Part shown: in pieces, positions 1 through 64,000 of the stretch | Layout of the letters: every line of letters starts with the position of its first letter | Numbering within the stretch: the stretch's first letter is position 1 | Assembly (NCBI RefSeq): GCF_008919445.1 | Contig: NZ_VSLG01000001.1 | Span: 248,001-312,000, forward strand | Length of the DNA: 64,000 nucleotides | From: Serinicoccus kebangsaanensis | GTDB lineage: Bacteria > Actinomycetota > Actinomycetes > Actinomycetales > Dermatophilaceae | Direction: 5' to 3' | Notes under the pieces: generated by a model | Told to the model about the DNA's origin: nothing | The model's database searches: none | What the model saw: the letters and a program-made list of their open reading frames with translations, nothing else | Translations under genes and position numbers: made by a program

Positions 1-241
1 TGTCCTTGATGGTGGTCGGTATGCCGTCCACCGGGCTGAGCTGCGTGCCCGCCGCCCAGCGCGCGGCCGCCTCGTGCGCCGCCCGCAGGGCGCCGTCCGG
101 GTCCACCAGGACCATGGCGTGCACGAACGGGTCCAGGCGCTCGATCGCCTGCAGCGCCTGCTCGGTCGCCTCGACGGGGCTGCGGCTCCCCTCGGCGAAG
201 CCCGCCGACAGCTCGGTGACCGTAGGACGCCCGACACTCAT
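1..241 (-). CDS. Amidase (amidase-signature family), N-terminal part, cut by window edge
   Basis: Reading the minus strand from the ATG at 241 gives an open frame that runs off the window at position 1, about 80 residues. It starts MSVGRPTVTEL and contains SPVEATEQALQAIERLDPF, then PVDGIPTTIKD. This is the usual beginning of amidase-signature hydrolases: a helical N-terminus, then the G-[IV]-P-x-x-[IV]-K-D stretch carrying the catalytic lysine of the Ser-Ser-Lys triad. The start codon overlaps the stop of the upstream dehydrogenase gene as ATGA, so the two are one translation-coupled operon read leftward from the promoter at about 1261. The family splits carboxamides; the substrate cannot be told from this fragment. 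Context suggests a role in breaking an amide made or imported by the neighbouring catabolic cluster. Most of the protein, including the serines, lies outside. Confidence 0.8.
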   Translation of the reverse strand, partial: MSVGRPTVTELSAGFAEGSRSPVEATEQALQAIERLDPFVHAMVLVDPDGALRAAHEAAARWAAGTQLSPVDGIPTTIKD

Positions 242-1233
242 GGCTCCACCGGCCCGGCCCCGCCCGGGACGTAACCCAGGCCGGTGTCGACGACGCCGGC
301 GAGCGGCTCGCCCGCGAGCCACCGCCGCAGGTTGCCGACGAACTGCTCGGCGAGCCGGTCGCGCCACCCCACGACGTCACCGGACAGGTGCGCGGAGACC
401 ACGAGTCCCGGGGCGTCCCACAACGGTGACCCGGCAGGCAGCGGCTCGCTCTCGAAGACGTCCAGCGAGGCACCGGCGAGGTGACCGGCCGCGAGGGCCT
501 GCAGCAGATCGGCCTCCACCAGGCTGGCGCCGCGACCGATGTTGACGACGTGCGCCCCGGGTCGCATCGCCGCGAACACCTCGGCGTCGAGCAGCCCCCG
601 GGTGGCCGGCGTGAGCGGCGTGGCGTTGATCACGTGGTCGGCCCACCCCACGTGCTCGGCGAGCTCGTCGCTGCGCACGACCCGGCCGAAGTCCTGGTCG
701 TCGTCGCGCTCGCGACGACCGGCCCCCCGCACCTCGCATCCCACGGCTGCGAGCAGCCGGGCGATCTCCCGGCCGATCCCGCCGGTCCCCACCACCAGCG
801 CCCGCTGCCCGCGCAGCAGCGTCGTCTCCCGGTGCCGCCAGGCGTGCTCCCGCTGCAGCTGCATGCTCTCGTGCAGCCGCTTGACCTGTGCCAGCACGCT
901 CGCGAGCACGAACTCGGCGATCGGGCGGTCGAAGACGCCGTGCGCGTTCGTCACCAGGACCGACGACTCGCGGAGCTCGTCGAAGAGCAGCGAGTCCACG
1001 CCGGCGGCGGCGACGTGGATCCACTCCAGGTCATCGGCGCAGGGCCAGGCGTCCTGCACGGCCGAGGAGAAGAAGTCCCAGAGCAGCAGCACCTCGGCGC
1101 CACGGAGCGCCTGGGACAGCCCGTCGGCGTGCACCACGCAGACCTCCACCTCGTCCGCCACGTCGCGCAGCTGGGTCGGCGGGTCGAGGCCAGGGGCGGT
1201 CAGCACCACCACACGCGGGCGAGGTCCGGTCAC
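238..1233 (-). CDS. D-isomer-specific 2-hydroxyacid dehydrogenase
   Basis: This is a 331-residue protein of the D-2-hydroxyacid dehydrogenase family, which interconverts 2-keto acids and D-2-hydroxy acids with NAD(P)H. The Rossmann nucleotide site is VVGTGGIGREIARLL near residue 150. The substrate-domain motif AAAGVDSLLFDEL is near residue 75, the conserved arginine lies in VNIGRGASLVE near 240, and the catalytic histidine probably lies in VVSAHLSGDV near 285. GTG at 1233 is chosen because the family begins with PRVVVLTAPGL just after it; no strong ribosome-binding site is visible, so a leaderless message is possible. It is read away from the EutA-like gene, with an operator palindrome at 1261-1274 between them, and is coupled to the amidase downstream. 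In this cluster it may reduce or oxidise a hydroxylated intermediate, which is inference. Confidence 0.85.
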   Translation of the reverse strand: MTGPRPRVVVLTAPGLDPPTQLRDVADEVEVCVVHADGLSQALRGAEVLLLWDFFSSAVQDAWPCADDLEWIHVAAAGVDSLLFDELRESSVLVTNAHGVFDRPIAEFVLASVLAQVKRLHESMQLQREHAWRHRETTLLRGQRALVVGTGGIGREIARLLAAVGCEVRGAGRRERDDDQDFGRVVRSDELAEHVGWADHVINATPLTPATRGLLDAEVFAAMRPGAHVVNIGRGASLVEADLLQALAAGHLAGASLDVFESEPLPAGSPLWDAPGLVVSAHLSGDVVGWRDRLAEQFVGNLRRWLAGEPLAGVVDTGLGYVPGGAGPVEP

Positions 1234-1260
1234 AGGCGCGACGCTAGAAAGGCCGTGTCG

Positions 1261-1274
1261 GATTGTCAACAATC
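1261..1274. promoter_or_regulatory. Operator palindrome between dehydrogenase and eutA-like genes
   Basis: GATTGTCAACAATC is a perfect 6+6 inverted repeat around a CA spacer. It sits 27 bp from the start of the leftward dehydrogenase gene and 16 bp from the start of the rightward EutA-like gene. The same sequence, with a different base only at position 8, occurs in two other intergenic regions of this cluster, and a degenerate copy occurs in a fourth. Operators of the TTGTnnACAA type are typical of GntR/FCD regulators, and such a regulator is encoded at 9464-10186. Binding here would cover both divergent promoters. Confidence 0.8.
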
Positions 1275-1290
1275 TGCTTCGTCGGGCATC

Positions 1291-2127
1291 GTGGTGCAGG
1301 TGCACGAGAGCGTGGCGACGTCCGGGCGGACGCGGGCCGACGGTCTCTCCGGGTCGGAGAGGGCGTTGCGAGAGCCTGGGATCGGCGTGGTGGTCCCCTA
1401 CGACTTCGCGCTGGACCGGGAGCTGTGGCGCTGGTGCCGGCCGGGCGCCACCCTGCACCTCACCCGCACACCGCACCTGCCCCTCCCGGTGGGCATGGCG
1501 CAGGCACGCGCCGTCCGGGCCCCGGGAGCCGTGAGCCAGGCCACCCACGACCTGTCCACCGTGCTTCCCTCGGTCGTGGCCTACGGCTGCACCTCGGGCA
1601 GCTTCGTCGCCGGGGTCGACGGCGAGGTCGCGCTCCGGGAGGCCATCGTCGAGGCCGGCGCACCGGCCGCGGTCACCACCAGCGGGGCCGCGGTGGCCGC
1701 GCTGCGCGCCCTCGGGGTGCGCCGCGTGGCCGTGGTCACCCCCTACGACGAGTCCGTCACCGACAGCCTCGGACGCTTCCTCGCCCAGGCCGGGCTCGAG
1801 GTCGTGGGCACCGGCCACCTGGGCCTGGTCGGTGAGATCTGGACCGTGCCCGAGGCCGTCACCGCCGACCTGGTGCGACGCACCGTCCGCGCCGGCGCCG
1901 AGGCCGTGTTCATCTCCTGCACCAACCTGCGCACCTACGACATCCTCGCCCCGCTGGAGGCCGAGCTGGGCATACCGGTGCTGAGCGCCAACCAGGTCAC
2001 CCTCTGGCAGGCGCTCGGAGCCGTCGGTCTGACCGCCGTCGGCCCCGGCCAGGTGCTGCTGGAGCACCAGCCCGCCGTGGGTGCGGAGGGCACGATCAGC
2101 CGGCTCGACGGCGAGGGGCGGACATGA
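1291..2127 (+). CDS. EutA-like Asp/Glu racemase-fold protein (first paralogue)
   Basis: About 278 residues, belonging to the maleate isomerase / arylmalonate decarboxylase branch of the Asp/Glu racemase fold. Two cysteine motifs are present: YGCTSGSF (Cys about 100) and ISCTNLRTYD (Cys about 210), the two-cysteine arrangement used for acid/base chemistry in racemases and maleate isomerase. EutA proteins of this family sit beside ectoine hydrolase genes in many bacteria, but their reaction is not settled. The start is uncertain: GTG 1291, 1294 or 1312 are all in frame and none has a clear ribosome-binding site. The gene ends in an ATGA overlap with the M24 hydrolase gene, so four genes (1291-5736) form a tightly coupled operon behind the operator at 1261. 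Confidence 0.8.
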   Translation: MVQVHESVATSGRTRADGLSGSERALREPGIGVVVPYDFALDRELWRWCRPGATLHLTRTPHLPLPVGMAQARAVRAPGAVSQATHDLSTVLPSVVAYGCTSGSFVAGVDGEVALREAIVEAGAPAAVTTSGAAVAALRALGVRRVAVVTPYDESVTDSLGRFLAQAGLEVVGTGHLGLVGEIWTVPEAVTADLVRRTVRAGAEAVFISCTNLRTYDILAPLEAELGIPVLSANQVTLWQALGAVGLTAVGPGQVLLEHQPAVGAEGTISRLDGEGRT

Positions 2128-3344
2128 GCGAGCTCACCGAGATCACCGACGCCGCACAGACGGCGCACCCGCACACGCTCCGGCCCGAGCACGAGCGCAG
2201 GATGGCCAGCACCCAGCAGGTGCTGCGCGAACGCGAGCTGGACGCGCTCGTGGTCACCGACCCTGCCAACCTGTACTACCTCACCGGCTACAACGCCTGG
2301 TCCTTCTACATGCCGCAGGCGCTGCTGGTGCCCGCCGAGGGCGAGGCGCACCTCGTCCTGCGGGCCATGGACGCCAAGGGCGGGCACCACACGGCGACGC
2401 TCCCCCGGGAGCGGATCCACGGATACCCGGAGCACTACGTGCACCGGCACGACATCCACCCGTGGGAGTGGATCGCGAGCACCGGCCGCGAGGTGGGAGC
2501 CCTGCCACCCGGCCGCTGCACCGTCGCGATGGAGCTCGACGCCCACTTCTTCTCCCCCCGTGCCTTCCTCGCCTTCGGAGGCACCCTGCCCGAGGCCCGG
2601 CTGGTGGACAGCCGTGAGCTGGTGAACTGGCTGCGGGTGGTGAAGTCCGACACCGAGATCGCCCTCATGCGCGCCGCGGGAGAGGTGACCGTCCGCGCCA
2701 TGACGACCGCTGTCGAGGCGCTGCGGGAGGGACGTCGGCAGTGTGACGTGGTCGCGCAGATCCAGCAGGCGCAGGCGCACGGCACCGAGGCGCTCGGCGG
2801 CGACTACCCGGCGATCGTGCCCATGCTGCCCACGGGTGAGACCGCGGGGACGCCGCACCTGACCTGGGTGGCCGAACCGCTGCGCCGGGGCGAGGCCACC
2901 ACGATCGAGCTGTCCGGTGTGCACCGTCGCTACCACGTGCCGCTCGCCCGGACGGTGAGCCTGGGCCCTCCGCCGCACCGGCTCGCGCAGACCGCCGAAG
3001 CCACCGGTCTGGCGCTGGAGCAGGCGCTGCGGACGATGCACCCCGGCGCGACGGCGGCCGACGTGCACGCGGCCTTCACCGCCGAGCTCACCCGGCACGG
3101 GCTGCGCAAGGACTCCCGGATCGGCTACTCGATCGGCATCGGCTATCCCCCCGACTGGGGGGAGCGCACCGTCAGCCTCCGCGCCGAGGACCCCACGACC
3201 CTGGCCCCGGGGATGTGCTTCCACATGATCCTCGGGATGTGGATGGACGGCTGGGGCTACGAGACCTCCGAGTCGGTGCTCGTCACCGACGCGGGACCGG
3301 AACTGCTCGCCCCCCTCGACCAAGGACTGGTGATCCACGCATGA
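2124..3344 (+). CDS. doeA: M24-family hydrolase, ectoine hydrolase (DoeA/EutD) type
   Basis: A 406-residue pita-bread-fold protein of the creatinase/prolidase (M24) superfamily. The N-terminal part has ALVVTDPANLYYLTGYNAW near residue 45, and the C-terminal part has GIGYPPDWGERTVSLR and MCFHMILGMWMDGWGYETSE. These match my recollection of ectoine hydrolases (DoeA/EutD), which open the ectoine ring to N-acetyl-2,4-diaminobutyrate. The usual first two metal-binding aspartates of M24 peptidases are missing: the region reads IELSGVHRRYHVPLART. That is as expected for this non-peptidase branch and argues against a true aminopeptidase. A good GAGGGG ribosome-binding site precedes the ATG, which overlaps the previous stop. 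The substrate is inferred from family and context and could be a related cyclic amidine or N-acyl amino acid. Confidence 0.72.
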   Translation: MSELTEITDAAQTAHPHTLRPEHERRMASTQQVLRERELDALVVTDPANLYYLTGYNAWSFYMPQALLVPAEGEAHLVLRAMDAKGGHHTATLPRERIHGYPEHYVHRHDIHPWEWIASTGREVGALPPGRCTVAMELDAHFFSPRAFLAFGGTLPEARLVDSRELVNWLRVVKSDTEIALMRAAGEVTVRAMTTAVEALREGRRQCDVVAQIQQAQAHGTEALGGDYPAIVPMLPTGETAGTPHLTWVAEPLRRGEATTIELSGVHRRYHVPLARTVSLGPPPHRLAQTAEATGLALEQALRTMHPGATAADVHAAFTAELTRHGLRKDSRIGYSIGIGYPPDWGERTVSLRAEDPTTLAPGMCFHMILGMWMDGWGYETSESVLVTDAGPELLAPLDQGLVIHA

Positions 3345-4555
3345 CCTCCCACACGACCGCCGCGACCGCGCTGCCGCTGGCCACCCGGGCCGACCTCCTG
3401 GTCGGGTCGGTCATCGACTCCAGCACGTCGCTGCTGGCCAGGCAGACCCACGACATCGTCCGCTTCGCGATGGGCAGCCCGGCGGCCGAGGCGATACCCA
3501 CCGCCCAGCTGGGCGAGGCCGCACGGAGCAGCCTGAGCGGCGCCGACGCCTTCGACTACGCCGCCACCGAGGGAGACCCCGGCCTGCGCAGCGCCCTGCT
3601 GGAGACCCTCGCCGGGACCACCGACGAGACGTCCGAGGAGCGGCTCACCATCACCGCGGGAGGCATGCAGGGCCTGGACCTGGCGGCCAAGCTGTTCGTC
3701 GACCCCGGCGACCTGGTGACCGTGGAGTCCCCGACCTACACCAACGGCAGCGCCACGGCGCTCGCCTACCAGGCCGAGCTCGCCGAGATCGAGGTGGACC
3801 AGGAGGGGATGTCCATCGACGCGCTGCGTGCGGCCGTCGAGCGGGCCGGCCGCACGCCCAAGCTCATCTACACGGTCCCCACCTTCCAGAACCCGTCCGG
3901 CACGTCGATGTCCCTCGCCCGGCGCCAGGAGCTGCTGGAGCTGGCCCGGAGCTGGGGCAGCATGGTGCTCGACGACGACCCCTACGGCATGCTGCGCTTC
4001 GCCGGCGACCCGGTCCCCAGCCTGCACGAGCTGGCCGCCGGCGACCCGCTGGTCTTCTCCGTCCGCACCTTCTCCAAGATCATCGCCCCCGGTCTGCGGG
4101 TGGGATGGGTGGATGCCGACCCGGCGCTCGGGCAGCTGCTGATCCACGCCAAGCAGTCCATGGACACGTGCACCAACCTGCCCGCGCAGCGGCTGGTGGC
4201 CGAGTTCCTCCGCGCCGGCCACCTGGAGCAGCACCTGGCCACCCAGCGCGAGGAGTACCGTCGCCGCAAGGAGGCCATGCAGGCGGCCCTGACCGAGCAC
4301 TTCTCCGGGCGCGCGACCTGGACCGACCCGGAGGGCGGGTTCTTCCTCTGGGTGTCCTTCGGCGACGACCTCGACACCGAGGCGCTCTTCGAGCCCGCCC
4401 TGGCCGAGGGCGTGGCCTACATCCCGGGCAACGCCTTCTCCCCGGCGCGGCGCTTCCCGCACGACCTCCGGCTGTGCTTCGCCTCCACTCCCCCCGACCG
4501 GATCCACGAAGGGGTGGCACGACTGGCCCGGGCCGTCGAAGCGGTCGGGGCGTGA
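3341..4555 (+). CDS. PLP-dependent class I/II aminotransferase
   Basis: A 404-residue fold-type I aminotransferase resembling 2-aminoadipate/MocR-type transaminases without the DNA-binding domain. Visible features are the aromatic/glycine segment TITAGGMQGLDL near residue 105, VPTFQNPSGTSMSL near 180, DDDPYGMLRF near 210 and the PLP-lysine motif VRTFSKIIAPGLRVGW near 245. The ATG overlaps the previous stop (ATGA) and the stop overlaps the next start (GTGA). In this operon it probably transaminates an amino-acid intermediate after ring opening. A second, class III aminotransferase at 11743 is the better match to diaminobutyrate transaminase, so this enzyme may handle a hydroxylated or isomeric product. 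The substrate is unknown. Confidence 0.85.
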   Translation: MTSHTTAATALPLATRADLLVGSVIDSSTSLLARQTHDIVRFAMGSPAAEAIPTAQLGEAARSSLSGADAFDYAATEGDPGLRSALLETLAGTTDETSEERLTITAGGMQGLDLAAKLFVDPGDLVTVESPTYTNGSATALAYQAELAEIEVDQEGMSIDALRAAVERAGRTPKLIYTVPTFQNPSGTSMSLARRQELLELARSWGSMVLDDDPYGMLRFAGDPVPSLHELAAGDPLVFSVRTFSKIIAPGLRVGWVDADPALGQLLIHAKQSMDTCTNLPAQRLVAEFLRAGHLEQHLATQREEYRRRKEAMQAALTEHFSGRATWTDPEGGFFLWVSFGDDLDTEALFEPALAEGVAYIPGNAFSPARRFPHDLRLCFASTPPDRIHEGVARLARAVEAVGA

Positions 4556-5736
4556 GGGACGCCGAGCAGGCGGTGCTGGGGGCGCTGGCGCAGGACCGGC
4601 TGGTGGCACTGGCGCAGGACCTCATCCGGGCACCCGGCGCGAACCCGCCCGGCGAGGAGGAGGCGACCGCGACCGTCCTGGCCCAGGCGGCACGGGTGCT
4701 GGGCCTCGAGGTCGACACCGTCGCGGTGGAGCCCGGGCGCCCGAACGTGCGGTGCAGGCTGGCAGCCGGACCCGGGCCCGGCCTGCTCTTCCTCGGACAC
4801 ACCGATGTGGTGCCCCCGGGAGACCTGGACGACTGGAGCGACGACCCGTATGCCGGTCAGGTCGTGGCCGGACGCCTGGTGGGCCGGGGCAGCGCCGACA
4901 TGCTCGGAGGACTGGCCGCGGTGCTGGTCGCCATGGCCGCCGTGCGCGAGGCGGGTGTGCAGCTCTCCGGACCGGTCCTCCTGGACGCGGTCTGCGACGA
5001 GGAGCAGAACGGCATCGGCATCCGCAGCCTGATCGCCCAGGCCGCGCCGGACCTGCTCGGCTGCGTCGTCGCCGAGCCGACCGACCTGGCCACCGTCGTC
5101 GCGGCGCGCGGCGCGTCCTACCTCCACATCGAGGTGCGCGGCGTGTCCGCCCACGCCGGTCGGCCCTCGGACGGCCGCAACGCGATCAGCGGCGCCGCCC
5201 GGGTGGTCGCGGACCTGGACCGCTGGCACGCCGAGCTCGCGGCGGACGCCCACCCGCTGGTCGGTCCCGCCACGGTGAACGTCGGCGTCATCACCGGCGG
5301 CATCTCCGGGTCGGCCGTCCCGGACCTCTGCACGCTGGAGGTCGACCGGCGGCTGCTGCCGGGTGAGCCCATCGGGCCGGTGCTGGACACGGTGCGGGAC
5401 CGGTTGGCGGAGCTGGACCTGGAGGCGCAGGGGCTCAGTTGGAGCGTGTGCTCGCCGATGGACATGCCCGCCTTCGAGACCGACCCGCAGGAGGCGCTGG
5501 TGCGGGCGTGCGACGCGGCGGTCGTGGACGCCGGAAGGGCACCCGGGGCGGTCCAGGGCTGGACCGCGGCCTGCGACGGCGGCTTGGTCGCCCAGGCGTG
5601 GGGCATACCCGTCGTCGTGCAGGGGCCCGGCTCGGTCACCGAGCAGGCGCACCGGCCGGACGAGTCGGTGGCCGTCGAGGACCTGCTGCTGGCGGCGCGT
5701 GCCTACGCCCTCACCATCGTGCGGATGCTGGGCTGA
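4552..5736 (+). CDS. M20-family metallohydrolase (ArgE/DapE-type deacetylase)
   Basis: A 394-residue M20 zinc hydrolase. Ligand motifs are in order: LGHTDVVPPGD near residue 85 (His, Asp), GRGSADMLGG near 115 (Asp), CDEEQ near 150 (catalytic Glu and ligand Glu), VVAEPTD near 180 and QAHRPDE near the end (His). The dimerisation domain with VRGVSAHAGRPSDGRNAI lies between. M20 members remove acetyl or succinyl groups from amino acids such as N-acetylornithine. In ectoine degradation the N-acetyl-diaminobutyrate is normally cleaved by EutE/DoeB, an AstE-type protein not seen here, so this enzyme is a likely non-orthologous substitute (inference). GTG 4552 overlaps the aminotransferase stop. The convergent FAD oxidase gene ends 12 bp downstream. 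Confidence 0.85.
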   Translation: MRDAEQAVLGALAQDRLVALAQDLIRAPGANPPGEEEATATVLAQAARVLGLEVDTVAVEPGRPNVRCRLAAGPGPGLLFLGHTDVVPPGDLDDWSDDPYAGQVVAGRLVGRGSADMLGGLAAVLVAMAAVREAGVQLSGPVLLDAVCDEEQNGIGIRSLIAQAAPDLLGCVVAEPTDLATVVAARGASYLHIEVRGVSAHAGRPSDGRNAISGAARVVADLDRWHAELAADAHPLVGPATVNVGVITGGISGSAVPDLCTLEVDRRLLPGEPIGPVLDTVRDRLAELDLEAQGLSWSVCSPMDMPAFETDPQEALVRACDAAVVDAGRAPGAVQGWTAACDGGLVAQAWGIPVVVQGPGSVTEQAHRPDESVAVEDLLLAARAYALTIVRMLG

Positions 5737-5748
5737 CCGGCCGCCGCC

Positions 5749-8616
5749 TCACGGTGCGCCGCGCCGGGGTATGCCGTCGGCGAGCAGCTCGGCGAGGTGC
5801 CGCCCGCGGCGGTCGGTGAGCGAGGCGATCTGGGTGCGGCAGGAGAACCCGTCGGACAGCACCTCCGTCGTCGGCTCCGCCGCCCGGACCATCGGCGCGA
5901 GCACCCGCTCGCCCACCTGGCGGGAGATGTCCTCGTGGCCGTCCTCGAAGCCGAAGTTGCCCGCCAGCCCGCAGCAGCCGGAGTCGGGCACCTGGGCCCG
6001 GATGCCCGCCCGCTCCATCAGTGCCCGGTCGGCGTCGAAGCCGAGGACCGAGTGCTGGTGGCAGTGCACCTGCACCAGCGCGTCCCGGTCCAGGCGCGGC
6101 GGCGCCCAGTCAGGTGCGTGCTCCGCGAGGGTCTCGGCGAGGGTGCGCACCTGCGTGCGCGCCAGGCCGGCGAGCGGGTCGTCGGGAAGCAGGTCGACCG
6201 CCTCGTGCCGGAAGACGGCGGTGCAGCTCGGCTCCAGCCCCACGACGGTGGCCCCTGCCCGCAGCGCCGGCCCGATGGTGGCCAGGGACCTGCTGAGCAC
6301 CTGGCCCGCGACTCCCAGCTGACCGGTCGAGATCCACGTCAGGCCGCAGCACACGGGGCCCCGCGGCAGGTGGACCTCCAGCCCGGCGTCCTCCAGCACG
6401 CGCACCGCGGCACGGCCGACGTCGGGCGAGAGATAGGTCGTGAAGGTGTCCGGCCAGAGCAGCACCTTGGGGCGGCCCTCCCCGCGGGCCGGCCGGTGCT
6501 CCCGCCGGAACCACCGGGTGAAGGGCCGGTCCGCGAAGCGAGGGATCGCTCGGCCGGGAGCGATGCCCCCGGCCCGCTTGAGCAGGCCCGCTGCCGCCGA
6601 GCCGGTCACCGCATTGGTCGCCGACGGGGCCAGCGCGGCGCCTCTCGCCAGCAGCGGGAGCCAGCCCATCGACCAGTGCGACCGGGGCCTGGCCCAGGGT
6701 CGGCCGCGGTAGTGCTGGTGGGTGAACTCGGCCTTGTAGCTCGCCATGTCGACGTTGACCGGGCAGTCCCCGACGCACCCCTTGCAGGACAGGCAGAGAT
6801 CGAGGACCTCGCGCACCTCCTCGGCGCGCCACCCGTCGGTGATGACGTCGCCCTCCATCATCTCGAAGAGCACCCGCGCCCGGCCCCGCGTGGAGTGGGT
6901 CTCGTCCCGCGTGACCTGGTAGCTGGGGCACATGACGCCACCCGAGGTCTGGATGCACTTGCCGACGCCGACGCACCGGCGCTGTGCCTGCGCGAAGCTG
7001 CCGGCGTCCTGCGCGAAGGCGAGCCTCGTCCGCTCCGGGAAGCCCTCCGCGTGACCGTGCTGCCGCAGCGCCGTGTCCACGGCGGGAGGGTCGACGACCA
7101 CCCCGGGGTTGAGCCTCCCCTCCGGATCCCACGCAGCCTTGACCTGGGCGAACAGCGCCGTGCTGTCGGCGCCGTACATCCGCTCCAGCAGACCCCCGCG
7201 GGCGCGGCCGTCGCCGTGCTCCCCGGAGACCGAGCCCCCGAGGGACACGACGAGATCCGTGGCCTGCTCCACGAACGAGCGGTAGGCCCGCACGCCCGCG
7301 TCGGAGACGAGGTCGAAGTCGATGCGCATGTGCATGCAGCCCTCGCCGAAGTGGCCGTAGGAGGCACCGGAGTAGCCGAACCGCCCCATGAGGTCGTCCA
7401 GGCCGGTCAGGTAGTCCCCCAGCCGGTCCGGTGGCACCGCCGCGTCCTCCCAGCCCGCCCACGCCTCGGCGCCGTCGGCGCGGCGCGTCGCCAGGCCGGT
7501 GCCGTCACGTCGGCAGCGCCACAGGACGGCCTGCGCACCCGGCTCGGTGACGACGGCGGCCGTGCTGTGGGGTATGCCGTCGCGCACCGCCTCGGCCACC
7601 GCGTCGGCGCGGGCGCGCGCGTCCGCCTCGTCCGCACCACCCACCTCGACGAGCAGCCACATCTGGCCCTCCGGCAGGCCGGCCGCCCGGGCCGCGCGCC
7701 GGGTGTCGTCCGGGAGTCGCTCGACCAGGGTCGCGTTGATCGACTCCATCGTCAGCGGCTGGTGCGGGAGCACCACGGGCACGCTGCGCGCGGCCGCGAC
7801 GGCGGTCGGGAAGCCGAGGGTGAGCAGGACGACGGCCGGGGGCGGCTGGACGAGGTCCACCGTGGCCTCGAGCGTGGTCGCCAGGGTGCCCTCGCTGCCG
7901 CACAGCAGCCGTGCCAGGTCGACGCCCGGATCCGGCAGCAGGTGCTGGAGGGCATACCCGGAGATCTGCCTGCTGAAGGTGCCGAACCGCCGCCCGATCA
8001 GGGTGGCGTTGTCGCGTCCCAGCTCACCCAGCCGACCGTGGATCGAGGCGACCGAGGGGTCGACGGGCCCCTGGGTGCCCGCCCGGAGCCGGGCCTGCGC
8101 ACCGTCCGCGGTGAGGACCCGCAGGCTGCGCACGTTGTCCGCCGTGGTCCCCCACGCCACCGAGTGTGCCCCGCAGGCGTTGTTGGCGATCATCCCGCCG
8201 AGGGTGCAGCGGCTGGCCGAGGAGGGGTCGGCGCCGAAGGTCAGGCCGTGCGGCCGCGCGGCGGCCACGAGGTGGCCGAGCACGACACCGGGCTGCACCG
8301 TCGCCGTCCGGGCGACGGGGTCGAGGTCGAGGATCGCGTCCAGGTGGCGGGACACGTCGACCACCACGCCACCGAGCGCGTTGCCCGCCATCGAGGTCCC
8401 TGCCCCCCGCAGCGCCACCGGTGCCCCGGCCTCACGGGCCAGGCCCAGGGCCGCCACGAGGTCCGCCTCGTCCCGCGGCAGGACGACCAGGTCCGGGACG
8501 ACGCGGTAGTTGGACGCATCCGTGGCATACAGCGCCCGACCGAGCGGGTCCTGCCGGACCGTGCCCCGCACCTGGGCGTCCAGGGACCAACCGAGCGCGG
8601 CCACGTCGTACGCCAT
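5749..8616 (-). CDS. FAD-linked oxidase fused to Fe-S/CCG-domain module (GlcD-GlcF-like)
   Basis: A 955-residue two-part protein. The first half is a PCMH-type FAD oxidase like GlcD/DLD: DLVVLPRDEADLVAAL near residue 42, GAGTSMAGNALGG near 72, then the FAD-oxidase C domain with GHFGEGCMHMRI and SGEHGDGRARGG. The second half binds Fe-S clusters through VGVGKCIQTSGGVMCPSYQ and CLSCKGCVGDCPVNVD and ends with two CCG-like heterodisulfide-reductase repeats (VCCGLTW, DSGCCGLAGNFG). Such fusions oxidise D-2-hydroxy acids and pass electrons to quinone. It is read from the divergent promoter with the operator at 8634. With the dehydrogenase at 238 it makes two 2-hydroxyacid enzymes in one regulon, which hints at a hydroxylated substrate such as hydroxyectoine; the substrate itself is not shown. 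Confidence 0.9.
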   Translation of the reverse strand: MAYDVAALGWSLDAQVRGTVRQDPLGRALYATDASNYRVVPDLVVLPRDEADLVAALGLAREAGAPVALRGAGTSMAGNALGGVVVDVSRHLDAILDLDPVARTATVQPGVVLGHLVAAARPHGLTFGADPSSASRCTLGGMIANNACGAHSVAWGTTADNVRSLRVLTADGAQARLRAGTQGPVDPSVASIHGRLGELGRDNATLIGRRFGTFSRQISGYALQHLLPDPGVDLARLLCGSEGTLATTLEATVDLVQPPPAVVLLTLGFPTAVAAARSVPVVLPHQPLTMESINATLVERLPDDTRRAARAAGLPEGQMWLLVEVGGADEADARARADAVAEAVRDGIPHSTAAVVTEPGAQAVLWRCRRDGTGLATRRADGAEAWAGWEDAAVPPDRLGDYLTGLDDLMGRFGYSGASYGHFGEGCMHMRIDFDLVSDAGVRAYRSFVEQATDLVVSLGGSVSGEHGDGRARGGLLERMYGADSTALFAQVKAAWDPEGRLNPGVVVDPPAVDTALRQHGHAEGFPERTRLAFAQDAGSFAQAQRRCVGVGKCIQTSGGVMCPSYQVTRDETHSTRGRARVLFEMMEGDVITDGWRAEEVREVLDLCLSCKGCVGDCPVNVDMASYKAEFTHQHYRGRPWARPRSHWSMGWLPLLARGAALAPSATNAVTGSAAAGLLKRAGGIAPGRAIPRFADRPFTRWFRREHRPARGEGRPKVLLWPDTFTTYLSPDVGRAAVRVLEDAGLEVHLPRGPVCCGLTWISTGQLGVAGQVLSRSLATIGPALRAGATVVGLEPSCTAVFRHEAVDLLPDDPLAGLARTQVRTLAETLAEHAPDWAPPRLDRDALVQVHCHQHSVLGFDADRALMERAGIRAQVPDSGCCGLAGNFGFEDGHEDISRQVGERVLAPMVRAAEPTTEVLSDGFSCRTQIASLTDRRGRHLAELLADGIPRRGAP

Positions 8617-8633
8617 CCTGCCCTCCTCGCCGT

Positions 8634-8647
8634 GATTGTCTACAATC
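8634..8647. promoter_or_regulatory. Operator palindrome between FAD oxidase and eutA2-gntR
   Basis: GATTGTCTACAATC is a perfect inverted repeat identical to the other intact cluster operators except for base 8. It lies 17 bp upstream of the oxidase start and 55 bp upstream of the second EutA-like gene, so one bound dimer could control both, including the regulator gene itself (autoregulation). Confidence 0.8.
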
Positions 8648-8702
8648 TAAGCATCTCCCGGCCCGCCCACAGGCAGGGCCACCGACCACAGGGGCGTGGT
8701 GC

Positions 8703-9467
8703 ATGAGCACGATCGGGATCCTCTATCCCGGCCACAGCGCGGAGGACGACTACCCGTGGGTGGAGCAGCACCTGCGCACCCACGGCCAGCAGCTCTCGCT
8801 GCCGCTGGTGCACACCAGCGTCGGCGAGGACGCGCACCGCGTCGACGCGTTGCTCGACCTCGGCGGCCCCGGGCGGCTCGCCGAGGGGGCGGACCAGCTG
8901 CCGCACGGCTGCGACGCCGTGGTGTGGGCCTGCACCTCCGGGAGCTTCGTCTTCGGCACCGACGGCGCGCGCCGACAGGTGGACCGGCTGGCGGCGCACA
9001 CCGGGCTGCCCACCACCTCCACGTCGCTCGCCTTCGTGCGGGCCTGCCGGGTGCTCGGGCTGACCCGGGTGGCCGTGGCCGCGTCCTACCCGCAGGACGT
9101 CGCAGAGGCGTTCGTCACCTTCCTCGGCGACGCCGGCATCACGGTGACCGCCATGGGCAGCCACGACATCGTCACCGCCGCCGAGGTGGGCACCTTGGGT
9201 CGCGAGGAGGTGCTGCGCCTCGCCGGCGGGGTCGACCGGGTCGGTGCGGAGGCGGTGCTCGTCCCGGACACCGCCATGCACACCCTCCGGTGGATCACCG
9301 AGCTGGAGACCGAGCTCGGCACCACGGTGCTCACCGCCAACCAGGTGACCGTCCACGCCGGCCTCGGCCTGGTCGGCGCGGTCCCCGCCGCACCCGGCCT
9401 CGGTCGCCTCTTCGAGGCCGACGTCCAGGAGCGCGGGAGCACGTCGTCGACAGGGGCGAGGGCATGA
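8703..9467 (+). CDS. EutA-like Asp/Glu racemase-fold protein (second paralogue, second Cys lost)
   Basis: A 254-residue paralogue of the protein at 1291. The first cysteine motif is kept (WACTSGSFVFG, Cys 77), but the second is changed: where the paralogue has ISCTNL this one has VPDTAM, with Asp 189 in place of the cysteine. The second half keeps the conserved TANQVT segment of the family. Loss of one cysteine rules out the standard two-base racemisation and points to a one-cysteine chemistry or a changed partner role; which of these is not known. The ATG lies in a weak GGGGCGTGGTGC context, 55 bp after the operator. The stop overlaps the start of the regulator gene (ATGA), tying its expression to that of the regulator. 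Confidence 0.8.
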   Translation: MSTIGILYPGHSAEDDYPWVEQHLRTHGQQLSLPLVHTSVGEDAHRVDALLDLGGPGRLAEGADQLPHGCDAVVWACTSGSFVFGTDGARRQVDRLAAHTGLPTTSTSLAFVRACRVLGLTRVAVAASYPQDVAEAFVTFLGDAGITVTAMGSHDIVTAAEVGTLGREEVLRLAGGVDRVGAEAVLVPDTAMHTLRWITELETELGTTVLTANQVTVHAGLGLVGAVPAAPGLGRLFEADVQERGSTSSTGARA

Positions 9468-10186
9468 CCATGCACGCACAGCGCAGCACGACGCCCGCAC
9501 TGCACCCGGTCCCCCGCGAGTCCACACCGAGCATGGTCGCCTCCCGGATCCGGGAGGCCATCGCGCAGGGTGAGATCGCGCCGGGCAGCCAGCTGGGCGA
9601 GGTGGAGTATGCCGCGCGCCTGGGGGTCAGCAGGGGCCCGCTGCGGGAGGGGCTGCAGCGGCTGACCCAGGAGGGGCTGCTGGTCGCGCACCGCAACCGG
9701 GGCCTGTTCGTCGTGGAGATGACCGATGCCCGGGTGCGCGACCTCTACCTCGCCCGCGCGGCCATCGAGCGCGCGGCCGGCGGCCGCATCCACGAGACGT
9801 GCTCCGCGGACACGTCCGCGGCGCTGCTGGCCGTCGTCGACGAGATGGCGGCGGCCGCCGCCGTCCGCGACGTGCGCGCCGTCAGCCTGGCGGACATCCA
9901 CTTCCACCAGGTCCTGGTGGAGCACGCGGACAGCCCGCACCTGTCCCGGATCCACGCGACCCTGCTCACCGAGACCCGGATGTGCATCCACCTGCTCGAG
10001 CCGACCTACGCGGTCGACGAGGCGCGGGTCGGGGAGCACCGGGAGATCGCCCGGTCCCTCGGCGCCGGGGATCCACGGCATACCGACGCGCTGATCGTGC
10101 AGCACATGCTGGACGCGCTGCAGCGGCTCACAGGGTCCACCGCGGGCAGCCTCACCGACGACTCGGGCGGACCTCAGCCCTCCTGA
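9464..10186 (+). CDS. GntR-family transcriptional regulator, FCD (FadR-like) subfamily
   Basis: A 240-residue regulator. A winged helix-turn-helix covers residues about 20-85 (MVASRIREAIAQGEIAPGSQL, then EYAARLGVSRGPLREGLQRL and a wing ending NRGLFVVEM). An all-helical FCD ligand domain follows, with DIHFHQVLVEHADSPHL and a later EHREIARSL supplying the metal/ligand histidines of this class. FCD regulators usually sense carboxylic acids made from their substrate. Four palindromes of the type bound by this family flank the cluster's promoters, including the one in front of its own operon, so it is the obvious cluster regulator, probably a repressor. In most known ectoine clusters this job belongs to EnuR, a MocR-type protein. 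The 3' end overlaps the convergent aldehyde dehydrogenase gene by 13 bp. Confidence 0.92.
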   Translation: MTMHAQRSTTPALHPVPRESTPSMVASRIREAIAQGEIAPGSQLGEVEYAARLGVSRGPLREGLQRLTQEGLLVAHRNRGLFVVEMTDARVRDLYLARAAIERAAGGRIHETCSADTSAALLAVVDEMAAAAAVRDVRAVSLADIHFHQVLVEHADSPHLSRIHATLLTETRMCIHLLEPTYAVDEARVGEHREIARSLGAGDPRHTDALIVQHMLDALQRLTGSTAGSLTDDSGGPQPS

Positions 10187-11682
10187 TCCGCTGGTCGCGG
10201 GCCGGCGATGCCGACGTACTTGATCTCGAGGAACTCGTCGATGCCGACCGAGCCGCCCTCACGCCCCAGGCCGGACTCCTTGATCCCGCCGAAGGGGGCC
10301 GCCGGGTTGGACACGACGCCCTGGTTGAGCCCGACCATCCCGGACTCCAGCCCCTCGGCCATCCGCAGCGCCCGGTCGAGGTCCCGGGTGTAGACGTAGG
10401 ACACCAGGCCGTAGGGCGTGTCGTTCGCCAGCCCGAGCACCTCGGCCTCAGAGGTGAAGGGGGTCAGCGGGGCGACCGGCCCGAAGATCTCCTCGCTGGC
10501 CATCCTGGCCTGCGGCGAGACCCCGGTGAGGACCGTCGGCGGGTAGAAGTAGCCCTCACCCTCCGGCACCGTCCCCCCGGTGAGCACCTCGGCACCACCG
10601 TCGACCGCGTCCTGCACCAGCTCGGCGACCTTGTCCTGCGCCGCCTGGTCGATCAGCGGACCGACCGTGACGTCCTCGCGCGTGCCCGGCCCGACCGACA
10701 GCCCGCCCATCTCGGCCGCGAGCCGACGCCCGAACTCCTGGACCACCGACTCCTGCACGTAGATCCGGTTGGCCGCCGTGCAGGCCTCGCCCATGTTGCG
10801 CATCTTGGCGGCCATCGCCCCGGCGACGGCGTCGTCCAGGTCGGCGTCGTCGAAGACGATGAAGGGTGCGTTGCCACCGAGCTCCATGGACGTCCGCAGC
10901 ACCCGCTCGGCGCACTGCTCGAGCAGCACCTTGCCCACCTTCGTCGACCCGGTGAACGACAGCTTGCGCGCCTGCCCGGAGCGGATCATCGGCTCCATCA
11001 GCGCCCCCGCCCCGGTGGTGGTGACCGCGTTGACCGCGCCGGAGGGCACTCCCACCTCGTCCAGGATCTGCACCAGTGCCAGCATCGACAGCGGCGTCTG
11101 CTGGGCCGGCTTGATGACGCTGGTGCAGCCGGCGGCGAGGGCCGGACCGATCTTGCGGGTCCCCATGGCCATCGGGAAGTTCCAGGGCGTGATGAGCAGC
11201 GAGGGGCCGACCGGCTGGCGCATCACCAGGAAGCGGGCGTTGCCCGCGGGAGCCGTCTGGTAGCCGCCGTCGATCCGCAGCGCCTCCTCCGCGAAGTGGC
11301 GCAGGAACTCCGCGGCATAGGTCACCTCGCCCTTGGCCTCGGCCAGCGGCTTGCCCATCTCGAGGGTCATCACCAGCGCCAGCTCGTCGGCTCGGTCCAT
11401 GACCGCCTGGTATGCGGCGTTCAGCCAGTCGGCGCGCTGGCGCGGTGACGTGGCCGCCAGCTCCGGCTGCACCTGCGCGGCCGCCTCGAGCGCGCGCAGA
11501 CCATCCTGGGGTCCGGCGTCGGCGACGCTGGCGACCGCCTGCCCGGTGGCGGGATCGAGCACGTCGAAGCGCTCCCCCGTCTCGGCTCCCACCCACTCCC
11601 CGGCGATGAACAGGTCGGTCGGCACCCGGTGCAACGCACCTGCCCTCGTCGTTGCCTCAGCCTCTGCTTGCCCGTTGCCCAC
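10174..11682 (-). CDS. NAD(P)-dependent aldehyde dehydrogenase (succinate/aspartate-semialdehyde type)
   Basis: A 502-residue aldehyde dehydrogenase of the GabD/DoeC type. It shows ITPWNFPMAMGTRKIGPALA near residue 165, the glycine motif LSFTGSTKVGK near 245, catalytic Glu in TSMELGGNAPFIVFDDADLD near 268 and catalytic Cys in NMGEACTAANRIYV near 302. The start is GTG 11682 because an AAGGAGG ribosome-binding site lies exactly 6 bases ahead of it. In an ectoine pathway this enzyme would oxidise aspartate semialdehyde to aspartate (role of DoeC); GabD-like succinate semialdehyde oxidation is the alternative. It is transcribed divergently from the class III aminotransferase, from a shared region carrying an operator, which fits consecutive steps of one pathway. 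Confidence 0.9.
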   Translation of the reverse strand: MGNGQAEAEATTRAGALHRVPTDLFIAGEWVGAETGERFDVLDPATGQAVASVADAGPQDGLRALEAAAQVQPELAATSPRQRADWLNAAYQAVMDRADELALVMTLEMGKPLAEAKGEVTYAAEFLRHFAEEALRIDGGYQTAPAGNARFLVMRQPVGPSLLITPWNFPMAMGTRKIGPALAAGCTSVIKPAQQTPLSMLALVQILDEVGVPSGAVNAVTTTGAGALMEPMIRSGQARKLSFTGSTKVGKVLLEQCAERVLRTSMELGGNAPFIVFDDADLDDAVAGAMAAKMRNMGEACTAANRIYVQESVVQEFGRRLAAEMGGLSVGPGTREDVTVGPLIDQAAQDKVAELVQDAVDGGAEVLTGGTVPEGEGYFYPPTVLTGVSPQARMASEEIFGPVAPLTPFTSEAEVLGLANDTPYGLVSYVYTRDLDRALRMAEGLESGMVGLNQGVVSNPAAPFGGIKESGLGREGGSVGIDEFLEIKYVGIAGPRPADQEG

Positions 11683-11707
11683 GATCGACCTCCTTGCGGT
11701 ACGTTCA

Positions 11708-11721
11708 GATTGTCGACAATC
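11708..11721. promoter_or_regulatory. Operator palindrome between aldehyde dehydrogenase and class III aminotransferase
   Basis: GATTGTCGACAATC is a perfect palindrome of all 14 bases. It lies 25 bp from the dehydrogenase start and 21 bp from the aminotransferase start, in a 60-bp divergent promoter region. It is the third exact member of the cluster operator family. Confidence 0.85.
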
Positions 11722-11742
11722 TACCAACGTCAGGAGCCGACC

Positions 11743-12993
11743 GTGGCGCACCTCAGCCCGCTGCTCAAACAGGCCACCCCCGTCATCGCCGACCGCGGCC
11801 AGGGCGCGGTCCTGTGGGACGAGCAGGGCGACCGATACCTCGACTTCACCGCCGGCATCGGCGTGACCAGCACGGGGCACGCCCATCCCGACGTCGTGCG
11901 AGCGGCGACCGAGCAGGTCGCCAAGATCATCCACGCGCAGTACACCACCGTCATGCACCGGCCGCTGCTGGACCTGGTGGACCGGATGTCGGAGGTGCTG
12001 CCGACGGGGCTGGACTCGATGTTCTTCGTGAACTCGGGCTCGGAGGCGGTCGAGGCCGCGCTCCGCCTGGCGCGGCAGGCGACCGGCCGGCCCAACGTCA
12101 TCACCTTCCACGGGGGTTTCCACGGGCGCACGGTCGCGGCGGCGTCGATGACGACCTCGGGCACCAAGTTCCGCTCCGGGTTCGCGCCGCTCATGCCCGG
12201 CGTCGCGGTCGCGCCCTTCCCCCACCCCACCCACTACGGCTGGAGCCAGGAGGAGGCCACCACCTTCGCGCTGCGCGAGCTCGACTACCTGCTCCAGACC
12301 ATCAGCTCCCCGCAGGACACCGCCGCCTTCCTCGTCGAGCCGGTGCTCGGCGAGGGCGGCTACGTCCCCGCCTCCGCCGAGTTCCTGGCCGGTCTGCGCG
12401 AGCGGGCCGACCGGCACGGCATCCTGCTGGTCCTGGACGAGGTGCAGACCGGGTGGGGGCGGACCGGGAGGTTCTGGGGGCACGAGCACTTCGGCGTCAC
12501 GCCCGACGTCCTCATCACCGCCAAGGGGATCGCCTCGGGCTTCCCCCTGTCCGGGATCGCGGCCTCCGAGGAGCTGATGAGCCGTGCCTGGCCCGGGTCC
12601 CAGGGCGGCACGTACGGCGCCAACGCGGTCGCCTGCGCCGCCGCCCTGGCCACGCTGGACGTGATGCAGCGGGAGGACCTCGTGGGGAACGCCGCGGCCC
12701 GCGGCCAGCAGCTCCGCGGTCGGCTGCTGGCCGCCGCGGACGCGCATACCGCCATCACCGACGTGCGCGGTCTGGGGCTCATGCTCGGTGCGGAGTTCCG
12801 CACGGCGGACGGCGTGCCGGACGGCGAGACCGCCGCCCGCGCCCAGCGGGCGGCCGCGGACCACGGGCTGCTGCTGCTCACCTGCGGCGCGTGGTCGCAG
12901 GTGGTGCGCTTCATCCCCGCCCTCGTGGTCACCGAGGAGCAGGTGGACGAGGCCGGGGACGCCTGGGAGAAGACGCTCGCCGACGTGCTCTGA
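11743..12993 (+). CDS. Class III PLP aminotransferase (diaminobutyrate/4-aminobutyrate type)
   Basis: A 416-residue class III transaminase. Motifs: YLDFTAGIGVTSTGHAHP near residue 28, FFVNSGSEAVEAALRLAR near 93, FHGGFHGRT near 124, LLVLDEVQTGWGRTGRFW near 227 and the PLP lysine in DVLITAKGIASGFPLSG near 258. Homologues act on the omega-amino group of 2,4-diaminobutyrate, GABA or ornithine. The partner aldehyde dehydrogenase is divergent across 60 bp, so the pair would turn diaminobutyrate into aspartate via the semialdehyde (DoeD-DoeC logic), or GABA into succinate. The start is GTG 11743 with CAGGAG 7 bases upstream. The intervening stretch to the convergent nucleoside hydrolase gene is only 50 bp. 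Confidence 0.88.
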   Translation: MAHLSPLLKQATPVIADRGQGAVLWDEQGDRYLDFTAGIGVTSTGHAHPDVVRAATEQVAKIIHAQYTTVMHRPLLDLVDRMSEVLPTGLDSMFFVNSGSEAVEAALRLARQATGRPNVITFHGGFHGRTVAAASMTTSGTKFRSGFAPLMPGVAVAPFPHPTHYGWSQEEATTFALRELDYLLQTISSPQDTAAFLVEPVLGEGGYVPASAEFLAGLRERADRHGILLVLDEVQTGWGRTGRFWGHEHFGVTPDVLITAKGIASGFPLSGIAASEELMSRAWPGSQGGTYGANAVACAAALATLDVMQREDLVGNAAARGQQLRGRLLAAADAHTAITDVRGLGLMLGAEFRTADGVPDGETAARAQRAAADHGLLLLTCGAWSQVVRFIPALVVTEEQVDEAGDAWEKTLADVL

Positions 12994-13043
12994 GCACTCA
13001 CGTCACCCGCCCGCCCGGGTCGACGACACGTGCAGGTGCCCGC

Positions 13044-14018
13044 TCACCCCAGTCCGGCGGTGAGGCGCTGCACCGAGTCCACGATCAGGTCGCAGAAGCG
13101 GTCGTGGTCGATCTCGGTGGCCACGGTGTGCCGGAAGTCCACCTGGTCGCGGGCCGTGCCGCCGAAGTGCCGCATCCCGCCCATCCGCTCGAAGTTGCAC
13201 ACCGTCATCCCGGTGGTCCACCGGCCCGCGACCTCGACCCGGACGTCAGCCTTCTCGGTCGCGAAGATGGTGGGGTCGATCAGGGCCGCGACGCAACAGG
13301 CGTCGTGGATCGCCGGGTGGGCCAGCTGCAGCAGGCCACCGTGGGTGGTGTCGATGAAGTCCCAGATGTCGAGGACGAAGGTCGAGACCGGACCACCCAC
13401 CGCCCGGACCCGCTCCTGCAGCTCGGGCGTCGCCTGAGCCTGGTGGGTCAGGTCCAGGCCGAACATGGTCACCTCCCAGTCGGCCCGGAGGACGATGTCC
13501 GCGGCGTGCGGGTCGGCATAGACGTTGAACTCCGCCGCCGGGGTGATGTTGCCGCGGGTGAGGGCACCTCCCATGCAGACGACGCCCTTGACCCGGTCCA
13601 CGATGCGCGGCTCCTTGCGCGCCGCGAGGGCGATGTTCGTGAACGGGCCGACGGGCACCAGCGTGACCGTGCCCGGCTCGTGTGACATCACCGTGTCGAC
13701 GATGAGGTCGACCGCGTGCCGCTCGTCCAGGTCGAAGGTCGCCGGCGGCAGCACCGGACCGTCGAGCCCGGTCTCCCCGTGGATCTCGATGGCAAGCACC
13801 TGATCGGCCACGACCGGGCGGGAAGCCCCCCGCGCCACGGGGACCTCGATGCCGTAGACGGCGCACGTCGCCAGGGCGTTGCGCGTCGTGTGGTCGACGT
13901 CGTGGTTGCCCGACACGGTGGTGATCCCGAGCAGCTCGATCGCCGGGCTCGCCGCGGCCAGGAGGATCGCGATCGCGTCGTCGTGACCGGGATCGCAGTC
14001 CAGGATGATCTTCTCCAT
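13044..14018 (-). CDS. Nucleoside hydrolase (inosine/uridine-preferring family)
   Basis: A 324-residue nucleoside hydrolase, which cleaves ribonucleosides to ribose and base. The calcium-binding signature ILDCDPGHDDAIAILLAA is at the N-terminus; VPVGPFTNIALAAR near residue 122, MGGALTRGNITPAAEFN near 150 and IHDACCVAALIDP near 240 complete the active site. The His of IHDACC corresponds to the catalytic/leaving-group histidine region. The gene follows the BCCT carrier gene by 24 bp on the same strand and should be co-transcribed with it under the operator at 15713. A nucleoside hydrolase is not part of known ectoine pathways, so its place here is odd: it may attack a different N-glycoside or reflect a broader substrate range of the cluster. 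Confidence 0.9.
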   Translation of the reverse strand: MEKIILDCDPGHDDAIAILLAAASPAIELLGITTVSGNHDVDHTTRNALATCAVYGIEVPVARGASRPVVADQVLAIEIHGETGLDGPVLPPATFDLDERHAVDLIVDTVMSHEPGTVTLVPVGPFTNIALAARKEPRIVDRVKGVVCMGGALTRGNITPAAEFNVYADPHAADIVLRADWEVTMFGLDLTHQAQATPELQERVRAVGGPVSTFVLDIWDFIDTTHGGLLQLAHPAIHDACCVAALIDPTIFATEKADVRVEVAGRWTTGMTVCNFERMGGMRHFGGTARDQVDFRHTVATEIDHDRFCDLIVDSVQRLTAGLG

Positions 14019-14042
14019 GGACCGGATCCTCGCACGACCGGG

Positions 14043-15683
14043 TCAGGCCGTGGGCGTCTCCTCCGGCTCCCGGTCGGCCTCCTCCGGGTCCCGGTTGATC
14101 TCCTCCTGCGGGGTGACGCTCTCGTCGCCGCGCGCCACCCGCCGCTTCTCCGACTTCAGCCCGACGAAGAGCGCCGGGATCATCGCGAAGACCAGGATGA
14201 AGATGGGCAGCCCGACCACGGTGATGACCTCCTGCAGGGCGGGGAGGGCCTCGTCGCCGCCGAGCACGATGAGCAGGGCCGCGAGGGCACCGAGGCAGAC
14301 CGCCCAGAAGACGCGCTGAGCGACGGGTCCCTCCTCGTTCTCACCGCTGCAGAGCATGTCGATGACCAGGGCCGCGGAGTCGGCCGACGTCGCGAAGAAG
14401 AGCGCGACGATGACGACCACCAGACCCTGCATCAGCGTGGTCAGGGGGAAGTTCTCGAAGAAGGTGAACATCGCGAGCGGCACGCTCTCGGCCACGGCGG
14501 CCGACACGGGCCCACCGTCTCCACCGATGCCGTCGATGTTCATGGCGGACCAGCCGAAGATCACGAACCAGATGAGGGTGAACAGCGAAGGCGCCACGAG
14601 GACCCCGCCGACGAACTCGCGCACCGTGCGACCACGGGAGATCCGCGCCAGGAAGACGCCCATGAACGGCGCCCAGGTCACGGTCCAGGCCCAGTAGAAG
14701 ACGGTCCAGCCGGCCTGCCAGCCCCATCCGTCGGCCTGGGTGGCGTTGGCCAGCGCGTCGTTCCAGAAGGCCAGCGACGGCAGCGCCGCCAAGTAGTTGC
14801 CGGCGCTCTCGATCAGCTCACGCAGCAGGAAGACCGTGGCGCCGCCCGTGAACAGGACGAAGATCATCATGCCGACCGCCATCCCGATGTTGAGGTTGGA
14901 CAGCCGCTTGATCCCCTTGTCCAGCCCCACGGCGACCGAGACGGTCGCGACCGCGGTGAGCACGGTGATGACCACGACCCGGATGAAGACGCTGTCGCCG
15001 ACACCGGTCAGCTCGGAGAGCCCGGCGCTGATCTGGGAGGTGCCCAGGCCCAGGCTGACCGCGAGACCGAAGAGGGTGCCGAGCACGGCGAAGACGTCGA
15101 TGGTCTTGCCGATCGGGCCGTGGATCCGCTCCTTGAGAAAGGGGTAGAACACCGAGCTGACCCGCATGGGCAGGTCGTAGCGGTAGATGAAGAAGCCGAA
15201 CGCCAGACCGGGCAGGGTGAAGATGGCCCAGGTGTGCAGGCCGAGGTGGTAGAGCGCGACGTTCATCGCGTCCTCGGCCGCCTGCGCGCTGTAGGGCTCG
15301 ACGCCCGGGAAGGGCGGGGTGGTGAAGTGCGAGATGGGCTCGGCGACGCCCCAGAACATCAGCACGGTGCCGATGCCTCCGGCGAACAGCATGGTGAACC
15401 AGGAGGTGCGCGTGTAGGCGGCCTCCTCGTCCCCCTTGCCGAGCTTGAGGTCGCCGTACTTGCTGCTGGCGATCCAGATCAGGAAGACCAGCCAGACGGT
15501 GACGCCGAAGATGAAAAACCACCCTAGGTTGGTCGTCACCCACGTCCGCGCGGCGGCGAAGCCGTCACCGATGCTCGCGGGGAAGAGCAGCAGCAGGGCC
15601 AGGATGAGGACCATGAGGCCGGCCGACGTGAAGAAGATCTGCGGGTTGGTGCGCAACCCGAGGCGTTGGGCAAGTGCGTCCAC
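14043..15683 (-). CDS. BCCT-family osmolyte transporter (catabolic-cluster copy)
   Basis: A 546-residue, 12-helix carrier of the betaine-choline-carnitine family. The TM3/TM4 region reads MLFAGGIGTVLMFWGVAEPI, and the TM8 tryptophan box reads WTVFYWAWTVTWAPFMGVF, followed by ARISRGRTVREF. A charged tail of about 45 residues follows the last helix. The glycine stretch differs from the GMGIG/GIGIG form of betaine carriers (here GGIGT), so the coupling ion or substrate may differ. An open frame extends to 15743 but would run through the operator; GTG 15683, with AGGGA 7 bases ahead, is the better start. The gene heads an operon with the nucleoside hydrolase. It is the likely importer of the cluster's substrate, ectoine or a betaine-like compound (inference). 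Confidence 0.9.
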   Translation of the reverse strand: MDALAQRLGLRTNPQIFFTSAGLMVLILALLLLFPASIGDGFAAARTWVTTNLGWFFIFGVTVWLVFLIWIASSKYGDLKLGKGDEEAAYTRTSWFTMLFAGGIGTVLMFWGVAEPISHFTTPPFPGVEPYSAQAAEDAMNVALYHLGLHTWAIFTLPGLAFGFFIYRYDLPMRVSSVFYPFLKERIHGPIGKTIDVFAVLGTLFGLAVSLGLGTSQISAGLSELTGVGDSVFIRVVVITVLTAVATVSVAVGLDKGIKRLSNLNIGMAVGMMIFVLFTGGATVFLLRELIESAGNYLAALPSLAFWNDALANATQADGWGWQAGWTVFYWAWTVTWAPFMGVFLARISRGRTVREFVGGVLVAPSLFTLIWFVIFGWSAMNIDGIGGDGGPVSAAVAESVPLAMFTFFENFPLTTLMQGLVVVIVALFFATSADSAALVIDMLCSGENEEGPVAQRVFWAVCLGALAALLIVLGGDEALPALQEVITVVGLPIFILVFAMIPALFVGLKSEKRRVARGDESVTPQEEINRDPEEADREPEETPTA

Positions 15684-15712
15684 GGTGAATTCCCTAGGGC
15701 TAGATTTTGTCT

Positions 15713-15726
15713 TTTTGTTGACAATC
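15713..15726. promoter_or_regulatory. Degenerate operator in front of BCCT-nucleoside hydrolase operon
   Basis: On the minus strand this reads GATTGTCAACAAAA, matching the cluster operator GATTGTCNACAATC at 12 of 14 bases, with the left half perfect. It sits 30 bp upstream of the BCCT start in an unusually AT-rich stretch. A second GACAAAATC, about 8 bases further on, could form a wider inverted repeat with the left half. Confidence 0.65.
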
Positions 15727-15780
15727 TGACCATAGCGAGACATTCACGGCATGGCTAGCCTGACACTCGACGTGCCCTGC

Positions 15781-17328
15781 CTAGTCGGCGCGAACCTGAC
15801 CGTAGCCGAGGGCGTCCCAGAAGTCACCCCGCACGTAGCGCTGCTGCGCCTCCGGCACCAGGTCCCACGGTCGCGGGCGACCGGTGCTGAGGGCCTCGGC
15901 GACGACCCGGCGTCGCCGTTGGCTGGACCGCACCGAGTCCTCCAGTGCCGCCAGGTCGTAGCGACCCTCCACCTCTGCGCGCAGGGACAGCGCGATCTCG
16001 GCGAGATCCGGGTCGTCGGCGCGGTTGCGCAGCTCGTCCGGATCCGTGTCGAGGTCGAAGAGCTGGTCCGGGTCGCCGGGGCACACGACCAGCTTGAACG
16101 GGCCACGGACCAGGGTGACCTGGGGGCGGTGGGTGCCCTCGGCGAGATACTCCACGAGCACGTCCCGGTCGGTGGGCCGGGCGCCGCGCCGCTCGCGACG
16201 GGCGCTCTCCAGCAGCGACACCCCCCGGACCGGTGTGTCGCTCTCGTCGGCCGGCTCCTCGCCGGCCAGCTCGAGCAGCGTCGGGAGCACGTCGAGCAGG
16301 CTCACCGGGTTGGCGAACCTCCCCTGCGGCACGAGCCCCTCGGGGCCGTGCACGATCATCGGGACGCGCGAGGACTGCTCGTAGGGCGACATCTTGAACC
16401 AGAGGCCCTTCTCGCCGAGCATGTCGCCGTGGTCGCTGGTGACGATGATCACCGTGTCGTCGGCCAGCCCCAGCGAGGTCAGCCGGGCCCGGATCCGCCC
16501 CACCATGTCGTCGACATAGCTCACCGCCCCGTAGTAGGCGCGGCGCGACCGGCGGGTGTCGTCCGCACCCGGCGGACGGCGGTCGAAGCCGCACATCTGC
16601 CGCAGCCGGTGGCTGTGCGGGTCCGGCTCCGGCACCTCGGGGTGGGCCGGTGCCGGGATGTCGACGTCGGCGAACCGCTCCCAGTGCTCCGCGGGTGGTT
16701 CGTACGGGTCGTGCGGGTGGATGAACGAGGTCACGAGCAGGAACGGCTGCCGCTCCCCCGCCGCCTGGTCCGCCCGGGCCCGGTCGTTGAGGTGGCGCAG
16801 GGTGCTGAAGACGACCTCGTCGTCGAAGTCCTGCTGGACGGTGGCGACGGCCGCCCCGGCGTCGAAGACGGGCGCCGCGTCGTGGTACCACTGCAGCGGC
16901 TGGTCCAACGGCCGGTCCCAGTCGGGGACCATGTCGAGGTCGGCGGGGTAGACGTCGGTGGTCAGCCGCTGCTCGAACCCGTGGTGCTGGTCCGGACCGA
17001 TGAAGTGCATCCGGCCCACGAGGGCGGTGTGGTACCCGGCGGAGCGCAGCAGGTGCGCGAACGTCGGCTCGGTCGCCGCGAAGTCGTCCCCGTTGTCGTA
17101 GCACCCGAGGTCCGAGGGCAGGCGGCCGGTCAGCATCGAGGCACGCGAGGGCGCGCACAGGGGTGTGGTGCAGTAGGCCCGGTCGAAGACCGCACCCTCG
17201 CGCGCCAGCTCGTCGATGTGCGGGGTGCGCGCCGCCTCGTCGCCGTAGGCACCGATGTAGTGCGGTGCGAGCTGGTCGGCCTGGATCAGGACGATGTTCG
17301 GCGCACCGCGCCGCTCAGTCCTCGGCAC
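15781..17328 (-). CDS. betC: Choline-sulfatase
   Basis: A 515-residue type I sulfatase that hydrolyses choline-O-sulfate to choline and sulfate. The formylglycine motif is LCAPSRASMLTG (Cys modified) near residue 53, metal ligands lie in LIQADQLAPHY at the N-terminus and in TSDHGDMLGEKGLWFKM near 280. Several BetC-specific stretches are present: GPDQHHGFEQRLTTDVYPAD, RRAYYGAVSYVDDMVG and the C-terminal SQRRRRVVAEALSTGRPRPW. Length equals the family norm of about 510. The GTG at 17328 overlaps the end of the carrier gene by 14 bp, so carrier and sulfatase are coupled. Choline released here could feed glycine betaine synthesis or sulfur supply; no choline oxidation genes are in the window. Confidence 0.93.
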   Translation of the reverse strand: MPRTERRGAPNIVLIQADQLAPHYIGAYGDEAARTPHIDELAREGAVFDRAYCTTPLCAPSRASMLTGRLPSDLGCYDNGDDFAATEPTFAHLLRSAGYHTALVGRMHFIGPDQHHGFEQRLTTDVYPADLDMVPDWDRPLDQPLQWYHDAAPVFDAGAAVATVQQDFDDEVVFSTLRHLNDRARADQAAGERQPFLLVTSFIHPHDPYEPPAEHWERFADVDIPAPAHPEVPEPDPHSHRLRQMCGFDRRPPGADDTRRSRRAYYGAVSYVDDMVGRIRARLTSLGLADDTVIIVTSDHGDMLGEKGLWFKMSPYEQSSRVPMIVHGPEGLVPQGRFANPVSLLDVLPTLLELAGEEPADESDTPVRGVSLLESARRERRGARPTDRDVLVEYLAEGTHRPQVTLVRGPFKLVVCPGDPDQLFDLDTDPDELRNRADDPDLAEIALSLRAEVEGRYDLAALEDSVRSSQRRRRVVAEALSTGRPRPWDLVPEAQQRYVRGDFWDALGYGQVRAD

Positions 17329-19285
17329 GACGTGCGTCCTCCGGCACGGGGAGGGTCTTGCCATCCTCCTCGGGAGGTGACGGGTCCTCGCCCTCGGGCG
17401 TCCAGCCGTCCTCCCACTCGCCGGTCTCGTAGCTGTAGCCCACCGGCTCACCGTCCTCGTCCCGGCGCTGGTACCAGTCCGTGTAGCTCTCGTCCTCGGA
17501 GTCGATGTGGGAGCCGGCACCGTCTCCCGGACCGGCCCTGCCGACCTGCAGCGAGAAGTCGTCGCCGTGCTTCTGCACCCCCTCGATGACGGCGTGCTGC
17601 ATGGCGCTCTGGGCATACAGGTGCCGCAGCGTGGTGGGGTCGGTGCGCAGGTCGCGGAACCACGCGACCACGATGAGCAGCATGACGATCGCGAACGGCA
17701 CCGCGGTGACGATGACCAGCTGCTGCAGCCCCTGCAGCGCGGTCGCGTCGCCCAGCGAGAGCATGACGACCGCGATGCCGGACATCACGAGCCCCCAGAA
17801 GACGACCACCCCGCGCCGCGGCGACTGGTCACCCCGGCTGGACAGCATCCCCATCACCACGGAGGCCGAGTCGGCCGAGGTGATGAAGAAGATCGACAGC
17901 ACCACGATCGCCACGTAGGGCACCCAGGCGACGTAGTCCAGGTTGTCGATCATGGTGAAGAAGACCTGGGCCGGCGCCAGGTCGGCGGCGAACCCGGGCA
18001 GTCCCTCGCGGTACATCCAGATGGACGTCCCGCCCATCACGCCGAAGGCCACGAACAGCATGGTCGAGGGGATGAGGATGGTCCCCAGCAGGAACTGCCG
18101 CACCGTGCGACCACGGGAGATGCGCGCGATGAAGATCCCGACGAAGGGGGACCAGGAGATCCACCAGGCCCAGTAGTAGACCGTCCATGCGGACTGGAAG
18201 GTCTGCGTCTCTTCACCCCAGGACAGCGACCGGCCCATCATGTCGAACATCGAGCCGGTGTACTCGACCATCGCCGACGGCAGCAGGTTGAGCAGGAAGA
18301 GGGTCGGCCCCAGCACCAGCACGATCCCGACGATGCCGACGGTCAGCACGATGTTGATGCTGGACAGGTAGCGGATCCCCCGGGCCACGCCGGACACCGC
18401 CGAGACGATGAAACCACCGGTCAGGACCAGCAGGATGACGATCAGCACCGTGTTGGTGAGCTCTCCGACCCCGGTGACGATGCTCACGCCGGTGCCGATC
18501 TGCATGGCCGCGATCCCGAGCGCCGCCGCGGTGCCGAAGAGGGTCGCGATGATGGCGAAGGAGTCGATCAGCTTGCCGGCGAACCCGTCCGTGTGCCGCG
18601 CCCCGAACATGGACCGGAAGACGGAGGACATCAGCAGGCTCCGGCCGCGCCGGTAGGCGGAGTAGGCCACCGCTCCCCCGACGAGGGCATACATCGCCCA
18701 CGCGTGGAACCCCCAGTGGAAGTAGGTCTGCGCCAGCGCACCGTGCAGGGCCTCGGTGGACTCGGGCTCCGCCGTGAGCGGTGGCGGGTTGACGAAGTAG
18801 GTGAGCGGCTCGGAGGGACCGAAGAAGAGCACCCCGATCCCGATCCCGGCGGCGAAGAGCATGGAGACCCAGGCGAAGGTGCTGAACTCCGGCTCCTCCC
18901 CGTCCTTGCCCAGCGGGATGCGTCCGTAGGGCGAGCAGGCGATCCCGAGCAGCACGAGCAGGAGGATGATCGCCACGCTGTTGAACAGCCACGAGACGTT
19001 TCTCGTGGACCAGTCGAAGGCGGCCTGCGCGACCGTGGCCACGCCCTCGGGGTCCGCGACCCCCCAGATGACGAAGATGACGGTCAGCACCCCGGCGAGC
19101 ACGAAGACCGTCTTGCTCAGGCCGTAACGTCGGCGCTGCTCGTCGATCGAGATGCCGGGGACGAGGGCGGGGTGGATGCCGTGCGGGTATTCCGGGCGCT
19201 GGTAGTCGAGGCGGCCGAGCCTCTTGCCCGCGCGCCTGGCCTCGTCACCGATCTTCTGGGCTGCTGGTCGTTGCTCCGTGGTCAT
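17315..19285 (-). CDS. betT: BCCT-family choline/betaine transporter (BetT-like)
   Basis: A 656-residue BCCT carrier with 12 predicted helices, preceded by a 45-residue hydrophilic N-terminus and followed by a C-terminal tail of about 120 mostly charged residues. Family motifs: MLFAAGIGIGVLFFGPSEPL in TM3-4 (standard GIGIG form), WTVYYWAWWISWSPFVGIF in TM8 and ARISRGRTVRQF. It lies directly upstream of and overlaps choline-sulfatase, so choline-O-sulfate or choline is the likely cargo. The long tail ends GYSYETGEWEDGWTPEGEDP and resembles osmosensing C-terminal domains of other BCCT proteins in position only. ATG 19285 has GAGGGGA upstream. There is no cluster operator in front of it, so it seems to be controlled separately from the neighbouring catabolic cluster. 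Confidence 0.88.
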   Translation of the reverse strand: MTTEQRPAAQKIGDEARRAGKRLGRLDYQRPEYPHGIHPALVPGISIDEQRRRYGLSKTVFVLAGVLTVIFVIWGVADPEGVATVAQAAFDWSTRNVSWLFNSVAIILLLVLLGIACSPYGRIPLGKDGEEPEFSTFAWVSMLFAAGIGIGVLFFGPSEPLTYFVNPPPLTAEPESTEALHGALAQTYFHWGFHAWAMYALVGGAVAYSAYRRGRSLLMSSVFRSMFGARHTDGFAGKLIDSFAIIATLFGTAAALGIAAMQIGTGVSIVTGVGELTNTVLIVILLVLTGGFIVSAVSGVARGIRYLSSINIVLTVGIVGIVLVLGPTLFLLNLLPSAMVEYTGSMFDMMGRSLSWGEETQTFQSAWTVYYWAWWISWSPFVGIFIARISRGRTVRQFLLGTILIPSTMLFVAFGVMGGTSIWMYREGLPGFAADLAPAQVFFTMIDNLDYVAWVPYVAIVVLSIFFITSADSASVVMGMLSSRGDQSPRRGVVVFWGLVMSGIAVVMLSLGDATALQGLQQLVIVTAVPFAIVMLLIVVAWFRDLRTDPTTLRHLYAQSAMQHAVIEGVQKHGDDFSLQVGRAGPGDGAGSHIDSEDESYTDWYQRRDEDGEPVGYSYETGEWEDGWTPEGEDPSPPEEDGKTLPVPEDARRAED

Positions 19286-19336
19286 GGGCGGGTCCCCTCG
19301 GGAGGTGGGTGGTGGGCGGGTCGGTGTCGCGCCCGA

Positions 19337-19495
19337 TCAGGGCTCGCCGCCCCACCACCCGATCGCCGCCAGCGACCACGAGTCGTCGGCGAACCCGATC
19401 GTGGGCCGGGTGGCCAGGTGCCCGCTGCACGGCCCGGGCACGCACACCGGACGACGCAGCGATGAGGTGACGTCTGCGTTCTCCGGCCCAGGCAT
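19337..19495 (-). CDS. Possible 52-residue small protein upstream of betT
   Basis: From ATG 19495 a short frame encodes 52 residues ending FADDSWSLAAIGWWGGEP. Third codon positions are about 88% G/C, against roughly 69% and 60% at the first and second, which is the pattern of a real actinobacterial gene rather than of random GC-rich DNA. It lies 51 bp upstream of the BCCT gene on the same strand and could be co-transcribed. No family is recognised; the aromatic, glycine-rich end does not look like a full membrane helix. It may also be the remnant 3' end of a decayed gene. Confidence 0.4.
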   Translation of the reverse strand: MPGPENADVTSSLRRPVCVPGPCSGHLATRPTIGFADDSWSLAAIGWWGGEP

Positions 19496-19908
19496 GCGCC
19501 GCAACCTACAGCGACTGCGGTGTCCTGTCACGGGTGACGCCCCGGGTGGAGACGGACCGGACGGTGGATCCGTGCGGGGACGGGTATGCCAGAGGCGGCT
19601 CCGACAGACGTCAAAGCCGCCCCTGACCTGCACCTTCCCACAGCACCACGCCACACTGCGCGCCACGACGCTCACACGCTCTGCCGCACGGGCTCCGCGT
19701 GGACGGCCGCGCCGGACGAGCGCACTTTGATACGGGCACGCATCCCGCCGCCGCCACGACCCGAACCCCCGCCGTCTTGGCGTCACCGGACTGGCCAAGT
19801 TCCCGCCGAAGGGTGGGGGGTGACGCCCTCCCCCACCCCGGCTCCTCGATCGGTCCGAATAGCCACTCCGCATGGGTACGGGTCTGGAGACTGTGCCTGC
19901 GACGGACC
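19496..19908. other. Intergenic region with no recognisable gene
   Basis: About 410 bp between the TIR gene and the small ORF. Open frames on both strands exist because of the GC content, but their products are Arg/Pro/Ala-rich without any family pattern. I see no RNA gene, insertion sequence or convincing hairpin. It marks the junction between GC-rich core-like sequence and the more AT-rich TIR gene. Confidence 0.5.
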
Positions 19909-21036
19909 TCAGTCCCCGTCGACAAGGCCGTGCTCGTTTGCCAAATCCGCCCAGGCCCTTGTCGTCTCGCGCGCCTGCACCATTGCAACTAGTCCAGCAC
20001 GCAGCCTCTGCATCGGCCCACGAAGATCACGAGACATGGACTCGACAGGCTGAATAGCGTCGATCATCTTCTGCGTTGACGCCATACTCTCTTCGGTCAC
20101 ATCTGCGAGGGTAACGAGGCTTTCTCCCATCCGACGTGCATCGGGGAGATTCTCGTCAGGTATCCCTTGCTCTTCAACTTGCTGGAAGAAGACCCTCAGT
20201 CCGGCATCTATGTCCGCCAGGTCTGATGTGAAATCCTGTCCCAGGACTTCGACCCTCGTGACTGGCTCTTCAAGTTCCAGTGCCACACGACGCGCAACGG
20301 TCAACCTTGCCGCGTAGCCCTTGCCCGCACCAACGCCAGCCTCGATCGAAGCGGTCCCCTCGTGCATCACGCCTCCGATGTCCCTCACGGCACCGCTGAT
20401 CTTCGTGACCGTTTCACCGAGGCGTGGCAAGGCCTCCTCCATGCTCGCCAACCTTTCGAGGACGCCGGGACCATCGTCACCTTTACCCTCGCGGACCGCG
20501 GCTTCTACCGCTGCCACGACCTCTGGCTCGGCCAAGTGCGCTACACGCTCCATCAACGACCGAGCGAGGCCATTCACGGCAGCGCGGTACTTCCCACTCT
20601 CACGATCGGTGAACCGGAGGTCTCCCCAGGACGTCCACTGATACCGCTTGATCATTGCCACAAGCGGATCTTCTGGGCTTTCTGCCTCCATCGCGGGCAC
20701 CGGAATGTAGAGAATGGGCATGATCAACTCTGTGATCCCCAGCTTCTCCGCGCGCGCCGCAAAGAATTGGAGTTCGCTCCGACAGGAGGCACTCTTGAAG
20801 AAGCTTGGAGTGATGATTGGGATGAAGAATGCTACGTTGGACAGAGTGTGGTTGATTTTCTCTTGCCAATCGTCTCCCCAACCTAACCCGTCTTCGCTGA
20901 GATCTCGAAAGATCCCAATAGACTCCCCCGTTTCGCTCTGATAGTGCCGAGTCACGTCCTCACACAAGAGTCCAATGCGACCCATATCGGTCTCATCATC
21001 GGCGCGTACGTATGACCAAAACCCAATCTGTGACAT
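19909..21036 (-). CDS. TIR-domain protein with helical C-terminus (candidate defence effector)
   Basis: A 375-residue protein. Residues about 1-130 form a TIR domain: IGFWSYVRADDETDMGRI at the start, then SIGIFRDLSEDGLGWGDDW, SNVAFFIPIITPSFFKSASC and RSELQFFAARAEKLG, whose Glu is in the place of the catalytic glutamate of NAD-cleaving TIR domains. The rest is mostly helical and charged, with a segment LASMEEALPRLGETVTKISG that looks like coiled coil, and no transmembrane segment. Codon use is visibly more A/T-tolerant than in neighbours, a sign of transfer, and a tRNA-Pro gene lies about 450 bp away. Solitary TIR proteins often act in phage-triggered NAD depletion; nothing here proves that role. 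Start ATG 21036 is preferred over GTG 21045; neither has a clear ribosome-binding site. Confidence 0.82.
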   Translation of the reverse strand: MSQIGFWSYVRADDETDMGRIGLLCEDVTRHYQSETGESIGIFRDLSEDGLGWGDDWQEKINHTLSNVAFFIPIITPSFFKSASCRSELQFFAARAEKLGITELIMPILYIPVPAMEAESPEDPLVAMIKRYQWTSWGDLRFTDRESGKYRAAVNGLARSLMERVAHLAEPEVVAAVEAAVREGKGDDGPGVLERLASMEEALPRLGETVTKISGAVRDIGGVMHEGTASIEAGVGAGKGYAARLTVARRVALELEEPVTRVEVLGQDFTSDLADIDAGLRVFFQQVEEQGIPDENLPDARRMGESLVTLADVTEESMASTQKMIDAIQPVESMSRDLRGPMQRLRAGLVAMVQARETTRAWADLANEHGLVDGD

Positions 21037-21432
21037 GCAGATCACGCTATCCGAGACTCTTCACTGGCGCCCTCTGAAACAACGGACTGACCCAGTATTG
21101 CGCTGACGACACTACGGTCATGGGGACGCGCTGGCAGACACCGCGGCTCCCCATAGGGCGCCTCACACCGTCTCGCATAACCTCCGCTCCCCGAGCCTCG
21201 TCGGCATGATCCCTGCACGACGGCGACGTCGTCAGGGGCGACGACGGCCTCCCGTTGTGCAGGAGGCGCCCCTGCTGACTTGCCAGAGACAGACCCCATC
21301 CACGGCGACGGAGTCCCCGCCCTCCGGCGCGAGGGCCCCTTAGCCCCGAACATGCCTGGCAGCCCTGCACGTATCCCAGCCACACGAACGCCGTGCTGTC
21401 ACTGTTGCTGTCAGACGACCACTGGACACAAC
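21037..21432. other. Intergenic region beside tRNA-Pro, no gene seen
   Basis: Roughly 400 bp between the TIR gene and the hairpin behind the tRNA. The minus-strand open frame that crosses it begins inside the tRNA (its product starts with the familiar GVAGSNPVSP translation of tRNA sequence) and is not a gene. No direct repeat of the tRNA 3' end, no integrase and no insertion sequence were found in it. Confidence 0.5.
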
Positions 21433-21468
21433 CAGAGGCGGCCTCGGATCTCTCCGAAACCGCCTCTG
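21433..21468 (-). terminator. Hairpin downstream of tRNA-Pro, probable terminator
   Basis: CAGAGGCGG at 21433-21441 pairs with CCGCCTCTG at 21460-21468 (9 bp). Inside it TCGGA pairs with TCCGA (5 bp) around a TCTC loop, with a two-by-two internal bulge. It begins about 20 bases after the tRNA 3' end in the tRNA's reading direction and is followed by GGTTGTGT, a moderately U-rich tail. Confidence 0.6.
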
Positions 21469-21486
21469 AACTGCTACTTCTCTCGG

Positions 21487-21560
<74 letters not shown>

Positions 21561-21625
21561 AGGCCCGTTTGGGCGAGGATCAGGTTAGCCCATCCCGCCC
21601 TTGCCGACCCAATCGCACGGCTGGG

Positions 21626-23170
21626 TCAGCGGCGACGCTTCTCCCGGACCCGGACCGAGATCTCGATCGGGGTGCCGGCGAAGCCGAACTGCTCGCGCAG
21701 GCGACGCTCGAGGAAGCGGCGGTAGCCCGCCTCGATGAAGCCGGAGGCGAAGATCACGAACCTCGGCGGCCGGGTGTCCGCCTGCGTGGCGAAGAGGATC
21801 CGCGGCTGCTTCCCGCCCCGGACCGGGTGCGGCTGACCGGCCACGACCTCGCCGAGGAAGGCGTTGAGCTTGGCGGTCGGGATGCGCCGGTCCCAGGAGG
21901 CCAACGCCGTGTCGAGCGCCGGCACGAGCTTGGCCACGTTGCGTCCGGTCGAGGCGGAGATGTTGACCCGCGGTGCCCAGGTGATCTGCACCAGCTCCCG
22001 CTCGATCTCCCGCTCCAGGTAGTAGCGGCGCTCCTCGTCCAGCGTGTCCCACTTGTTGTAGGCGACGACCAGGGCGCGACCGGAGTCGACGACCTGCTGG
22101 ATCACCCGGATGTCCTGCTCCGCGATCGGCTCGGACACGTCGACCAGGACCACGGCCACCTCGGCCTTCTCCAGGGCCGCCTGGGTGCGCAGCGAGGCGT
22201 AGAAGTCGGCGCCCTTGGTCTGGTGCACCCGCCGCCGGATGCCCGCGGTGTCCACGAAGCGCCATACCCGCCCGTCGTCCCCCAGCTCGATCAGCTCGTC
22301 GACAGGATCACGGGTCGTGCCGGCGACGTCGTCGACCACCACCCTGTCCGCGCCGGCGAGCTTGTTGAGCAGCGAGGACTTGCCGACGTTCGGCCGACCC
22401 AGCAGCGCGACGCGACGCGGGCCGCCCTCCGGAGCCGTGCCGACGACGGCGGACCGCTCCGGGAGCACGTCCAGCAGGGCGTCCAGGACGTCGCCGGACC
22501 CGCGGCCGTGCAGCGCCGAGACCGGCCACGGCTGGCCCAGCCCGAGGCTCCACAGCATCGCCGCGTCCGCCTCGAAGCGTTGGTCGTCGACCTTGTTGGC
22601 CACCAGGACCACCGGCTTGCCGGACCGGCGCAGCAGGCGCACGACCTGCTCGTCGGTGTCGGTGGCGCCGACGGTCGCGTCGACGACGAACATCACCGCG
22701 TCGGCCAGCTGCACGGCGACCTCGGCCTGCTCCGCCACCCGCAGGTGGATCCCCGTCGCGTCCACCTCCCAGCCGCCGGTGTCGACCAGGGTGAACCGAC
22801 GTCCGGACCACTCGGCGTCGTAGGCGACCCGGTCCCGGGTCACCCCGGGGACGTCCTCGACCACGGCCTCGCGCCGCCCCAGGACGCGGTTGACCAGGCT
22901 CGACTTGCCGACGTTCGGTCGTCCGACGACGGCCACCACGGGGCGCCCGCCGGCGTCCTGCGCGGAGTCCTCCGGCAGCTCGCCGCGCTCGACCAGCGCC
23001 TGGTCCTCCTCGGACAGCTCGAAGTCGTCCAGCCCGGCGAGGAGGGCCTGCTCCAGCGCCTCGTCCTGGTCGCTCGGCTCCAGGTCGGGTATGCCGTCCG
23101 GGTCACCGCCGGTCCACTCCACCTCGACCGGGTGGTCGGTGTCGTCGACGGTCGGGTCGTGCCCGGTCAT
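21626..23170 (-). CDS. der: Ribosome biogenesis GTPase Der (EngA)
   Basis: A 514-residue double GTPase needed for 50S subunit maturation. Two G-domains are seen in tandem: [18 protein letters not shown] near residue 80 with DTGGWE and NKVD, and [17 protein letters not shown] near 255 with DTAGIRRR and NKWD. The C-terminal KH-like RNA-binding domain follows ([20 protein letters not shown]). An acidic N-terminal extension of about 75 residues, usual in actinobacteria, precedes the first G-domain. ATG 23170 overlaps the sufE stop. In most bacteria der follows cmk directly; here two sulfur-metabolism genes lie between them in the same operon. Confidence 0.97.
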
Positions 23171-23655
23171 GCGCTCTCCCCGGCGGCGCTCAGCGCCTCG
23201 GACCGCAGCCGCACCTGGCGCTTGATCCGGCCCAGCATGCCGACCATCCCGCGCATGCGCAGCGGCGACACGGCCTCGGCGAGCCCGAAGCGGTAGGGCG
23301 CGTCGTCGGGCACGTCGAGCACCTGCCGGGCGGTCAGCCCGTCCAGGCCCTCGTGCAGGATCCCGGCGAAGCCGCGCGTCGTGGGTGCCTCGGCAGGGGC
23401 GTCGAAGAAGAGCCGGACCGTCCGGTCGGCGTCGTCCTCGACCTCGACCGCGAGGAAGAGCGGCGACTGGCACTCGTCCACCCGCTCCATCTTGTCCAGC
23501 TGTCCGACGTACCGCTCGGGCAGCGCGGGGAGCTCGCGGGACAGCTCGAGCAGGAGCTGCAGGCGCTCCGGCTGGCTGACCGCGTGGAAGTCCTCGGCGA
23601 GCTCGGCCATCGCCTCTGGAAGGTCGGCGCGATCGCTGTCGGTCTGCTCAGGCAT
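23167..23655 (-). CDS. sufE: SufE-like sulfur acceptor protein
   Basis: A 162-residue SufE-family protein, which takes persulfide sulfur from a cysteine desulfurase and hands it to Fe-S assembly. The acceptor cysteine is in [14 protein letters not shown] near residue 62, and the rest follows the family ([12 protein letters not shown] upstream, [18 protein letters not shown] downstream). It lies 3 bp after the sulfurtransferase gene and overlaps der, so all are co-transcribed. Pairing with a rhodanese-type sulfurtransferase suggests a sulfane-sulfur relay, which is inference. Confidence 0.92.
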
Positions 23656-23658
23656 ACC

Positions 23659-24510
23659 TCACCGCTCCACCGGCACGCCGACCGAGTTGCCCCACTCGGT
23701 CCAGGAGCCGTCGTAGTTGCGGACGGTGCCGAAGCCCAGCAGGTGGGTGAGCACGAACCAGGTGTGGCTGGAGCGCTCACCGATCCGGCAGTAGGCGACG
23801 ACGTCGTCGGACGGGTCCAGGCCCTGCTCGGTGAGGTAGATCTGCTCCAGCTCCTCGCGCGACCTGAAGGTCCCGTCCTCGTTGGCCGCACGTGCCCAGG
23901 GCACCGACTTCGCCCCGGGGATGTGGCCGCCGCGCATGGCGCCCTCCTGCGGGTAGTCGGGCATGTGCAGCAGCTCGCCGGAGAACTCGCCGGGGCTGCG
24001 GACGTCGACCATCGGCTGCCCCAGGTGGTCCAGGACGTCGGCCTTGAACGCACGGACGGCGCTGTCGTCCCGCTCCACGACCGGGTAGTCGACGGGCGTG
24101 ACCTCGGGGACCTCCGTGGTCAGCTCCCGGCCCTCCTCGACCCACTTCGCCCGGCCGCCGTCGAGCAGACGGACGTCCTCGTGGCCGAAGAGGGTGAGCA
24201 CCCACAGCGCGTAGGCCGCCCACCAGTTGGACTTGTCGCCGTAGATCACCACGGTCGTGCCGCGCCCGATCCCGCGCTCGCCCATGACCTGCGCGAACCG
24301 CTCGCCACCGACGTAGTCGCGGGTCAGCGGGTCGTTGAGGTCGGTGTGCCAGTCGAGCTTGAGGGCGCCGGGGATGTGGCCGGTGTCGTAGAGCAGGACG
24401 TCCTCGTCGGACTCGAGCAGCACCACGTCGTCGTCGGCCAGGTGCTCCGCCAACCAGTCGGTCGTGACCAGGCGCTCGGGGTGGGCGTAGGCGTCGATCT
24501 TCTCGCTCAT
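23659..24510 (-). CDS. Thiosulfate/3-mercaptopyruvate sulfurtransferase (two rhodanese domains)
   Basis: A 283-residue tandem-rhodanese enzyme. The N-terminal inactive domain starts [20 protein letters not shown] and includes YDTGHIPGA; the linker region has [16 protein letters not shown]; the C-terminal domain has [27 protein letters not shown] and the active-site loop [13 protein letters not shown] near residue 233, whose Cys carries the persulfide. The CRxGxR form favours thiosulfate over mercaptopyruvate. ATG 24510 has a strong GAGGAGA site; the longer frame starting MRGEDM is unlikely. It is encoded between cmk and sufE. Confidence 0.93.
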
Positions 24511-24524
24511 GTCTTCTCCTCGCA

Positions 24525-25265
24525 TCAGCTCTGGACGTCAGGGGTATGCGGGGCGCGCTCGTCCGCGCGCCGGTGCGGCTCGACCTCGCCCTGGACGAGG
24601 CCGAGCACCGCCGCGACGACCTGGTCGAAGGACAGGTCTGAGGTGTCCAACGTCACGACCCCGTCCGCGGCTTCCATGAAGGCGCTCACCGTCGAGTCCA
24701 GCTGGTCGCGGCGGACGATCTGGTCGCGGGTCGCGGCGACCTGGTCGGCGTCGGCCCCACCGTGCAGCTCGGTCGAGCGGCGGGCCAGGCGCGCCTCCTC
24801 GGAGGCGGTGATGAGGATGCGGTGCTCGGCGTCCGGAGCCACCACCGTGGTGATGTCCCGGCCCTCGACCACGATGCCTCCCTGGTCCGCCCGGGCGGCG
24901 TCGATGATCTCGCGCTGGCGGCGGCGCATCTCCGCACGCACGTCCAGGTTGGTGGCCACCGCGGAGACCTGGGAGGTGACCCGGGTCTCGCGGATCGCGT
25001 CCGTGACGTCGGTGCCGCCGACCCGCAGCGTCTGGTCGTCCGGGTCGGTCGAGATCCGCAGCGGCAGGTCGCGCGCGGCCTGCGCCACGGTCTCCTGGTC
25101 GCTCAGCTCCAGGTCCTGGTCGAGGCAGTGCCACGCGGCCGCGCGGTACATCGCGCCGGTGTCGAGGTAGGCCAGCCCGAGGTCGCGTGCGACCGCCTTG
25201 GAGACGGAGGACTTGCCGGACCCGGAGGGCCCGTCGATGGCGACGGTGATGGGGCTGGACTGCAC
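24525..25265 (-). CDS. cmk: Cytidylate kinase
   Basis: A 246-residue kinase that phosphorylates CMP and dCMP. The P-loop is [19 protein letters not shown] near residue 9, followed by [15 protein letters not shown], the CMP-binding [14 protein letters not shown] near 95, [20 protein letters not shown] near 130 and the lid segment RRSTEL. A C-terminal charged tail of about 15 residues ends the protein. It stands at the head of the cmk-sulfurtransferase-sufE-der operon; the next gene upstream is separated by 127 bp, where the operon promoter must lie. Confidence 0.97.
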
Positions 25266-25392
25266 CGACCCAGCCTAACGGCTCAGGACCGGGGCTCCGG
25301 GCCACTGCGGTGCGCCTGCACGTGAGCCGCCAGGTCATTCGGCAGCCTGCACGAAAGGGCACTCAGATGACCTACCGGCGCCCAGAGGTGGG

Positions 25393-26412
25393 TCAGGCCA
25401 GCGTCTGGGTCACGACGGACCCCATGGCGGAGTGCTCGACCCGCGCGAGCGCCCCGTTGACCAGCGGCAGGTGCGGCGCCACGTGGCCACACTCCACGTC
25501 GGCGACCACCGGGACGCCGAGACCGTCCAGGGCGTCCATGACCGCCTCGTGTTGAGTCAGGGTGGCACCATCCGGGGCCGTCGTCCGTCCCACGAGGACC
25601 GCTGAGGCGTCGTCGAAGAAGCCGGCCAGGCGCATACCGTGCAGGTTGCGGCAGATCGTGAGGGCATCGTGCTCCGCCGCCTCGACGTAGACCACCAGCC
25701 CATCCCCGAGGCTGGCCAGAGGACGAGGGTCGAGGTATGCCGTGCCCGCCAGGTTCGCCAGCGTCTCGATGCAGCCGCCGACGAGCCGCCCTGTGACGTC
25801 GACCTCGCCGTCGCCGTCCAGGCGCGTCCAGCCCCCGACGAGGTCGAGCGCGTAGGTGTCGTCCTCCGGGTGCTCGACCCAGTCGACGATGCCCTCGCGA
25901 TACCGCCCCGGCGAGGTCTGCCGCACGGTCGCTCCGCGTGGCAGGGCGACAAGGTCCAGCCAGCTCGCGATCCCGTCCGGCACGGAGTAGGGCGTGTCCA
26001 TGAGGTTCTGCCCGTGGATGGTCGCCCACCCGGCCCGGAGCGTGAGCGGGGTGATGATGGTGGCGATGTCGGAGAATCCCACCATCCACGTCGGCTCCGC
26101 CGCGGCCAGCCCGTCCCAGTCGAGGAGAGGCAGCAGGTCGATGGCCGTGTCCCCGCCCCAGGGCGGCACCACGGCGGCGATCCTCGGGTCGAGCAGCATC
26201 CGCTGCAGTTCCGCCGCCCGGTCGGCGGCGGAGGCGCTGACGTGGGTGGTCCCGTCCATGCACCCGCCGACGATGACGTCGTAGCCGCGGGTCCGCACTG
26301 CCTCGACCGCGACACCCAGGCGCGCGTGCAGCTCAGCCGGCACGCCCGCGGAGGGGCTCGTCACTCCGACGACGGCGCCCGGGCGCAGCGGCTCGGGGAA
26401 CCTCGGTCTCAC
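25393..26412 (-). CDS. S66-family LD-carboxypeptidase / MccF-like peptidase
   Basis: A 339-residue serine peptidase of family S66. The nucleophile serine lies in WMVGFSDIATIITPL near residue 110, with VVPPWGGDTAIDLL upstream. The catalytic Glu and His lie in VVYVEAAEHDALTICRNLHGM near 245 and ECGHVAPHLPLVNGA near 310. Family members trim the D-Ala from murein tetrapeptides (LdcA) or cleave the amide bond of microcin C analogues (MccF); the sequence seen here does not separate the two. It is a single gene with 104 bp upstream and 127 bp downstream, without an obvious partner. Confidence 0.88.
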   Translation of the reverse strand: MRPRFPEPLRPGAVVGVTSPSAGVPAELHARLGVAVEAVRTRGYDVIVGGCMDGTTHVSASAADRAAELQRMLLDPRIAAVVPPWGGDTAIDLLPLLDWDGLAAAEPTWMVGFSDIATIITPLTLRAGWATIHGQNLMDTPYSVPDGIASWLDLVALPRGATVRQTSPGRYREGIVDWVEHPEDDTYALDLVGGWTRLDGDGEVDVTGRLVGGCIETLANLAGTAYLDPRPLASLGDGLVVYVEAAEHDALTICRNLHGMRLAGFFDDASAVLVGRTTAPDGATLTQHEAVMDALDGLGVPVVADVECGHVAPHLPLVNGALARVEHSAMGSVVTQTLA

Positions 26413-26516
26413 CCGGCCACACTAGGTCGCCGGGTCACGTCTGTCCCGTGGATATCGGGGATATGCCCGACTCCCACGGGACCCTCCCCTCGGCGGCCCG
26501 GCGCGACGCCGACACC

Positions 26517-27449
26517 TCACTCCCCCGCCGAGCGGTAGAGCTGGGCGACCTCCTCGGCGGACAGGGCGCGGTACTTGCCGGGGCGCAGCTCGGCCAGCTT
26601 GATCGGTCCCACCTGGACCCGGGAGAGGGCCTCGACGGGGTAGCCGACCTCCTCCATCATCCGGCGCACGATGTGCTTGCGGCCCTCGTGCAGCACGATC
26701 TCCACGATGGAGTGACCGGGGATATCGTCGACCAGCTTGAAGCTGTCCGCCCTCGCGACCCCGTCCTCGAGCTCCACGCCGTCGCGGAGCTGCTTGCCGA
26801 TGCCGGGCCCGACGACCCCGTGGACCTGGGCGACATACGTCTTGGGCACGCCGTATGCCGGGTGCTGCAGCTTGTGCGCCAGGTCACCGTCGTTGGTGAG
26901 CAGCAGCAGCCCCTCGGTGTCGACGTCCAGCCGTCCCACGTGGAAGAGCCGGTGCGAGAGATGACCGACGTAGTCGGTCAGGCACGGGCGCCCCTCCTCG
27001 TCCTCCATGGTGGAGACCACGCCGGCCGGCTTGTTGAAGGCGAGGTAGACCTTGTCGGTGTCGACGACGACCCGGTCGCCGTCGACGTGCACGGTCTGGG
27101 TGGCGGGGTCGACCCGCACCCCGAGCTCGATGACGACCTGCCCGTCGACCTCGACCCGGCCCTCCTCGATGAGCTTCTCGCAGGCGCGGCGGCTCCCGAA
27201 GCCGGCACCGGCCAGCAGCTTCTGCAGCCGCACCCCCTCCGGGCTGTGCACGTCACGGGTCGCCGGGTCCGGCGGTGTGCTCGGACGACGGCGGCGGGGC
27301 GGCCGGGTGCCCCCGGCGCGCCGGGGGCCGGCGCCACCGCCCTGGGCGGGGACGCGCGGTCCGGACCGGCCGGCTCCTTGCCGTCCGCCCTGCCGCTGGC
27401 CTCTGCCCTGGCCGCCACGGCCTCCGGGGTTGCGCTTGCCGCTGGTCAT
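26517..27449 (-). CDS. rluB: 23S rRNA pseudouridine synthase RluB-type
   Basis: A 310-residue RsuA/RluB-family enzyme. The N-terminal 65 residues are a basic Gly/Arg/Gln-rich tail; an S4 domain follows (VRLQKLLAGAGFGSRRACEK); the catalytic aspartate is in HVGRLDVDTEGLLLLTNDG near residue 180; and HEGRKHIVRRMMEEVGYPV near 260 completes the active site. It converts a uridine in the peptidyl-transferase region of 23S rRNA. ATG 27449 overlaps the scpB stop. The parA-scpA-scpB-rluB order is conserved in many actinobacteria. Confidence 0.95.
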   Translation of the reverse strand: MTSGKRNPGGRGGQGRGQRQGGRQGAGRSGPRVPAQGGGAGPRRAGGTRPPRRRRPSTPPDPATRDVHSPEGVRLQKLLAGAGFGSRRACEKLIEEGRVEVDGQVVIELGVRVDPATQTVHVDGDRVVVDTDKVYLAFNKPAGVVSTMEDEEGRPCLTDYVGHLSHRLFHVGRLDVDTEGLLLLTNDGDLAHKLQHPAYGVPKTYVAQVHGVVGPGIGKQLRDGVELEDGVARADSFKLVDDIPGHSIVEIVLHEGRKHIVRRMMEEVGYPVEALSRVQVGPIKLAELRPGKYRALSAEEVAQLYRSAGE

Positions 27450-28090
27450 GCGAGTCCTTCCGACGCGAGCTCCTCGAGCACCTCGGCCGAGGGGAGATAG
27501 GGGGCCAGGGCCGGCAGGTCGTCGAGGCTGTCCAGGCCCATCCGCTGGAGGAACAGGTCGGTGGTGCCGTAGAGCACCGCTCCACCGCTCGGGTCCTGAC
27601 CGGTCTCGGTGACCATGCCGCGAGCCAGCAGGGTCCGCACGACCCCGTCCACGTTGACCCCGCGGATGGCACCGATCCTCGCCCGGCTGATGGGCTGCCG
27701 GTAGGCGATGACCGCCAGGGTCTCCAGCGCGGCCTGGGTGAGCCGGGCCTGCTGGCCACCCAGGAGGAACTTCTCCACCACCGGTGCGTATTCCGGCCGG
27801 CTGTAGACCCGCCACCCACCACCGAGCCGGCGCAGCATGAATCCGCGGCCGGCCTCGGCATACTCCTGGGCGAGCTCGTCGAGCACCGCCCCCACGTCGT
27901 CGACCGGCAGCTCCAGGGCGCTGGCCAGCGCCTCCTCGGTCACCGGCTCGTCGATGACCATGAGGACCGCCTCGATCGCCGACCTCGCCCCACCCGGGAA
28001 GTCGTGGATGTCGAAGGCCACCTGCTCGGTCTCCACCACCTGGTCGGCGATCTCCATCGGCCCTTCGCGCTGCTCATCCTGCTGGCTCAT
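27446..28090 (-). CDS. scpB: Segregation and condensation protein B
   Basis: A 214-residue ScpB, the winged-helix subunit that binds ScpA and SMC in the condensin complex. Recognisable parts are RSAIEAVLMVIDEPVTEEAL near residue 30, GRGFMLRRLGGGWRVYSRPEY near 75 and LTQAALETLAVIAYRQPISRARIGAIRGVNVDGVV near 105. ATG 28090 follows an AGGAGGTGG ribosome-binding site and overlaps the scpA 3' end by 17 bp, so the two subunits are translated together. Confidence 0.95.
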   Translation of the reverse strand: MSQQDEQREGPMEIADQVVETEQVAFDIHDFPGGARSAIEAVLMVIDEPVTEEALASALELPVDDVGAVLDELAQEYAEAGRGFMLRRLGGGWRVYSRPEYAPVVEKFLLGGQQARLTQAALETLAVIAYRQPISRARIGAIRGVNVDGVVRTLLARGMVTETGQDPSGGAVLYGTTDLFLQRMGLDSLDDLPALAPYLPSAEVLEELASEGLA

Positions 28091-28985
28091 CGGCCACCTC
28101 CTCGTCGAACTCCGCCCCGACCTGGTCGCCGACCTCCCCGGAGTCCGGACCGGTCCAGCGGACGATGATCTCGCCCAGCGCCTCGTCCTGCTCCAGCGCG
28201 ACCACCGTGTCACGGTAGAGCTCGAGCAGGGACAGGAAGCGGGCGACGATCACCAAGGTGGTGTCGGCGTCCGCGACCAGGTCGCGGAAGCTGGCGCTCC
28301 CCCGGTCGCGCAGCCGCGAGACGAGGATGGACGCCTGCTCCCGCACCGACACCTGCGCGGCGTGCAGGTGCTCCACCCCGACGGCCGGGGGCGGCTTGGG
28401 GATCATCGCCGTGCCGGCGATCATCGCCAGCTGCTCCGGGGTCACGGTGAGCACCAGATCGGGCAGCAGCGAGGCGAAGCGCTCCTCCACCCCGACGTCC
28501 CGGGCGAAGATCCGGCCCTTGCCCTCCATCTGCAGCCGCAGCTCGTCGGCGACCTGCTTGAACGCGCGGTACTGCAGCAGGCGGGCGAAGAGCAGGTCGC
28601 GGGCCTCGATGAGTGCCAGGTCCTCCTCGTCGTCCTCGCGGGCGCTCGGCAGCAGCCGGGCCGCCTTGAGGTCGAGCAGGGTCGCGGCGATGAGGACGAA
28701 CTCGCTCGCCTGCGACAGGTCCCACTCACCCTCATCCTCCTGCGCGGCGCGCAGGTAGGCGACGAACTCGTCGGTCACCCTGGCCAGCGCGATCTCGGTG
28801 ACGTCCAGCTTGTGCTTGGCGATGAGGCCGAGCAGCAGCTCGAACGGACCGGAGAAGACGTCGAGATGGACCTCGAACCCGCCCCGTCCGCTGACCAGCA
28901 CCCCGCCCGGGGTCTCCTCCCCCGTGGTGCCGGCCGCTGCGTGCGGATCGGTCGCCCCGGTCTCGGGGGCCGGTGCAGGCGGCAC
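28074..28985 (-). CDS. scpA: Segregation and condensation protein A
   Basis: A 303-residue kleisin subunit of the SMC condensin. The core begins FEVHLDVFSGPFELLLGLIAKHKLDVTEIALA near residue 37 and includes DLSQASEFVLIAATLLDLKA and, at the C-terminal winged helix, TTLVIVARFLSLLELYRD. About 35 disordered residues precede it. The start is GTG 28985, 11 bp after the parA stop, with GAGGT upstream. It is co-transcribed with parA and scpB, a chromosome-segregation operon. Confidence 0.95.
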   Translation of the reverse strand: MPPAPAPETGATDPHAAAGTTGEETPGGVLVSGRGGFEVHLDVFSGPFELLLGLIAKHKLDVTEIALARVTDEFVAYLRAAQEDEGEWDLSQASEFVLIAATLLDLKAARLLPSAREDDEEDLALIEARDLLFARLLQYRAFKQVADELRLQMEGKGRIFARDVGVEERFASLLPDLVLTVTPEQLAMIAGTAMIPKPPPAVGVEHLHAAQVSVREQASILVSRLRDRGSASFRDLVADADTTLVIVARFLSLLELYRDTVVALEQDEALGEIIVRWTGPDSGEVGDQVGAEFDEEVADEPAG

Positions 28986-28996
28986 ACCGACCTCGC

Positions 28997-29881
28997 TCAG
29001 GGGGCGCCGCCCCGCGCGATGAGCTCGCGGGCGAGCTGACGGTATGCCTCCGCGCCGGAGTGCGTGCTGGCGTAGGTGGTGATCGGCTCGGCGGCGAGGG
29101 TGGCGTCGGGGAACTTCACGGTCCGGCTGATGACGGTGTGGAAGACGGTGTCGCCGAAGTGGTCGACGACGCTGCGGACGACCTCACGGGAGTGCAGGGT
29201 GCGACCGTCGTACATCGTGGCGAGGATCCCATCCATCTCCAGCCGCGGGTTGAGCCGGTCGGTGATCTTCTCGATCGTCTCGATGAGCAGGGCCACCCCG
29301 CGCATCGCGAAGAACTCGGTCTCCAGCGGGATGATGACGCCGTGGGACGCCGTCAGCGCGTTGACGGTGAGCAGCCCGAGCGAGGGCTGGCAGTCGATGA
29401 AGACGACGTCGTAGTCGTCCACCACGGCACGCAGGGTGCGGGCCAGGACCTGCTCGCGGGCGACCTCCCCGACCAGCTGGACCTCGGCCGCGGACAGGTC
29501 GATGTTGGCCGGCAGCACGTCGATCCCGGGCACCGCGGTCGGCTGGATGACGTCGCGGACGTCGTGCCCCCGCTCGACCAGCAGGTTGTAGATCGTCACG
29601 TCCAGCTCGTGCGTCCGGACCCCGAGACCGACCGAGAGCGCGCCCTGCGGGTCGAAGTCGACCATGAGCACCTTCCGGCCGTACTCCGCGAGGGCGGCGC
29701 CGAGGTTGATCGTCGTGGTGGTCTTGCCCACCCCACCCTTCTGGTTGCACATCGCGATGATGCGCGCGGGGCCGTGGCTGGCCAGCGGCTCGGGCACGGG
29801 GAAGTCGGGCAGCGGACGGCCGGTGGGCCCCTCCTGGCCCACGCCCGAGGTCTCGGTGCCGGGCAGCCGGTCGTGACTCAC
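28997..29881 (-). CDS. ParA-family chromosome-partitioning ATPase
   Basis: A 294-residue ParA/Soj-type ATPase. The deviant Walker A is AMCNQKGGVGKTTTTINLG near residue 45, Walker A' follows in VLMVDFDPQGALSVGLG, and Walker B is DVVFIDCQPSLGLLTVNAL near 140. A 37-residue disordered leader precedes the core. No parB gene is near, as usual for this scpAB-linked paralogue; it is distinct from the origin-proximal parAB pair. It leads the operon parA-scpA-scpB-rluB. The palindrome at 29973-29991 lies 92 bp upstream in its leader region. Confidence 0.92.
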   Translation of the reverse strand: MSHDRLPGTETSGVGQEGPTGRPLPDFPVPEPLASHGPARIIAMCNQKGGVGKTTTTINLGAALAEYGRKVLMVDFDPQGALSVGLGVRTHELDVTIYNLLVERGHDVRDVIQPTAVPGIDVLPANIDLSAAEVQLVGEVAREQVLARTLRAVVDDYDVVFIDCQPSLGLLTVNALTASHGVIIPLETEFFAMRGVALLIETIEKITDRLNPRLEMDGILATMYDGRTLHSREVVRSVVDHFGDTVFHTVISRTVKFPDATLAAEPITTYASTHSGAEAYRQLARELIARGGAP

Positions 29882-29972
29882 GTGGTGTCTCCAGATCCGT
29901 TCGGTGGTGGTCGGCGTCCCGCCGATCGCTCCGACCCTAATCCACGGGTCCAGGTCGGGTCACTCCTCTGCA

Positions 29973-29991
29973 CCTCGACCTGAGGTCGAGG
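29973..29991. promoter_or_regulatory. 19-bp palindrome upstream of parA
   Basis: CCTCGACCTGAGGTCGAGG is a 9+1+9 perfect inverted repeat between xerD and parA. Its length and its dyad of CTC/GAG type resemble MerR-family operators. It has no U-rich tail on either strand, so it is less likely to be a terminator. No MerR gene is in the window. Confidence 0.45.
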
Positions 29992-30004
29992 GTTGGCAAT
30001 GCGC

Positions 30005-30982
30005 TCAGCCCCGCGCCCGCGGGTGGGCCTGGGCATACACCTCCCTCAGGTGCTGGGTGGAGACGTGCGTGTAGATCTGGGTGGTCGCGACGGACGCGTG
30101 CCCGAGCAGCTCCTGGACCACCCGCACGTCCGCGCCCCCGTCGAGCAGGTGGGTGGCGAAGGAGTGGCGCAGGGTGTGCGGCGAGACCGCGTCGCCCAGA
30201 CCCGCCCGCTCCGCGGCCGCCTTGATGACGGTCCAGACCGACTGCCGCGACAGCCGTCCGCCCCGGGCGTTGACGAAGACGGCGGGCGTGCCCTTGCCCC
30301 GGCGCGCGAGCTCGGGCCGACCCCGGACCAGCCACGCGTCCACCGCGTCACGGGCATACCGTCCCATGGGCACGATCCGCTCCTTGCGGCCCTTGCCGAA
30401 CAGCCGCACGACCCCGGGGAGCCCGTCCGCGTCCCCGTCCTCGGGCCGGGCCAGGTCGAGGTCGTCGACGTCGAGGTCGATCGCCTCACTGACTCGCGCA
30501 CCGCAGCCGTAGAGCACCTCGAGCAGCGCCCGGTCGCGCAAGGCCGCGGGGGTGTCGCCGAGCGCCGCCGCCTGCAGCAACCGCTCCACCTCCGCGACGC
30601 CCAGCGCCTTGGGCAGCCGCCGCGGTGGGGTCGGCGGGGCGACGGCGCGGGCGGGGTCGTCGGCCGACTCACCCTCGCCCGCCAGGAAGGTGTGCAGACC
30701 CCGGACCGCCACCACGGCCCGGGCCGCGGACGTGGCGGCCAGCGGCCGGTGGTCCTCGTCGCCGGTGCGCAGGTGGGCGAGGAAGTCGCTCACGTGCTGC
30801 TCCTGCACCTCGTCCGGCGCGGTGACCCCGCGGGCGGCGAGGAAGGCGACGTAGCGGTCCAGGTCTCGCCGGTAGGCCCTTAGCGTGTGCTCGGACCTGC
30901 CCCGCTCCACCCGCAGGTGGTCCAGCCAGTCCCCCGCGGCACGCGCCAGCGGCGTCGGGGTCGCAGGCGGCTCTGGGGTCAC
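30005..30982 (-). CDS. xerD: Site-specific tyrosine recombinase XerD
   Basis: A 325-residue tyrosine recombinase that resolves chromosome dimers at dif together with XerC and FtsK. The N-terminal SAM-like DNA-binding domain has [25 protein letters not shown] near residue 18. Catalytic residues are seen in [16 protein letters not shown] (Arg), [12 protein letters not shown] (Lys), [19 protein letters not shown] (His, Arg) and [16 protein letters not shown] (His, Tyr nucleophile). The start is GTG 30982. It is encoded immediately beside the opposed 22-bp repeat arrays at 31006-31263, which lie in its promoter region. Confidence 0.93.
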
Positions 30983-31005
30983 GCCTCCGATCCTCTCAGC
31001 ACTCC

Positions 31006-31159
31006 GACCGGCCGCACGGTTTGCGTCGACCGACCGCGCAGTGTGCGTCGACCGACCGCACGGTTTGTATCGACCGACCGCGCGGTTTGTGTCGACCGGC
31101 CGCACGGTTTGTATCGACCGACCGCGCGGTTTGTGTCGACCGACCGCGCACTGTGCATG
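31006..31159 (+). repeat. Tandem array of seven 22-bp units (left arm)
   Basis: Seven contiguous units of exactly 22 bp start at 31006, 31028, 31050, 31072, 31094, 31116 and 31138. Each begins GACCG[AG]CCGC and continues [AG]CGGTTTG in most copies, ending in TC. Units differ by one to four bases, and alternate units resemble each other (two-unit periodicity, GTATC versus GTGTC ends). There are no spacers, so it is not a CRISPR array. Confidence 0.95.
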
Positions 31160-31162
31160 GTC

Positions 31163-31263
31163 GTGCGGCCAGTCCGCGCAAACCGTGCGGCCGGTCCGCG
31201 CAAAACGTGCGGCCAGTCCGCGCAAAACGTGCGGCCAGTCCGCGCAAAACGTGCGGCCGGTCG
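31163..31263 (-). repeat. Opposed tandem array of 22-bp units (right arm)
   Basis: Units start at 31163, 31185, 31207 and 31229, each beginning GTGCGGCC[AG]GTCCGCGC and ending in a run of A with C. A partial fifth copy runs to 31263. Read on the minus strand they start GACCGGCCGCAC or GACTGGCCGCAC, the same core as the left array. The two arrays therefore form one large imperfect inverted repeat centred near 31160, in the gap between xerD and the divergent membrane-protein gene. Confidence 0.93.
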
Positions 31264-31300
31264 GGGTGAGGGCGGGGGTCGCGTGGGTCAGGATGGCCCC

Positions 31301-31906
31301 ATGCGCTGGTATGCCGATGCTCCCGTCCGTCGCACCCGCCAGGTCGCGGCGGACTTGTTCGTCCTGGGCTGGGTGGTGGTCTGGGTGCTCGTCGGGCGGT
31401 GGGTGTTCGGCCTGGTGATGACGCTCGCGGCCCCCGCGGACCCGCTGCGCTCGGCCGGGACGGGCCTGCAGACCCGGATGAACGACGTCGCCGGCCGGGT
31501 GACCGAGATCCCCCTCGTCGGCGACGACCTCCAGGCACCGTTCACCGGAGCGGCTGGGGTCGGCACCGACCTGGTCACTGCCGGGGACCGGTTGGAGGGG
31601 TCGGTCACGACCGTCGCCTGGTTGGTGAGCCTGCTCAGCGCCGGCACGCCCATCCTCGTCGTGGTGCTCGTGTGGGCGCTGCTGCGCCTCGCCTGGGTCC
31701 GTCGCGCACGCTCGTTGGGAGGCGAGCTCGACGACCCCGAGTCGGTGCAGCTGCTGGCCCTCCGCGCGCTGGTGCGTCAGCATCCTCGGCGGCTGCAGCG
31801 GCTCGTCCCCGACCCGGTGGGCGCCTGGACCTCGGGCGACCCCGAGGCGTTGCGTGCCCTCGCAGACCTGGAGCTGGCGGAGGTGGGCCTGCGCGCGCGA
31901 CGCTAA
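31301..31906 (+). CDS. Small two-helix membrane protein of unknown function
   Basis: A 201-residue protein with two hydrophobic segments: [20 protein letters not shown] near residue 20, and a longer one around [18 protein letters not shown] near 118. About 70 mostly polar residues lie between them and the C-terminal 75 residues are basic and soluble ([20 protein letters not shown]). It has good third-position GC and no recognisable family. The gene is divergent from xerD across the 22-bp repeat arrays and ends 37 bp from the convergent hisIE gene. Confidence 0.8.
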
Positions 31907-31943
31907 CCGCCTGCGCCGGCCCCCCGGCCCGGTGCCGCGACCC

Positions 31944-32585
31944 TCAGCCGTGCCGCTCGCGCAGCACCCTCTCGACGTCAGCGAGCCCGAGGTCGCGGGA
32001 GCGGAGCAGGACCAGCAGGTGGTAGACGAGATCGGCCGACTCGCCGAGCAGCGCCTCGTCGTCCTGCGCCACCGCGGCAAGCGCGGTCTCGACACCCTCC
32101 TCCCCGACCTTCTGTGCGATCCGCCGCACCCCCGCGTCGAAGAGCGTCGTGGTGTAGGACCCCTCCGGCCGCTCCTCGTGACGTCCGCGCACCAGCTCGT
32201 CCAGCTCGTGCACGAACGACCCGGGGCGGGCGCCGGGGTCGAAGCAGGTCTGCTCACCGGTGTGGCACGTGGGGCCGGTGGGTATGACGTGGAGCAGCAG
32301 GGTGTCCCGGTCGCAGTCCAGCTCGATGCCCTCGACCCGGAGGACGTTGCCGCTGGTCTCCCCCTTGGTCCACTGGGCGCCGCGGCTCCGGCTGTAGAAC
32401 GTGGCCAGGCCCGTCTGGATCGTCGTGGTCAGCGCCTGCTCGTCGAGGAAGCCGACCATGAGCACCTGGCGGGTCCGGGCGTGCTGCACCACGCCGGGGA
32501 TGATCCCGTCCGTCTTCGAGAAGTCGACGTCGCCGACCCCGAAGCCCACGTCTGGCGCAACCACTCGTGACGCTCGGTCGGTCAT
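31944..32585 (-). CDS. hisI: Bifunctional phosphoribosyl-AMP cyclohydrolase / phosphoribosyl-ATP pyrophosphatase (HisIE)
   Basis: A 213-residue fusion catalysing steps 2 and 3 of histidine synthesis. The HisI part has [26 protein letters not shown] near residue 40, WTKGETSGN and the zinc/magnesium ligands in [10 protein letters not shown] and [12 protein letters not shown]. The HisE part starts [12 protein letters not shown] near 125 and has [18 protein letters not shown]. Actinobacteria normally keep hisI and hisE separate; the fusion is typical of gammaproteobacteria. The ATG at 32585 is chosen because it overlaps the stop of an upstream 11-codon ORF; a 13-residue longer form from 32624 exists only because of the 32-bp repeat. 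It is the last gene of the his operon. Confidence 0.94.
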
Positions 32586-32617
32586 GAGACATCCATTCGT
32601 GACGCTCGGTCGGTCAT
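32582..32617 (-). CDS. 11-codon mini-ORF 2 in hisF-hisIE junction
   Basis: A second identical 11-codon ORF from ATG 32617. Its TGA overlaps the hisIE start at 32585 as ATGA, so the chain hisF, mini-ORF 1, mini-ORF 2, hisIE is joined by three consecutive 4-base overlaps. Confidence 0.45.
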   Translation of the reverse strand: MTDRASRMDVS

Positions 32618-32649
32618 GAGACATCCATTCGTGACGCTCGGTCGGTCAT
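32614..32649 (-). CDS. 11-codon mini-ORF 1 in hisF-hisIE junction
   Basis: ATG 32649 overlaps the hisF stop (ATGA) and encodes [11 protein letters not shown], ending in a TGA that overlaps the next ATG. These first seven residues equal the first seven of HisIE. It is probably translated by coupling but is unlikely to be functional as a peptide; its role would be to relay ribosomes onward. Confidence 0.45.
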
Positions 32650-33419
32650 GAGCGGACCTCGATCCCCGCGTCGGCCAGGGTCCGCTTGAGCGACGGGATG
32701 GGGATGGACCCGTCGTGGAAGACCGTCGCCGCGAGCGCGCCGTCGACGTCCGCCTCGCGGAAGACGTCGACGAAGTGCTGCGGCGCGCCGGCGCCACCGC
32801 TGGCCACGAGGGGCACCGGGCACAGGGACCGGACAGCTGTCAGTTGTTCGACGTCGTAGCCGTCGCGCACGCCGTCCGAGCCCATGCAGTTGAGCACGAC
32901 CTCCCCGGCACCCAGCCCGACGACCTCGCGCACCCAGTCCAGCGTGGTGGTGGGCAGCGCACGCGTGGCCTCGGGGCTGCCGGTGAACTGCCGGATCCGC
33001 CACTGCCCGTCCGCGTCCCGCAGGCTGTCCACGCCGACCACGACGCACTGGACACCGAAGGCGTCGGCCAGCTCACCCACCAGCGCGGGCCGCTGGGTGG
33101 CGGGCGTGTTGACCGACACCTTGTCCGCGCCGGCGTGCAGCACCGCGCGGGCCGTGTCCACCGACCGGATGCCGCCGGCGACGCAGAACGGGATGTCGAT
33201 CGCACGGGCCACCCGCTCGACCCAGTCCACGTCGACGCCGCGGCCCTCGGGACTGGCGGTGATGTCGTAGAACACGAGCTCGTCGGCCCCCTCCCGGGCA
33301 TACCGCTCGGCGAGCTCGACGATGTCGCCCATGTCGCGGTGGTCGCGGAAGCGGGTGCCCTTGACCACCCTGCCCTCCCGCACGTCCAGGCAGGGGATGA
33401 TGCGGCGGGCCAGCGTCAT
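32646..33419 (-). CDS. hisF: Imidazole glycerol phosphate synthase cyclase subunit HisF
   Basis: A 257-residue TIM barrel that, with HisH, makes imidazole glycerol phosphate and AICAR. Catalytic Asp residues are in [15 protein letters not shown] (residue about 11) and in [19 protein letters not shown] near 175. Other family marks are [26 protein letters not shown] and the phosphate-binding [11 protein letters not shown]. The insert [17 protein letters not shown] is of the length seen in proteobacterial HisF. ATG 33419 has AGGAGCAGGT upstream and overlaps the hisA stop. Confidence 0.96.
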
Positions 33420-34210
33420 ACCTGCTCCTCCCGAACCGCGTCGCCCACGGTGAGGCGACCCTCGAGCAGCGCCTTGCCCAGGATGATCCCCGCGCAGCCG
33501 TGACGCTTCGCGGCGCGCACGTCGTCGACCGACCGGGCACCGCCGGAGGCCTGGACCTGCAGCGCCGGGTTGGAGCGGGTGAGCATCGTGTAGAGGTGGA
33601 AGTTCGGGCCGGACAACGTGCCGTCCCGGCCGATGTCGGTGCACAGCACGTGCCGCAGCCCCGAGTCGCCGTACTGGTGCAACGTGGTGGTGAGGTCGTG
33701 CTCCCCCACCGAGGTCCAGCCCGAGGTCGGGAGCACCCAGGTGCCGTCCTCGCCGATCCTGGTGTCCAGGGCCACGGTGATCCGCTCCGGGCCGAAGCGG
33801 TCCAGCCACCCGACGACGGTCGCGGGCTCCCGCACCGCGAGCGAGCCGACGACGACCCGCTCGGCCCCGGCGTCCAGCAGCTGCTGTACGTCGTCCTCGT
33901 GCCGGACCCCTCCCCCGGTCTGCACCCGCAGGCCGGTCGTCTCCGCGATCCGCGTCAGGGTCCCGATGAGGGTGTAGCCCCCGGCGCGTGCGGCGTCCAG
34001 GTCGACGAGGTGCAGCCACGCCGCCCCGGACCGGGCGTAGTTCTCCGCCACGGCCACCGGGTTGTCGGTGTAGCGCGTCTCCTGGTCGTAGTCACCCTTG
34101 TGCAGCCGGACGACGGCACCTGCGCGGACGTCGATCGCGGGATAGACGGTGAACGGTCCGGTGTGGCTCACAGAGTTCTCTCCGGTGTCGGTGCGGAGGC
34201 CTGGCGTCAT
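33416..34210 (-). CDS. hisA: ProFAR isomerase HisA
   Basis: A 264-residue TIM-barrel isomerase of step 4 of histidine synthesis. Catalytic Asp in [14 protein letters not shown] (residue about 24) and in [15 protein letters not shown] near 185; phosphate sites are [12 protein letters not shown] and [12 protein letters not shown]. Segments such as [17 protein letters not shown] and [29 protein letters not shown] look proteobacterial (Xanthomonadaceae-like) rather than like PriA, the dual HisA/TrpF enzyme of actinobacteria. ATG 34210 has GGAGGTCG ahead and overlaps the hisH stop; GTG 34171 is a weaker alternative that would remove 13 residues. Confidence 0.93.
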
Positions 34211-34809
34211 CGATCGACCTCCACCAGGAAGTTTCGCAGAAGCCGCGCGCCGACCGACGCCGACCTCTCCGGGTGGAACTGCGCACCCCACCGCAGGCCG
34301 GATCGCACCACGGCGGTCCACGGCTCCCCGTGCACGGTCCGCGCGAGGGTGTGCGCGCTCGGCGCGGCGGCGTAGGAGTGGACGAAGTAGGCACGGTCGC
34401 CGTCCTCGATCCCGGCCAGCAGCGGGTCGTCGGCGAGTCCGGTGAGGGCGTTCCACCCCATGTGCGGCACGCGGACCCCTTGACCGCCCGGTATGCCCAC
34501 CACCTCGCCGGGGACGAGCCCGAGGGTCGCCACCCCGCCGTCCTCCGCGGAGCGCTCGAAGAGCAGCTGCATGCCCAGGCATACCCCGAGCAGGGGCGCC
34601 TGCACCTGCGCCAAGGTGTCCACCAGGCCCAGCTCCCGCAGTCGTCGCATGCCGGCGCCCGCGGCCCCCACGCCGGGCAGGATCACCCGGTCGGCGGCCA
34701 GGATGTCGGCGGGGTCGGCCGTCAGCCGGCTGGTCGCGCCGAGCCGCTCCAAGGCATAGCTGACCGAGCCGATGTTGGTGCCGCCCCCGTCGACGAGGGC
34801 GACCCTCAC
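34207..34809 (-). CDS. hisH: Imidazole glycerol phosphate synthase glutaminase subunit HisH
   Basis: A 200-residue class I glutamine amidotransferase that supplies ammonia to HisF. Catalytic Cys in [15 protein letters not shown] near residue 78, and His-Glu in [14 protein letters not shown] near 182. The oxyanion region is [13 protein letters not shown] near 45. The GTG start overlaps the hisB stop (GTGA), and the stop overlaps the hisA start. Confidence 0.95.
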
Positions 34810-35900
34810 AGCACGCCCTTGGTGGTCGGGAGCTCGGTGGAGTCACCCTGCCGGGCGATCCCCATCCGCAGCGCCCGGGCGACCGCCTTGAAGCCCACCT
34901 CGATCTTGTGGTGGGTGTTGCCACCGGTCACCGACAGGTGCAGGGTGCACCGCATCGCGTCGGCGAAGGAGCGCCAGAAGTGCTCCACCATCTCGGTGGA
35001 GAAGTCGCCCACGCTCTCCCGGTCGAAGCTCCCCTCGTAGGCGAAGTAGGGCCGCCCGGACAGGTCGATCGCGGCGGTCGCCTGGGCCTCGTCCATCGGC
35101 AGGATGAAGCCGTAGCGCCCGATCCCCCGCTTGTCGCCCAGGGCGGTGCGGATGGCCTCGCCGACGGCGAGGGCGACGTCCTCCACGGTGTGGTGGTCGT
35201 CGATGTGCAGGTCCCCCTCGCACCGGACGTGCAGGCGGAAGCCGCCGTGCTTGGCGAGCTGGTCCAGCATGTGGTCGTAGAACCCGATGCCGGTGCTGAT
35301 CCGGCTGCCGCCGGTGGCGTCCAGGTCCACCTCGACGGTGATCGACGTCTCCGAGGTGGCGCGCTCCACCCGCGCGGTGCGCGGGGCGTCGGCCAGCTGG
35401 TGCGCGACCTCGGCCCAGGTGGTGCGCGGCTCGCCCGTGCCGCCGTCCTCACCCACGAGGAAGGAGGCGATGCCGAGGTTGGCGCCGAACTCGGCGTCCG
35501 TGGCCCGGTCGCCCACCATGACGCTGCGGTCCCAGTCGACGCTACGGTCCTTGAGCAGGTGCGCCACCATCCCGATGCCGGGCTTGCGGGTCCACGGCGC
35601 CTCGGGTCCACCCACGTGGGGGTCGACGAAGACGTCCTTGAAGGTCACGCCCTGGCTGGTCAGCACCTGCATCACCAGCTGGTGCGGGCCCTCGAAGTCC
35701 GGCTGCGGGAAGGACTCGGTGCCGAGCCCGTCCTGGTTGCTGACCATGACCAGGTCGAAGCCGGCCGCCTGGATGCGCAGCAGCGCCGGGATGACGCCGT
35801 CGACGAAGGCCACCTTGTCCAGCGCGTCGATCTGGCGGTCCTCCGGCTCGACGATGATGGTCCCGTCGCGGTCGACGAAGCAGATCGGGCGGGGGCTCAT
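34806..35900 (-). CDS. hisB: Bifunctional histidinol-phosphatase / imidazoleglycerol-phosphate dehydratase (HisB)
   Basis: A 364-residue fusion. Residues about 1-165 are a HAD phosphatase: [20 protein letters not shown] with the nucleophile Asp, MVSNQDGLG, and [13 protein letters not shown] followed by [13 protein letters not shown]. The cysteine zinc loop of the E. coli enzyme is missing (here [16 protein letters not shown]), as I recall for Xanthomonas HisB. Residues about 175-364 are the dehydratase with [16 protein letters not shown] and [15 protein letters not shown], which bind the manganese pair. Actinobacteria normally have a stand-alone dehydratase and a separate HisN phosphatase, so this fusion is a strong sign of foreign origin. 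It overlaps hisC and hisH by 4 bp on each side. Confidence 0.95.
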
Positions 35901-37024
35901 GCGGGGTTCTCCTCGGTGGTGGTCGGCGGGGTGCTCAGGGCGGCGCGCAGGGCCTCCATCTCCGGCCCGGTGCCGATGGTGATGCGCAGCGCGTCCTGCA
36001 GCCGGGGCAGGTGGCGCATGTCGCGCACGACGATGCCTGCGGCGCCCAGGGTATGCAGCAGCGCGTCCGGGTCGTCGCAGCGGACCAGGAAGAAGTTGGC
36101 CTCGCTCGCGTAGACGGTGCGGATGCCGTCCAGGTCGCGCAGCCACCGCCCCACCTGGTCACGCAGCCGGAGCACGTCGCCGACGTGGCTCCCGGTGGCC
36201 TCCAGCCCGGACTCGCCGAGCGCGCGGAGCGCGAGCTCGGTCACCGGGGTGGGCAGCGGGTAGGGGGCCTGGACGCGGCGCAGGACCGACACCAGGTCGG
36301 GGTGCGCCAGCGCGATGCCGACGCGTGCCCCGGCGAGGGCGTGCGCCTTGGAGAGGGTGCGGAGCACGACGAGCGTCGGGTGCTCCTCGAGCAGCGTCAC
36401 CGCGGACCGTTGGGCGGCGAACTCGCCGTAGGCCTCGTCCACGACCACCACCGCTTGGTCGGCCAGCTCGTCGGCGAGGGCGGCGACCTCCCGCAGCGGC
36501 ACGACGGACCCGGTGGGGTTCCCGGGTGAGGCGAGGAAGACCACGCGTGCGCCGCTCTCCCGCGCCGCCGCTGCGACGCCGGCCGTGTCGACCCGCCAGC
36601 GCAGCTCGTCGTCGACCTGCGGCACCTCGATCACCGGCACCCCGTGCAACCGGGCGGAGACGGCATACATCCCGAAGGTGGGCGAGGTGACCACCACGGC
36701 GTCCCCGCCCGGTCGGCACAGGCTGCGGACGAGCAGCTCGATCGCCTCGTCGCTGCCGCGCCCGACGACCACCCGGTCCGGGGTGGTCGCCCAGAGGTCG
36801 GCGAAGGCCTCGACGAGCGCCGCGGGCTGCGGGTCCGGGTAGCGGCGTGCGCTGCCGTCGGCGTCGGCGCTGCTGGCCACGCCGGACTCGTTCGCGTTGA
36901 GCCAGATCCGGCTCGGTATGCCGGTCGGCGCGCTGGTCCGCGCCGAGGAGTATCCCGCGAAGTCGCGCAGGTCCTCCCGCACCAGGTGCAGGGGGAAGCC
37001 CACGTCGTCCTGGGGCGGCGTCAT
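35897..37024 (-). CDS. hisC: Histidinol-phosphate aminotransferase
   Basis: A 375-residue fold-type I aminotransferase catalysing step 7. Motifs: [27 protein letters not shown] near residue 40, [19 protein letters not shown] near 85, [19 protein letters not shown] near 160, [12 protein letters not shown] near 190 and the PLP lysine in [19 protein letters not shown] near 225. It overlaps hisD and hisB by 4 bp. The LNANE opening matches gammaproteobacterial HisC. Confidence 0.95.
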
Positions 37025-38328
37025 GGCACCTCCTGCAGCCGGGCCAGCCGGCGGGTGACCGCCCGCTGGTGGGCGTGCAGCGACTCCGCCTCGGAGAGCG
37101 CCACGGCGCAGGGGCCCACCGCGGCCAGTCCCGCCGGCGTGGCCCGCTGCACGGTCATCGCGATCTGGAAGGCGGCGACGTTGACCCCTCCGGTGAAGCG
37201 GGCCGCGCCGGCGGTCGGCAGAACGTGGTTGGTGCCGGAGCAGTAGTCCCCGAGGGTCTCCGGGGTGTGGTCGCCCATGAACACCGACCCGGCGCGGTCG
37301 ATCCGCGGGACCCACTCCTCCGCGTCCCGCAGGGCCAGGATGAGGTGCTCCGGGGCGTAGTCGTTCGACACCGCCACGGCGGTGTCCAGGTCAGCGGTGA
37401 CGATGAGCCGAGAGGAGGCCAGTGCCTTGCGGGCGATGTCGGCGCGGGGCAGCGTCTCGACCTGGGCGGCCACCTGCTCGGCGACCTGCTCCGCGAGCTC
37501 GGCGGAGTCGGTGAGGAGCAGGACCTGGCTGTCGGGACCGTGCTCAGCCTGCGACAGCAGGTCCGCCGCCACGAACTCGGCGTCAGCGCCCGAGTCGGCG
37601 ATGACCACGACCTCGGAGGGGCCGGCCGGCAGGTCGATGCCCGGACCACCCTCGGCGGTGCTCACCTGGCGCTTGGCCTCGGTGACCCAGGCGTTGCCCG
37701 GGCCGAAGATCTTGTCGCACGCGGGGACGCTCTCCGTGCCGTGGGCGAGCGCCGCCACCGCCTGGGCGCCACCGACCAGGACGATCTGCTCGATGCCGCA
37801 CTCCGCGGCCGCCGCCAGCACCGTCGGGTCGGCCGTGCCGTCCGGCCGCGGCGGGGTGGCGAGCACGACCTCCGGGCACCCGGCGAGCTGGGCCGGCACG
37901 CCCAGCATGAGGGCCGTGGAGGGCAGCGGCGCAGATCCCGCGGGGACGTAGAGCCCGACCCTGCGGATCGGACGGACCACCCGCCGGCAGATCACCCCTG
38001 GAGCCGTCTCCACGGCATACCCCTGCTGCATGCCGGCCTCGTGGAAGGCGCGGATCCGGCCCGCCGCCTCGGCGATGGCGGCGCGCAGCGACGGGTCGAG
38101 GCCGGCCACCGCGGCGTCCCGCTGCTCGCGCGAGACGGTGAGCGAGTCCAGCTGCGCGCCGTCAAGACGTGCGGTGAGCTCGCGCAGGGCGCGGTCGCCC
38201 CCGGCCCGCACCCGCTCCACGATCGCGGCCACCCCGGCGGTGACCTCCGGGCCGGCGGCGGCGGTCCCCCGGCGTAGCGCCTCGCTCCGGCTCGTCCGGT
38301 CCAGGTCGTCCCAGGTCAGGACCTTCAT
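37021..38328 (-). CDS. hisD: Histidinol dehydrogenase
   Basis: A 435-residue zinc enzyme oxidising histidinol to histidine with two NAD. Family motifs: [21 protein letters not shown] near residue 118, [18 protein letters not shown] near 200, [15 protein letters not shown] near 225, [17 protein letters not shown] near 255, and [10 protein letters not shown] followed by [20 protein letters not shown] near 355, which bind substrate and zinc. It overlaps hisG and hisC by ATGA boxes. Confidence 0.96.
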
Positions 38329-39233
38329 GCCAGCATCCCCTCCACCGGAAGGACCATGAGGTTGTGCGCGCCGGCGCGCTTGAGGTCCTCCAGCCGCGCC
38401 CACGAGACCGACCCGTGCACCAGCATCTGGAGCGCGACCTCGTCCCGGCCGTCGACCGCCATGACCGTGGGCTCGTGGCCCCCGGGCAGCAGCGGCAGCA
38501 CGGTCTCGAGCAACGGCCGCTCCACCCGCAGCATGAGCAGTCGTGACTCCTTGAGCTGCACCGCGCCGTCCAGCCGGCGCAGCAGCAGGTCGGCGATCTC
38601 CTGACGCCCGTCGTCGAGCTGTCCACCCGGTCCGGCGATCACCGCCTCGCTGTGCAGGATGGTGGTGACCGGCTTGAGCTGGTTGGCCCGGAGGGTGCCG
38701 CCGGTGGAGACCAGGTCGCAGACGACGTCCGCCTGGCCCAGCCGGGGCGCGATCTCGACCGACCCGTTGAGCACGACCGGCTCCGCGTCGACCTGGTGCT
38801 CGGTCAGCCAGCGCCCGAGCGTGTGCGGATAGGACGTGGCGATCCGTAGGCCGGCCAGCTGCTCCGGGCCGGACCACTCCCGCTCCTCGTCGATGGCGAT
38901 GTCCAGGCGGCAGGTCCCCCAGCCGAGCTGGCGCCACTCGGTCAGGTGGGCTCCCCTGCCCTGCGCCTGGCGCGCCAGGTAGTGCTCGACGAGCACGTTG
39001 CGACCGACGATCCCGAGGTCGCACACGCCGTCGGCGATGAGTCCCGGGATGTCGTCGTCGCGGACCAGCAGGAGGTCGACCGGCAGGCTCTCGCCGTAGC
39101 AGAAGAGCCGGTCACGGCTCTCCCGCCAGGTCAGGCCGCACGAGGCGAGCAGCTCTCGGGCGGGCTCGCCGAGGCGGCCGGACTTCTGGATCGCCACACG
39201 CAGGCGGTCGCGTGGCTGGGCAGGCGGGGTCAT
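38325..39233 (-). CDS. hisG: ATP phosphoribosyltransferase HisG (long form)
   Basis: A 302-residue HisG of the long form, with catalytic and regulatory (ACT-like) domains; it catalyses the first, feedback-inhibited step. It opens [20 protein letters not shown], has [24 protein letters not shown] near residue 55, [16 protein letters not shown] near 130 and the PRPP-binding [15 protein letters not shown] near 175. The QKSGRL opening and RDDDIPGL stretch match E. coli-type HisG, whereas actinobacterial HisG has a different N-terminus (as in the Mycobacterium enzyme). ATG 39233 has GGAAGG ahead. A 59-bp gap separates it from the YerC-like regulator gene. Confidence 0.95.
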
Positions 39234-39292
39234 CGGGGCCTTCCGGGACGGGAGGTGGTCTGTCGGCTGAGGGGTCGGGCAGGGTCGGGCGA

Positions 39293-39613
39293 TCAGCCCG
39301 CCAGCCCTTCGGGATGCTCGCGACGATGCTCCAGCGCGGCGCGGTAGCCTCCGGCGCCGGCGTCGAGGCACCGGGCGATCCGCCCCACGGTGGTCACGCT
39401 CACCCCGGTGACGTCGTGGATCTGGCGGTAGGGCATACCGTCGGCGAGCAACGGCACCACGGACCACCGGTCCGCCAGAGCCTCGATCTCGGCCGGTGTG
39501 CACAGGTCCTCGAGGAAGGCGTCGACGGCCGCGGCATCGCCCAGGCGCGCGAGCACGTGGGCGAGGTCGGCGCGCGCCGTCTCGGCGCGTGCGGCGTCCT
39601 CCCGCTGCTTCAT
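39293..39613 (-). CDS. YerC/YecD-type TrpR-like repressor
   Basis: A 106-residue, all-helical protein of the TrpR/YerC-YecD family. The recognition region is [20 protein letters not shown] followed by the helix-turn-helix [24 protein letters not shown] near residue 60. Members often precede hisG in gammaproteobacteria and are thought to control histidine synthesis; that regulation is family inference. It is the first gene of the his operon on this strand. ATG 39613 is preferred over GTG 39631 because GAGGAAGG lies 6 bases ahead. Confidence 0.88.
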
Positions 39614-39635
39614 CGTGGCCTTCCTCGTCACGGGG

Positions 39636-39668
39636 TGTGTACCAATGCGCTATTACGCTAACACGACG
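39636..39668 (-). promoter_or_regulatory. AT-rich promoter/operator candidate of the his operon
   Basis: The minus strand reads TGTTAGCGTAATAGCGCATT just upstream of the YerC-like gene. It holds a direct repeat TTAGCG-TA-ATAGCG and a -10-like TAATAG. It is a sharp AT-rich break in a GC-rich stretch and the natural place for the operon promoter and YerC binding. No exact match to a known operator is claimed. Confidence 0.4.
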
Positions 39669-39758
39669 CATCCGCTCCTCCCACATCCACCGGGCGCCGC
39701 GCATGGTTGCCCCCGGCCCCACCGGGCGTCGCTCGTGGTTGCCCGGGCACGTGACAGG

Positions 39759-40439
39759 ATGCGCGTCGTGACCCGACCCTCGCTCGCCTGCGCCGCCGCC
39801 CTGCTCCTCGTCCTGACCGCGTGCGGGGGCGAGGCCACGTTCTCCGGGGCGGAGGACACGGCTGGACCAGCCCCTGCCTGCGAGGACCCGCCCGCCGCGC
39901 CGGACCAGCCGCAGACCTACGCCCAGGACGACCTGCCCGAGCCGGAGTCCGGAGGCCCGGAGGTGGTGGACGCCACGGTGGAGACGAACTGCGGCGACAT
40001 CGAGCTGGAGCTGTATGCCGCGGACGCGCCGCAGACCGTGGCCTCCTTCGAGTTCCTCGCGCAGGAGGGCTACTGGGAGGACAGCCCCTGTCACCGCCTG
40101 GTGACCAGCGGCATCTTCGTGCTGCAGTGCGGCGACCCGACCGGCACCGGTCGTGGCAACCCCGGCTACGGCTTCGGCATCGAGAACGCCCCGGCGGACG
40201 GGGCCTATCCGCCCGGGACGGTCGCGATGGCGCGCACGCAGGACCCGGACAGCAACGGCGGTCAGTTCTTCATCGTCTACGACGACACCCAGCTGCCGGT
40301 CGACGGAGGTGGTTACAGCATCTTCGGGCAGGTGACCAGCGGTCTGGACATGGTGGAGTCGATCGCGGCCCAGGGCACCTCCGGTGGCAGCACCCCGGCT
40401 CAGCCGATCAGCATCCTCTCGGTCACCATCGACGACTGA
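39759..40439 (+). CDS. Lipoprotein peptidyl-prolyl cis-trans isomerase (cyclophilin type)
   Basis: A 226-residue exported cyclophilin. A lipoprotein signal is seen at the N-terminus ([17 protein letters not shown], lipobox LTAC), then about 45 residues of acidic linker, then the isomerase domain from about residue 65: [49 protein letters not shown] and [18 protein letters not shown] cyclophilin gene next to relA and hisS is common in actinobacteria. It is probably anchored on the outer face of the membrane, helping fold secreted proteins. ATG 39759 is used; GTG 39768 would shorten the signal by 3 residues. Confidence 0.92.
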
Positions 40440-40488
40440 GTCGTCGACCACGGCCGACGTTGTACGGGCGGTCGGGGACCCCCACTTC

Positions 40489-40851
40489 TCACTCCTGTGA
40501 CGTGGATCGTGATGTCAGGGTCGAGGATGTCTGCTCGTCCCCGACCGAGCAGGTGAAGGTGTAGGTCTGCACCGTGGTGACCAATGTCCTGGAACCACCA
40601 GGCAAGGTGAGAACCTCCCGACCACCCTCGTCGGTCACCACCAGACTCCCCTCTCCCACGAGCGCCACGTCATGTTCTCCCTCGGCCACCTCGGTGCGGT
40701 TCAGGGCACACCCGTCGAGAACCACTTCCAACGGGGCAGTCTCGGGGTCGGCGGGAGGATCCCCCAGACACGCTGTCGCCCCTCCCACGACGAAGGCACA
40801 CGCGACCAGCCTGGGAATGACCCGCGCTCGCCCTGCCGGTGCTCTACGCAT
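40489..40851 (-). CDS. Small putative lipoprotein, unknown function
   Basis: A 120-residue protein with an N-terminal signal sequence ([21 protein letters not shown]); the Cys in ATAC could be lipidated, though Ala at the -3 position is unusual. The mature part is short and probably beta-rich ([29 protein letters not shown]), with two further cysteines that could form a disulfide. The frame is less GC-biased than its neighbours, so it may be a recent or fast-evolving gene. It lies between the cyclophilin and hisS genes and could share the direction of hisS. Confidence 0.65.
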
Positions 40852-40873
40852 GACGAGTGATGGGCCGCAGAGC

Positions 40874-42274
40874 TCAGACGAGGGGCTGGGCCAGCTCCAC
40901 CTTGAGCGCCGAGACGACCTCGTCGCGGGGCACGGTGAACTGGTCCTGACGGCGCAGGTCCTTGAGCGTCACCGTGCCGTCGGCCATCTCCTGCCGACCC
41001 AGGATGGCGACGAAGCGGATGCCGGCCCGGTCGGCATACCGCAGCTGCTTGCCCAGCTTGCCGCCGTCGAGCACCGCCTCGGTGTTGATCCCGCCGTGCC
41101 GCAGCTGGGAGGCCAGCGCGAGCTGGTCGTCCAGCAGGTCGGCGTCCACCTGCGGCACCAGGACCTGCACCGTCGACTCCCCCGCCGAGGCGTCGATGAG
41201 CCCGGCCTCGCGCAGCTGCCAGAAGAGCCGGGACAGCCCGATGGAGATGCCGACGCCGGGCAGGCGCGAGCTCGTGTACTGCCCCGCGAGGTCGTCGTAC
41301 CGGCCGCCAGAGCAGATGGACCCCAGCTCCGGGTGCTCGTCCAGCGTGGTCTCGTAGACGGTGCCGGTGTAGTAGTCGAGGCCGCGCGCGATGGAGAAGT
41401 TGAGGCAGTAGCTGTCCTCCGGCACGCCCAGCGCCCGGACCAGGGACAGGACCTCCCGCAGCTCTGCGACACCCTCGGCCAGGGCAGTGCTGCCCTTGGA
41501 GGCCGCGGCCACGGCGTCCAGCCGACTCAGCGCGTCCGTATGCCCCGTCGACCGGGTCTGCACGAAGTCGAGGATCTGCTCGACGACCTCGGTGGACAGC
41601 CCGAAGTGCTCCCCGGTCAACGAGGACCGCAGGTAGTCCGGTCCACGCTTGTCGAGCTTGTCCACCTCCCGCAGCACCGCGGCCTGGGTCTCGGGGTCGA
41701 CGATCCCGAGGTCCTCGTAGAAGCCGCGCAGCAGCTTGCGGTTGTTGATCTGGATGGTGAAGGCGCCGATCGCCAGGTCGGTGAAGATGGCGTTGATGAT
41801 GGCCGGCGCCTCCGCGTCGTGCCGCACCGACAGCTCGCCGGAGCCGATGATGTCCACGTCGCACTGGTAGAACTCGCGGAACCGGCCTCGCTGGGGCCGC
41901 TCCCCGCGGTAGACCCGCTGCATCTGGTAGCGCCGGAACGGGAAGGTCAGCTGGTGCTGGTGCTCGGCGACGTAGCGCGCCAGCGGCACGGTGAGGTCGA
42001 AGCGCAGCGCGAGCTCGGGCAGGGCCTCGTCCTCGGCGTCCTGGGTCCGTGACTTCTCCAGCGCCCCGGTCGACTGCACGAAGTAGACCTGGCGCTCGGT
42101 CTCCCCGCCGGTCTTGGTGAGCAGCACGTCGGAGCGCTCGAACACCGGTGTCTCGATCGGCAGGAAGCCGAAGCGCTCGTAGCCGGAACGGATCGAGTCC
42201 AGCATCCGCTGGAAGGCGACCTGCTCCGGCGGCAGCAGCTCGAGGACACCGGACGGCGTGCGGGGGGAGATCAC
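40874..42274 (-). CDS. hisS: Histidyl-tRNA synthetase
   Basis: A 466-residue class II synthetase. It has motif 2 in [20 protein letters not shown] near residue 115, the histidine-site stretches [19 protein letters not shown] and [14 protein letters not shown] near 290, then [35 protein letters not shown] and a C-terminal anticodon domain. The N-terminus ([42 protein letters not shown]) is unlike the mycobacterial and common Micrococcales enzymes and resembles Xanthomonadaceae HisRS as I recall it. The location, between the cyclophilin and MBL genes near relA, is nevertheless the usual actinobacterial one. ATG 42274. Confidence 0.95.
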
Positions 42275-42347
42275 CGGACGATTCTATCGAGGGGTATGCC
42301 GTGCCCCTCCCAGGCCGTGCCCACGATGTCGGGGCATAGTGGTGTGC

Positions 42348-43046
42348 ATGAGCACCGCCGGAGCTGCCCAGACCCCGTCCCTCGACTTCTCCTCGAGGGA
42401 GGCGATCACCCCGGCGCAGCTGCGGGAGGTCGGCGAGCAGCTGCAGCGCTTCCTGCTGGAGTACGAGTTCGGCCTGCGCGAGGTCGAGACCAAGATCGAG
42501 ATCCTGCGCGACGAGTTCTCCCACATGCACGACTACAACCCCATCGAGCACGTCTCGAGCAGGGTCAAGTCACCGGACAGCCTGCGGGAGAAGGTGCTCC
42601 GTCGAGGGCTGGCGATGGATCTGCCCACCATCCGCCGCGAGATCACCGACATCGCCGGCATCCGCGTGACCTGCAGCTTCGTCACCGACGCCTACCGCAT
42701 CTTCGACCTGCTGACCCAGCAGGACGACATCACCATCCGCCGGGTCTCGGACTACATCGCCGACCCCAAGCCCAACGGCTACCAGAGCCTGCACGCCATC
42801 ATCGAGATCCCTGTCTTCCTGTCCACCGGCACGGTGGAGGTGCCGGTGGAGGTGCAGCTGCGCACCATCGCCATGGACTTCTGGGCGAGCACCGAGCACA
42901 AGATCCACTACAAGTACGACGGCAACGTGCCGAGCAGCCTGCTCGCCGAGCTCAAGACCGCCGCCGACAGCGCGGCCGAGCTGGACGCCCGGATGCACCG
43001 GCTGCACCGCGAGCTGCACGGTGGGGGGTCGAGCACCGAGAGGTGA
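42348..43046 (+). CDS. Small alarmone synthetase (RelQ/YjbM type GTP pyrophosphokinase)
   Basis: A 232-residue synthetase-only (p)ppGpp enzyme. It has the substrate-binding SRVKSPDSLREKVLRRG near residue 65, DIAGIRVTCSFVTDAYRIFDLL, DYIADPKPNGYQSLHAIIEI near 138 and VEVQLRTIAMDFWASTEHKIHYKY near 165; there is no HD hydrolase, TGS or ACT domain. A -10-like CATAGT about 10 bases before the ATG suggests a leaderless message. The larger RelA/SpoT is encoded 4.2 kb away, so both long and small alarmone enzymes lie in one neighbourhood. The gene is convergent with the MBL gene (stops 1 bp apart). Confidence 0.92.
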   Translation: MSTAGAAQTPSLDFSSREAITPAQLREVGEQLQRFLLEYEFGLREVETKIEILRDEFSHMHDYNPIEHVSSRVKSPDSLREKVLRRGLAMDLPTIRREITDIAGIRVTCSFVTDAYRIFDLLTQQDDITIRRVSDYIADPKPNGYQSLHAIIEIPVFLSTGTVEVPVEVQLRTIAMDFWASTEHKIHYKYDGNVPSSLLAELKTAADSAAELDARMHRLHRELHGGGSSTER

Positions 43047-43047
43047 C

Positions 43048-43746
43048 TCAGAGCCCGCTCAGGTAGGGGTTGGTGCGGCGCTCCCGGACCATCGTGGTCG
43101 CGGGGCCGTGCCCCGGCAGCACGAGCGAGGTGTCGGCCAGCGGCAGCACCACGTCACGCAGACTGCGCTGCATCGCGGCAGCGTCACCACCCGGCAGGTC
43201 GGTCCGGCCGATCGACCCGGCGAAGAGCACGTCGCCGGAGATGACCGTCCGGTCCAGCTCGTCGGACGGTATGCCCTCGGGCACCCCTGTGGTGGTGAAC
43301 AGCACCGATCCCTCGGTGTGGCCGGGAGCGTGGGCCACCCCGATCCGCATCCCGGCCAGCTCGATCTCCTGGGCGTCGGCGATCTCCACGACGTCCTCCG
43401 GCTCGGTCCAGGTCGCCGACCGGCCGAACTGCTGCTCGAGCGCCAGCACGAGCTCCGGACCGAGCGAGGAGAGCGGGTCCCGCAACCTATAGCGGTCGTC
43501 GGTGTGGATGAACGGACTCACCGCGGTCGTCCCTCCGCAGACCGGGGTCACGGCATACACATGGTCGAGGTGACCGTGCGTGAGGAGCACGGCGGCAGGC
43601 CGCAGGCGGTGCTCGGCGAGGACGTCCTGGACGCGCTGCTCGACGCCGATGCCGGGGTCCACGATGAGGCACTCCTCGCCCTCGGCCGGGGCGAGGACGT
43701 AGCAGTTGGTGGCGAAGGCGTCGGCGACGATGCTGCGGACGAACAT
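43048..43746 (-). CDS. MBL-fold metallohydrolase (glyoxalase II-like)
   Basis: A 232-residue metallo-beta-lactamase-fold hydrolase with the dinuclear zinc motif LLTHGHLDHVYAV near residue 55, a later His in APGHTEGSV, Asp in VISGDVLFAGSIGRTDLPGG and His in VLPGHGPATTM. This is the glyoxalase II-like protein commonly found between relA and hisS in actinobacteria. It is probably a thioester hydrolase; the natural substrate is unproven. ATG 43746. Confidence 0.9.
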   Translation of the reverse strand: MFVRSIVADAFATNCYVLAPAEGEECLIVDPGIGVEQRVQDVLAEHRLRPAAVLLTHGHLDHVYAVTPVCGGTTAVSPFIHTDDRYRLRDPLSSLGPELVLALEQQFGRSATWTEPEDVVEIADAQEIELAGMRIGVAHAPGHTEGSVLFTTTGVPEGIPSDELDRTVISGDVLFAGSIGRTDLPGGDAAAMQRSLRDVVLPLADTSLVLPGHGPATTMVRERRTNPYLSGL

Positions 43747-43885
43747 GACCTGACCCTACGCACGCAGCCGGCCGGACCTCACCAGGCCCCGGGCCTGCAC
43801 GGTTGGGTATGGTCGGGGGCGTCCACGCCATGTCGAGGCGACCCCGATGGTCGCGCTCGCGGTCCCCGCAGGAGAGGCCACCACC

Positions 43886-45718
43886 GTGTCCGAGCAGACG
43901 CCGTCCCCGTCCCAGCCAGAGGAGCCGGCCGCCGAACCGCAGGTGGCTGCCACCCAGGACGCCGAGCCGACGCCGGTCGGCGGGACCACGGAGCCGGCGG
44001 AGGAGGCCGCGGACGCTCCGGCCGAGGAGGTCGCCGAGACGCCGGCCGAGGAGGTTGCCGAGGCGCCCACCGACGTCCCGAGCGAACCTGCGGAGGAGAC
44101 CGCCGAGGCTCCCGTCGAGCCGGCCACGGACGCCGTCGACGCCCCCGCTGAGGAGGCCGACCAGGCACCCGAGACGCCGGCCGACCTCCCGAGCGAACCT
44201 GCGGAGGAGACGGCCGCGGCTCCCGTCGAGCCTGCCACCGACGAGACGGCCGCGGAGGTCACCGCCGAGCCTCCGGCCGAGCCGACCGCGGAGGCGCCGG
44301 CCGCGGACGCACCCGCCGAGGCAGCGCCTGCGCCGACCCCGGCCGCGCCCAAACCGACCCCGCGACCGGCCGCGCCCTCCCCGTCCATGTTCGCGACGCG
44401 CAAGCCGGCCGCCCCGCGCCCCGCTCCTGCCGGCGCCGGCGCGACACCGGAGCCGCACCCGGACCCGAGCGAGTCGATGAAGCACGGCCGCGTCGGCGAG
44501 GACGGCACCGTCTACGTCATCGCCGCCGACGGCTCCGAGCGCGAGGTCGGCTCCTACCCCGGTGCATCACCGGAGGAGGCCCTGGCCTACTTCGCCCGCA
44601 AGTACGACGAGATGCTCGCCTCCGCCGACCTGCTCAAGGCCCGGCTCGCCGGGACCGAGGTGTCGGCGCACGACGCGCGCCAGTCGCTGGCCCACCTCAA
44701 GGAGCAGATCGGCGAGGCCCACGTCGTCGGCGACCTGGCCGCCCTCACCACCGTCGTCACGCACCTCGAGGAGGAGGTCAGGACCCGCTCCCGCACCGAG
44801 CAGGAGCAGCGGGTCAGGGCCAAGGCCGAGGCCGCGCAGGAGCGGGAGAAGCTCGTCGTCGAGGCGGAGAAGCTCGCCGCGACGGAGCCGTCCAAGGTGC
44901 AGTGGAAGCAGAGCAGCACCCGGGTCCGGGAGCTGCTGGAGGAGTGGAAGGCGCACCAGCGCTCCGGCCCCAGGCTGGACAAGGAGCTGGAGAACTCGCT
45001 CTGGCAGCGGTTCAGCCACGCCCGCAGCGGCTTCGACAAGATGCGCAAGTCCTGGTTCGCCCAGCTCGACGAGGAGCACGCGACGGCGAAGTCCGTCAAG
45101 GAGCGGCTGGTCCGCGAGGCCGAGGCGCTGTCCACCAGCAAGGACTGGGGCGCGACGGCCGGCTCCTTCAAGCGGCTCATGCAGGAGTGGAAGCGCGCCG
45201 GCCGGGCCTCCCGCGCCGACGACGACGCCCTGTGGGCCAGGTTCAAGGCCGCGCAGGACTCCTTCTTCGACGCCAAGGACGAGGTCGTCGCTGCCGAGGA
45301 GGCGGAGTTCGCCGAGAACCTCAAGGTGAAGCAGGGGCTGCTCGTCGAGGCCGAGGCGATCACCGTCGACGAGGGTCACCTGGACCAGGCCAAGGCCGAG
45401 CTGCGCAAGATCCAGGACAGGTGGGACGCCGCCGGCAAGGTCCCGCGTGCGGACATCAAGCGGGTCGAGAACCGGCTGCGCTCGGTCGAGCAGAAGGTGC
45501 GCGACATCGAGGACTCGCAGTGGAAGCGCACCGATCCGGAGCTGAACGCCCGGGCCCAGTCCATGGTCGACCAGCTGGAGCGGGCGGTCCAGGGCCTGGA
45601 GGCTGACCTGTCCGCCGCCCAGGCCGCAGGCGACGAGAAGAAGGCCCAGGACCTGGAGGCCGAGCTGTCCACCAAGAAGACCTGGTTGCAGTCGGCCCGA
45701 GGAGGCCTCGGCCGGTGA
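43886..45718 (+). CDS. DUF349-repeat protein with long Ala/Pro/Glu-rich N-terminus
   Basis: A 610-residue protein. Residues about 1-190 are low-complexity, acidic and Pro/Ala-rich, with an internal duplication (LPSEPAEETAAAPVEPATD and its VPSEPAEETAEAPVEPATD twin). Residues about 200-600 hold at least three DUF349 helical repeats, each of the type VQWKQSSTRVRELLEEWK / WGATAGSFKRLMQEWKRAGRA / ELRKIQDRWDAAGKV, predicted to form coiled coils. No catalytic site is seen. DUF349 proteins occur near relA and are of unclear function, perhaps nucleic-acid or ribosome linked. GTG 43886 follows AGGAGAGG; the stop overlaps the peptidase start. Confidence 0.88.
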   Translation: MSEQTPSPSQPEEPAAEPQVAATQDAEPTPVGGTTEPAEEAADAPAEEVAETPAEEVAEAPTDVPSEPAEETAEAPVEPATDAVDAPAEEADQAPETPADLPSEPAEETAAAPVEPATDETAAEVTAEPPAEPTAEAPAADAPAEAAPAPTPAAPKPTPRPAAPSPSMFATRKPAAPRPAPAGAGATPEPHPDPSESMKHGRVGEDGTVYVIAADGSEREVGSYPGASPEEALAYFARKYDEMLASADLLKARLAGTEVSAHDARQSLAHLKEQIGEAHVVGDLAALTTVVTHLEEEVRTRSRTEQEQRVRAKAEAAQEREKLVVEAEKLAATEPSKVQWKQSSTRVRELLEEWKAHQRSGPRLDKELENSLWQRFSHARSGFDKMRKSWFAQLDEEHATAKSVKERLVREAEALSTSKDWGATAGSFKRLMQEWKRAGRASRADDDALWARFKAAQDSFFDAKDEVVAAEEAEFAENLKVKQGLLVEAEAITVDEGHLDQAKAELRKIQDRWDAAGKVPRADIKRVENRLRSVEQKVRDIEDSQWKRTDPELNARAQSMVDQLERAVQGLEADLSAAQAAGDEKKAQDLEAELSTKKTWLQSARGGLGR

Positions 45719-47046
45719 GCAGCATCGCTCGTCTCGCGACCCAGGTCGGCGAGGTCGCCGACGGCCTCTGCGCCTACCTGGACGCCTCCCCGTCACCCTT
45801 CCACGCCGTGCACGCCGCACAGGAGCTGCTCACCGGGGCCGGATTCACCGAGGTCTCCGAGACAGAGCCCACGCCGTCCGCGCCCGGCAGCTACGTGGTC
45901 CGGCGGGGTGGCTCGCTCATCGCCTGGTCGACGGCGCACCTGCCGGCCGACCGGCCGGCGCACACGGCATACCGGGTGGTCGGGGCGCACACCGACTCAC
46001 CCAACCTGCGGATCAAGCCGCAGCCCGACTGGTCCCGGGCCGGGTGGCAGATGCTCGGCGTCGAGGTCTACGGCGGCGCCCTGACCAACTCCTGGCTGGA
46101 CCGCGACCTGGGCCTCTCCGGCCGGGTGGCCGTCCGCGACACCACCGCGCCGGACGGCGTCAGCCAGCTGCTGTGGCGCTGCGACGACCCGCTGCTGCGC
46201 GTCTCCCAGCTCGCGATCCACCTGGACCGCACGGTCCGCTCCGAGGGCCTGCGCCTGAACGACCAGGAGCACCTCGCGCCGCACTGGAGCACCGGAGCGG
46301 AGCCGGCTCGCTTCCGCGACTGGCTGGCGGGGCAGGTGGACGTCTCCCCGGACGACCTGCTCGGCTTCGACGCCATGACCCACGACCTCAGCCCCGCCCG
46401 GCGCACCGGTGGGGAGGGCGAGCTGATCGCGTCGGCACGGCTGGACAACCTCGCCACGTCGTATGCCGCCGTCCGCGCCCTGCTGCAGGCGGTGGCGACG
46501 CCCGGCGAGGCGGCGTCGATGCCGCTGATCGTCCTCTTCGACCACGAGGAGGTGGGCAGCACCTCCGAGCGGGGAGCGCAGTCGACCTTCCTGCCGTCCT
46601 GGCTGGAGCGGATCGTGCTCGCGGCCGGCGGCGGGCGGGAGGACTACTGGCGCTCGCTCGCGGGGACCGTCATCGCCTCCGGCGACATGGCGCACGCGAC
46701 CCACCCGAACTACGCGGAGCGGCACGAGCCGGGGCACCCGATCGTCATGAACGGTGGTCCGGTGCTCAAGGTGAACACCAACCTGCGCTACGCCACCGAC
46801 TCCCTCGGGGCGGCGACCTTCGCGCTCGCCTGCGAGCAGGCGGGCGTGCCCATGCAGACCTTCGTCACGCGCTCCGACCTGCCCTGCGGCTCCACCGTCG
46901 GGCCGGTGACCTCGGCCCTGACCGGTGCCACGACGGTGGACTTCGGGGCCCCGGTGCTGTCGATGCATTCGACCCGGGAGATCTGCGGGACGGTGGACCA
47001 GGCGGGGTATGCCGCGGCGCTGGCCGCCTTCCTCGCCCCCGCCTGA
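45715..47046 (+). CDS. apeB: M18-family aminopeptidase
   Basis: A 443-residue M18 zinc aminopeptidase (DAP family). Metal ligands are in RVVGAHTDSPNLRIKPQ near residue 85 (His, Asp), IASARLDNLATSYAAVRAL near 240 (Asp), IVLFDHEEVGSTSERGAQST near 275 (catalytic and ligand Glu) and VLSMHSTREICGTVDQ near the end (His). The conserved VKVNTNLRYATD-like stretch is present as LKVNTNLRYATDS. It trims N-terminal, often acidic, residues from peptides. The GTG overlaps the previous stop as GTGA, so it is coupled to the DUF349 gene. Confidence 0.95.
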   Translation: MSSIARLATQVGEVADGLCAYLDASPSPFHAVHAAQELLTGAGFTEVSETEPTPSAPGSYVVRRGGSLIAWSTAHLPADRPAHTAYRVVGAHTDSPNLRIKPQPDWSRAGWQMLGVEVYGGALTNSWLDRDLGLSGRVAVRDTTAPDGVSQLLWRCDDPLLRVSQLAIHLDRTVRSEGLRLNDQEHLAPHWSTGAEPARFRDWLAGQVDVSPDDLLGFDAMTHDLSPARRTGGEGELIASARLDNLATSYAAVRALLQAVATPGEAASMPLIVLFDHEEVGSTSERGAQSTFLPSWLERIVLAAGGGREDYWRSLAGTVIASGDMAHATHPNYAERHEPGHPIVMNGGPVLKVNTNLRYATDSLGAATFALACEQAGVPMQTFVTRSDLPCGSTVGPVTSALTGATTVDFGAPVLSMHSTREICGTVDQAGYAAALAAFLAPA

Positions 47047-47051
47047 CCCCC

Positions 47052-47106
47052 GAATTCGACTACTCGAAACGTCGCCATGGCGAGCAGAAGCACAGTCGAA
47101 ATCCGG
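47052..47106. repeat. Intergenic palindromic-ended repeat, copy 1
   Basis: A 55-bp sequence starting GAATTCGACTACTCGAAACG, repeated 73 bp further on with only two or three differences. Its ends form an imperfect inverted repeat (CGAATTCGACT against AGTCGAAATCCGG). It lies immediately behind the apeB stop. Confidence 0.9.
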
Positions 47107-47122
47107 TCGGCTCCCTGATCGC

Positions 47123-47179
47123 CGGAATTCGACTACTCGAAACGTCGCCATGGCAAGCAGAAGCACAGTCGAATTCCGG
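47123..47179. repeat. Intergenic palindromic-ended repeat, copy 2
   Basis: The second copy ends in a perfect 13-bp inverted repeat, CCGGAATTCGACT at 47123-47135 and AGTCGAATTCCGG at 47167-47179, enclosing 31 bp. Together the copies sit between the convergent genes apeB and relA, where they could act as a two-way terminator or be REP/MITE-like DNA. No transposase is near. Confidence 0.9.
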
Positions 47180-47265
47180 CAGTCCGCCGCGCCGGGGTGA
47201 CAGCCGCGCCGGGGTAGCAGCGTCGCTGGGGAGCGGCCTCGCAGGGCGGCCCGTGCCGGACCGGG

Positions 47266-49602
47266 TCAGGAGGCGTCGGAGGGCTGGGCCGCCTCCCGGC
47301 GGTGCGGGTCGGTGCTGGTCGTGCCGGTGACCCGGTAGGCGTCGAGGACCGCGGGGATCCGCCGGACCGCCCGCAGCACCGACTCCAGGTGCGAGGGGTC
47401 GGCCATCTCGAAGGTGAACTTGGACAGCGCGACCCGGTCACGGCTGGTCTGCACCGACGCGGACAGGATGTTGACGTGCTGCTCGGAGAGGACGCGCGTG
47501 ATGTCGGACAGCAGGGCGGACCTGTCCAGCGCCTCCACCTGCATGTTCACCAAGAAGAGGCTGCGCTCGGTCGGGGCCCACGCCACCCGGAGGATCCGCT
47601 CGGGCGACTTGCCCTGCAGCTCGACCGCGTTGGTGCAGTCGGTGCGGTGCACCGACACGCCCTTGCCGTGCGTGACGAAGCCGAGGATCGGGTCGCCGGG
47701 CACGGGGGTGCAGCACCGGGCGAGCTTGACCCAGATGTCGTCGGCCCCGACGACGGTGACGCCGGGGTCGCTGTGCGCCACACGCCCTCGGCGGGGCCGC
47801 ACCGCCTCGGCGAGGTCCTCCTCGGTGCCGTCCTCGCCGCCGAGGGTGGCCTGCAGCTGCTTGACGACGTGCTGGGCGGAGACGTGCCCCTCCCCCACGG
47901 CCGCGAACAGGCCGTCGATGTCCTTGTAGTTGAGCCCCTGGGCCACGGCGGTGAGGGTGTCGTGGCGCATCAGCCGCTGCAGCGGGGCGTTCTGCTTGCG
48001 CAGCACCTTGGCGATCTCGTCCTTGCCGGACTCGACCATCTCCTCGCGCCGCTCCCGGGTGAACCACTGCCGGATCTTGTTGCGCGCCCGCGGGCTCTTG
48101 ACGAAGCTGAGCCAGTCCCGGCTGGGTCCTGCGTCCTGCGCCTTGCTCGTGATGATCTCGCAGACGTCGCCGTTGCTGAGCTCGGAGTCCAGCGGCGCCA
48201 GCTTGCCGTTGACCCGTCCGCCGACGCACCGGTGGCCGACCTCGGTGTGCACGGCGTAGGCGAAGTCCACGGGGGTGGCGCCCGCGGGCAACGCCATCAC
48301 GTCGCCGTCGGGGGTGAAGACGTAGACCTCGGCGGCGCCCATCTCGAACCGCAGCGAGTCCAGGAACTCCCCCGGGTCCGACGTCTCCTGCTGCCAGTCG
48401 ATGAGCTGCCGGAGCCACTGCATACCCTCCAGCGCGCCCGGGGCGCCGTCGGGACCGGCGACCGCCTTGGTGCCGTCGGGGCCGTGCTCCTTGTACTTCC
48501 AGTGGGCGGCCACGCCGTACTCCGCGCGCCGGTGCATCTGGTTGGTCCGGATCTGGATCTCGACCGGCTTCCCGCTCGGCCCCATCACCGTCGTGTGCAG
48601 CGACTGGTACATGTTGAACTTGGGCATCGCGATGTAGTCCTTGAACCGCCCCGGCACCGGGTTCCACCGGTTGTGCAGGGCGCCGAGCACCGCGTAGCAG
48701 TCCTGGATCGAGTCGACCAGCACGCGCACGCCGACCAGGTCGTAGATCTTGTCGAAGTCGTGCCCCCGCACGATCATCTTCTGGTAGACCGAGTAGTAGT
48801 GCTTGGGTCGTCCGGTCACCGTCGCCCGGATCTTCGCGGCGCGCAGCTCGTCGCCGATCTCGGTCCGGATCCGGGAGAGCATCTCCTCGCGCGCCGGTGC
48901 CCGGTCGGCCACCATCCGCACGATCTCGTCGTAGACCTTGGGGTAGAGCTGGGCGAAGGAGAGGTCCTCCAGCTCCCACTTGATGGTGTTCATCCCCAGC
49001 CGGTGGGCCAGCGGGGCGTAGATCTCCAGCGTCTCCCCCGCCTTGCGCGCCGCGCTCTCCGCCGACACGTAGCGCCAGGTGCGGGCGTTGTGCAGGCGGT
49101 CGGCGAGCTTGATGACCAGCACCCGGATGTCGCGGGCCATGGCCACGACCATCTTGCGCACGGTCTCCGCCTGGGCGGCGTCGCCGTAGGTCACCTTGTC
49201 CAGCTTGGTGACGCCGTCGACCATCATCGCGATCTCGTCGCCGAAGTCGGAGCGCAGCTGCCGGAGGGAGTATGGCGTGTCCTCCACCGTGTCGTGCAGC
49301 AGCGCCGCCGCGATGGTGGAGGGGGTCATGCCGAGCTCGGCGAGGATCGTCGCCACCGCGAGGGGGTGGGTGATGTAGGCGTCGCCGGACTTGCGCAGCT
49401 GACCCTTGTGCATCTCGTCGGCGACGGAGTATGCCCGCTCGATCAGGCCGAGGTCGGCCTTGGGGTGGGTGGCCCGGACCGAGCGGAGGAGCGGCTCCAG
49501 CGCCGGGTTGGTCGAGGTCCTCGTGCCGCCGAGCCGCGCCCAGCGTGGCCGCAGACCGCCACCCACCCTCGCGGGGGGTGTCGTCGCGGCCGGCTCGCTC
49601 AT
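47266..49602 (-). CDS. relA: Bifunctional (p)ppGpp synthetase/hydrolase RelA/SpoT
   Basis: A 778-residue long RSH protein controlling the stringent response. The HD hydrolase domain has [28 protein letters not shown] near residue 105 and [15 protein letters not shown] near 165. The synthetase domain has [32 protein letters not shown] near 265 and [23 protein letters not shown] near 320. The TGS domain follows ([33 protein letters not shown]), then a zinc-finger-like region ([30 protein letters not shown]) and a C-terminal ACT domain. With an intact HD site it should both make and break the alarmone. ATG 49602. Confidence 0.97.
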
Positions 49603-49663
49603 GCACAGATCATAGGTCGTCGGGGGGACGCCTCCGCACGCCGGTGACGGGCGTCGCGGGCCC

Positions 49664-50200
49664 TCAGACGCTGGTCAGGCAGTGCAGGTCGTAGCCGGTG
49701 AGCTTGTCCCGGCCGGCCAGCTCCCCGATCTCCAGGACCAGCTCGATCGCCGCGACGCTGGCGCCGCACCGCTCGATCAGGTCGCAGGTCGCGGCGAGGG
49801 TCCCGCCGGTGGCCAGCACGTCGTCCACGACCAGGACCCGCTCGCGGTGCGAGACGGCGTCCTGGTGGATCTCCAGGGTCGCCGTGCCGTACTCCAGCGT
49901 GTAGGAGGTGCTGTGCACGGCGGCCGGCAGCTTGCCCGCCTTGCGCACCGGGACGAAGCCCACCCCGAGCTCGTGCGCGATCATCGCCCCGAGGATGAAG
50001 CCGCGGGCCTCGATGCCGGCGACGACGTCCACCGTCCCGCGGCGCCGCTGCACCGTGTCGGCGACGATCCGGTCGCGCAGCTCCCGGTCGAGCAGGACCG
50101 GCGTGAAGTCCTTGAAGACCACGCCCTCCTCCGGGAAGTCCGGGATGTCACGCATCCCGGCGAGCACGTCGGCGGCGAGCTGGGCATCAGGGGTTGCCAT
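49664..50200 (-). CDS. apt: Adenine phosphoribosyltransferase
   Basis: A 178-residue type I phosphoribosyltransferase salvaging adenine to AMP. It has the family opening [20 protein letters not shown] near residue 17, [14 protein letters not shown] near 62, VRKAGKLPA, and the PRPP loop [21 protein letters not shown] near 120. It stands between secF and relA, the usual actinobacterial position (secD-secF-apt-relA). Confidence 0.96.
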
Positions 50201-50216
50201 GGCCTGATCCTAGGGC

Positions 50217-51440
50217 TCAGCGGCCGCGCTTCTTGCGCTTGGGCTGGTTGCGCGGGCCGCGCTGCGCGTAGGGGTGCAGCTGGCGCCCCTGCGTCTGCCC
50301 GCCGCGCAGGCCGCCGCCGGTGTCCGCCGTCGCACCGGCGCCACCGGAGGTCTCGCCGTCCTGCCCCGCGCCCACGCCGACCAGCTCGTCCTCGCCGTCG
50401 CCGGGCATACCGTCGGCGTCCGCCTCCTGGTCACGGGCCGCCTCGCGCGCGTCGTGCCGGGCCCGGCGCCTGGTGACCTGGGCGTCGTGCTTGCGGATGA
50501 AGAGCTCGCGCTCACGCAGGTGGACCAGCAGCGGGGTCGCGATGAAGATCGAGGAGAAGGTCCCGACCGCGATGCCGATGAAGAGCGCCCACGCCAGGTC
50601 CACCAGGGTCCCGGGGCCGATGAGCGAGATGCCCACGACCAGGATCACCGCGACCGGCAGCAGTGCCACGACCGAGGTGTTGACGGACCGGACGAACGTC
50701 TGGTTGACCGCCTGGTTGGCCGCCTCGCCGTAGGTCTGCCGCTTGGTGTCGAAGGCGTGCTCGGTGTTCTCCCGCACCTTGTCGAAGACGACGATGGTGT
50801 CGTAGATCGAGTAGCCCAGGATCGTCAGGAAGCCGATGACCGACGCCGGGGAGACCTCGATGCCGAGGAGGGCGTAGATCCCGACCGTGAAGAGCACGTC
50901 GTGGATGAGGGCGACCAGGGCGGCGACGGCCATCTTCCAGGTGTGGAAGTAGAACGTCAGCACCAGGGTCACGAGGGCGAGGAAGACCGCGAGGGCGATC
51001 AGCGCGCGCTGGGTGACCGTCTCCCCCCAGGACGGACCGACGAAGGAGCTGGTCACGTCCTCGGTGTCGACGCCGAACTCGTCCGCCAGGTCGGCTCGGG
51101 CCGCCTCGGCGTCCGCGTTCGGCAGCTGCCCGGTCTGCACCCGGACGGTGTCGTCACCGATCTGGGTGATGGTCGTGGTGCCCTCCGGGTTCACCGCCTC
51201 GATGACGTCGCCGGCGCGCTGCTCGTAGTCCTCCATCTGGGTGGCGCTCACCTGGCTGACGCGCAGCTCGGAGCCACCGCTGAACTCGATCCCGAAGTTG
51301 AGCCCGCGGCCGAACAGGCCGACGAGCGAGACGGCGATCAGCACCGCGGAGAGGAGGTACCAGAACGTGCGGCGGCCGACGATGTTGTAGGACCGCGCGC
51401 CCGAGTAGAGGTCGTTGCCGAGGCGGGAGAAGCGCGACAT
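50217..51440 (-). CDS. secF: Protein translocase subunit SecF
   Basis: A 407-residue membrane protein with six helices. The first helix is followed by the signature GLNFGIEFSGGSELRV near residue 45; the periplasmic-side domain follows, then the five-helix core with VSPASVIGFLTILGYSIYDTIVVFDKVRENTE near 225. The 85-residue C-terminal tail is charged, Gly-rich and basic at its end (RGPRNQPKRKKRGR). With SecD it uses the proton gradient to aid late steps of Sec export. ATG 51440 overlaps the secD stop by one base (TGATG). Confidence 0.96.
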   Translation of the reverse strand: MSRFSRLGNDLYSGARSYNIVGRRTFWYLLSAVLIAVSLVGLFGRGLNFGIEFSGGSELRVSQVSATQMEDYEQRAGDVIEAVNPEGTTTITQIGDDTVRVQTGQLPNADAEAARADLADEFGVDTEDVTSSFVGPSWGETVTQRALIALAVFLALVTLVLTFYFHTWKMAVAALVALIHDVLFTVGIYALLGIEVSPASVIGFLTILGYSIYDTIVVFDKVRENTEHAFDTKRQTYGEAANQAVNQTFVRSVNTSVVALLPVAVILVVGISLIGPGTLVDLAWALFIGIAVGTFSSIFIATPLLVHLRERELFIRKHDAQVTRRRARHDAREAARDQEADADGMPGDGEDELVGVGAGQDGETSGGAGATADTGGGLRGGQTQGRQLHPYAQRGPRNQPKRKKRGR

Positions 51441-53437
51441 CAGACCACACCGCCTTCCAGTTCCTCGCGGGTATGCCGTCTCCGTCCGGGCGCGATCACG
51501 TCCGGTTCGCGCACCCGGCCCCGGCCCAGGTAGGCCGAGCGCTTGGCGCCGAGACGCTCCGGCTCCATCCCGGACCACTTCTTGCCCTCGCCGAAGTAGC
51601 GGGTGTTGGCCAGGATGCTCACCAGCGGGTGGGTGAACATGAAGACCACGAGGAGGTCGATGACGGTGGTCAGACCCAGCGCGAAGGCGAACGCCTTGAC
51701 CCCCGACTCGGAGAGCAGGTAGAGCACGGAGGCGGCGATGAGGTTGACCACGTCGGAGATGATCAGCGTCCGGCGCGCCCGCTCCCACCCGGTGTCCACG
51801 GCATACCGCAGCGGTCTGCCGGCTCGCACCTCGTCCCGGATCCGCTCGAAGTAGACGATGAAGCTGTCGGCGGTGATGCCGATCGCCACGATGAGTCCGG
51901 TGACCCCGGCCATGGTGAGCCGGAAGTTGTTGGCCCAGCCGAGCAGGGTGACCGACCCGTAGGCGAGCAGCGCCGCGACGACCAGGGAGCCGATGGCGAC
52001 CAGCCCGAGGGCGTGGTACTGCACCAGCATGTAGGCGAAGACGAGCAGCAGGCCGATGATCCCGGCGATCACGCCGTAGCGCAGCTGCTCACCGCCCAGC
52101 GTCGGGCTGATCTGCTCGGAGGTCTGGACCTCGAAGCTGAGCGGCAGGGCACCGAACTTGAGCTGGTTGGCCAGGTTCTGCGACTCCTCCGGGGTGAAGT
52201 CACCGCTGATGGTCGCGGTCCCGCCGGAGATCACGCCGTTGACCGTCGGGGCGGTGATGACCTCGCCGTCCAGCACCGTGGCGAAGCGGTTCTGCGCCTC
52301 GCCCTGCTGGTAGCCGTAGAGACGGGAGGTGATCTCGGCGAAGGTCTGACCGCCCTCACCGTCGAAGGTGAGGTTGACCTGCCAGCGCCCGGTCACCGTG
52401 CCACCCTGCACCGTCTCCGGGCCGGCGTTGGCGTCGGTGACGCTGCTGCCGGTCAGCTCCACCGGGCCGAGGATGAACTTCTCGTCGGCCTCGACGCTGC
52501 AGGCCACCGTCGGCTCGGCGGAGGGTGCGCTCGCGACCTCGGTCGCGACGCCGTCGGCGGCGCAGTCGAGCGCGGTGAACTCCTCCTGCAGCTCGGGGGT
52601 GATCTGCGCCAGGCTCGAGGGGTCGGCCGGCGGGGCCGTCTCCTCCTCGGCGGGAGGGGCGGTGCTGCTGTCGTCGTCGGCGGGCACACCGGGGGCCTGG
52701 GTGGCCTCGGTGCCGTCCTCGGTCATCGGGAGCCGGGTGCCACCGCGGTTCTCCTCGGTCTGCTCGGCCTCGTCGGTCGTGCCGTCGTCGGTCGTGCCCT
52801 CCTCGACGGAGTCGCCGGTCTCGTCACCCGTCCCCGACCCCTCCTGCTGCTGCTCGAGCTCCTCGAGCTGCTCCTGGATGAGGCTGGGCGGCAGCGGCAG
52901 GGTCCGCTGCTCGGGCAGCTCCGCCTGCGGCCCGGTCGGCTGGGCCACCAGGACGGGACGGAAGCTGAGCTGCGAGGACCGGCTCAGGGCCTCCACCTGG
53001 TCGGCCGTGGGGTTGCCCGGGATGGCGACCGAGACGTTCTGCCCCATCCGGGTGACCTCCGCCTCGGCGACCCCGCCGCCGTCGACCCGGCGACGGATGA
53101 TGTCGATCGCCTGCTCCAGCTGGTCGGCGGACGCCGCGTCGCCCTCCTCGGTGAGGGGCGCCATGACGATCTGCCGCCCGCCCGCCAGGTCCAGGCCGAG
53201 CTGCGGGGTCAGGGATGCCGCGGGCTCGGCCCACAGCCGCGCCACACCGATGCCACCGAAGAGCAGCACGGTGACCACGAGCAGGCTGAGCAGCGTGCGC
53301 AACGGGCCCCGCATCCGGGCGCTGCGCTGGCCCCCAGGACCACGCCGGCCCCCCGACCGACGCTGTCTGCGCCCGCTGCCCTCGCCGGCCCCGGGCAGGT
53401 CCTCGTCACGACGGGGCGCCGGGGTGGAGGTCGTCAT
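51440..53437 (-). CDS. secD: Protein translocase subunit SecD, with acidic insert
   Basis: A 665-residue SecD. An N-terminal 40 basic residues precede helix 1 (LLSLLVVTVLLFGGIGVARL); LTPQLGLDLAGGRQIVMAPL starts the external P1 domain; the core has five helices with ITADSFIVYFERIRDEVRAGRPL and SGVKAFAFALGLTTVIDLLVVFMFTHPLV. An unusual Glu/Thr/Pro-rich stretch of about 90 residues (around 190-280, for example EGTTDDGTTDEAEQTEE) is inserted in the external domain and makes the protein longer than usual. It overlaps yajC (ATGA) and secF. Confidence 0.95.
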   Translation of the reverse strand: MTTSTPAPRRDEDLPGAGEGSGRRQRRSGGRRGPGGQRSARMRGPLRTLLSLLVVTVLLFGGIGVARLWAEPAASLTPQLGLDLAGGRQIVMAPLTEEGDAASADQLEQAIDIIRRRVDGGGVAEAEVTRMGQNVSVAIPGNPTADQVEALSRSSQLSFRPVLVAQPTGPQAELPEQRTLPLPPSLIQEQLEELEQQQEGSGTGDETGDSVEEGTTDDGTTDEAEQTEENRGGTRLPMTEDGTEATQAPGVPADDDSSTAPPAEEETAPPADPSSLAQITPELQEEFTALDCAADGVATEVASAPSAEPTVACSVEADEKFILGPVELTGSSVTDANAGPETVQGGTVTGRWQVNLTFDGEGGQTFAEITSRLYGYQQGEAQNRFATVLDGEVITAPTVNGVISGGTATISGDFTPEESQNLANQLKFGALPLSFEVQTSEQISPTLGGEQLRYGVIAGIIGLLLVFAYMLVQYHALGLVAIGSLVVAALLAYGSVTLLGWANNFRLTMAGVTGLIVAIGITADSFIVYFERIRDEVRAGRPLRYAVDTGWERARRTLIISDVVNLIAASVLYLLSESGVKAFAFALGLTTVIDLLVVFMFTHPLVSILANTRYFGEGKKWSGMEPERLGAKRSAYLGRGRVREPDVIAPGRRRHTREELEGGVV

Positions 53438-53817
53438 CGGGGCTGCCCGTCGGCGCCGTCGGCGCCGTCCGCATCCTCGCCCTGGTCATCGGCCGTGTCG
53501 TCGCGGGTGGTCCCGACAGCACCGGTGCCGCCGGTCATCGACAGCGGCAGGATGGCCCGTCGCTGGAAGAGCAGCACCACGCCACCGGCCTCCAGGTGCA
53601 CGACGTCGGCCTCGACGGCGCGGATGACGCCATACATCCCGGAGGTCGTCATCACCTCCTGGCCCGGCTGCAGCTCGCTCTGAGCACTCGTCACGGCCCG
53701 CGCCCGCCGGCGCTGGCTGAACATCAGGAAGAGCAGGAAGAGGATCGGCAGTGCCAGGATGAGGAGCGTGATGCCGCTGCCCCCCGCGCCCGCAGCGGCG
53801 CCGGTCGCCAGTGTCAT
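53434..53817 (-). CDS. yajC: Preprotein translocase accessory subunit YajC
   Basis: A 127-residue YajC with one N-terminal helix (ITLLILALPILFLLFLMFSQRRRAR) and a short soluble domain (LQPGQEVMTTSGMYGVIRAVEADVVHLEAGGVVLLFQRRAI). The acidic tail DDTADDQGEDADGADG is typical of actinobacterial YajC. It forms the SecDF-YajC accessory complex and leads the operon yajC-secD-secF. The 209 bp to ruvB carry no gene that I can see. Confidence 0.93.
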   Translation of the reverse strand: MTLATGAAAGAGGSGITLLILALPILFLLFLMFSQRRRARAVTSAQSELQPGQEVMTTSGMYGVIRAVEADVVHLEAGGVVLLFQRRAILPLSMTGGTGAVGTTRDDTADDQGEDADGADGADGQPR

Positions 53818-54026
53818 GGAGTGACCCTTCGAAGCGTGTCTCGTGAGGCGCCAGTTGCGACGCCGTCGTCCCGACGCGCGCTCCTGTCGAGCGCGGCGGG
53901 CACCCGGGGCAGTCTAGGTGAGAGGGCTGGGGCCACCAAAGAGGTGGGTGTGCCGTGTCCGTCCCCGTCGCGTGCGGCGTGAGGTCGAGGCCGCCCCGGG
54001 CGGGCGGCTCGTCCCCCTCGGCGGTC

Positions 54027-55175
54027 TCACTCGCCCAGCGGCAGGGTCGCCGGCTCCTCGCCGTCGCGGCCGAACCGGCCACCGGCCGCGCCGGGCACCG
54101 CGCCACCAGCCTCCGGTGGCGGCGTCAGACCGAGATGCTGCCACGCGGTGGGGCTGGCCGCCCGGCCACGAGGGGTACGCAGCATGAAGCCCTCCCGCAC
54201 CAGGTAGGGCTCGGCGACCGTCTCCACCGTGTCCGGCTCCTCGCCCACGGCCACGGCGAGGGTGGACAGGCCGACCGGGCCACCGCCGAAGCGGAGGCAC
54301 AGCGCGTCCAGCACGGCACGGTCCAGCCGGTCCAGACCCAGCTCGTCCACGTCGAAGAGGGCCAGCGCCTGCTGCGCGGCCGGCTCGTCCACGACGTCCT
54401 GACCGTGCACCTGCGCCCAGTCCCGCACCCGGCGCAGCAGCCGGTTGGCGATCCGCGGGGTGCCCCGGGACCGGGAGGCGATCTGGGCGATCCCCGCGTC
54501 GTCGGCCTCGATCTCCAGCAGCGCGGCGTTGCGGTGCAGGATCTCCACCAGGTCCTCGGTGGCGTAGTAGTCCAGGTGCCCGGTGAAGCCGAACCGGTCG
54601 CGCAGCGGCGCGGGCAGCAACCCGGCCCGGGTGGTGGCACCCACCACGGTGAACGGCGGCAGCTCCAGCGGGATGGCGGTGGCGCCCGGCCCCTTGCCCA
54701 CGATGACGTCCACCCGGAAGTCCTCCATGGCGAGGTAGAGCATCTCCTCGGCGGGGCGCGACATCCGGTGGATCTCGTCCAGGAAGAGCACCTCGCCCTC
54801 GACCAGGGAGGAGAGCACCGCCGCCAGGTCGCCGGCGTGCTGGATGGCCGGGCCGCTGGTGATCCGGATCGGCTGCTCCAGCTCGCCGGCGATGATCATC
54901 GCCAGCGTGGTCTTGCCCAGGCCGGGCGGGCCGGAGAGCAGGACGTGGTCGGGCGGGCTCCCCCGGCGCCGGGCGGCCTCGAGGACCAGCCCGAGCTGGT
55001 CCCGCACCCGCTGCTGCCCGGGGAAGTCGGCGAGCCGGCGGGGACGCAGCGCCGCCTCGATGCGCCGCTCCTCGTCGCTCCCGGCGGGGTCGACGACGCG
55101 CTCCATGCCGGCCAGGTCCTCCCCCACCTCCACCTCGTAGGAACCGTCGTCGTGCGGTTCGGGCGCGCCGGTCAC
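54027..55175 (-). CDS. ruvB: Holliday junction branch-migration helicase RuvB
   Basis: A 382-residue AAA+ motor. Walker A is [21 protein letters not shown] near residue 82; Walker B is [20 protein letters not shown] near 128; sensor 1 is [22 protein letters not shown] near 175; the arginine-finger region [19 protein letters not shown] follows. The winged helix has [26 protein letters not shown]-terminal tail of 40 Gly/Pro-rich residues is an extension. GTG 55175 overlaps the ruvA stop. Confidence 0.96.
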
Positions 55176-55777
55176 CGGCCCAGCTCCCGCAGCGCCGCCC
55201 GCAGCAGCGCGGCCACGTCGGCGGGCGGCGCCTCACCCGAGGTCGCCGCGGACATGGCGGTGTCTGCCTGCTTGGCGCTCCACCCCAGACCCTGCAGCGC
55301 CTCCCGCACCTGGCCGTGCACCGCGTCCTCGGCACCGCTGGTCGCCGCGGGCGAGGTCGACCCCGACCCGACCCCGACGGCCAGGATCTTGTCCTTGAGC
55401 TCCAGCACCAGCCGCTCGGCCGACTTCCTGCCGATCCCCGGCACCTTGGTGAGCGCGACCAGGTCGCCCTGCGCGAGGGCGGAGCGCACGTCGTCGGGCG
55501 AGTGCACCGACAGCATCGCCAGGGCCAGCCGGGGCCCGACGCCGCTGACCGTCTGGACCTGCTCGAAGATCGCCTTCGCGTCCGCCGTGTCGAAGCCGAA
55601 GAGTGTGAGCGACTCCTCGCGCACCACCAGGGTCGTCTCCAGCGTGATCTCCCGACCCGTGGCCGCCCCCGCCGCGGTGTCCGGGGTGGTGTGCACCAGC
55701 AGGCCGACACCGCCCACCTCCACGACCAGGTGGTCGAGGCCGACGTGTCGGACGGCACCGTGGACCGAGGCGATCAC
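55172..55777 (-). CDS. ruvA: Holliday junction DNA-binding protein RuvA
   Basis: A 201-residue RuvA, which binds the four-way junction and loads RuvB. An OB-fold lies at the N-terminus ([28 protein letters not shown]), two HhH motifs in [18 protein letters not shown] and [19 protein letters not shown], and the RuvB-binding domain at the C-terminus ([17 protein letters not shown]). GTG 55777 overlaps the ruvC stop and the gene end overlaps ruvB, giving a coupled ruvC-ruvA-ruvB operon. Confidence 0.95.
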
Positions 55778-56430
55778 CGGGTCCTCCTCCGGGTCGTGGT
55801 GGTGGGGCTGCCCGCCCGCGCGGACGCGCGCGCCGCCGCGGAGCGCGCGGCGGTGCGGTGCTCCGCGTGCAGCTGGGCGAGCCGGTTGGCTGGGGCCTGC
55901 GCCGCCTGGCGCTCGGCCTCCTCGAACCGGGTGGAGGTCGCCTCCGGGCGGTGCGGCACCGCGCCCCGCCACAGGTGACAGATCGCCAGGGCCAGGGCGT
56001 CGGCCGCGTCGGCGGGACGCGGCCTGCTCTCCAGCGACAGGATGCGGGTGACCATGTGGCCCACCTGGGCCTTGTCCGCGCGGCCGTTGCCCGTGACGGC
56101 GGCCTTCACCTCCGACGGCGTGTGCAGCGCCAGCGGGAGCCCCAGCCGGGCGGCGGCCAGCATCGGCACCGCCGAGGCCTGGGCCACGCCCATGATGCTG
56201 CTGTTGCGGGTGCTGGCGAAGACCCGCTCCACCGCCACCGCCCCCGGACGGGTCCGGGCGATCCACTCGTCCAGCTCGGTCTGCAGGGACAGCAGTCGCT
56301 CGGCCGGGTCGTCCGACGGCGGGGTGCGCACCACACCGACCTCCACCAGCCGCAGCCGCCGTCCCGGCAGCCCCTCGACCACCCCCAGACCGCAGCGGGT
56401 CAGGCCGGGGTCGACGCCGAGCACGCGCAT
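55774..56430 (-). CDS. ruvC: Holliday junction resolvase RuvC
   Basis: A 218-residue endonuclease that cuts Holliday junctions. Catalytic acids are in [19 protein letters not shown] (Asp 7), [14 protein letters not shown] (Glu near 66) and the pair in [16 protein letters not shown] near 140. The C-terminal 50 residues are basic and variable. ATG 56430 is preceded by CGGGAGCGGT. Operon ruvC-ruvA-ruvB, with yebC 101 bp upstream. Confidence 0.95.
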
Positions 56431-56531
56431 ACCGCTCCCGTTCGGTGGTGTGGACAGATGTTCGCACTCCACGCTACAAGCCCGGACCGACCCTGCCCTC
56501 GCGCGACACGCGTGCAGCGCAGTGCCGCCGG

Positions 56532-57302
56532 TCAGTCGTCGGCGTCGAGCTCGGCCAGCACCTCGTCCGAGATGTCCGCGTTGGAGTAGACGTTCTGCAC
56601 GTCGTCGCAGTCCTCCAGGGCGTCGACCACCCGGATGACCTTCTTCGCCCCGTCGACGTCCAGCGGCACCTCCATGCTCGGCACGAAGGTCACCTCGGCC
56701 GAGTCGTAGTCCAGACCGGCGTCCTGCAGCGCGGTCCGCACGGCGACCACGTCGCTGGCCTCGGAGATCACCTCGAAGGACTCCCCGACATCCTCGACCT
56801 CCTCGGCGCCGGCCTCGAGCACGATCTCCAGCAGCGAGTCCTCGTCCGTGTCGCCGCTCTCCTGCTCCTTCGGGACGACGACCTGACCCTTGCGGTCGAA
56901 GAGGTAGGCCACCGACCCGCTGTCCGCCATCGACCCGCCGTTGCGGGTGAGCGCGGTGCGGACCTCCATCACGGCGCGGTTCTTGTTGTCGGTGAGGCAC
57001 TCGATGTAGAGCGCCACGCCGCCGGGGGCATACCCCTCGTAGACCAGCGCCTCGTAGCTCGCGCCACCCGCCTCCGCGCCCGATCCGCGCTTGACCGCGC
57101 GGTCGATGTTGTCGTTGGGCACCGAGCTCTTCTTCGCCTTCTGGATGGCGTCGTAGAGCGTCGGGTTGCCCGCGGGGTCTCCCCCGCCCATGCGCGCCGC
57201 GACCTCGATGTTCTTGATCAGCTTGGCGAAGAGCTTGCCGCGCTTGGCGTCGATCGCCGCCTTCTTGTGCTTGGTCGTCGCCCACTTGGAGTGACCACTC
57301 AT
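56532..57302 (-). CDS. yebC: YebC/PmpR-family protein
   Basis: A 256-residue YebC-family protein opening [22 protein letters not shown], with [32 protein letters not shown] near residue 42 and the later [10 protein letters not shown]. The family was long called a transcription regulator; recent work links it to translation of difficult proline-rich stretches, which would suit a proteome rich in such proteins. It is the usual neighbour of ruvC in actinobacteria. ATG 57302. Confidence 0.95.
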
Positions 57303-57545
57303 CGACGTGTCCTCGTCCTTCGTCTCGGTGCCCGGGTCCGCTGCGGCGCAGGGCGCTCGCAGGATCGACCGCCCAGGCTACCTGCCGTGGCAGCTCCTGC
57401 CCCCACGCCGGGAGGTGCCATGGCCAGGCAGAACGGCACCACGCGCACCATCGCCCACCCTTGCCCCAGGCATACCTCGTGCACCATAGTGGGCACGGTC
57501 GGAGCAATGTCCCTGCTCAGGCCAACCCACTCGACTGGAGTCAAC

Positions 57546-59897
57546 GTGCGACGACCGTCCATCGTGGGGCTCACGCTCGCCCTCGTAGTGTCCCTGACGA
57601 CGAGCCTGTCCTCCGCCGCAAGCCCTTCCGCCCCCGATGCCGATCCGGTGGACCCGGCACCGGACTCGGGCCGCCCCTACTCCCAGCAGGCGGAGGCCGT
57701 CACCCCGCCCGAGAGCCCCGACGAGCTCGGGGAGACCACCGTGGTCACCACCGACGACGTGCTCCCGGCACCCGTGCCGGGAGCCGAGGTCTACCCCCTG
57801 CCCGCGGACGGCACCTACGACATCACCGGCGGCGGCTTCGGTCACCGCATCGGGATGTCCCAGTGGGGCGCCCACGGCGCGGGGCTGCAGGGGCTCTCGC
57901 ACGAGGAGATCGTCGACTTCTACTACCCCGGCACCCGGCTGGAGACCTGGGCCGCGACCGACATCGCCGTCGGCATCACCATCGACAACGACGGCGTGAC
58001 CCGGGTGGCACACCGCAGCGGTATGCGCGTCGGCGCCGCCCCGGGCGGCACCACCTGGGCACTGCCCGGGGGACGCTCCCAGTGGCGGGTGCGCGCGACC
58101 GGCTCGTCGGCGACGTCCTGCGTCCTCGAGGGCTACAACGGCTCCTCCTGGACGTCCTGGTGGCCGTCCGGCATGAGCCGCCGCTGCCCGGTGACCTTCT
58201 CCTCCCCCTCCGAGGGCACGGTGGACCTCTACCTCCCGAACGGGAGCCTGCGGATCTATCGCGGTGCCCTGACCGCGACCCACCACGGCGGTGCCGCACT
58301 GGCCACGGTCAACCACCTGCCCGAGCAGCACTACCTCCGGTCGGTGGTGGCGGCCGAGATGGGCCCGTCCTTCCACCCGCAGGCGCTGCGGGCGCAGTCG
58401 GTCGCCGCGCGCACCTACGCCCGCCGCAGCGCGAGCACGGACTACTACGACATCTGCGACACGACCTACTGCCAGGCCTACCGCGGACGGGGCGAGCGCC
58501 GCGGCGACGGGTCCATCAGCACCTACGAGTTCACCGCCAACAACGAGGCGGTGAACGCCACGGCGGGAGAGGTGCTGACCTTCGCCTTCCCGAACGGTCG
58601 GCGCCTGGCGACCACGATGTACTCCGCCTCGACCGGCGGGCAGACGATCGCCGCGGGCAACGGCCACGACTACCTGACGGCGCAGCCGGACCCCTACGAC
58701 GCGACGCCGGCCAACCCGAGGCACCGGTGGAACGCCTCGCTTCCCGGCAGCTCCCTGGAGCAGCGCTACGGCATCCACGAGGTGGCGCGGGTGCAGGTGC
58801 TCACCCGCGACGGCGTGGGCTCGTGGGGCGGGCGCATCCTCACCGCGCGGGTCGAGGGCTTCACGTCCTCCGGCAACTACACCTACGCGCACGCCACCGG
58901 CAACGGGCTGATGCTGGCCCGCTACTGGCCCACCTGGTCCGACGGCCTGTCCACGGACTACTTCACCTTCAACAACCCCGGACCCACGCCCACCGGTCCG
59001 GTCCGGGTGAGCGGGGAGAACCGCTACGGCACCGCCGCCGCGGTCGCCGACCACTGGAGCCCCGGTGTCAGCGTCACCTACATCGTCTCCGGGCAGGACT
59101 ACCCCGACGCGCTGGCGGCATCCGCGCGTGCCGGGGTCTACGACGCCCCCCTGCTGCTGACCAAGAAGGGGTCGATCCCGCCCGAGACGGCGCAGGCGCT
59201 GACGCGTCTGCGCCCGGCGCGACTGGTCGTCATCGGCGGCACGGAGGCGGTCAGCAACACCGTGCTCCGCCGGCTCGAGCCGTATGCGCGGACCGGACGC
59301 GTCGAGCGCGTCTCCGGGACGAACCGCTACGGCACCGCAGCGGCGCTGGCCGGCTACTACCCCGCCGGGGTCGACCGGGTGATGCTCGCCAGCGGCGAGA
59401 CCTTCCCGGACGCCCTGGCCGGAGCGGCCGTCGCCAACGGTCAGGAGGCACCGCTGCTGCTGACCCGTCCGGGTGAGCTCCCGCAGAGCACGCGGGACGC
59501 GCTGACCCGGCTCCGGCCCCGGCAGATCGTCATCCTCGGCGGTGACGCCGCGATCACCGAGACCGTGCGTCGTCAGGCGCGACAGTATGCCTCCGAGGGC
59601 ACGGTGCGCTGGTCCGGCTCCGACCGCTACGGCACCGCGGCACGGATTGCAGAGACCTTCCCCCGCGGCACCGACCCCGCCTTCGTCGCCCTCGGCGCGG
59701 ATTTCCCCGACGCCCTGGTCGCGGCGGCCCTGGCCGGACGGGAGGGCACGCCCCTCGTGCTCACGCCGAAGGACTGGATCGCCAGTGGCACCGACCGGGC
59801 GTTGACCCACCTGCGGCCCGAGTCGATGTATGTCCTCGGCGGGGACGGCGTGGTGACCAACCCGAACGTGACCAGGCTGGGTCGCTACCTGCGCTGA
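57546..59897 (+). CDS. Secreted SpoIID-domain protein with three cell-wall-binding repeats
   Basis: A 783-residue exported protein. A signal peptide ([20 protein letters not shown]) is followed by a Pro/Glu-rich linker, a SpoIID/LytB-type domain from about residue 95 ([15 protein letters not shown], later [30 protein letters not shown]) and three C-terminal CWB2 repeats starting [30 protein letters not shown] and [15 protein letters not shown], each followed by a YPDALAA / FPDALAG / FPDALVA motif. SpoIID proteins cut peptidoglycan glycan strands; CWB2 repeats anchor proteins to wall polymers. The start is GTG 57546 because TGGAG lies 6 bases ahead; ATG 57507 is possible. The organism need not sporulate. 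Its end overlaps convergent pdxT by 13 bp. Confidence 0.9.
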
Positions 59898-60475
59898 GCG
59901 CCGACCAGCTGCACGAAGAGCTCGTGCACCCGGTGGTCGCCGGTCACCTCGGGGTGGAAGCTGGTCGCCAGCAGCGAGCCCTGGCGCACGGCCACCGGGT
60001 GACCGTCGGCCTCGGCGAGGACCTCGACGTCCTCACCCAGCCGCTCCACCCACGGGGCACGGATGAAGACCGCCGGGAAGGGGCGGTCGGGCGTGGCCAG
60101 CCCGGCGATGTCCAGGGCGACCTCGAAGCTGTCGACCTGGCGGCCGAAGGCGTTGCGCCGCACGGTCATGTCGATGCCCCCGAAGCTCTGCTGCTCCCGG
60201 TGGCCGTCGAGGATCTCCTCGGCCAGCTGGATCATGCCGGCGCAGGAGCCGTAGACCGGCAGACCGTCGGCGATGAGGGCACGGATCGGGTCGTGCAGGC
60301 CGAAGATGCGGCACAGCCGGTCGATCGTCGTCGACTCGCCGCCCGGGACGACCAGCCCGTCCAACCCGTCCAGCTCGGCCGGACGCCGCACCAGCCGGGC
60401 GGCGGCGCCGGAGCGCTGGAGCGCCGCGACGTGCTCGCGCACGTCGCCCTGCACGGCGAGCACGCCGATCGTCAT
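59885..60475 (-). CDS. pdxT: Pyridoxal 5'-phosphate synthase glutaminase subunit PdxT
   Basis: A 196-residue class I glutaminase that feeds ammonia to PdxS. It opens [18 protein letters not shown], with [14 protein letters not shown] near residue 45, catalytic Cys in [16 protein letters not shown] near 80, and His-Glu in [19 protein letters not shown] near 172. ATG 60475 matches the family start (GTG 60484 also possible). pdxS is normally adjacent; here it lies 2 kb away, beyond two genes on the other strand. Confidence 0.95.
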
Positions 60476-60552
60476 CGCGGTCACGGCCCCGCAGTCTAGG
60501 ACCACGCGTCGCCGGCCTGACGACATACTGGTGTCCCGATCGGAAGGAACGA

Positions 60553-60570
60553 TCGCCGGACCTCCGGCGA
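60553..60570 (+). promoter_or_regulatory. Hairpin just upstream of the sigma-factor start
   Basis: TCGCCGGACCTCCGGCGA forms an 8-bp perfect stem with a 2-base loop, ending 9 bases before the GTG start. A second inverted pair CGATCG/CGATCG lies at 60537-60555, overlapping it by 3 bases. The stem would cover the ribosome-binding region, so it could limit translation. A -10-like CATACT lies at 60524-60529. Confidence 0.5.
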
Positions 60571-60579
60571 CTGTGTGGT

Positions 60580-61092
60580 GTGGACCGACCGAGCCAGATC
60601 CACGTGACGGACGCCCCGGAGGATCCTGCCGCGCAGGCGGAGGCGCTCCGTCCCTCACTGGTGCGCCTCGGCGCCGCGGTGACGGGCGACCTGGAGACCG
60701 GCCGCGACCTGGCACAGGAGGCCTACCTCGCTCTCGCGCGGCGTGACGACGTGCGGGACCCCGAGGCGTGGCTGCGTCGGGTGGTCGTGAACCAGGCGCG
60801 CTCGTGGGTGCGGCGGCAGTCCCGGCACCGCAGCTACCTGTCTCGGTGGGAACGGTGGCGGCTGGAGCGGGCGGACCAGCTCGGTGGCGCCGACCTGGCC
60901 GACCAGCTGGCGGTCAGGGAGGCCTTGTCGCGTCTGTCCGCACAGCACCGTGCGGTGCTCGTCCTCCGCTTCTACGACGACCTGAGCGTCCCGCAGATCG
61001 CCTCGACGCTCGGGGTCGCGGAGGGCACGGTCAAGTCGCGGCTGCACCGTGGACTGGCCCGGATGAAGGAGGCCGTCGATGCAGACGACTGA
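60580..61092 (+). CDS. ECF-type RNA polymerase sigma factor (SigE family)
   Basis: A 170-residue sigma-70 family factor with only regions 2 and 4. Region 2 has [33 protein letters not shown] near residue 25 and [18 protein letters not shown]; region 4 has [47 protein letters not shown] near 115. This is the small factor type called SigE family in actinobacteria, usually paired with a membrane partner gene, as here: the next gene starts 14 bp before its stop. GTG 60580 or GTG 60604 may start it; neither has a strong ribosome-binding site. Confidence 0.9.
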
Positions 61093-62419
61093 CCCCCGCG
61101 AGGACCGGGCGGTCCGTGCGTTGCGCGACCTGCTCACCGACCTTCCGACGGTGCCGCTCGCGCCCGAACCTCGGCTCGAGCAGACCCGTCGTCGCTCGAC
61201 GGGTGCGTTGCTCGTGGCGGCGGTCGTCACCCTGCTCCTGATCCTGCTCCAGACGGTCGGTCAGGTCGCCGACCCCTCACCCGCGGGCGGTGAGGAGCCC
61301 GGGGTGCTCCCCGACCCCTTCCCTGCCTACTCCCACCTGGCCAGCACGGTCGAGGACGATCCCGCCGGGGCGGCGATGATGGTCTTCACCCATGGATCCG
61401 GGACCGAGCTCCTCGACAGCCCGAAGGCCGTGGCGCTCGGCGCCGACGGAGCGACCTACCGCAGTCTGCGGACCGCCGACCGTGCCGGCGCACGCGTCGA
61501 TCAGGGCGACCCCGGCCCCACTCTGGTCTCCCCCGACGGTCTGACCGTGGCGGTGGGGTCCCGAGGCGGGACGGGCACGCTCACGACCGTGGACCTCCGC
61601 AGCGGACTGCGAAGCGAGGTCGCGCTGGGCGAGGGCCGCTCCACGGTCCCGTTGGCCTGGTCGACGGACAGCCGCCTGCTCTACGTCGGCACCGTCACCG
61701 GCCAGATCGACCGGTATGCCTCGTTGTCCGGAACTCCGCCGCGACCGGACTACGACGTCTCGCTCGTCGACCTGGACGCACCGCCGGAGGCCGCCACGCG
61801 CGACCTACCCGCCCTGGCCGGCGCCGACGCCGTCGCCGCACTCCCCGACGCCGCGGGGCTGCTCGTCGCCCGCGACGGGCATACCGAGCTCCACAACGCG
61901 GACGCGACACGGCTGCTGAGGGAGGACACCGGGGTGCCGCCCGGTCTTCAGGCCACTTCGGTGAGTCCGGACGGGAGACGAGCCGTCGTCGAGTCGCCAG
62001 GACGATCGGGCCGCTTCGCCGTGGTCGATCTGGACGACGGTGTGGCCGGGACCGACCGGTCGCACGACCTGAGCGACCTCGGCAGCGCCCCGGAGGTGCT
62101 CGGGTGGCTCGGCGACGACCGGCTGCTCGTCGCGGCCTACGACGACGCCACCAGTGCCTCCCGCCTTCACCTCTTCGCCCTGCCCGTCACCGGAGAGGCG
62201 GAGGAGCTCCTCGTGGCCCAGCCGGGCTGGACGGGAGCGGGGATCTTCGACATCTCGGTCGCCGCCGACCGGCTGGTCGGCGCCGAGGTGGCGGACGTCG
62301 GACGATCCGACCGTGGATCAGACCTGGTGCTGCTCCGGATCGGGATGGTCCTCGCGCTGGCCGTCTGCCTGGTGCTCGGCCTCAGGCTGGTGGCAGCACG
62401 GCTTCGGCGAGATCGGTGA
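61079..62419 (+). CDS. Membrane-anchored beta-propeller protein, partner of the sigma factor
   Basis: A 446-residue protein. A cytoplasmic stretch of about 40 residues ([23 protein letters not shown]) is followed by a helix (GALLVAAVVTLLLILLQTV), then a large exported region with repeated SPDG-type blades (VSPDGLTVAVGSRGG, WSTDSRLLYVGTVTG, SVSPDGRRAVVESPG) that looks like a WD40/TolB propeller, then a second helix near the C-terminus (IGMVLALAVCLVLGLRLVA). The overlap with the sigma gene suggests an anti-sigma or sensor role; no classical zinc anti-sigma motif is seen, so this is inference. Confidence 0.8.
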   Translation: MQTTDPREDRAVRALRDLLTDLPTVPLAPEPRLEQTRRRSTGALLVAAVVTLLLILLQTVGQVADPSPAGGEEPGVLPDPFPAYSHLASTVEDDPAGAAMMVFTHGSGTELLDSPKAVALGADGATYRSLRTADRAGARVDQGDPGPTLVSPDGLTVAVGSRGGTGTLTTVDLRSGLRSEVALGEGRSTVPLAWSTDSRLLYVGTVTGQIDRYASLSGTPPRPDYDVSLVDLDAPPEAATRDLPALAGADAVAALPDAAGLLVARDGHTELHNADATRLLREDTGVPPGLQATSVSPDGRRAVVESPGRSGRFAVVDLDDGVAGTDRSHDLSDLGSAPEVLGWLGDDRLLVAAYDDATSASRLHLFALPVTGEAEELLVAQPGWTGAGIFDISVAADRLVGAEVADVGRSDRGSDLVLLRIGMVLALAVCLVLGLRLVAARLRRDR

Positions 62420-62431
62420 CCTCGCCGCCCG

Positions 62432-63331
62432 TCACCAGCCGCGCTCGGCGAGCCGGTGCGGCTGCGGGATGTCGTCGACGTTGATGCCCACCATGGCCTC
62501 GCCCAGGCCCCGGGAGACCTCGGCGATGGTGTCCGGGTCGTCGTGGAAGGTGGTGGCCTTGACGATCGCCGCCGCCCGCTGCCCGGGGTTGCCGGACTTG
62601 AAGATGCCGGACCCGACGAAGACGCCCTCGGCGCCGAGCTGCATCATCATCGCCGCGTCGGCGGGGGTGGCGATGCCACCGGCGGTGAAGAGCACGACCG
62701 GCAGCCGGCCCGCCTGCGCCACCTCCCGGACCAGGTCGTAGGGCGCCTGCAGCTCCTTGGCGGCGACGTAGAGCTCGTCGGTCGACATGGACGTCAACCG
62801 GTTGATCTCGGCGCGGATGGACCGCATGTGGGTGGTGGCGTTGGACACGTCACCGGTGCCGGCCTCGCCCTTGGAGCGGATCATCGCGGCGCCCTCGGTG
62901 ATGCGTCGCAGCGCCTCCCCCAGGTTGGTCGCACCGCACACGAACGGGACGGTGAAGGCCCACTTGTCGATGTGGTTGGTGTAGTCGGCCGGGGTCAGCA
63001 CCTCGGACTCGTCGACGTAGTCCACCCCGAGGCTCTGCAGCACCTGCGCCTCGACGAAGTGCCCGATCCGCGCCTTGGCCATGACCGGGATGGAGACCGC
63101 CTCGATGATGCCGTCGATCATGTCCGGGTCGCTCATCCGGGACACCCCGCCCTGGGCGCGGATGTCGGCGGGCACGCGCTCCAGGGCCATCACCGCCACG
63201 GCCCCGGCGTCCTCGGCGATCTTGGCCTGCTCCGCGGTGACGACGTCCATGATGACGCCGCCCTTGAGCATGTCGGCCATGCCGCGCTTGACGCGGGTGG
63301 TGCCGGTGGTGTGCTGGGTGGGCTCGGACAT
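62432..63331 (-). CDS. pdxS: Pyridoxal 5'-phosphate synthase PdxS
   Basis: A 299-residue TIM-barrel enzyme joining ribose-5-phosphate, glyceraldehyde-3-phosphate and ammonia to PLP. Family blocks: [56 protein letters not shown] from about residue 14 (Schiff-base lysines), [16 protein letters not shown] near 84 and [16 protein letters not shown] near 130, [34 protein letters not shown] near 220. It is extremely conserved. ATG 63331. The window contains several PLP enzymes but nothing ties them to this gene directly. Confidence 0.97.
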
Positions 63332-63420
63332 GCCTGTGGTGCCTCTCGTGGTGCTCGCGGTGTGCAGGGCCCGGCGCGGTCTCAGGGTCGGTGCGCCGTC
63401 GGCTGCGGCAAAGTCTACGG

Positions 63421-63456
63421 CCCACTTTTTTAAAGAACACAAGTATGCCTAAAATC
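63421..63456. promoter_or_regulatory. AT-rich divergent promoter region between pdxS and ABC gene
   Basis: A short AT-rich island (CACTTTTTTAAAGAACACAA, then AGTATGCCTAAAATCC) in an otherwise GC-rich 190-bp gap. TAAAAT at 63450-63455 is a fair -10 for the rightward ABC gene; on the other strand TAGACT near 63415 may serve pdxS. GCCTAA matches a half of DtxR/IdeR-type iron boxes, but the other half does not match. Confidence 0.4.
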
Positions 63457-63520
63457 CGTGGGCTGGCGTCCGTCCACGGGCACCGGCGCCCCACCCCGGT
63501 CACGGAAGGATGTCCAGGTC

Positions 63521-64000
63521 ATGCCGCGCACCCCGGCCTCTCCGCACACGGCCGGGTCGGTGGTCCGGCTGGCGTTCTCGCGGTCCCGCCGGGGCGCGAT
63601 CCTCACCGCCGTGCTGGTCAGCGTGCACCAGATCTGCGAGGCCAGCACACCGGTCATCGTGGGGCTGGCGCTGGACGATGCCGTCGCCGCAGGCTCGGTC
63701 TCACGGACGTGGGCCTGGCTGGCTCTCCTCGCGGGGGTCTATGTCGTGCTCTCGCTCTGCGGCAACGGCGCCGGGCCGGTCGGGGTGCGTGCCGCGACCC
63801 GGGCCGAGCACGACGTGCGCCAGGCGGTCGTCGCGCGGGTCCTGGATCCCCGCGGGGCACGTCACCACCGGTCGACCGGCGAGCGGCTCAGCATCGCCAG
63901 CTCGGACGCCGCGCAGGTGGGCCGAGCGGTGGACACCCTCGCGGTGGGGACGAGCGGTGCCGTGGCCCTCGTCGTGGCCACCGCGGCACTCTTCCTCACC
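63521..64000 (+). CDS. ABC transporter, transmembrane (exporter) domain, N-terminal part
   Basis: From ATG 63521 the plus strand is open to the end of the window (160 residues, start MPRTPASPHTAGSVVRLAFS). It shows a first helix (GAILTAVLVSVHQICEASTPVIVGLALDDAV), a second (WAWLALLAGVYVVLSLCGNG) and, after a basic loop, the coupling-region motif RSTGERLSIASSDAAQVGRAVD, the G-E/D-x3-S pattern of type I ABC exporters. The nucleotide-binding domain lies outside. AGGTC directly before the ATG is a weak ribosome-binding site. The substrate is unknown. Confidence 0.82.
   Translation, partial: MPRTPASPHTAGSVVRLAFSRSRRGAILTAVLVSVHQICEASTPVIVGLALDDAVAAGSVSRTWAWLALLAGVYVVLSLCGNGAGPVGVRAATRAEHDVRQAVVARVLDPRGARHHRSTGERLSIASSDAAQVGRAVDTLAVGTSGAVALVVATAALFLT

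Follow-up and report, generated by a model that had tools for sequence, protein, structure and literature searches.

The his block and its immediate surroundings

The stretch of DNA analysed here, hereafter the window, comprises 64,000 nucleotides of Serinicoccus kebangsaanensis with a G+C content of 0.72, and between positions 31944 and 39613 it carries nine genes in the order yerC-hisGDCBHAF-IE, a place and order that a first-pass annotation made from the sequence alone had described; all nine are on the minus strand. The block extends past these nine genes and also includes an operator-like site and a hisS gene of foreign type, as listed below with its two native flanks.

30005..30904, minus strand: xerD-like tyrosine recombinase gene, native right flank (NF001399 above cut-off)
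31944..32585, minus strand: hisIE fusion (NF002747 256.7 bits, cut-off 187)
32646..33419, minus strand: hisF (TIGR00735 above cut-off)
33416..34210, minus strand: hisA, monofunctional ProFAR isomerase (TIGR00007 238.3 bits, cut-off 228.95)
34207..34809, minus strand: hisH (TIGR01855 above cut-off)
34806..35900, minus strand: hisB, histidinol-phosphatase/dehydratase fusion (NF003937 508.9 bits, cut-off 443; TIGR01261 180.1, cut-off 140)
35897..37024, minus strand: hisC, histidinol-phosphate aminotransferase (TIGR01141 above cut-off)
37021..38328, minus strand: hisD, histidinol dehydrogenase (TIGR00069 above cut-off)
38325..39233, minus strand: hisG, ATP phosphoribosyltransferase, long form with C-terminal domain (TIGR00070 and TIGR03455 above cut-off)
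39293..39613, minus strand: yerC/hisR, TrpR-family regulator (TIGR02531 55.1 bits, cut-off 42.2; PF01371 79.9, cut-off 27)
39639..39664, minus strand: HisR/TrpR-type operator-like dyad, 25 nt upstream of the yerC start (matrix score 28.3)
40874..42274, minus strand: hisS, histidine--tRNA ligase of Lysobacterales type, in place of native hisS (TIGR00442 392.5 bits, cut-off 286.75)
43048..43746, minus strand: gene whose product we take to be an MBL-like hydrolase, native left flank (immediately before native hisS in 7/7 relatives)

Profile searches bore out both fusions and the YerC/TrpR-like leader that the annotation had named: HisB joins a HAD phosphatase domain to IGPD and matches the bifunctional HisB (HisNB) of gammaproteobacterial type, HisIE unites PRA-CH and PRA-PH in a single protein, and YerC matches models of the TrpR-related HisR family. 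The operon HisA scores below the cut-off of the PriA model (TIGR01919 155.4 bits, cut-off 306.45), and the xerD-like gene falls just below that of the XerD model (325.9 vs 329.6). The start of hisIE is uncertain (32-bp repeat; alternative start at 32624).

Under a matrix whose training set consisted solely of 25 gammaproteobacterial loci, the operator-like dyad is the best-scoring site of the window, at 28.3 as against 5.6 for the highest score among five shuffled windows. With this donor-only matrix, the site before yerC also ranks top in the other 18 of 18 loci from Kytococcus and the window's genus (here and in all counts below, the Ornithinimicrobium/Serinicoccus/Ornithinicoccus group); a separate earlier matrix had been trained on the same loci that it scored. 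By manual count, the window's site agrees at 12 of 14 fixed positions with the proteobacterial HisR operator consensus TGTAnTArnnnnyTnTTACA (Ashniev et al. 2022, PMC9413887), such that the likeness covers both the HisR family and a consensus-like site. In the portions of that survey available to us, actinobacterial HisR occurs only in Coriobacteriales and Eggerthellales, with another motif, and is never clustered with his biosynthesis genes, whereas here a proteobacterial-type HisR and its predicted site head a his operon. HisR would bind the operator ahead of its own gene and repress the operon, presumably with histidine as co-repressor; histidine-dependent DNA binding is reported, in the same portions, for HisR of Ruminococcus gnavus (PMC9413887).

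Distribution and phylogeny of the block

The HisB fusion scores above the profile cut-off in 28/28 genus genomes, in 2/2 Kytococcus and in 0/138 other genomes of the family (30 of 168 in all, from two genera only), while among 393 class-wide genomes it was found in one, namely the window's own. The first-pass annotation had said that fusions widespread in Actinobacteria would speak against its interpretation, and the HisB fusion is not widespread there. Of the other genus genomes, 30 in number, three (G397, G401 and G412, <85% complete) were kept outside the family counts of the fusion, HisA/PriA and TrpF, and they have the HisB fusion too. In Lysobacterales, the fusion is above cut-off in 43 of 51 genomes, the operons of this donor lineage are collinear with that of the window, and hisS lies directly before yerC in three loci (L146, L147 and L148). 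The window's HisS is 65–67% identical to the HisS of these three loci, compared with 41–43% to the native HisS of seven relatives.

Concatenated trees were built from chosen subsets of 37 and 42 rows. The nine-protein tree joins genus and Kytococcus (100/100) as sister to Lysobacteraceae (100/100), inside Lysobacterales. The seven-protein tree likewise unites genus and Kytococcus (support 100), and joining these recipients to the native actinobacterial proteins was rejected (AU p 9e-13), which goes against the placement within Actinobacteria that had been named as grounds for refutation. As the recipients are sister to, and not nested in, the six sampled Lysobacteraceae rows, the donor can be named only at the level of the Lysobacteraceae lineage. 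Genus and Kytococcus also group in the HisS tree (97/94), among Lysobacterales; row L239 has a branch length of 10 and is untrustworthy, and nothing was drawn from it. Recombination within hisS, giving a chimeric HisS, was considered and rejected, with three recipient sequences donor-like in every 60-column stretch. With the fusion confined to two genera of the family and the concatenation in Lysobacterales, the earlier proposal that a whole essential pathway was replaced together with its regulator is upheld.

Single genes, whose phylogenies had been proposed as a check, agree in part. Joining the recipients to native proteins was rejected for HisF (AU p 0.0015) and HisA (0.040), and there was no rejection for HisG (0.81), HisC (0.11), IGPD (0.55) or HisH (0.084), while the HisD tree puts genus and Kytococcus with the native proteins (89). 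Among the quick trees, those of HisD and IGPD did not recover the Lysobacteraceae sister, HisH resolved neither genus nor Kytococcus, and HisA and HisI separated the two. Rows too short for use were removed beforehand (L073 and L151 from HisC, L166 from HisF).

A sister relation is by itself silent on direction, and would suit a passage from actinobacteria to Lysobacteraceae. This reverse transfer is nevertheless highly improbable, given that the recipients sit several supported nodes deep within Lysobacterales, that the fusion is common in that order but restricted to two genera of the family, and that the scar of the native operon, described below, lies in the recipients.

The native hisS slot and the remains of the native his operon

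In seven of seven relatives native hisS lies between the MBL gene and xerD, with xerD 0.1–4.7 kb downstream of it, and in the window the same slot holds the foreign hisS and his operon. The block recurs with the same native flanks in many separate genomes and the window's G+C content is that given above, both of which argue against contamination or misassembly, an explanation for which we found nothing in favour and whose probability we regard as negligible. The Kytococcus block sits elsewhere: the gene before hisS encodes ETF alpha in L215 and a DJ-1/PfpI protein in L080, the stretches searched around it gave neither an MBL nor an xerD match, and the flanks of the two loci gave no clear landing site.

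The native his locus, for its part, is reduced to glnA-glnE-hyp-priA-sseB. This scar, glnA-glnE-priA-sseB, was seen in 21/21 leftover loci, where relatives have glnA-glnE-hisD...hisH-priA-sseB. A search for leftover native genes had been recommended at first reading. The window's own genome returned only one PRA-PH, one HisG and one IGPD match, with a single HisG in each of 36 genomes, but besides the operon hisA it has another HisA/PriA-like gene, divergent in sequence, at G000:C6:68733-69425. The leftover PriA remains below the TIGR01919 cut-off (128.7 bits in this genome, 106–223 across genus and Kytococcus). R85, T105, W145 and T170 are lost in 30/30 sequences, D11, D130, R143 and D175 are kept in 30/30, and Q19 is the ancestral state. 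The ProFAR-binding residues are therefore lost with catalytic Asp11 and Asp175 kept, the residue pattern that defines SubTrpF2, and from these residues the leftover PriA appears to serve tryptophan only. No TrpF was detected in 50/50 family genomes, with positive controls found in 14/14. The dN/dS of leftover priA was 0.14–0.32 in eight pairs, with GlnA at 0.04–0.09 and SseB similar to priA in the same pairs; because priA resembles SseB, the values make no case for relaxed selection on it.

Genus and Kytococcus genomes each carry two HisA-like genes, as also reported in the available part of a 2026 paper (PMC13055916) that attributes the second isomerase to a lineage-specific duplication of hisA. 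Such an origin is extremely improbable, and trees and synteny rule it out: the leftover PriA clusters with the family's PriA (100/99) and lies between glnA-glnE and sseB, the native priA position, whereas HisA of the operon falls with Lysobacteraceae (support 94 for the grouping that includes six rows of that family), and even the HisA clade in that part of the paper lies near A. ferrooxidans HisA.

The differing neighbours of the Kytococcus block, the separation of genus and Kytococcus in the HisA tree (83 and 89) and a PriA loop 1 that is shorter by ~7 residues in the genus and by 6 in Kytococcus would fit two separate acquisitions from related Lysobacteraceae donors, or a later passage between the two groups, the native genes having been lost after each acquisition. 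We consider this unlikely, since the concatenated and HisS trees unite both groups, both share a similar scar and the same four lost PriA residues, and the RpoB tree pairs them as sister groups, with support no higher than 86/81 (a GlnA/GlnE tree had no outgroup and gives no verdict on sisterhood).

Very likely, then, there was a single import from a Lysobacteraceae lineage of hisS-operator-yerC-hisG-D-C-B-H-A-F-IE, after which native genes were lost and priA became TrpF-only. The recipient would have been the ancestor that Kytococcus shares with the Ornithinimicrobium/Serinicoccus/Ornithinicoccus group, which accords with the first-pass suggestion that the transfer is old. The block would have integrated in the chromosome, in the Ornithinimicrobium group taking the place of native hisS, and would have supplied a synthetase, the full pathway and its own regulation. 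The native his genes would then have been lost, with hisD, hisC, hisB and hisH deleted in place and priA retained because, with no trpF, it was the sole PRA isomerase for tryptophan; relieved of ProFAR isomerisation, it would have lost its ProFAR residues. This order of events, their singleness and the route of DNA entry are what we infer from the present-day loci.

Relation to described PriA specialisations

The leftover PriA belongs to the same enzyme group as SubTrpF2, with PriA beside HisA and TrpF absent. In complementation the O. murale PriA rescues trpF and not hisA (Rosas-Becerra et al. 2026, PMC13055916). In the available part of that work, SubTrpF2 of Ornithinimicrobiaceae is attributed to hisA duplication in a previously unreported neighbourhood, is family-restricted and has R19Q among its five listed changes; that part does not deal with HisS, the HisB/HisIE fusions, HisR, Kytococcus or an origin in Lysobacteraceae. 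Our account differs in that a native priA is what remained at the scar of its operon once a full pathway had been imported, Kytococcus is included and Q19 is ancestral. Synteny and trees contradict the published origin, and Kytococcus shares the state; a cause is supplied for the TrpF-only PriA, and its stated origin and one stated mutation are corrected. SubTrpF of Actinomycetaceae, for which the part of the source available to us names gene loss in reduced genomes as driver (Juarez-Vazquez et al. 2017, PMC5404923), likewise shows PriA reduced to TrpF activity, the equivalent of Arg83 and the tryptophan of loop 5 having been lost, but here the organisms are prototrophs and the driver would be an imported complete his operon.

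We consider it probable that an ancient inter-phylum move brought the whole module of synthetase, repressor, operator and pathway onto the native synthetase gene, and that losing the rest of its old operon turned the priA product from a two-substrate into a one-substrate enzyme. Noda-Garcia et al. are said to have described, in 2013, a Corynebacterium SubHisA, also mentioned in PMC5404923 and PMC13055916, in which PriA keeps only HisA activity following the horizontal acquisition of foreign trp genes. Both cases have a foreign amino-acid gene set freeing PriA from one substrate, and ours is the mirror image, foreign his genes giving a TrpF-only PriA. An essential pathway would accordingly be exchangeable between phyla along with an aminoacyl-tRNA synthetase and a regulatory circuit, and, if this is true, ~30 sequenced species together with Kytococcus make up a naturally occurring series in which an enzyme gives up one of its two substrates once a pathway has been imported, a comparative system for the specialisation of a bifunctional enzyme. 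Affected as well is a published comment that HisN is missing from Kytococcus and that Cg0911 may serve as its histidinol-phosphatase (PMC5516325), as Kytococcus has the fused HisB phosphatase.

Content and distribution of the histidine operon

The order and position of the nine genes that the first-pass annotation had read on the minus strand (yerC-hisG-hisD-hisC-hisB-hisH-hisA-hisF-hisIE) were both confirmed, and its assignments of gene type held against curated models: HisB and HisIE, claimed as fusions, exceeded the cut-off in fusion models, HisA, claimed as non-actinobacterial, passed the monofunctional model and failed the PriA model, and the YerC-like leader passed the YerC/YecD model. 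The window's HisB was 65-87% identical to that of named relatives in Serinicoccus, Ornithinimicrobium and Ornithinicoccus (hereafter the genus) and 62% to that of Kytococcus aerolatus, followed by Thermomonas (57%) and then other Lysobacterales. Among 393 class genomes sampled, only the window's own, a 3.50 Mb genome in which the window occupies G000:C11:248001-312000, carried a HisB fusion over the cut-off; a search of relatives found it in 31 of 58 genomes, namely in every one of the 31 from its own genus. Within the family it occurred in 30 of 168 genomes, i.e., 28/28 of the genus, 2/2 of g168 and 0/138 in the other 47 genera; we infer that g168 is Kytococcus because the match coordinates in genome G511 equal those in the genome that carries the named Kytococcus locus L080. 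Kytococcus is described as being without HisN by Kulis-Horn et al. 2017 (PMC5516325), who proposed Cg0911 as its histidinol-phosphatase; the fused HisB offers an answer.

A record titled Acidobacteria bacterium ATN4 (L088) carries a HisB 75% identical to the window's within an operon 73-81% identical, and is probably a mis-binned contig of the Ornithinimicrobium group. The hisF-hisIE junction is spanned by a 32-bp tandem unit (2.9 copies, 98%; window 32561-32652), which leaves several candidate HisIE start codons.

Probable Lysobacteraceae origin of the operon and the adjoining hisS

The same nine genes stand in the same order in Thermomonas (L081), Lysobacterales (L082) and Rhodanobacter (L085) loci. 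In a nine-protein tree of 37 chosen rows, the genus and Kytococcus formed one clade (100/100), whose sister was Thermomonas plus five further Lysobacteraceae loci (L146-L150), the clade of all three (100/100) lying inside Lysobacterales; this placement was unchanged in a seven-protein tree of 42 chosen rows that included native family proteins. The first-pass annotation had named placement of all these proteins within Actinobacteria, with the fusions widespread there, as the outcome that would speak against replacement of the pathway; a topology in which the genus and Kytococcus were constrained to join the native proteins was rejected (seven proteins, p = 9e-13). With single proteins, the AU test rejected this constraint for HisF (0.0015) and HisA (0.040) and gave no rejection for HisG (0.81), HisC (0.11), IGPD (0.55) and HisH (0.084), and the HisD tree joined the recipients with native proteins (support 89). 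The branch carrying the native proteins is very long, and in our judgement these tests therefore probe the attachment point of a distant root. Quick single trees grouped the recipients with the six Lysobacteraceae rows for HisG (99), HisC (100), full HisB (99), HisA (94), YerC (85), HisH (85, with one extra row) and HisF (76), and this clade was absent for HisD, IGPD, HisI and HisE. No account of this operon transfer appeared among the best matches in an open-access literature collection.

The imported block also includes the adjoining hisS, absent from the first-pass annotation. The window's HisS was 65-67% identical to those of L146, L147 and L148, where hisS directly precedes yerC, versus 41-43% to the native enzymes of seven relatives. 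In genomes G573 and G604 the gene is found a few kb upstream of yerC, and in the Thermomonas genome on a separate contig. The HisS tree united the genus with Kytococcus (97/94) and placed them among Lysobacterales, and every 60-column stretch was donor-like, so no chimera was seen. A single HisS exceeded the cut-off in 46 of 47 genomes searched; in the 47th (G396, C1:2018476-2019810) the match falls in three pieces, reflecting sequencing error or real damage.

All seven relatives share the native order MBL gene, hisS, xerD, parA, scpA, with xerD 0.1-4.7 kb from hisS and, further up within the stretches compared, a peptidyl-prolyl isomerase gene in six and relA in five. In the genus, the MBL and xerD flanks now surround the foreign hisS, yerC and operon. 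A downstream xerD is present in the window and in each of the 14 other loci of sufficient length (two of these, L075 and L216, represent one contig; L217 yielded no MBL match). Early genus branches have hisS directly before yerC, while on the Serinicoccus side the isomerase gene lies in between. The native MBL/xerD flanks were not found around the Kytococcus block, where hisS is preceded by ETF alpha (L215) or DJ-1/PfpI (L080).

The hisIE-xerD gap of the window holds two arrays of 22-bp tandem repeats (31005-31149 and 31162-31262), largely mutual reverse complements (arms 31000-31106 and 31162-31268, 107 nt, 77% complementary). In relative G425, the stretch separating native hisF from hisI contains repetitive reading frames (L171, ~6700-8300), a hint at other intergenic repeat arrays in the family.

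The native locus and its leftover priA

The search for leftover native genes suggested by the first-pass annotation revealed a divergent PriA still in the host genome:

L006:9622-10332, leftover priA, encoding the divergent PriA of the host genome

Divergent PriA also occurred in all 27 other genus genomes and both Kytococcus genomes searched (106-223 bits). Among 36 other family genomes, 35 had one PriA over the cut-off; the exception, G457 (genus g150, rated 100% complete), had neither a HisA/PriA nor an IGPD match and may be without both pathways. The native order in relatives is glnA-glnE-hisD-hisC-hisB-hyp-hisH-priA-sseB, with priA adjoining sseB in 10/10 family loci, hyp (a weak match, 30-36%) present in eight of these ten, and hisD immediately preceded by glnA-glnE in 10 of 17 family genomes (in the remaining seven, this pair is absent from the stretch compared). 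All 21 leftover loci whose flanks are available, including two from Kytococcus, read glnA-glnE-priA-sseB, with hyp in 20, and their gaps are too small for hisD, hisC, hisB or hisH; the native operon was thus excised in place, with priA left behind. A long stem joins the leftover PriA to family PriA (100/99), the tree giving it no resolved place among them.

TrpF was found in none of 50 family genomes by a search positive in 14/14 controls and 3/3 Lysobacterales. In all 30 leftover sequences (M. tuberculosis numbering, columns placed via S. coelicolor PriA 1VZW), varied residues take the place of R85, T105 and W145, and alanine that of T170, while D11, D130, R143 and D175 are retained. R19Q is discounted as a cause because Q19 is already present in 10/10 single-copy family PriA and in 2/5 class PriA. 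The dN/dS of leftover priA (0.14-0.32, eight species pairs) indicates purifying selection and overlaps that of its neighbour sseB (0.10-0.28, same pairs), showing no relaxation beyond it; canonical priA gave 0.10 (one pair) and GlnA 0.04-0.09 (three pairs). Rosas-Becerra et al. 2026 (PMC13055916) report O. murale PriA as TrpF-only by complementation. They propose that hisA was duplicated specifically in this lineage, that the gene neighbourhood had not been reported before and that the state is restricted to Ornithinimicrobiaceae; all three proposals are contradicted by the present evidence.

If the block was transferred, a single acquisition for the genus and Kytococcus is highly probable; RpoB places them as sisters with moderate support (86/81). 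The concatenated trees, the HisS tree, the scar and the residue changes in leftover PriA point to one acquisition, the different place of the block in Kytococcus and the HisA tree to two.

A putative HisR operator

A dyad-symmetric 26-bp site precedes yerC in 46/46 loci with an upstream stretch, as scored with a matrix trained on those very loci. A matrix built from 25 gammaproteobacterial loci only, the fairer test, placed its best site in the 64 kb window at 39639-39664 (28.3, compared with 5.6 for the best of five shuffled windows) and its best site before yerC in 18/18 genus and Kytococcus loci. The window site is similar to the HisR consensus that Ashniev et al. 2022 (PMC9413887) give for proteobacteria. 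Histidine would repress the operon via this putative operator.
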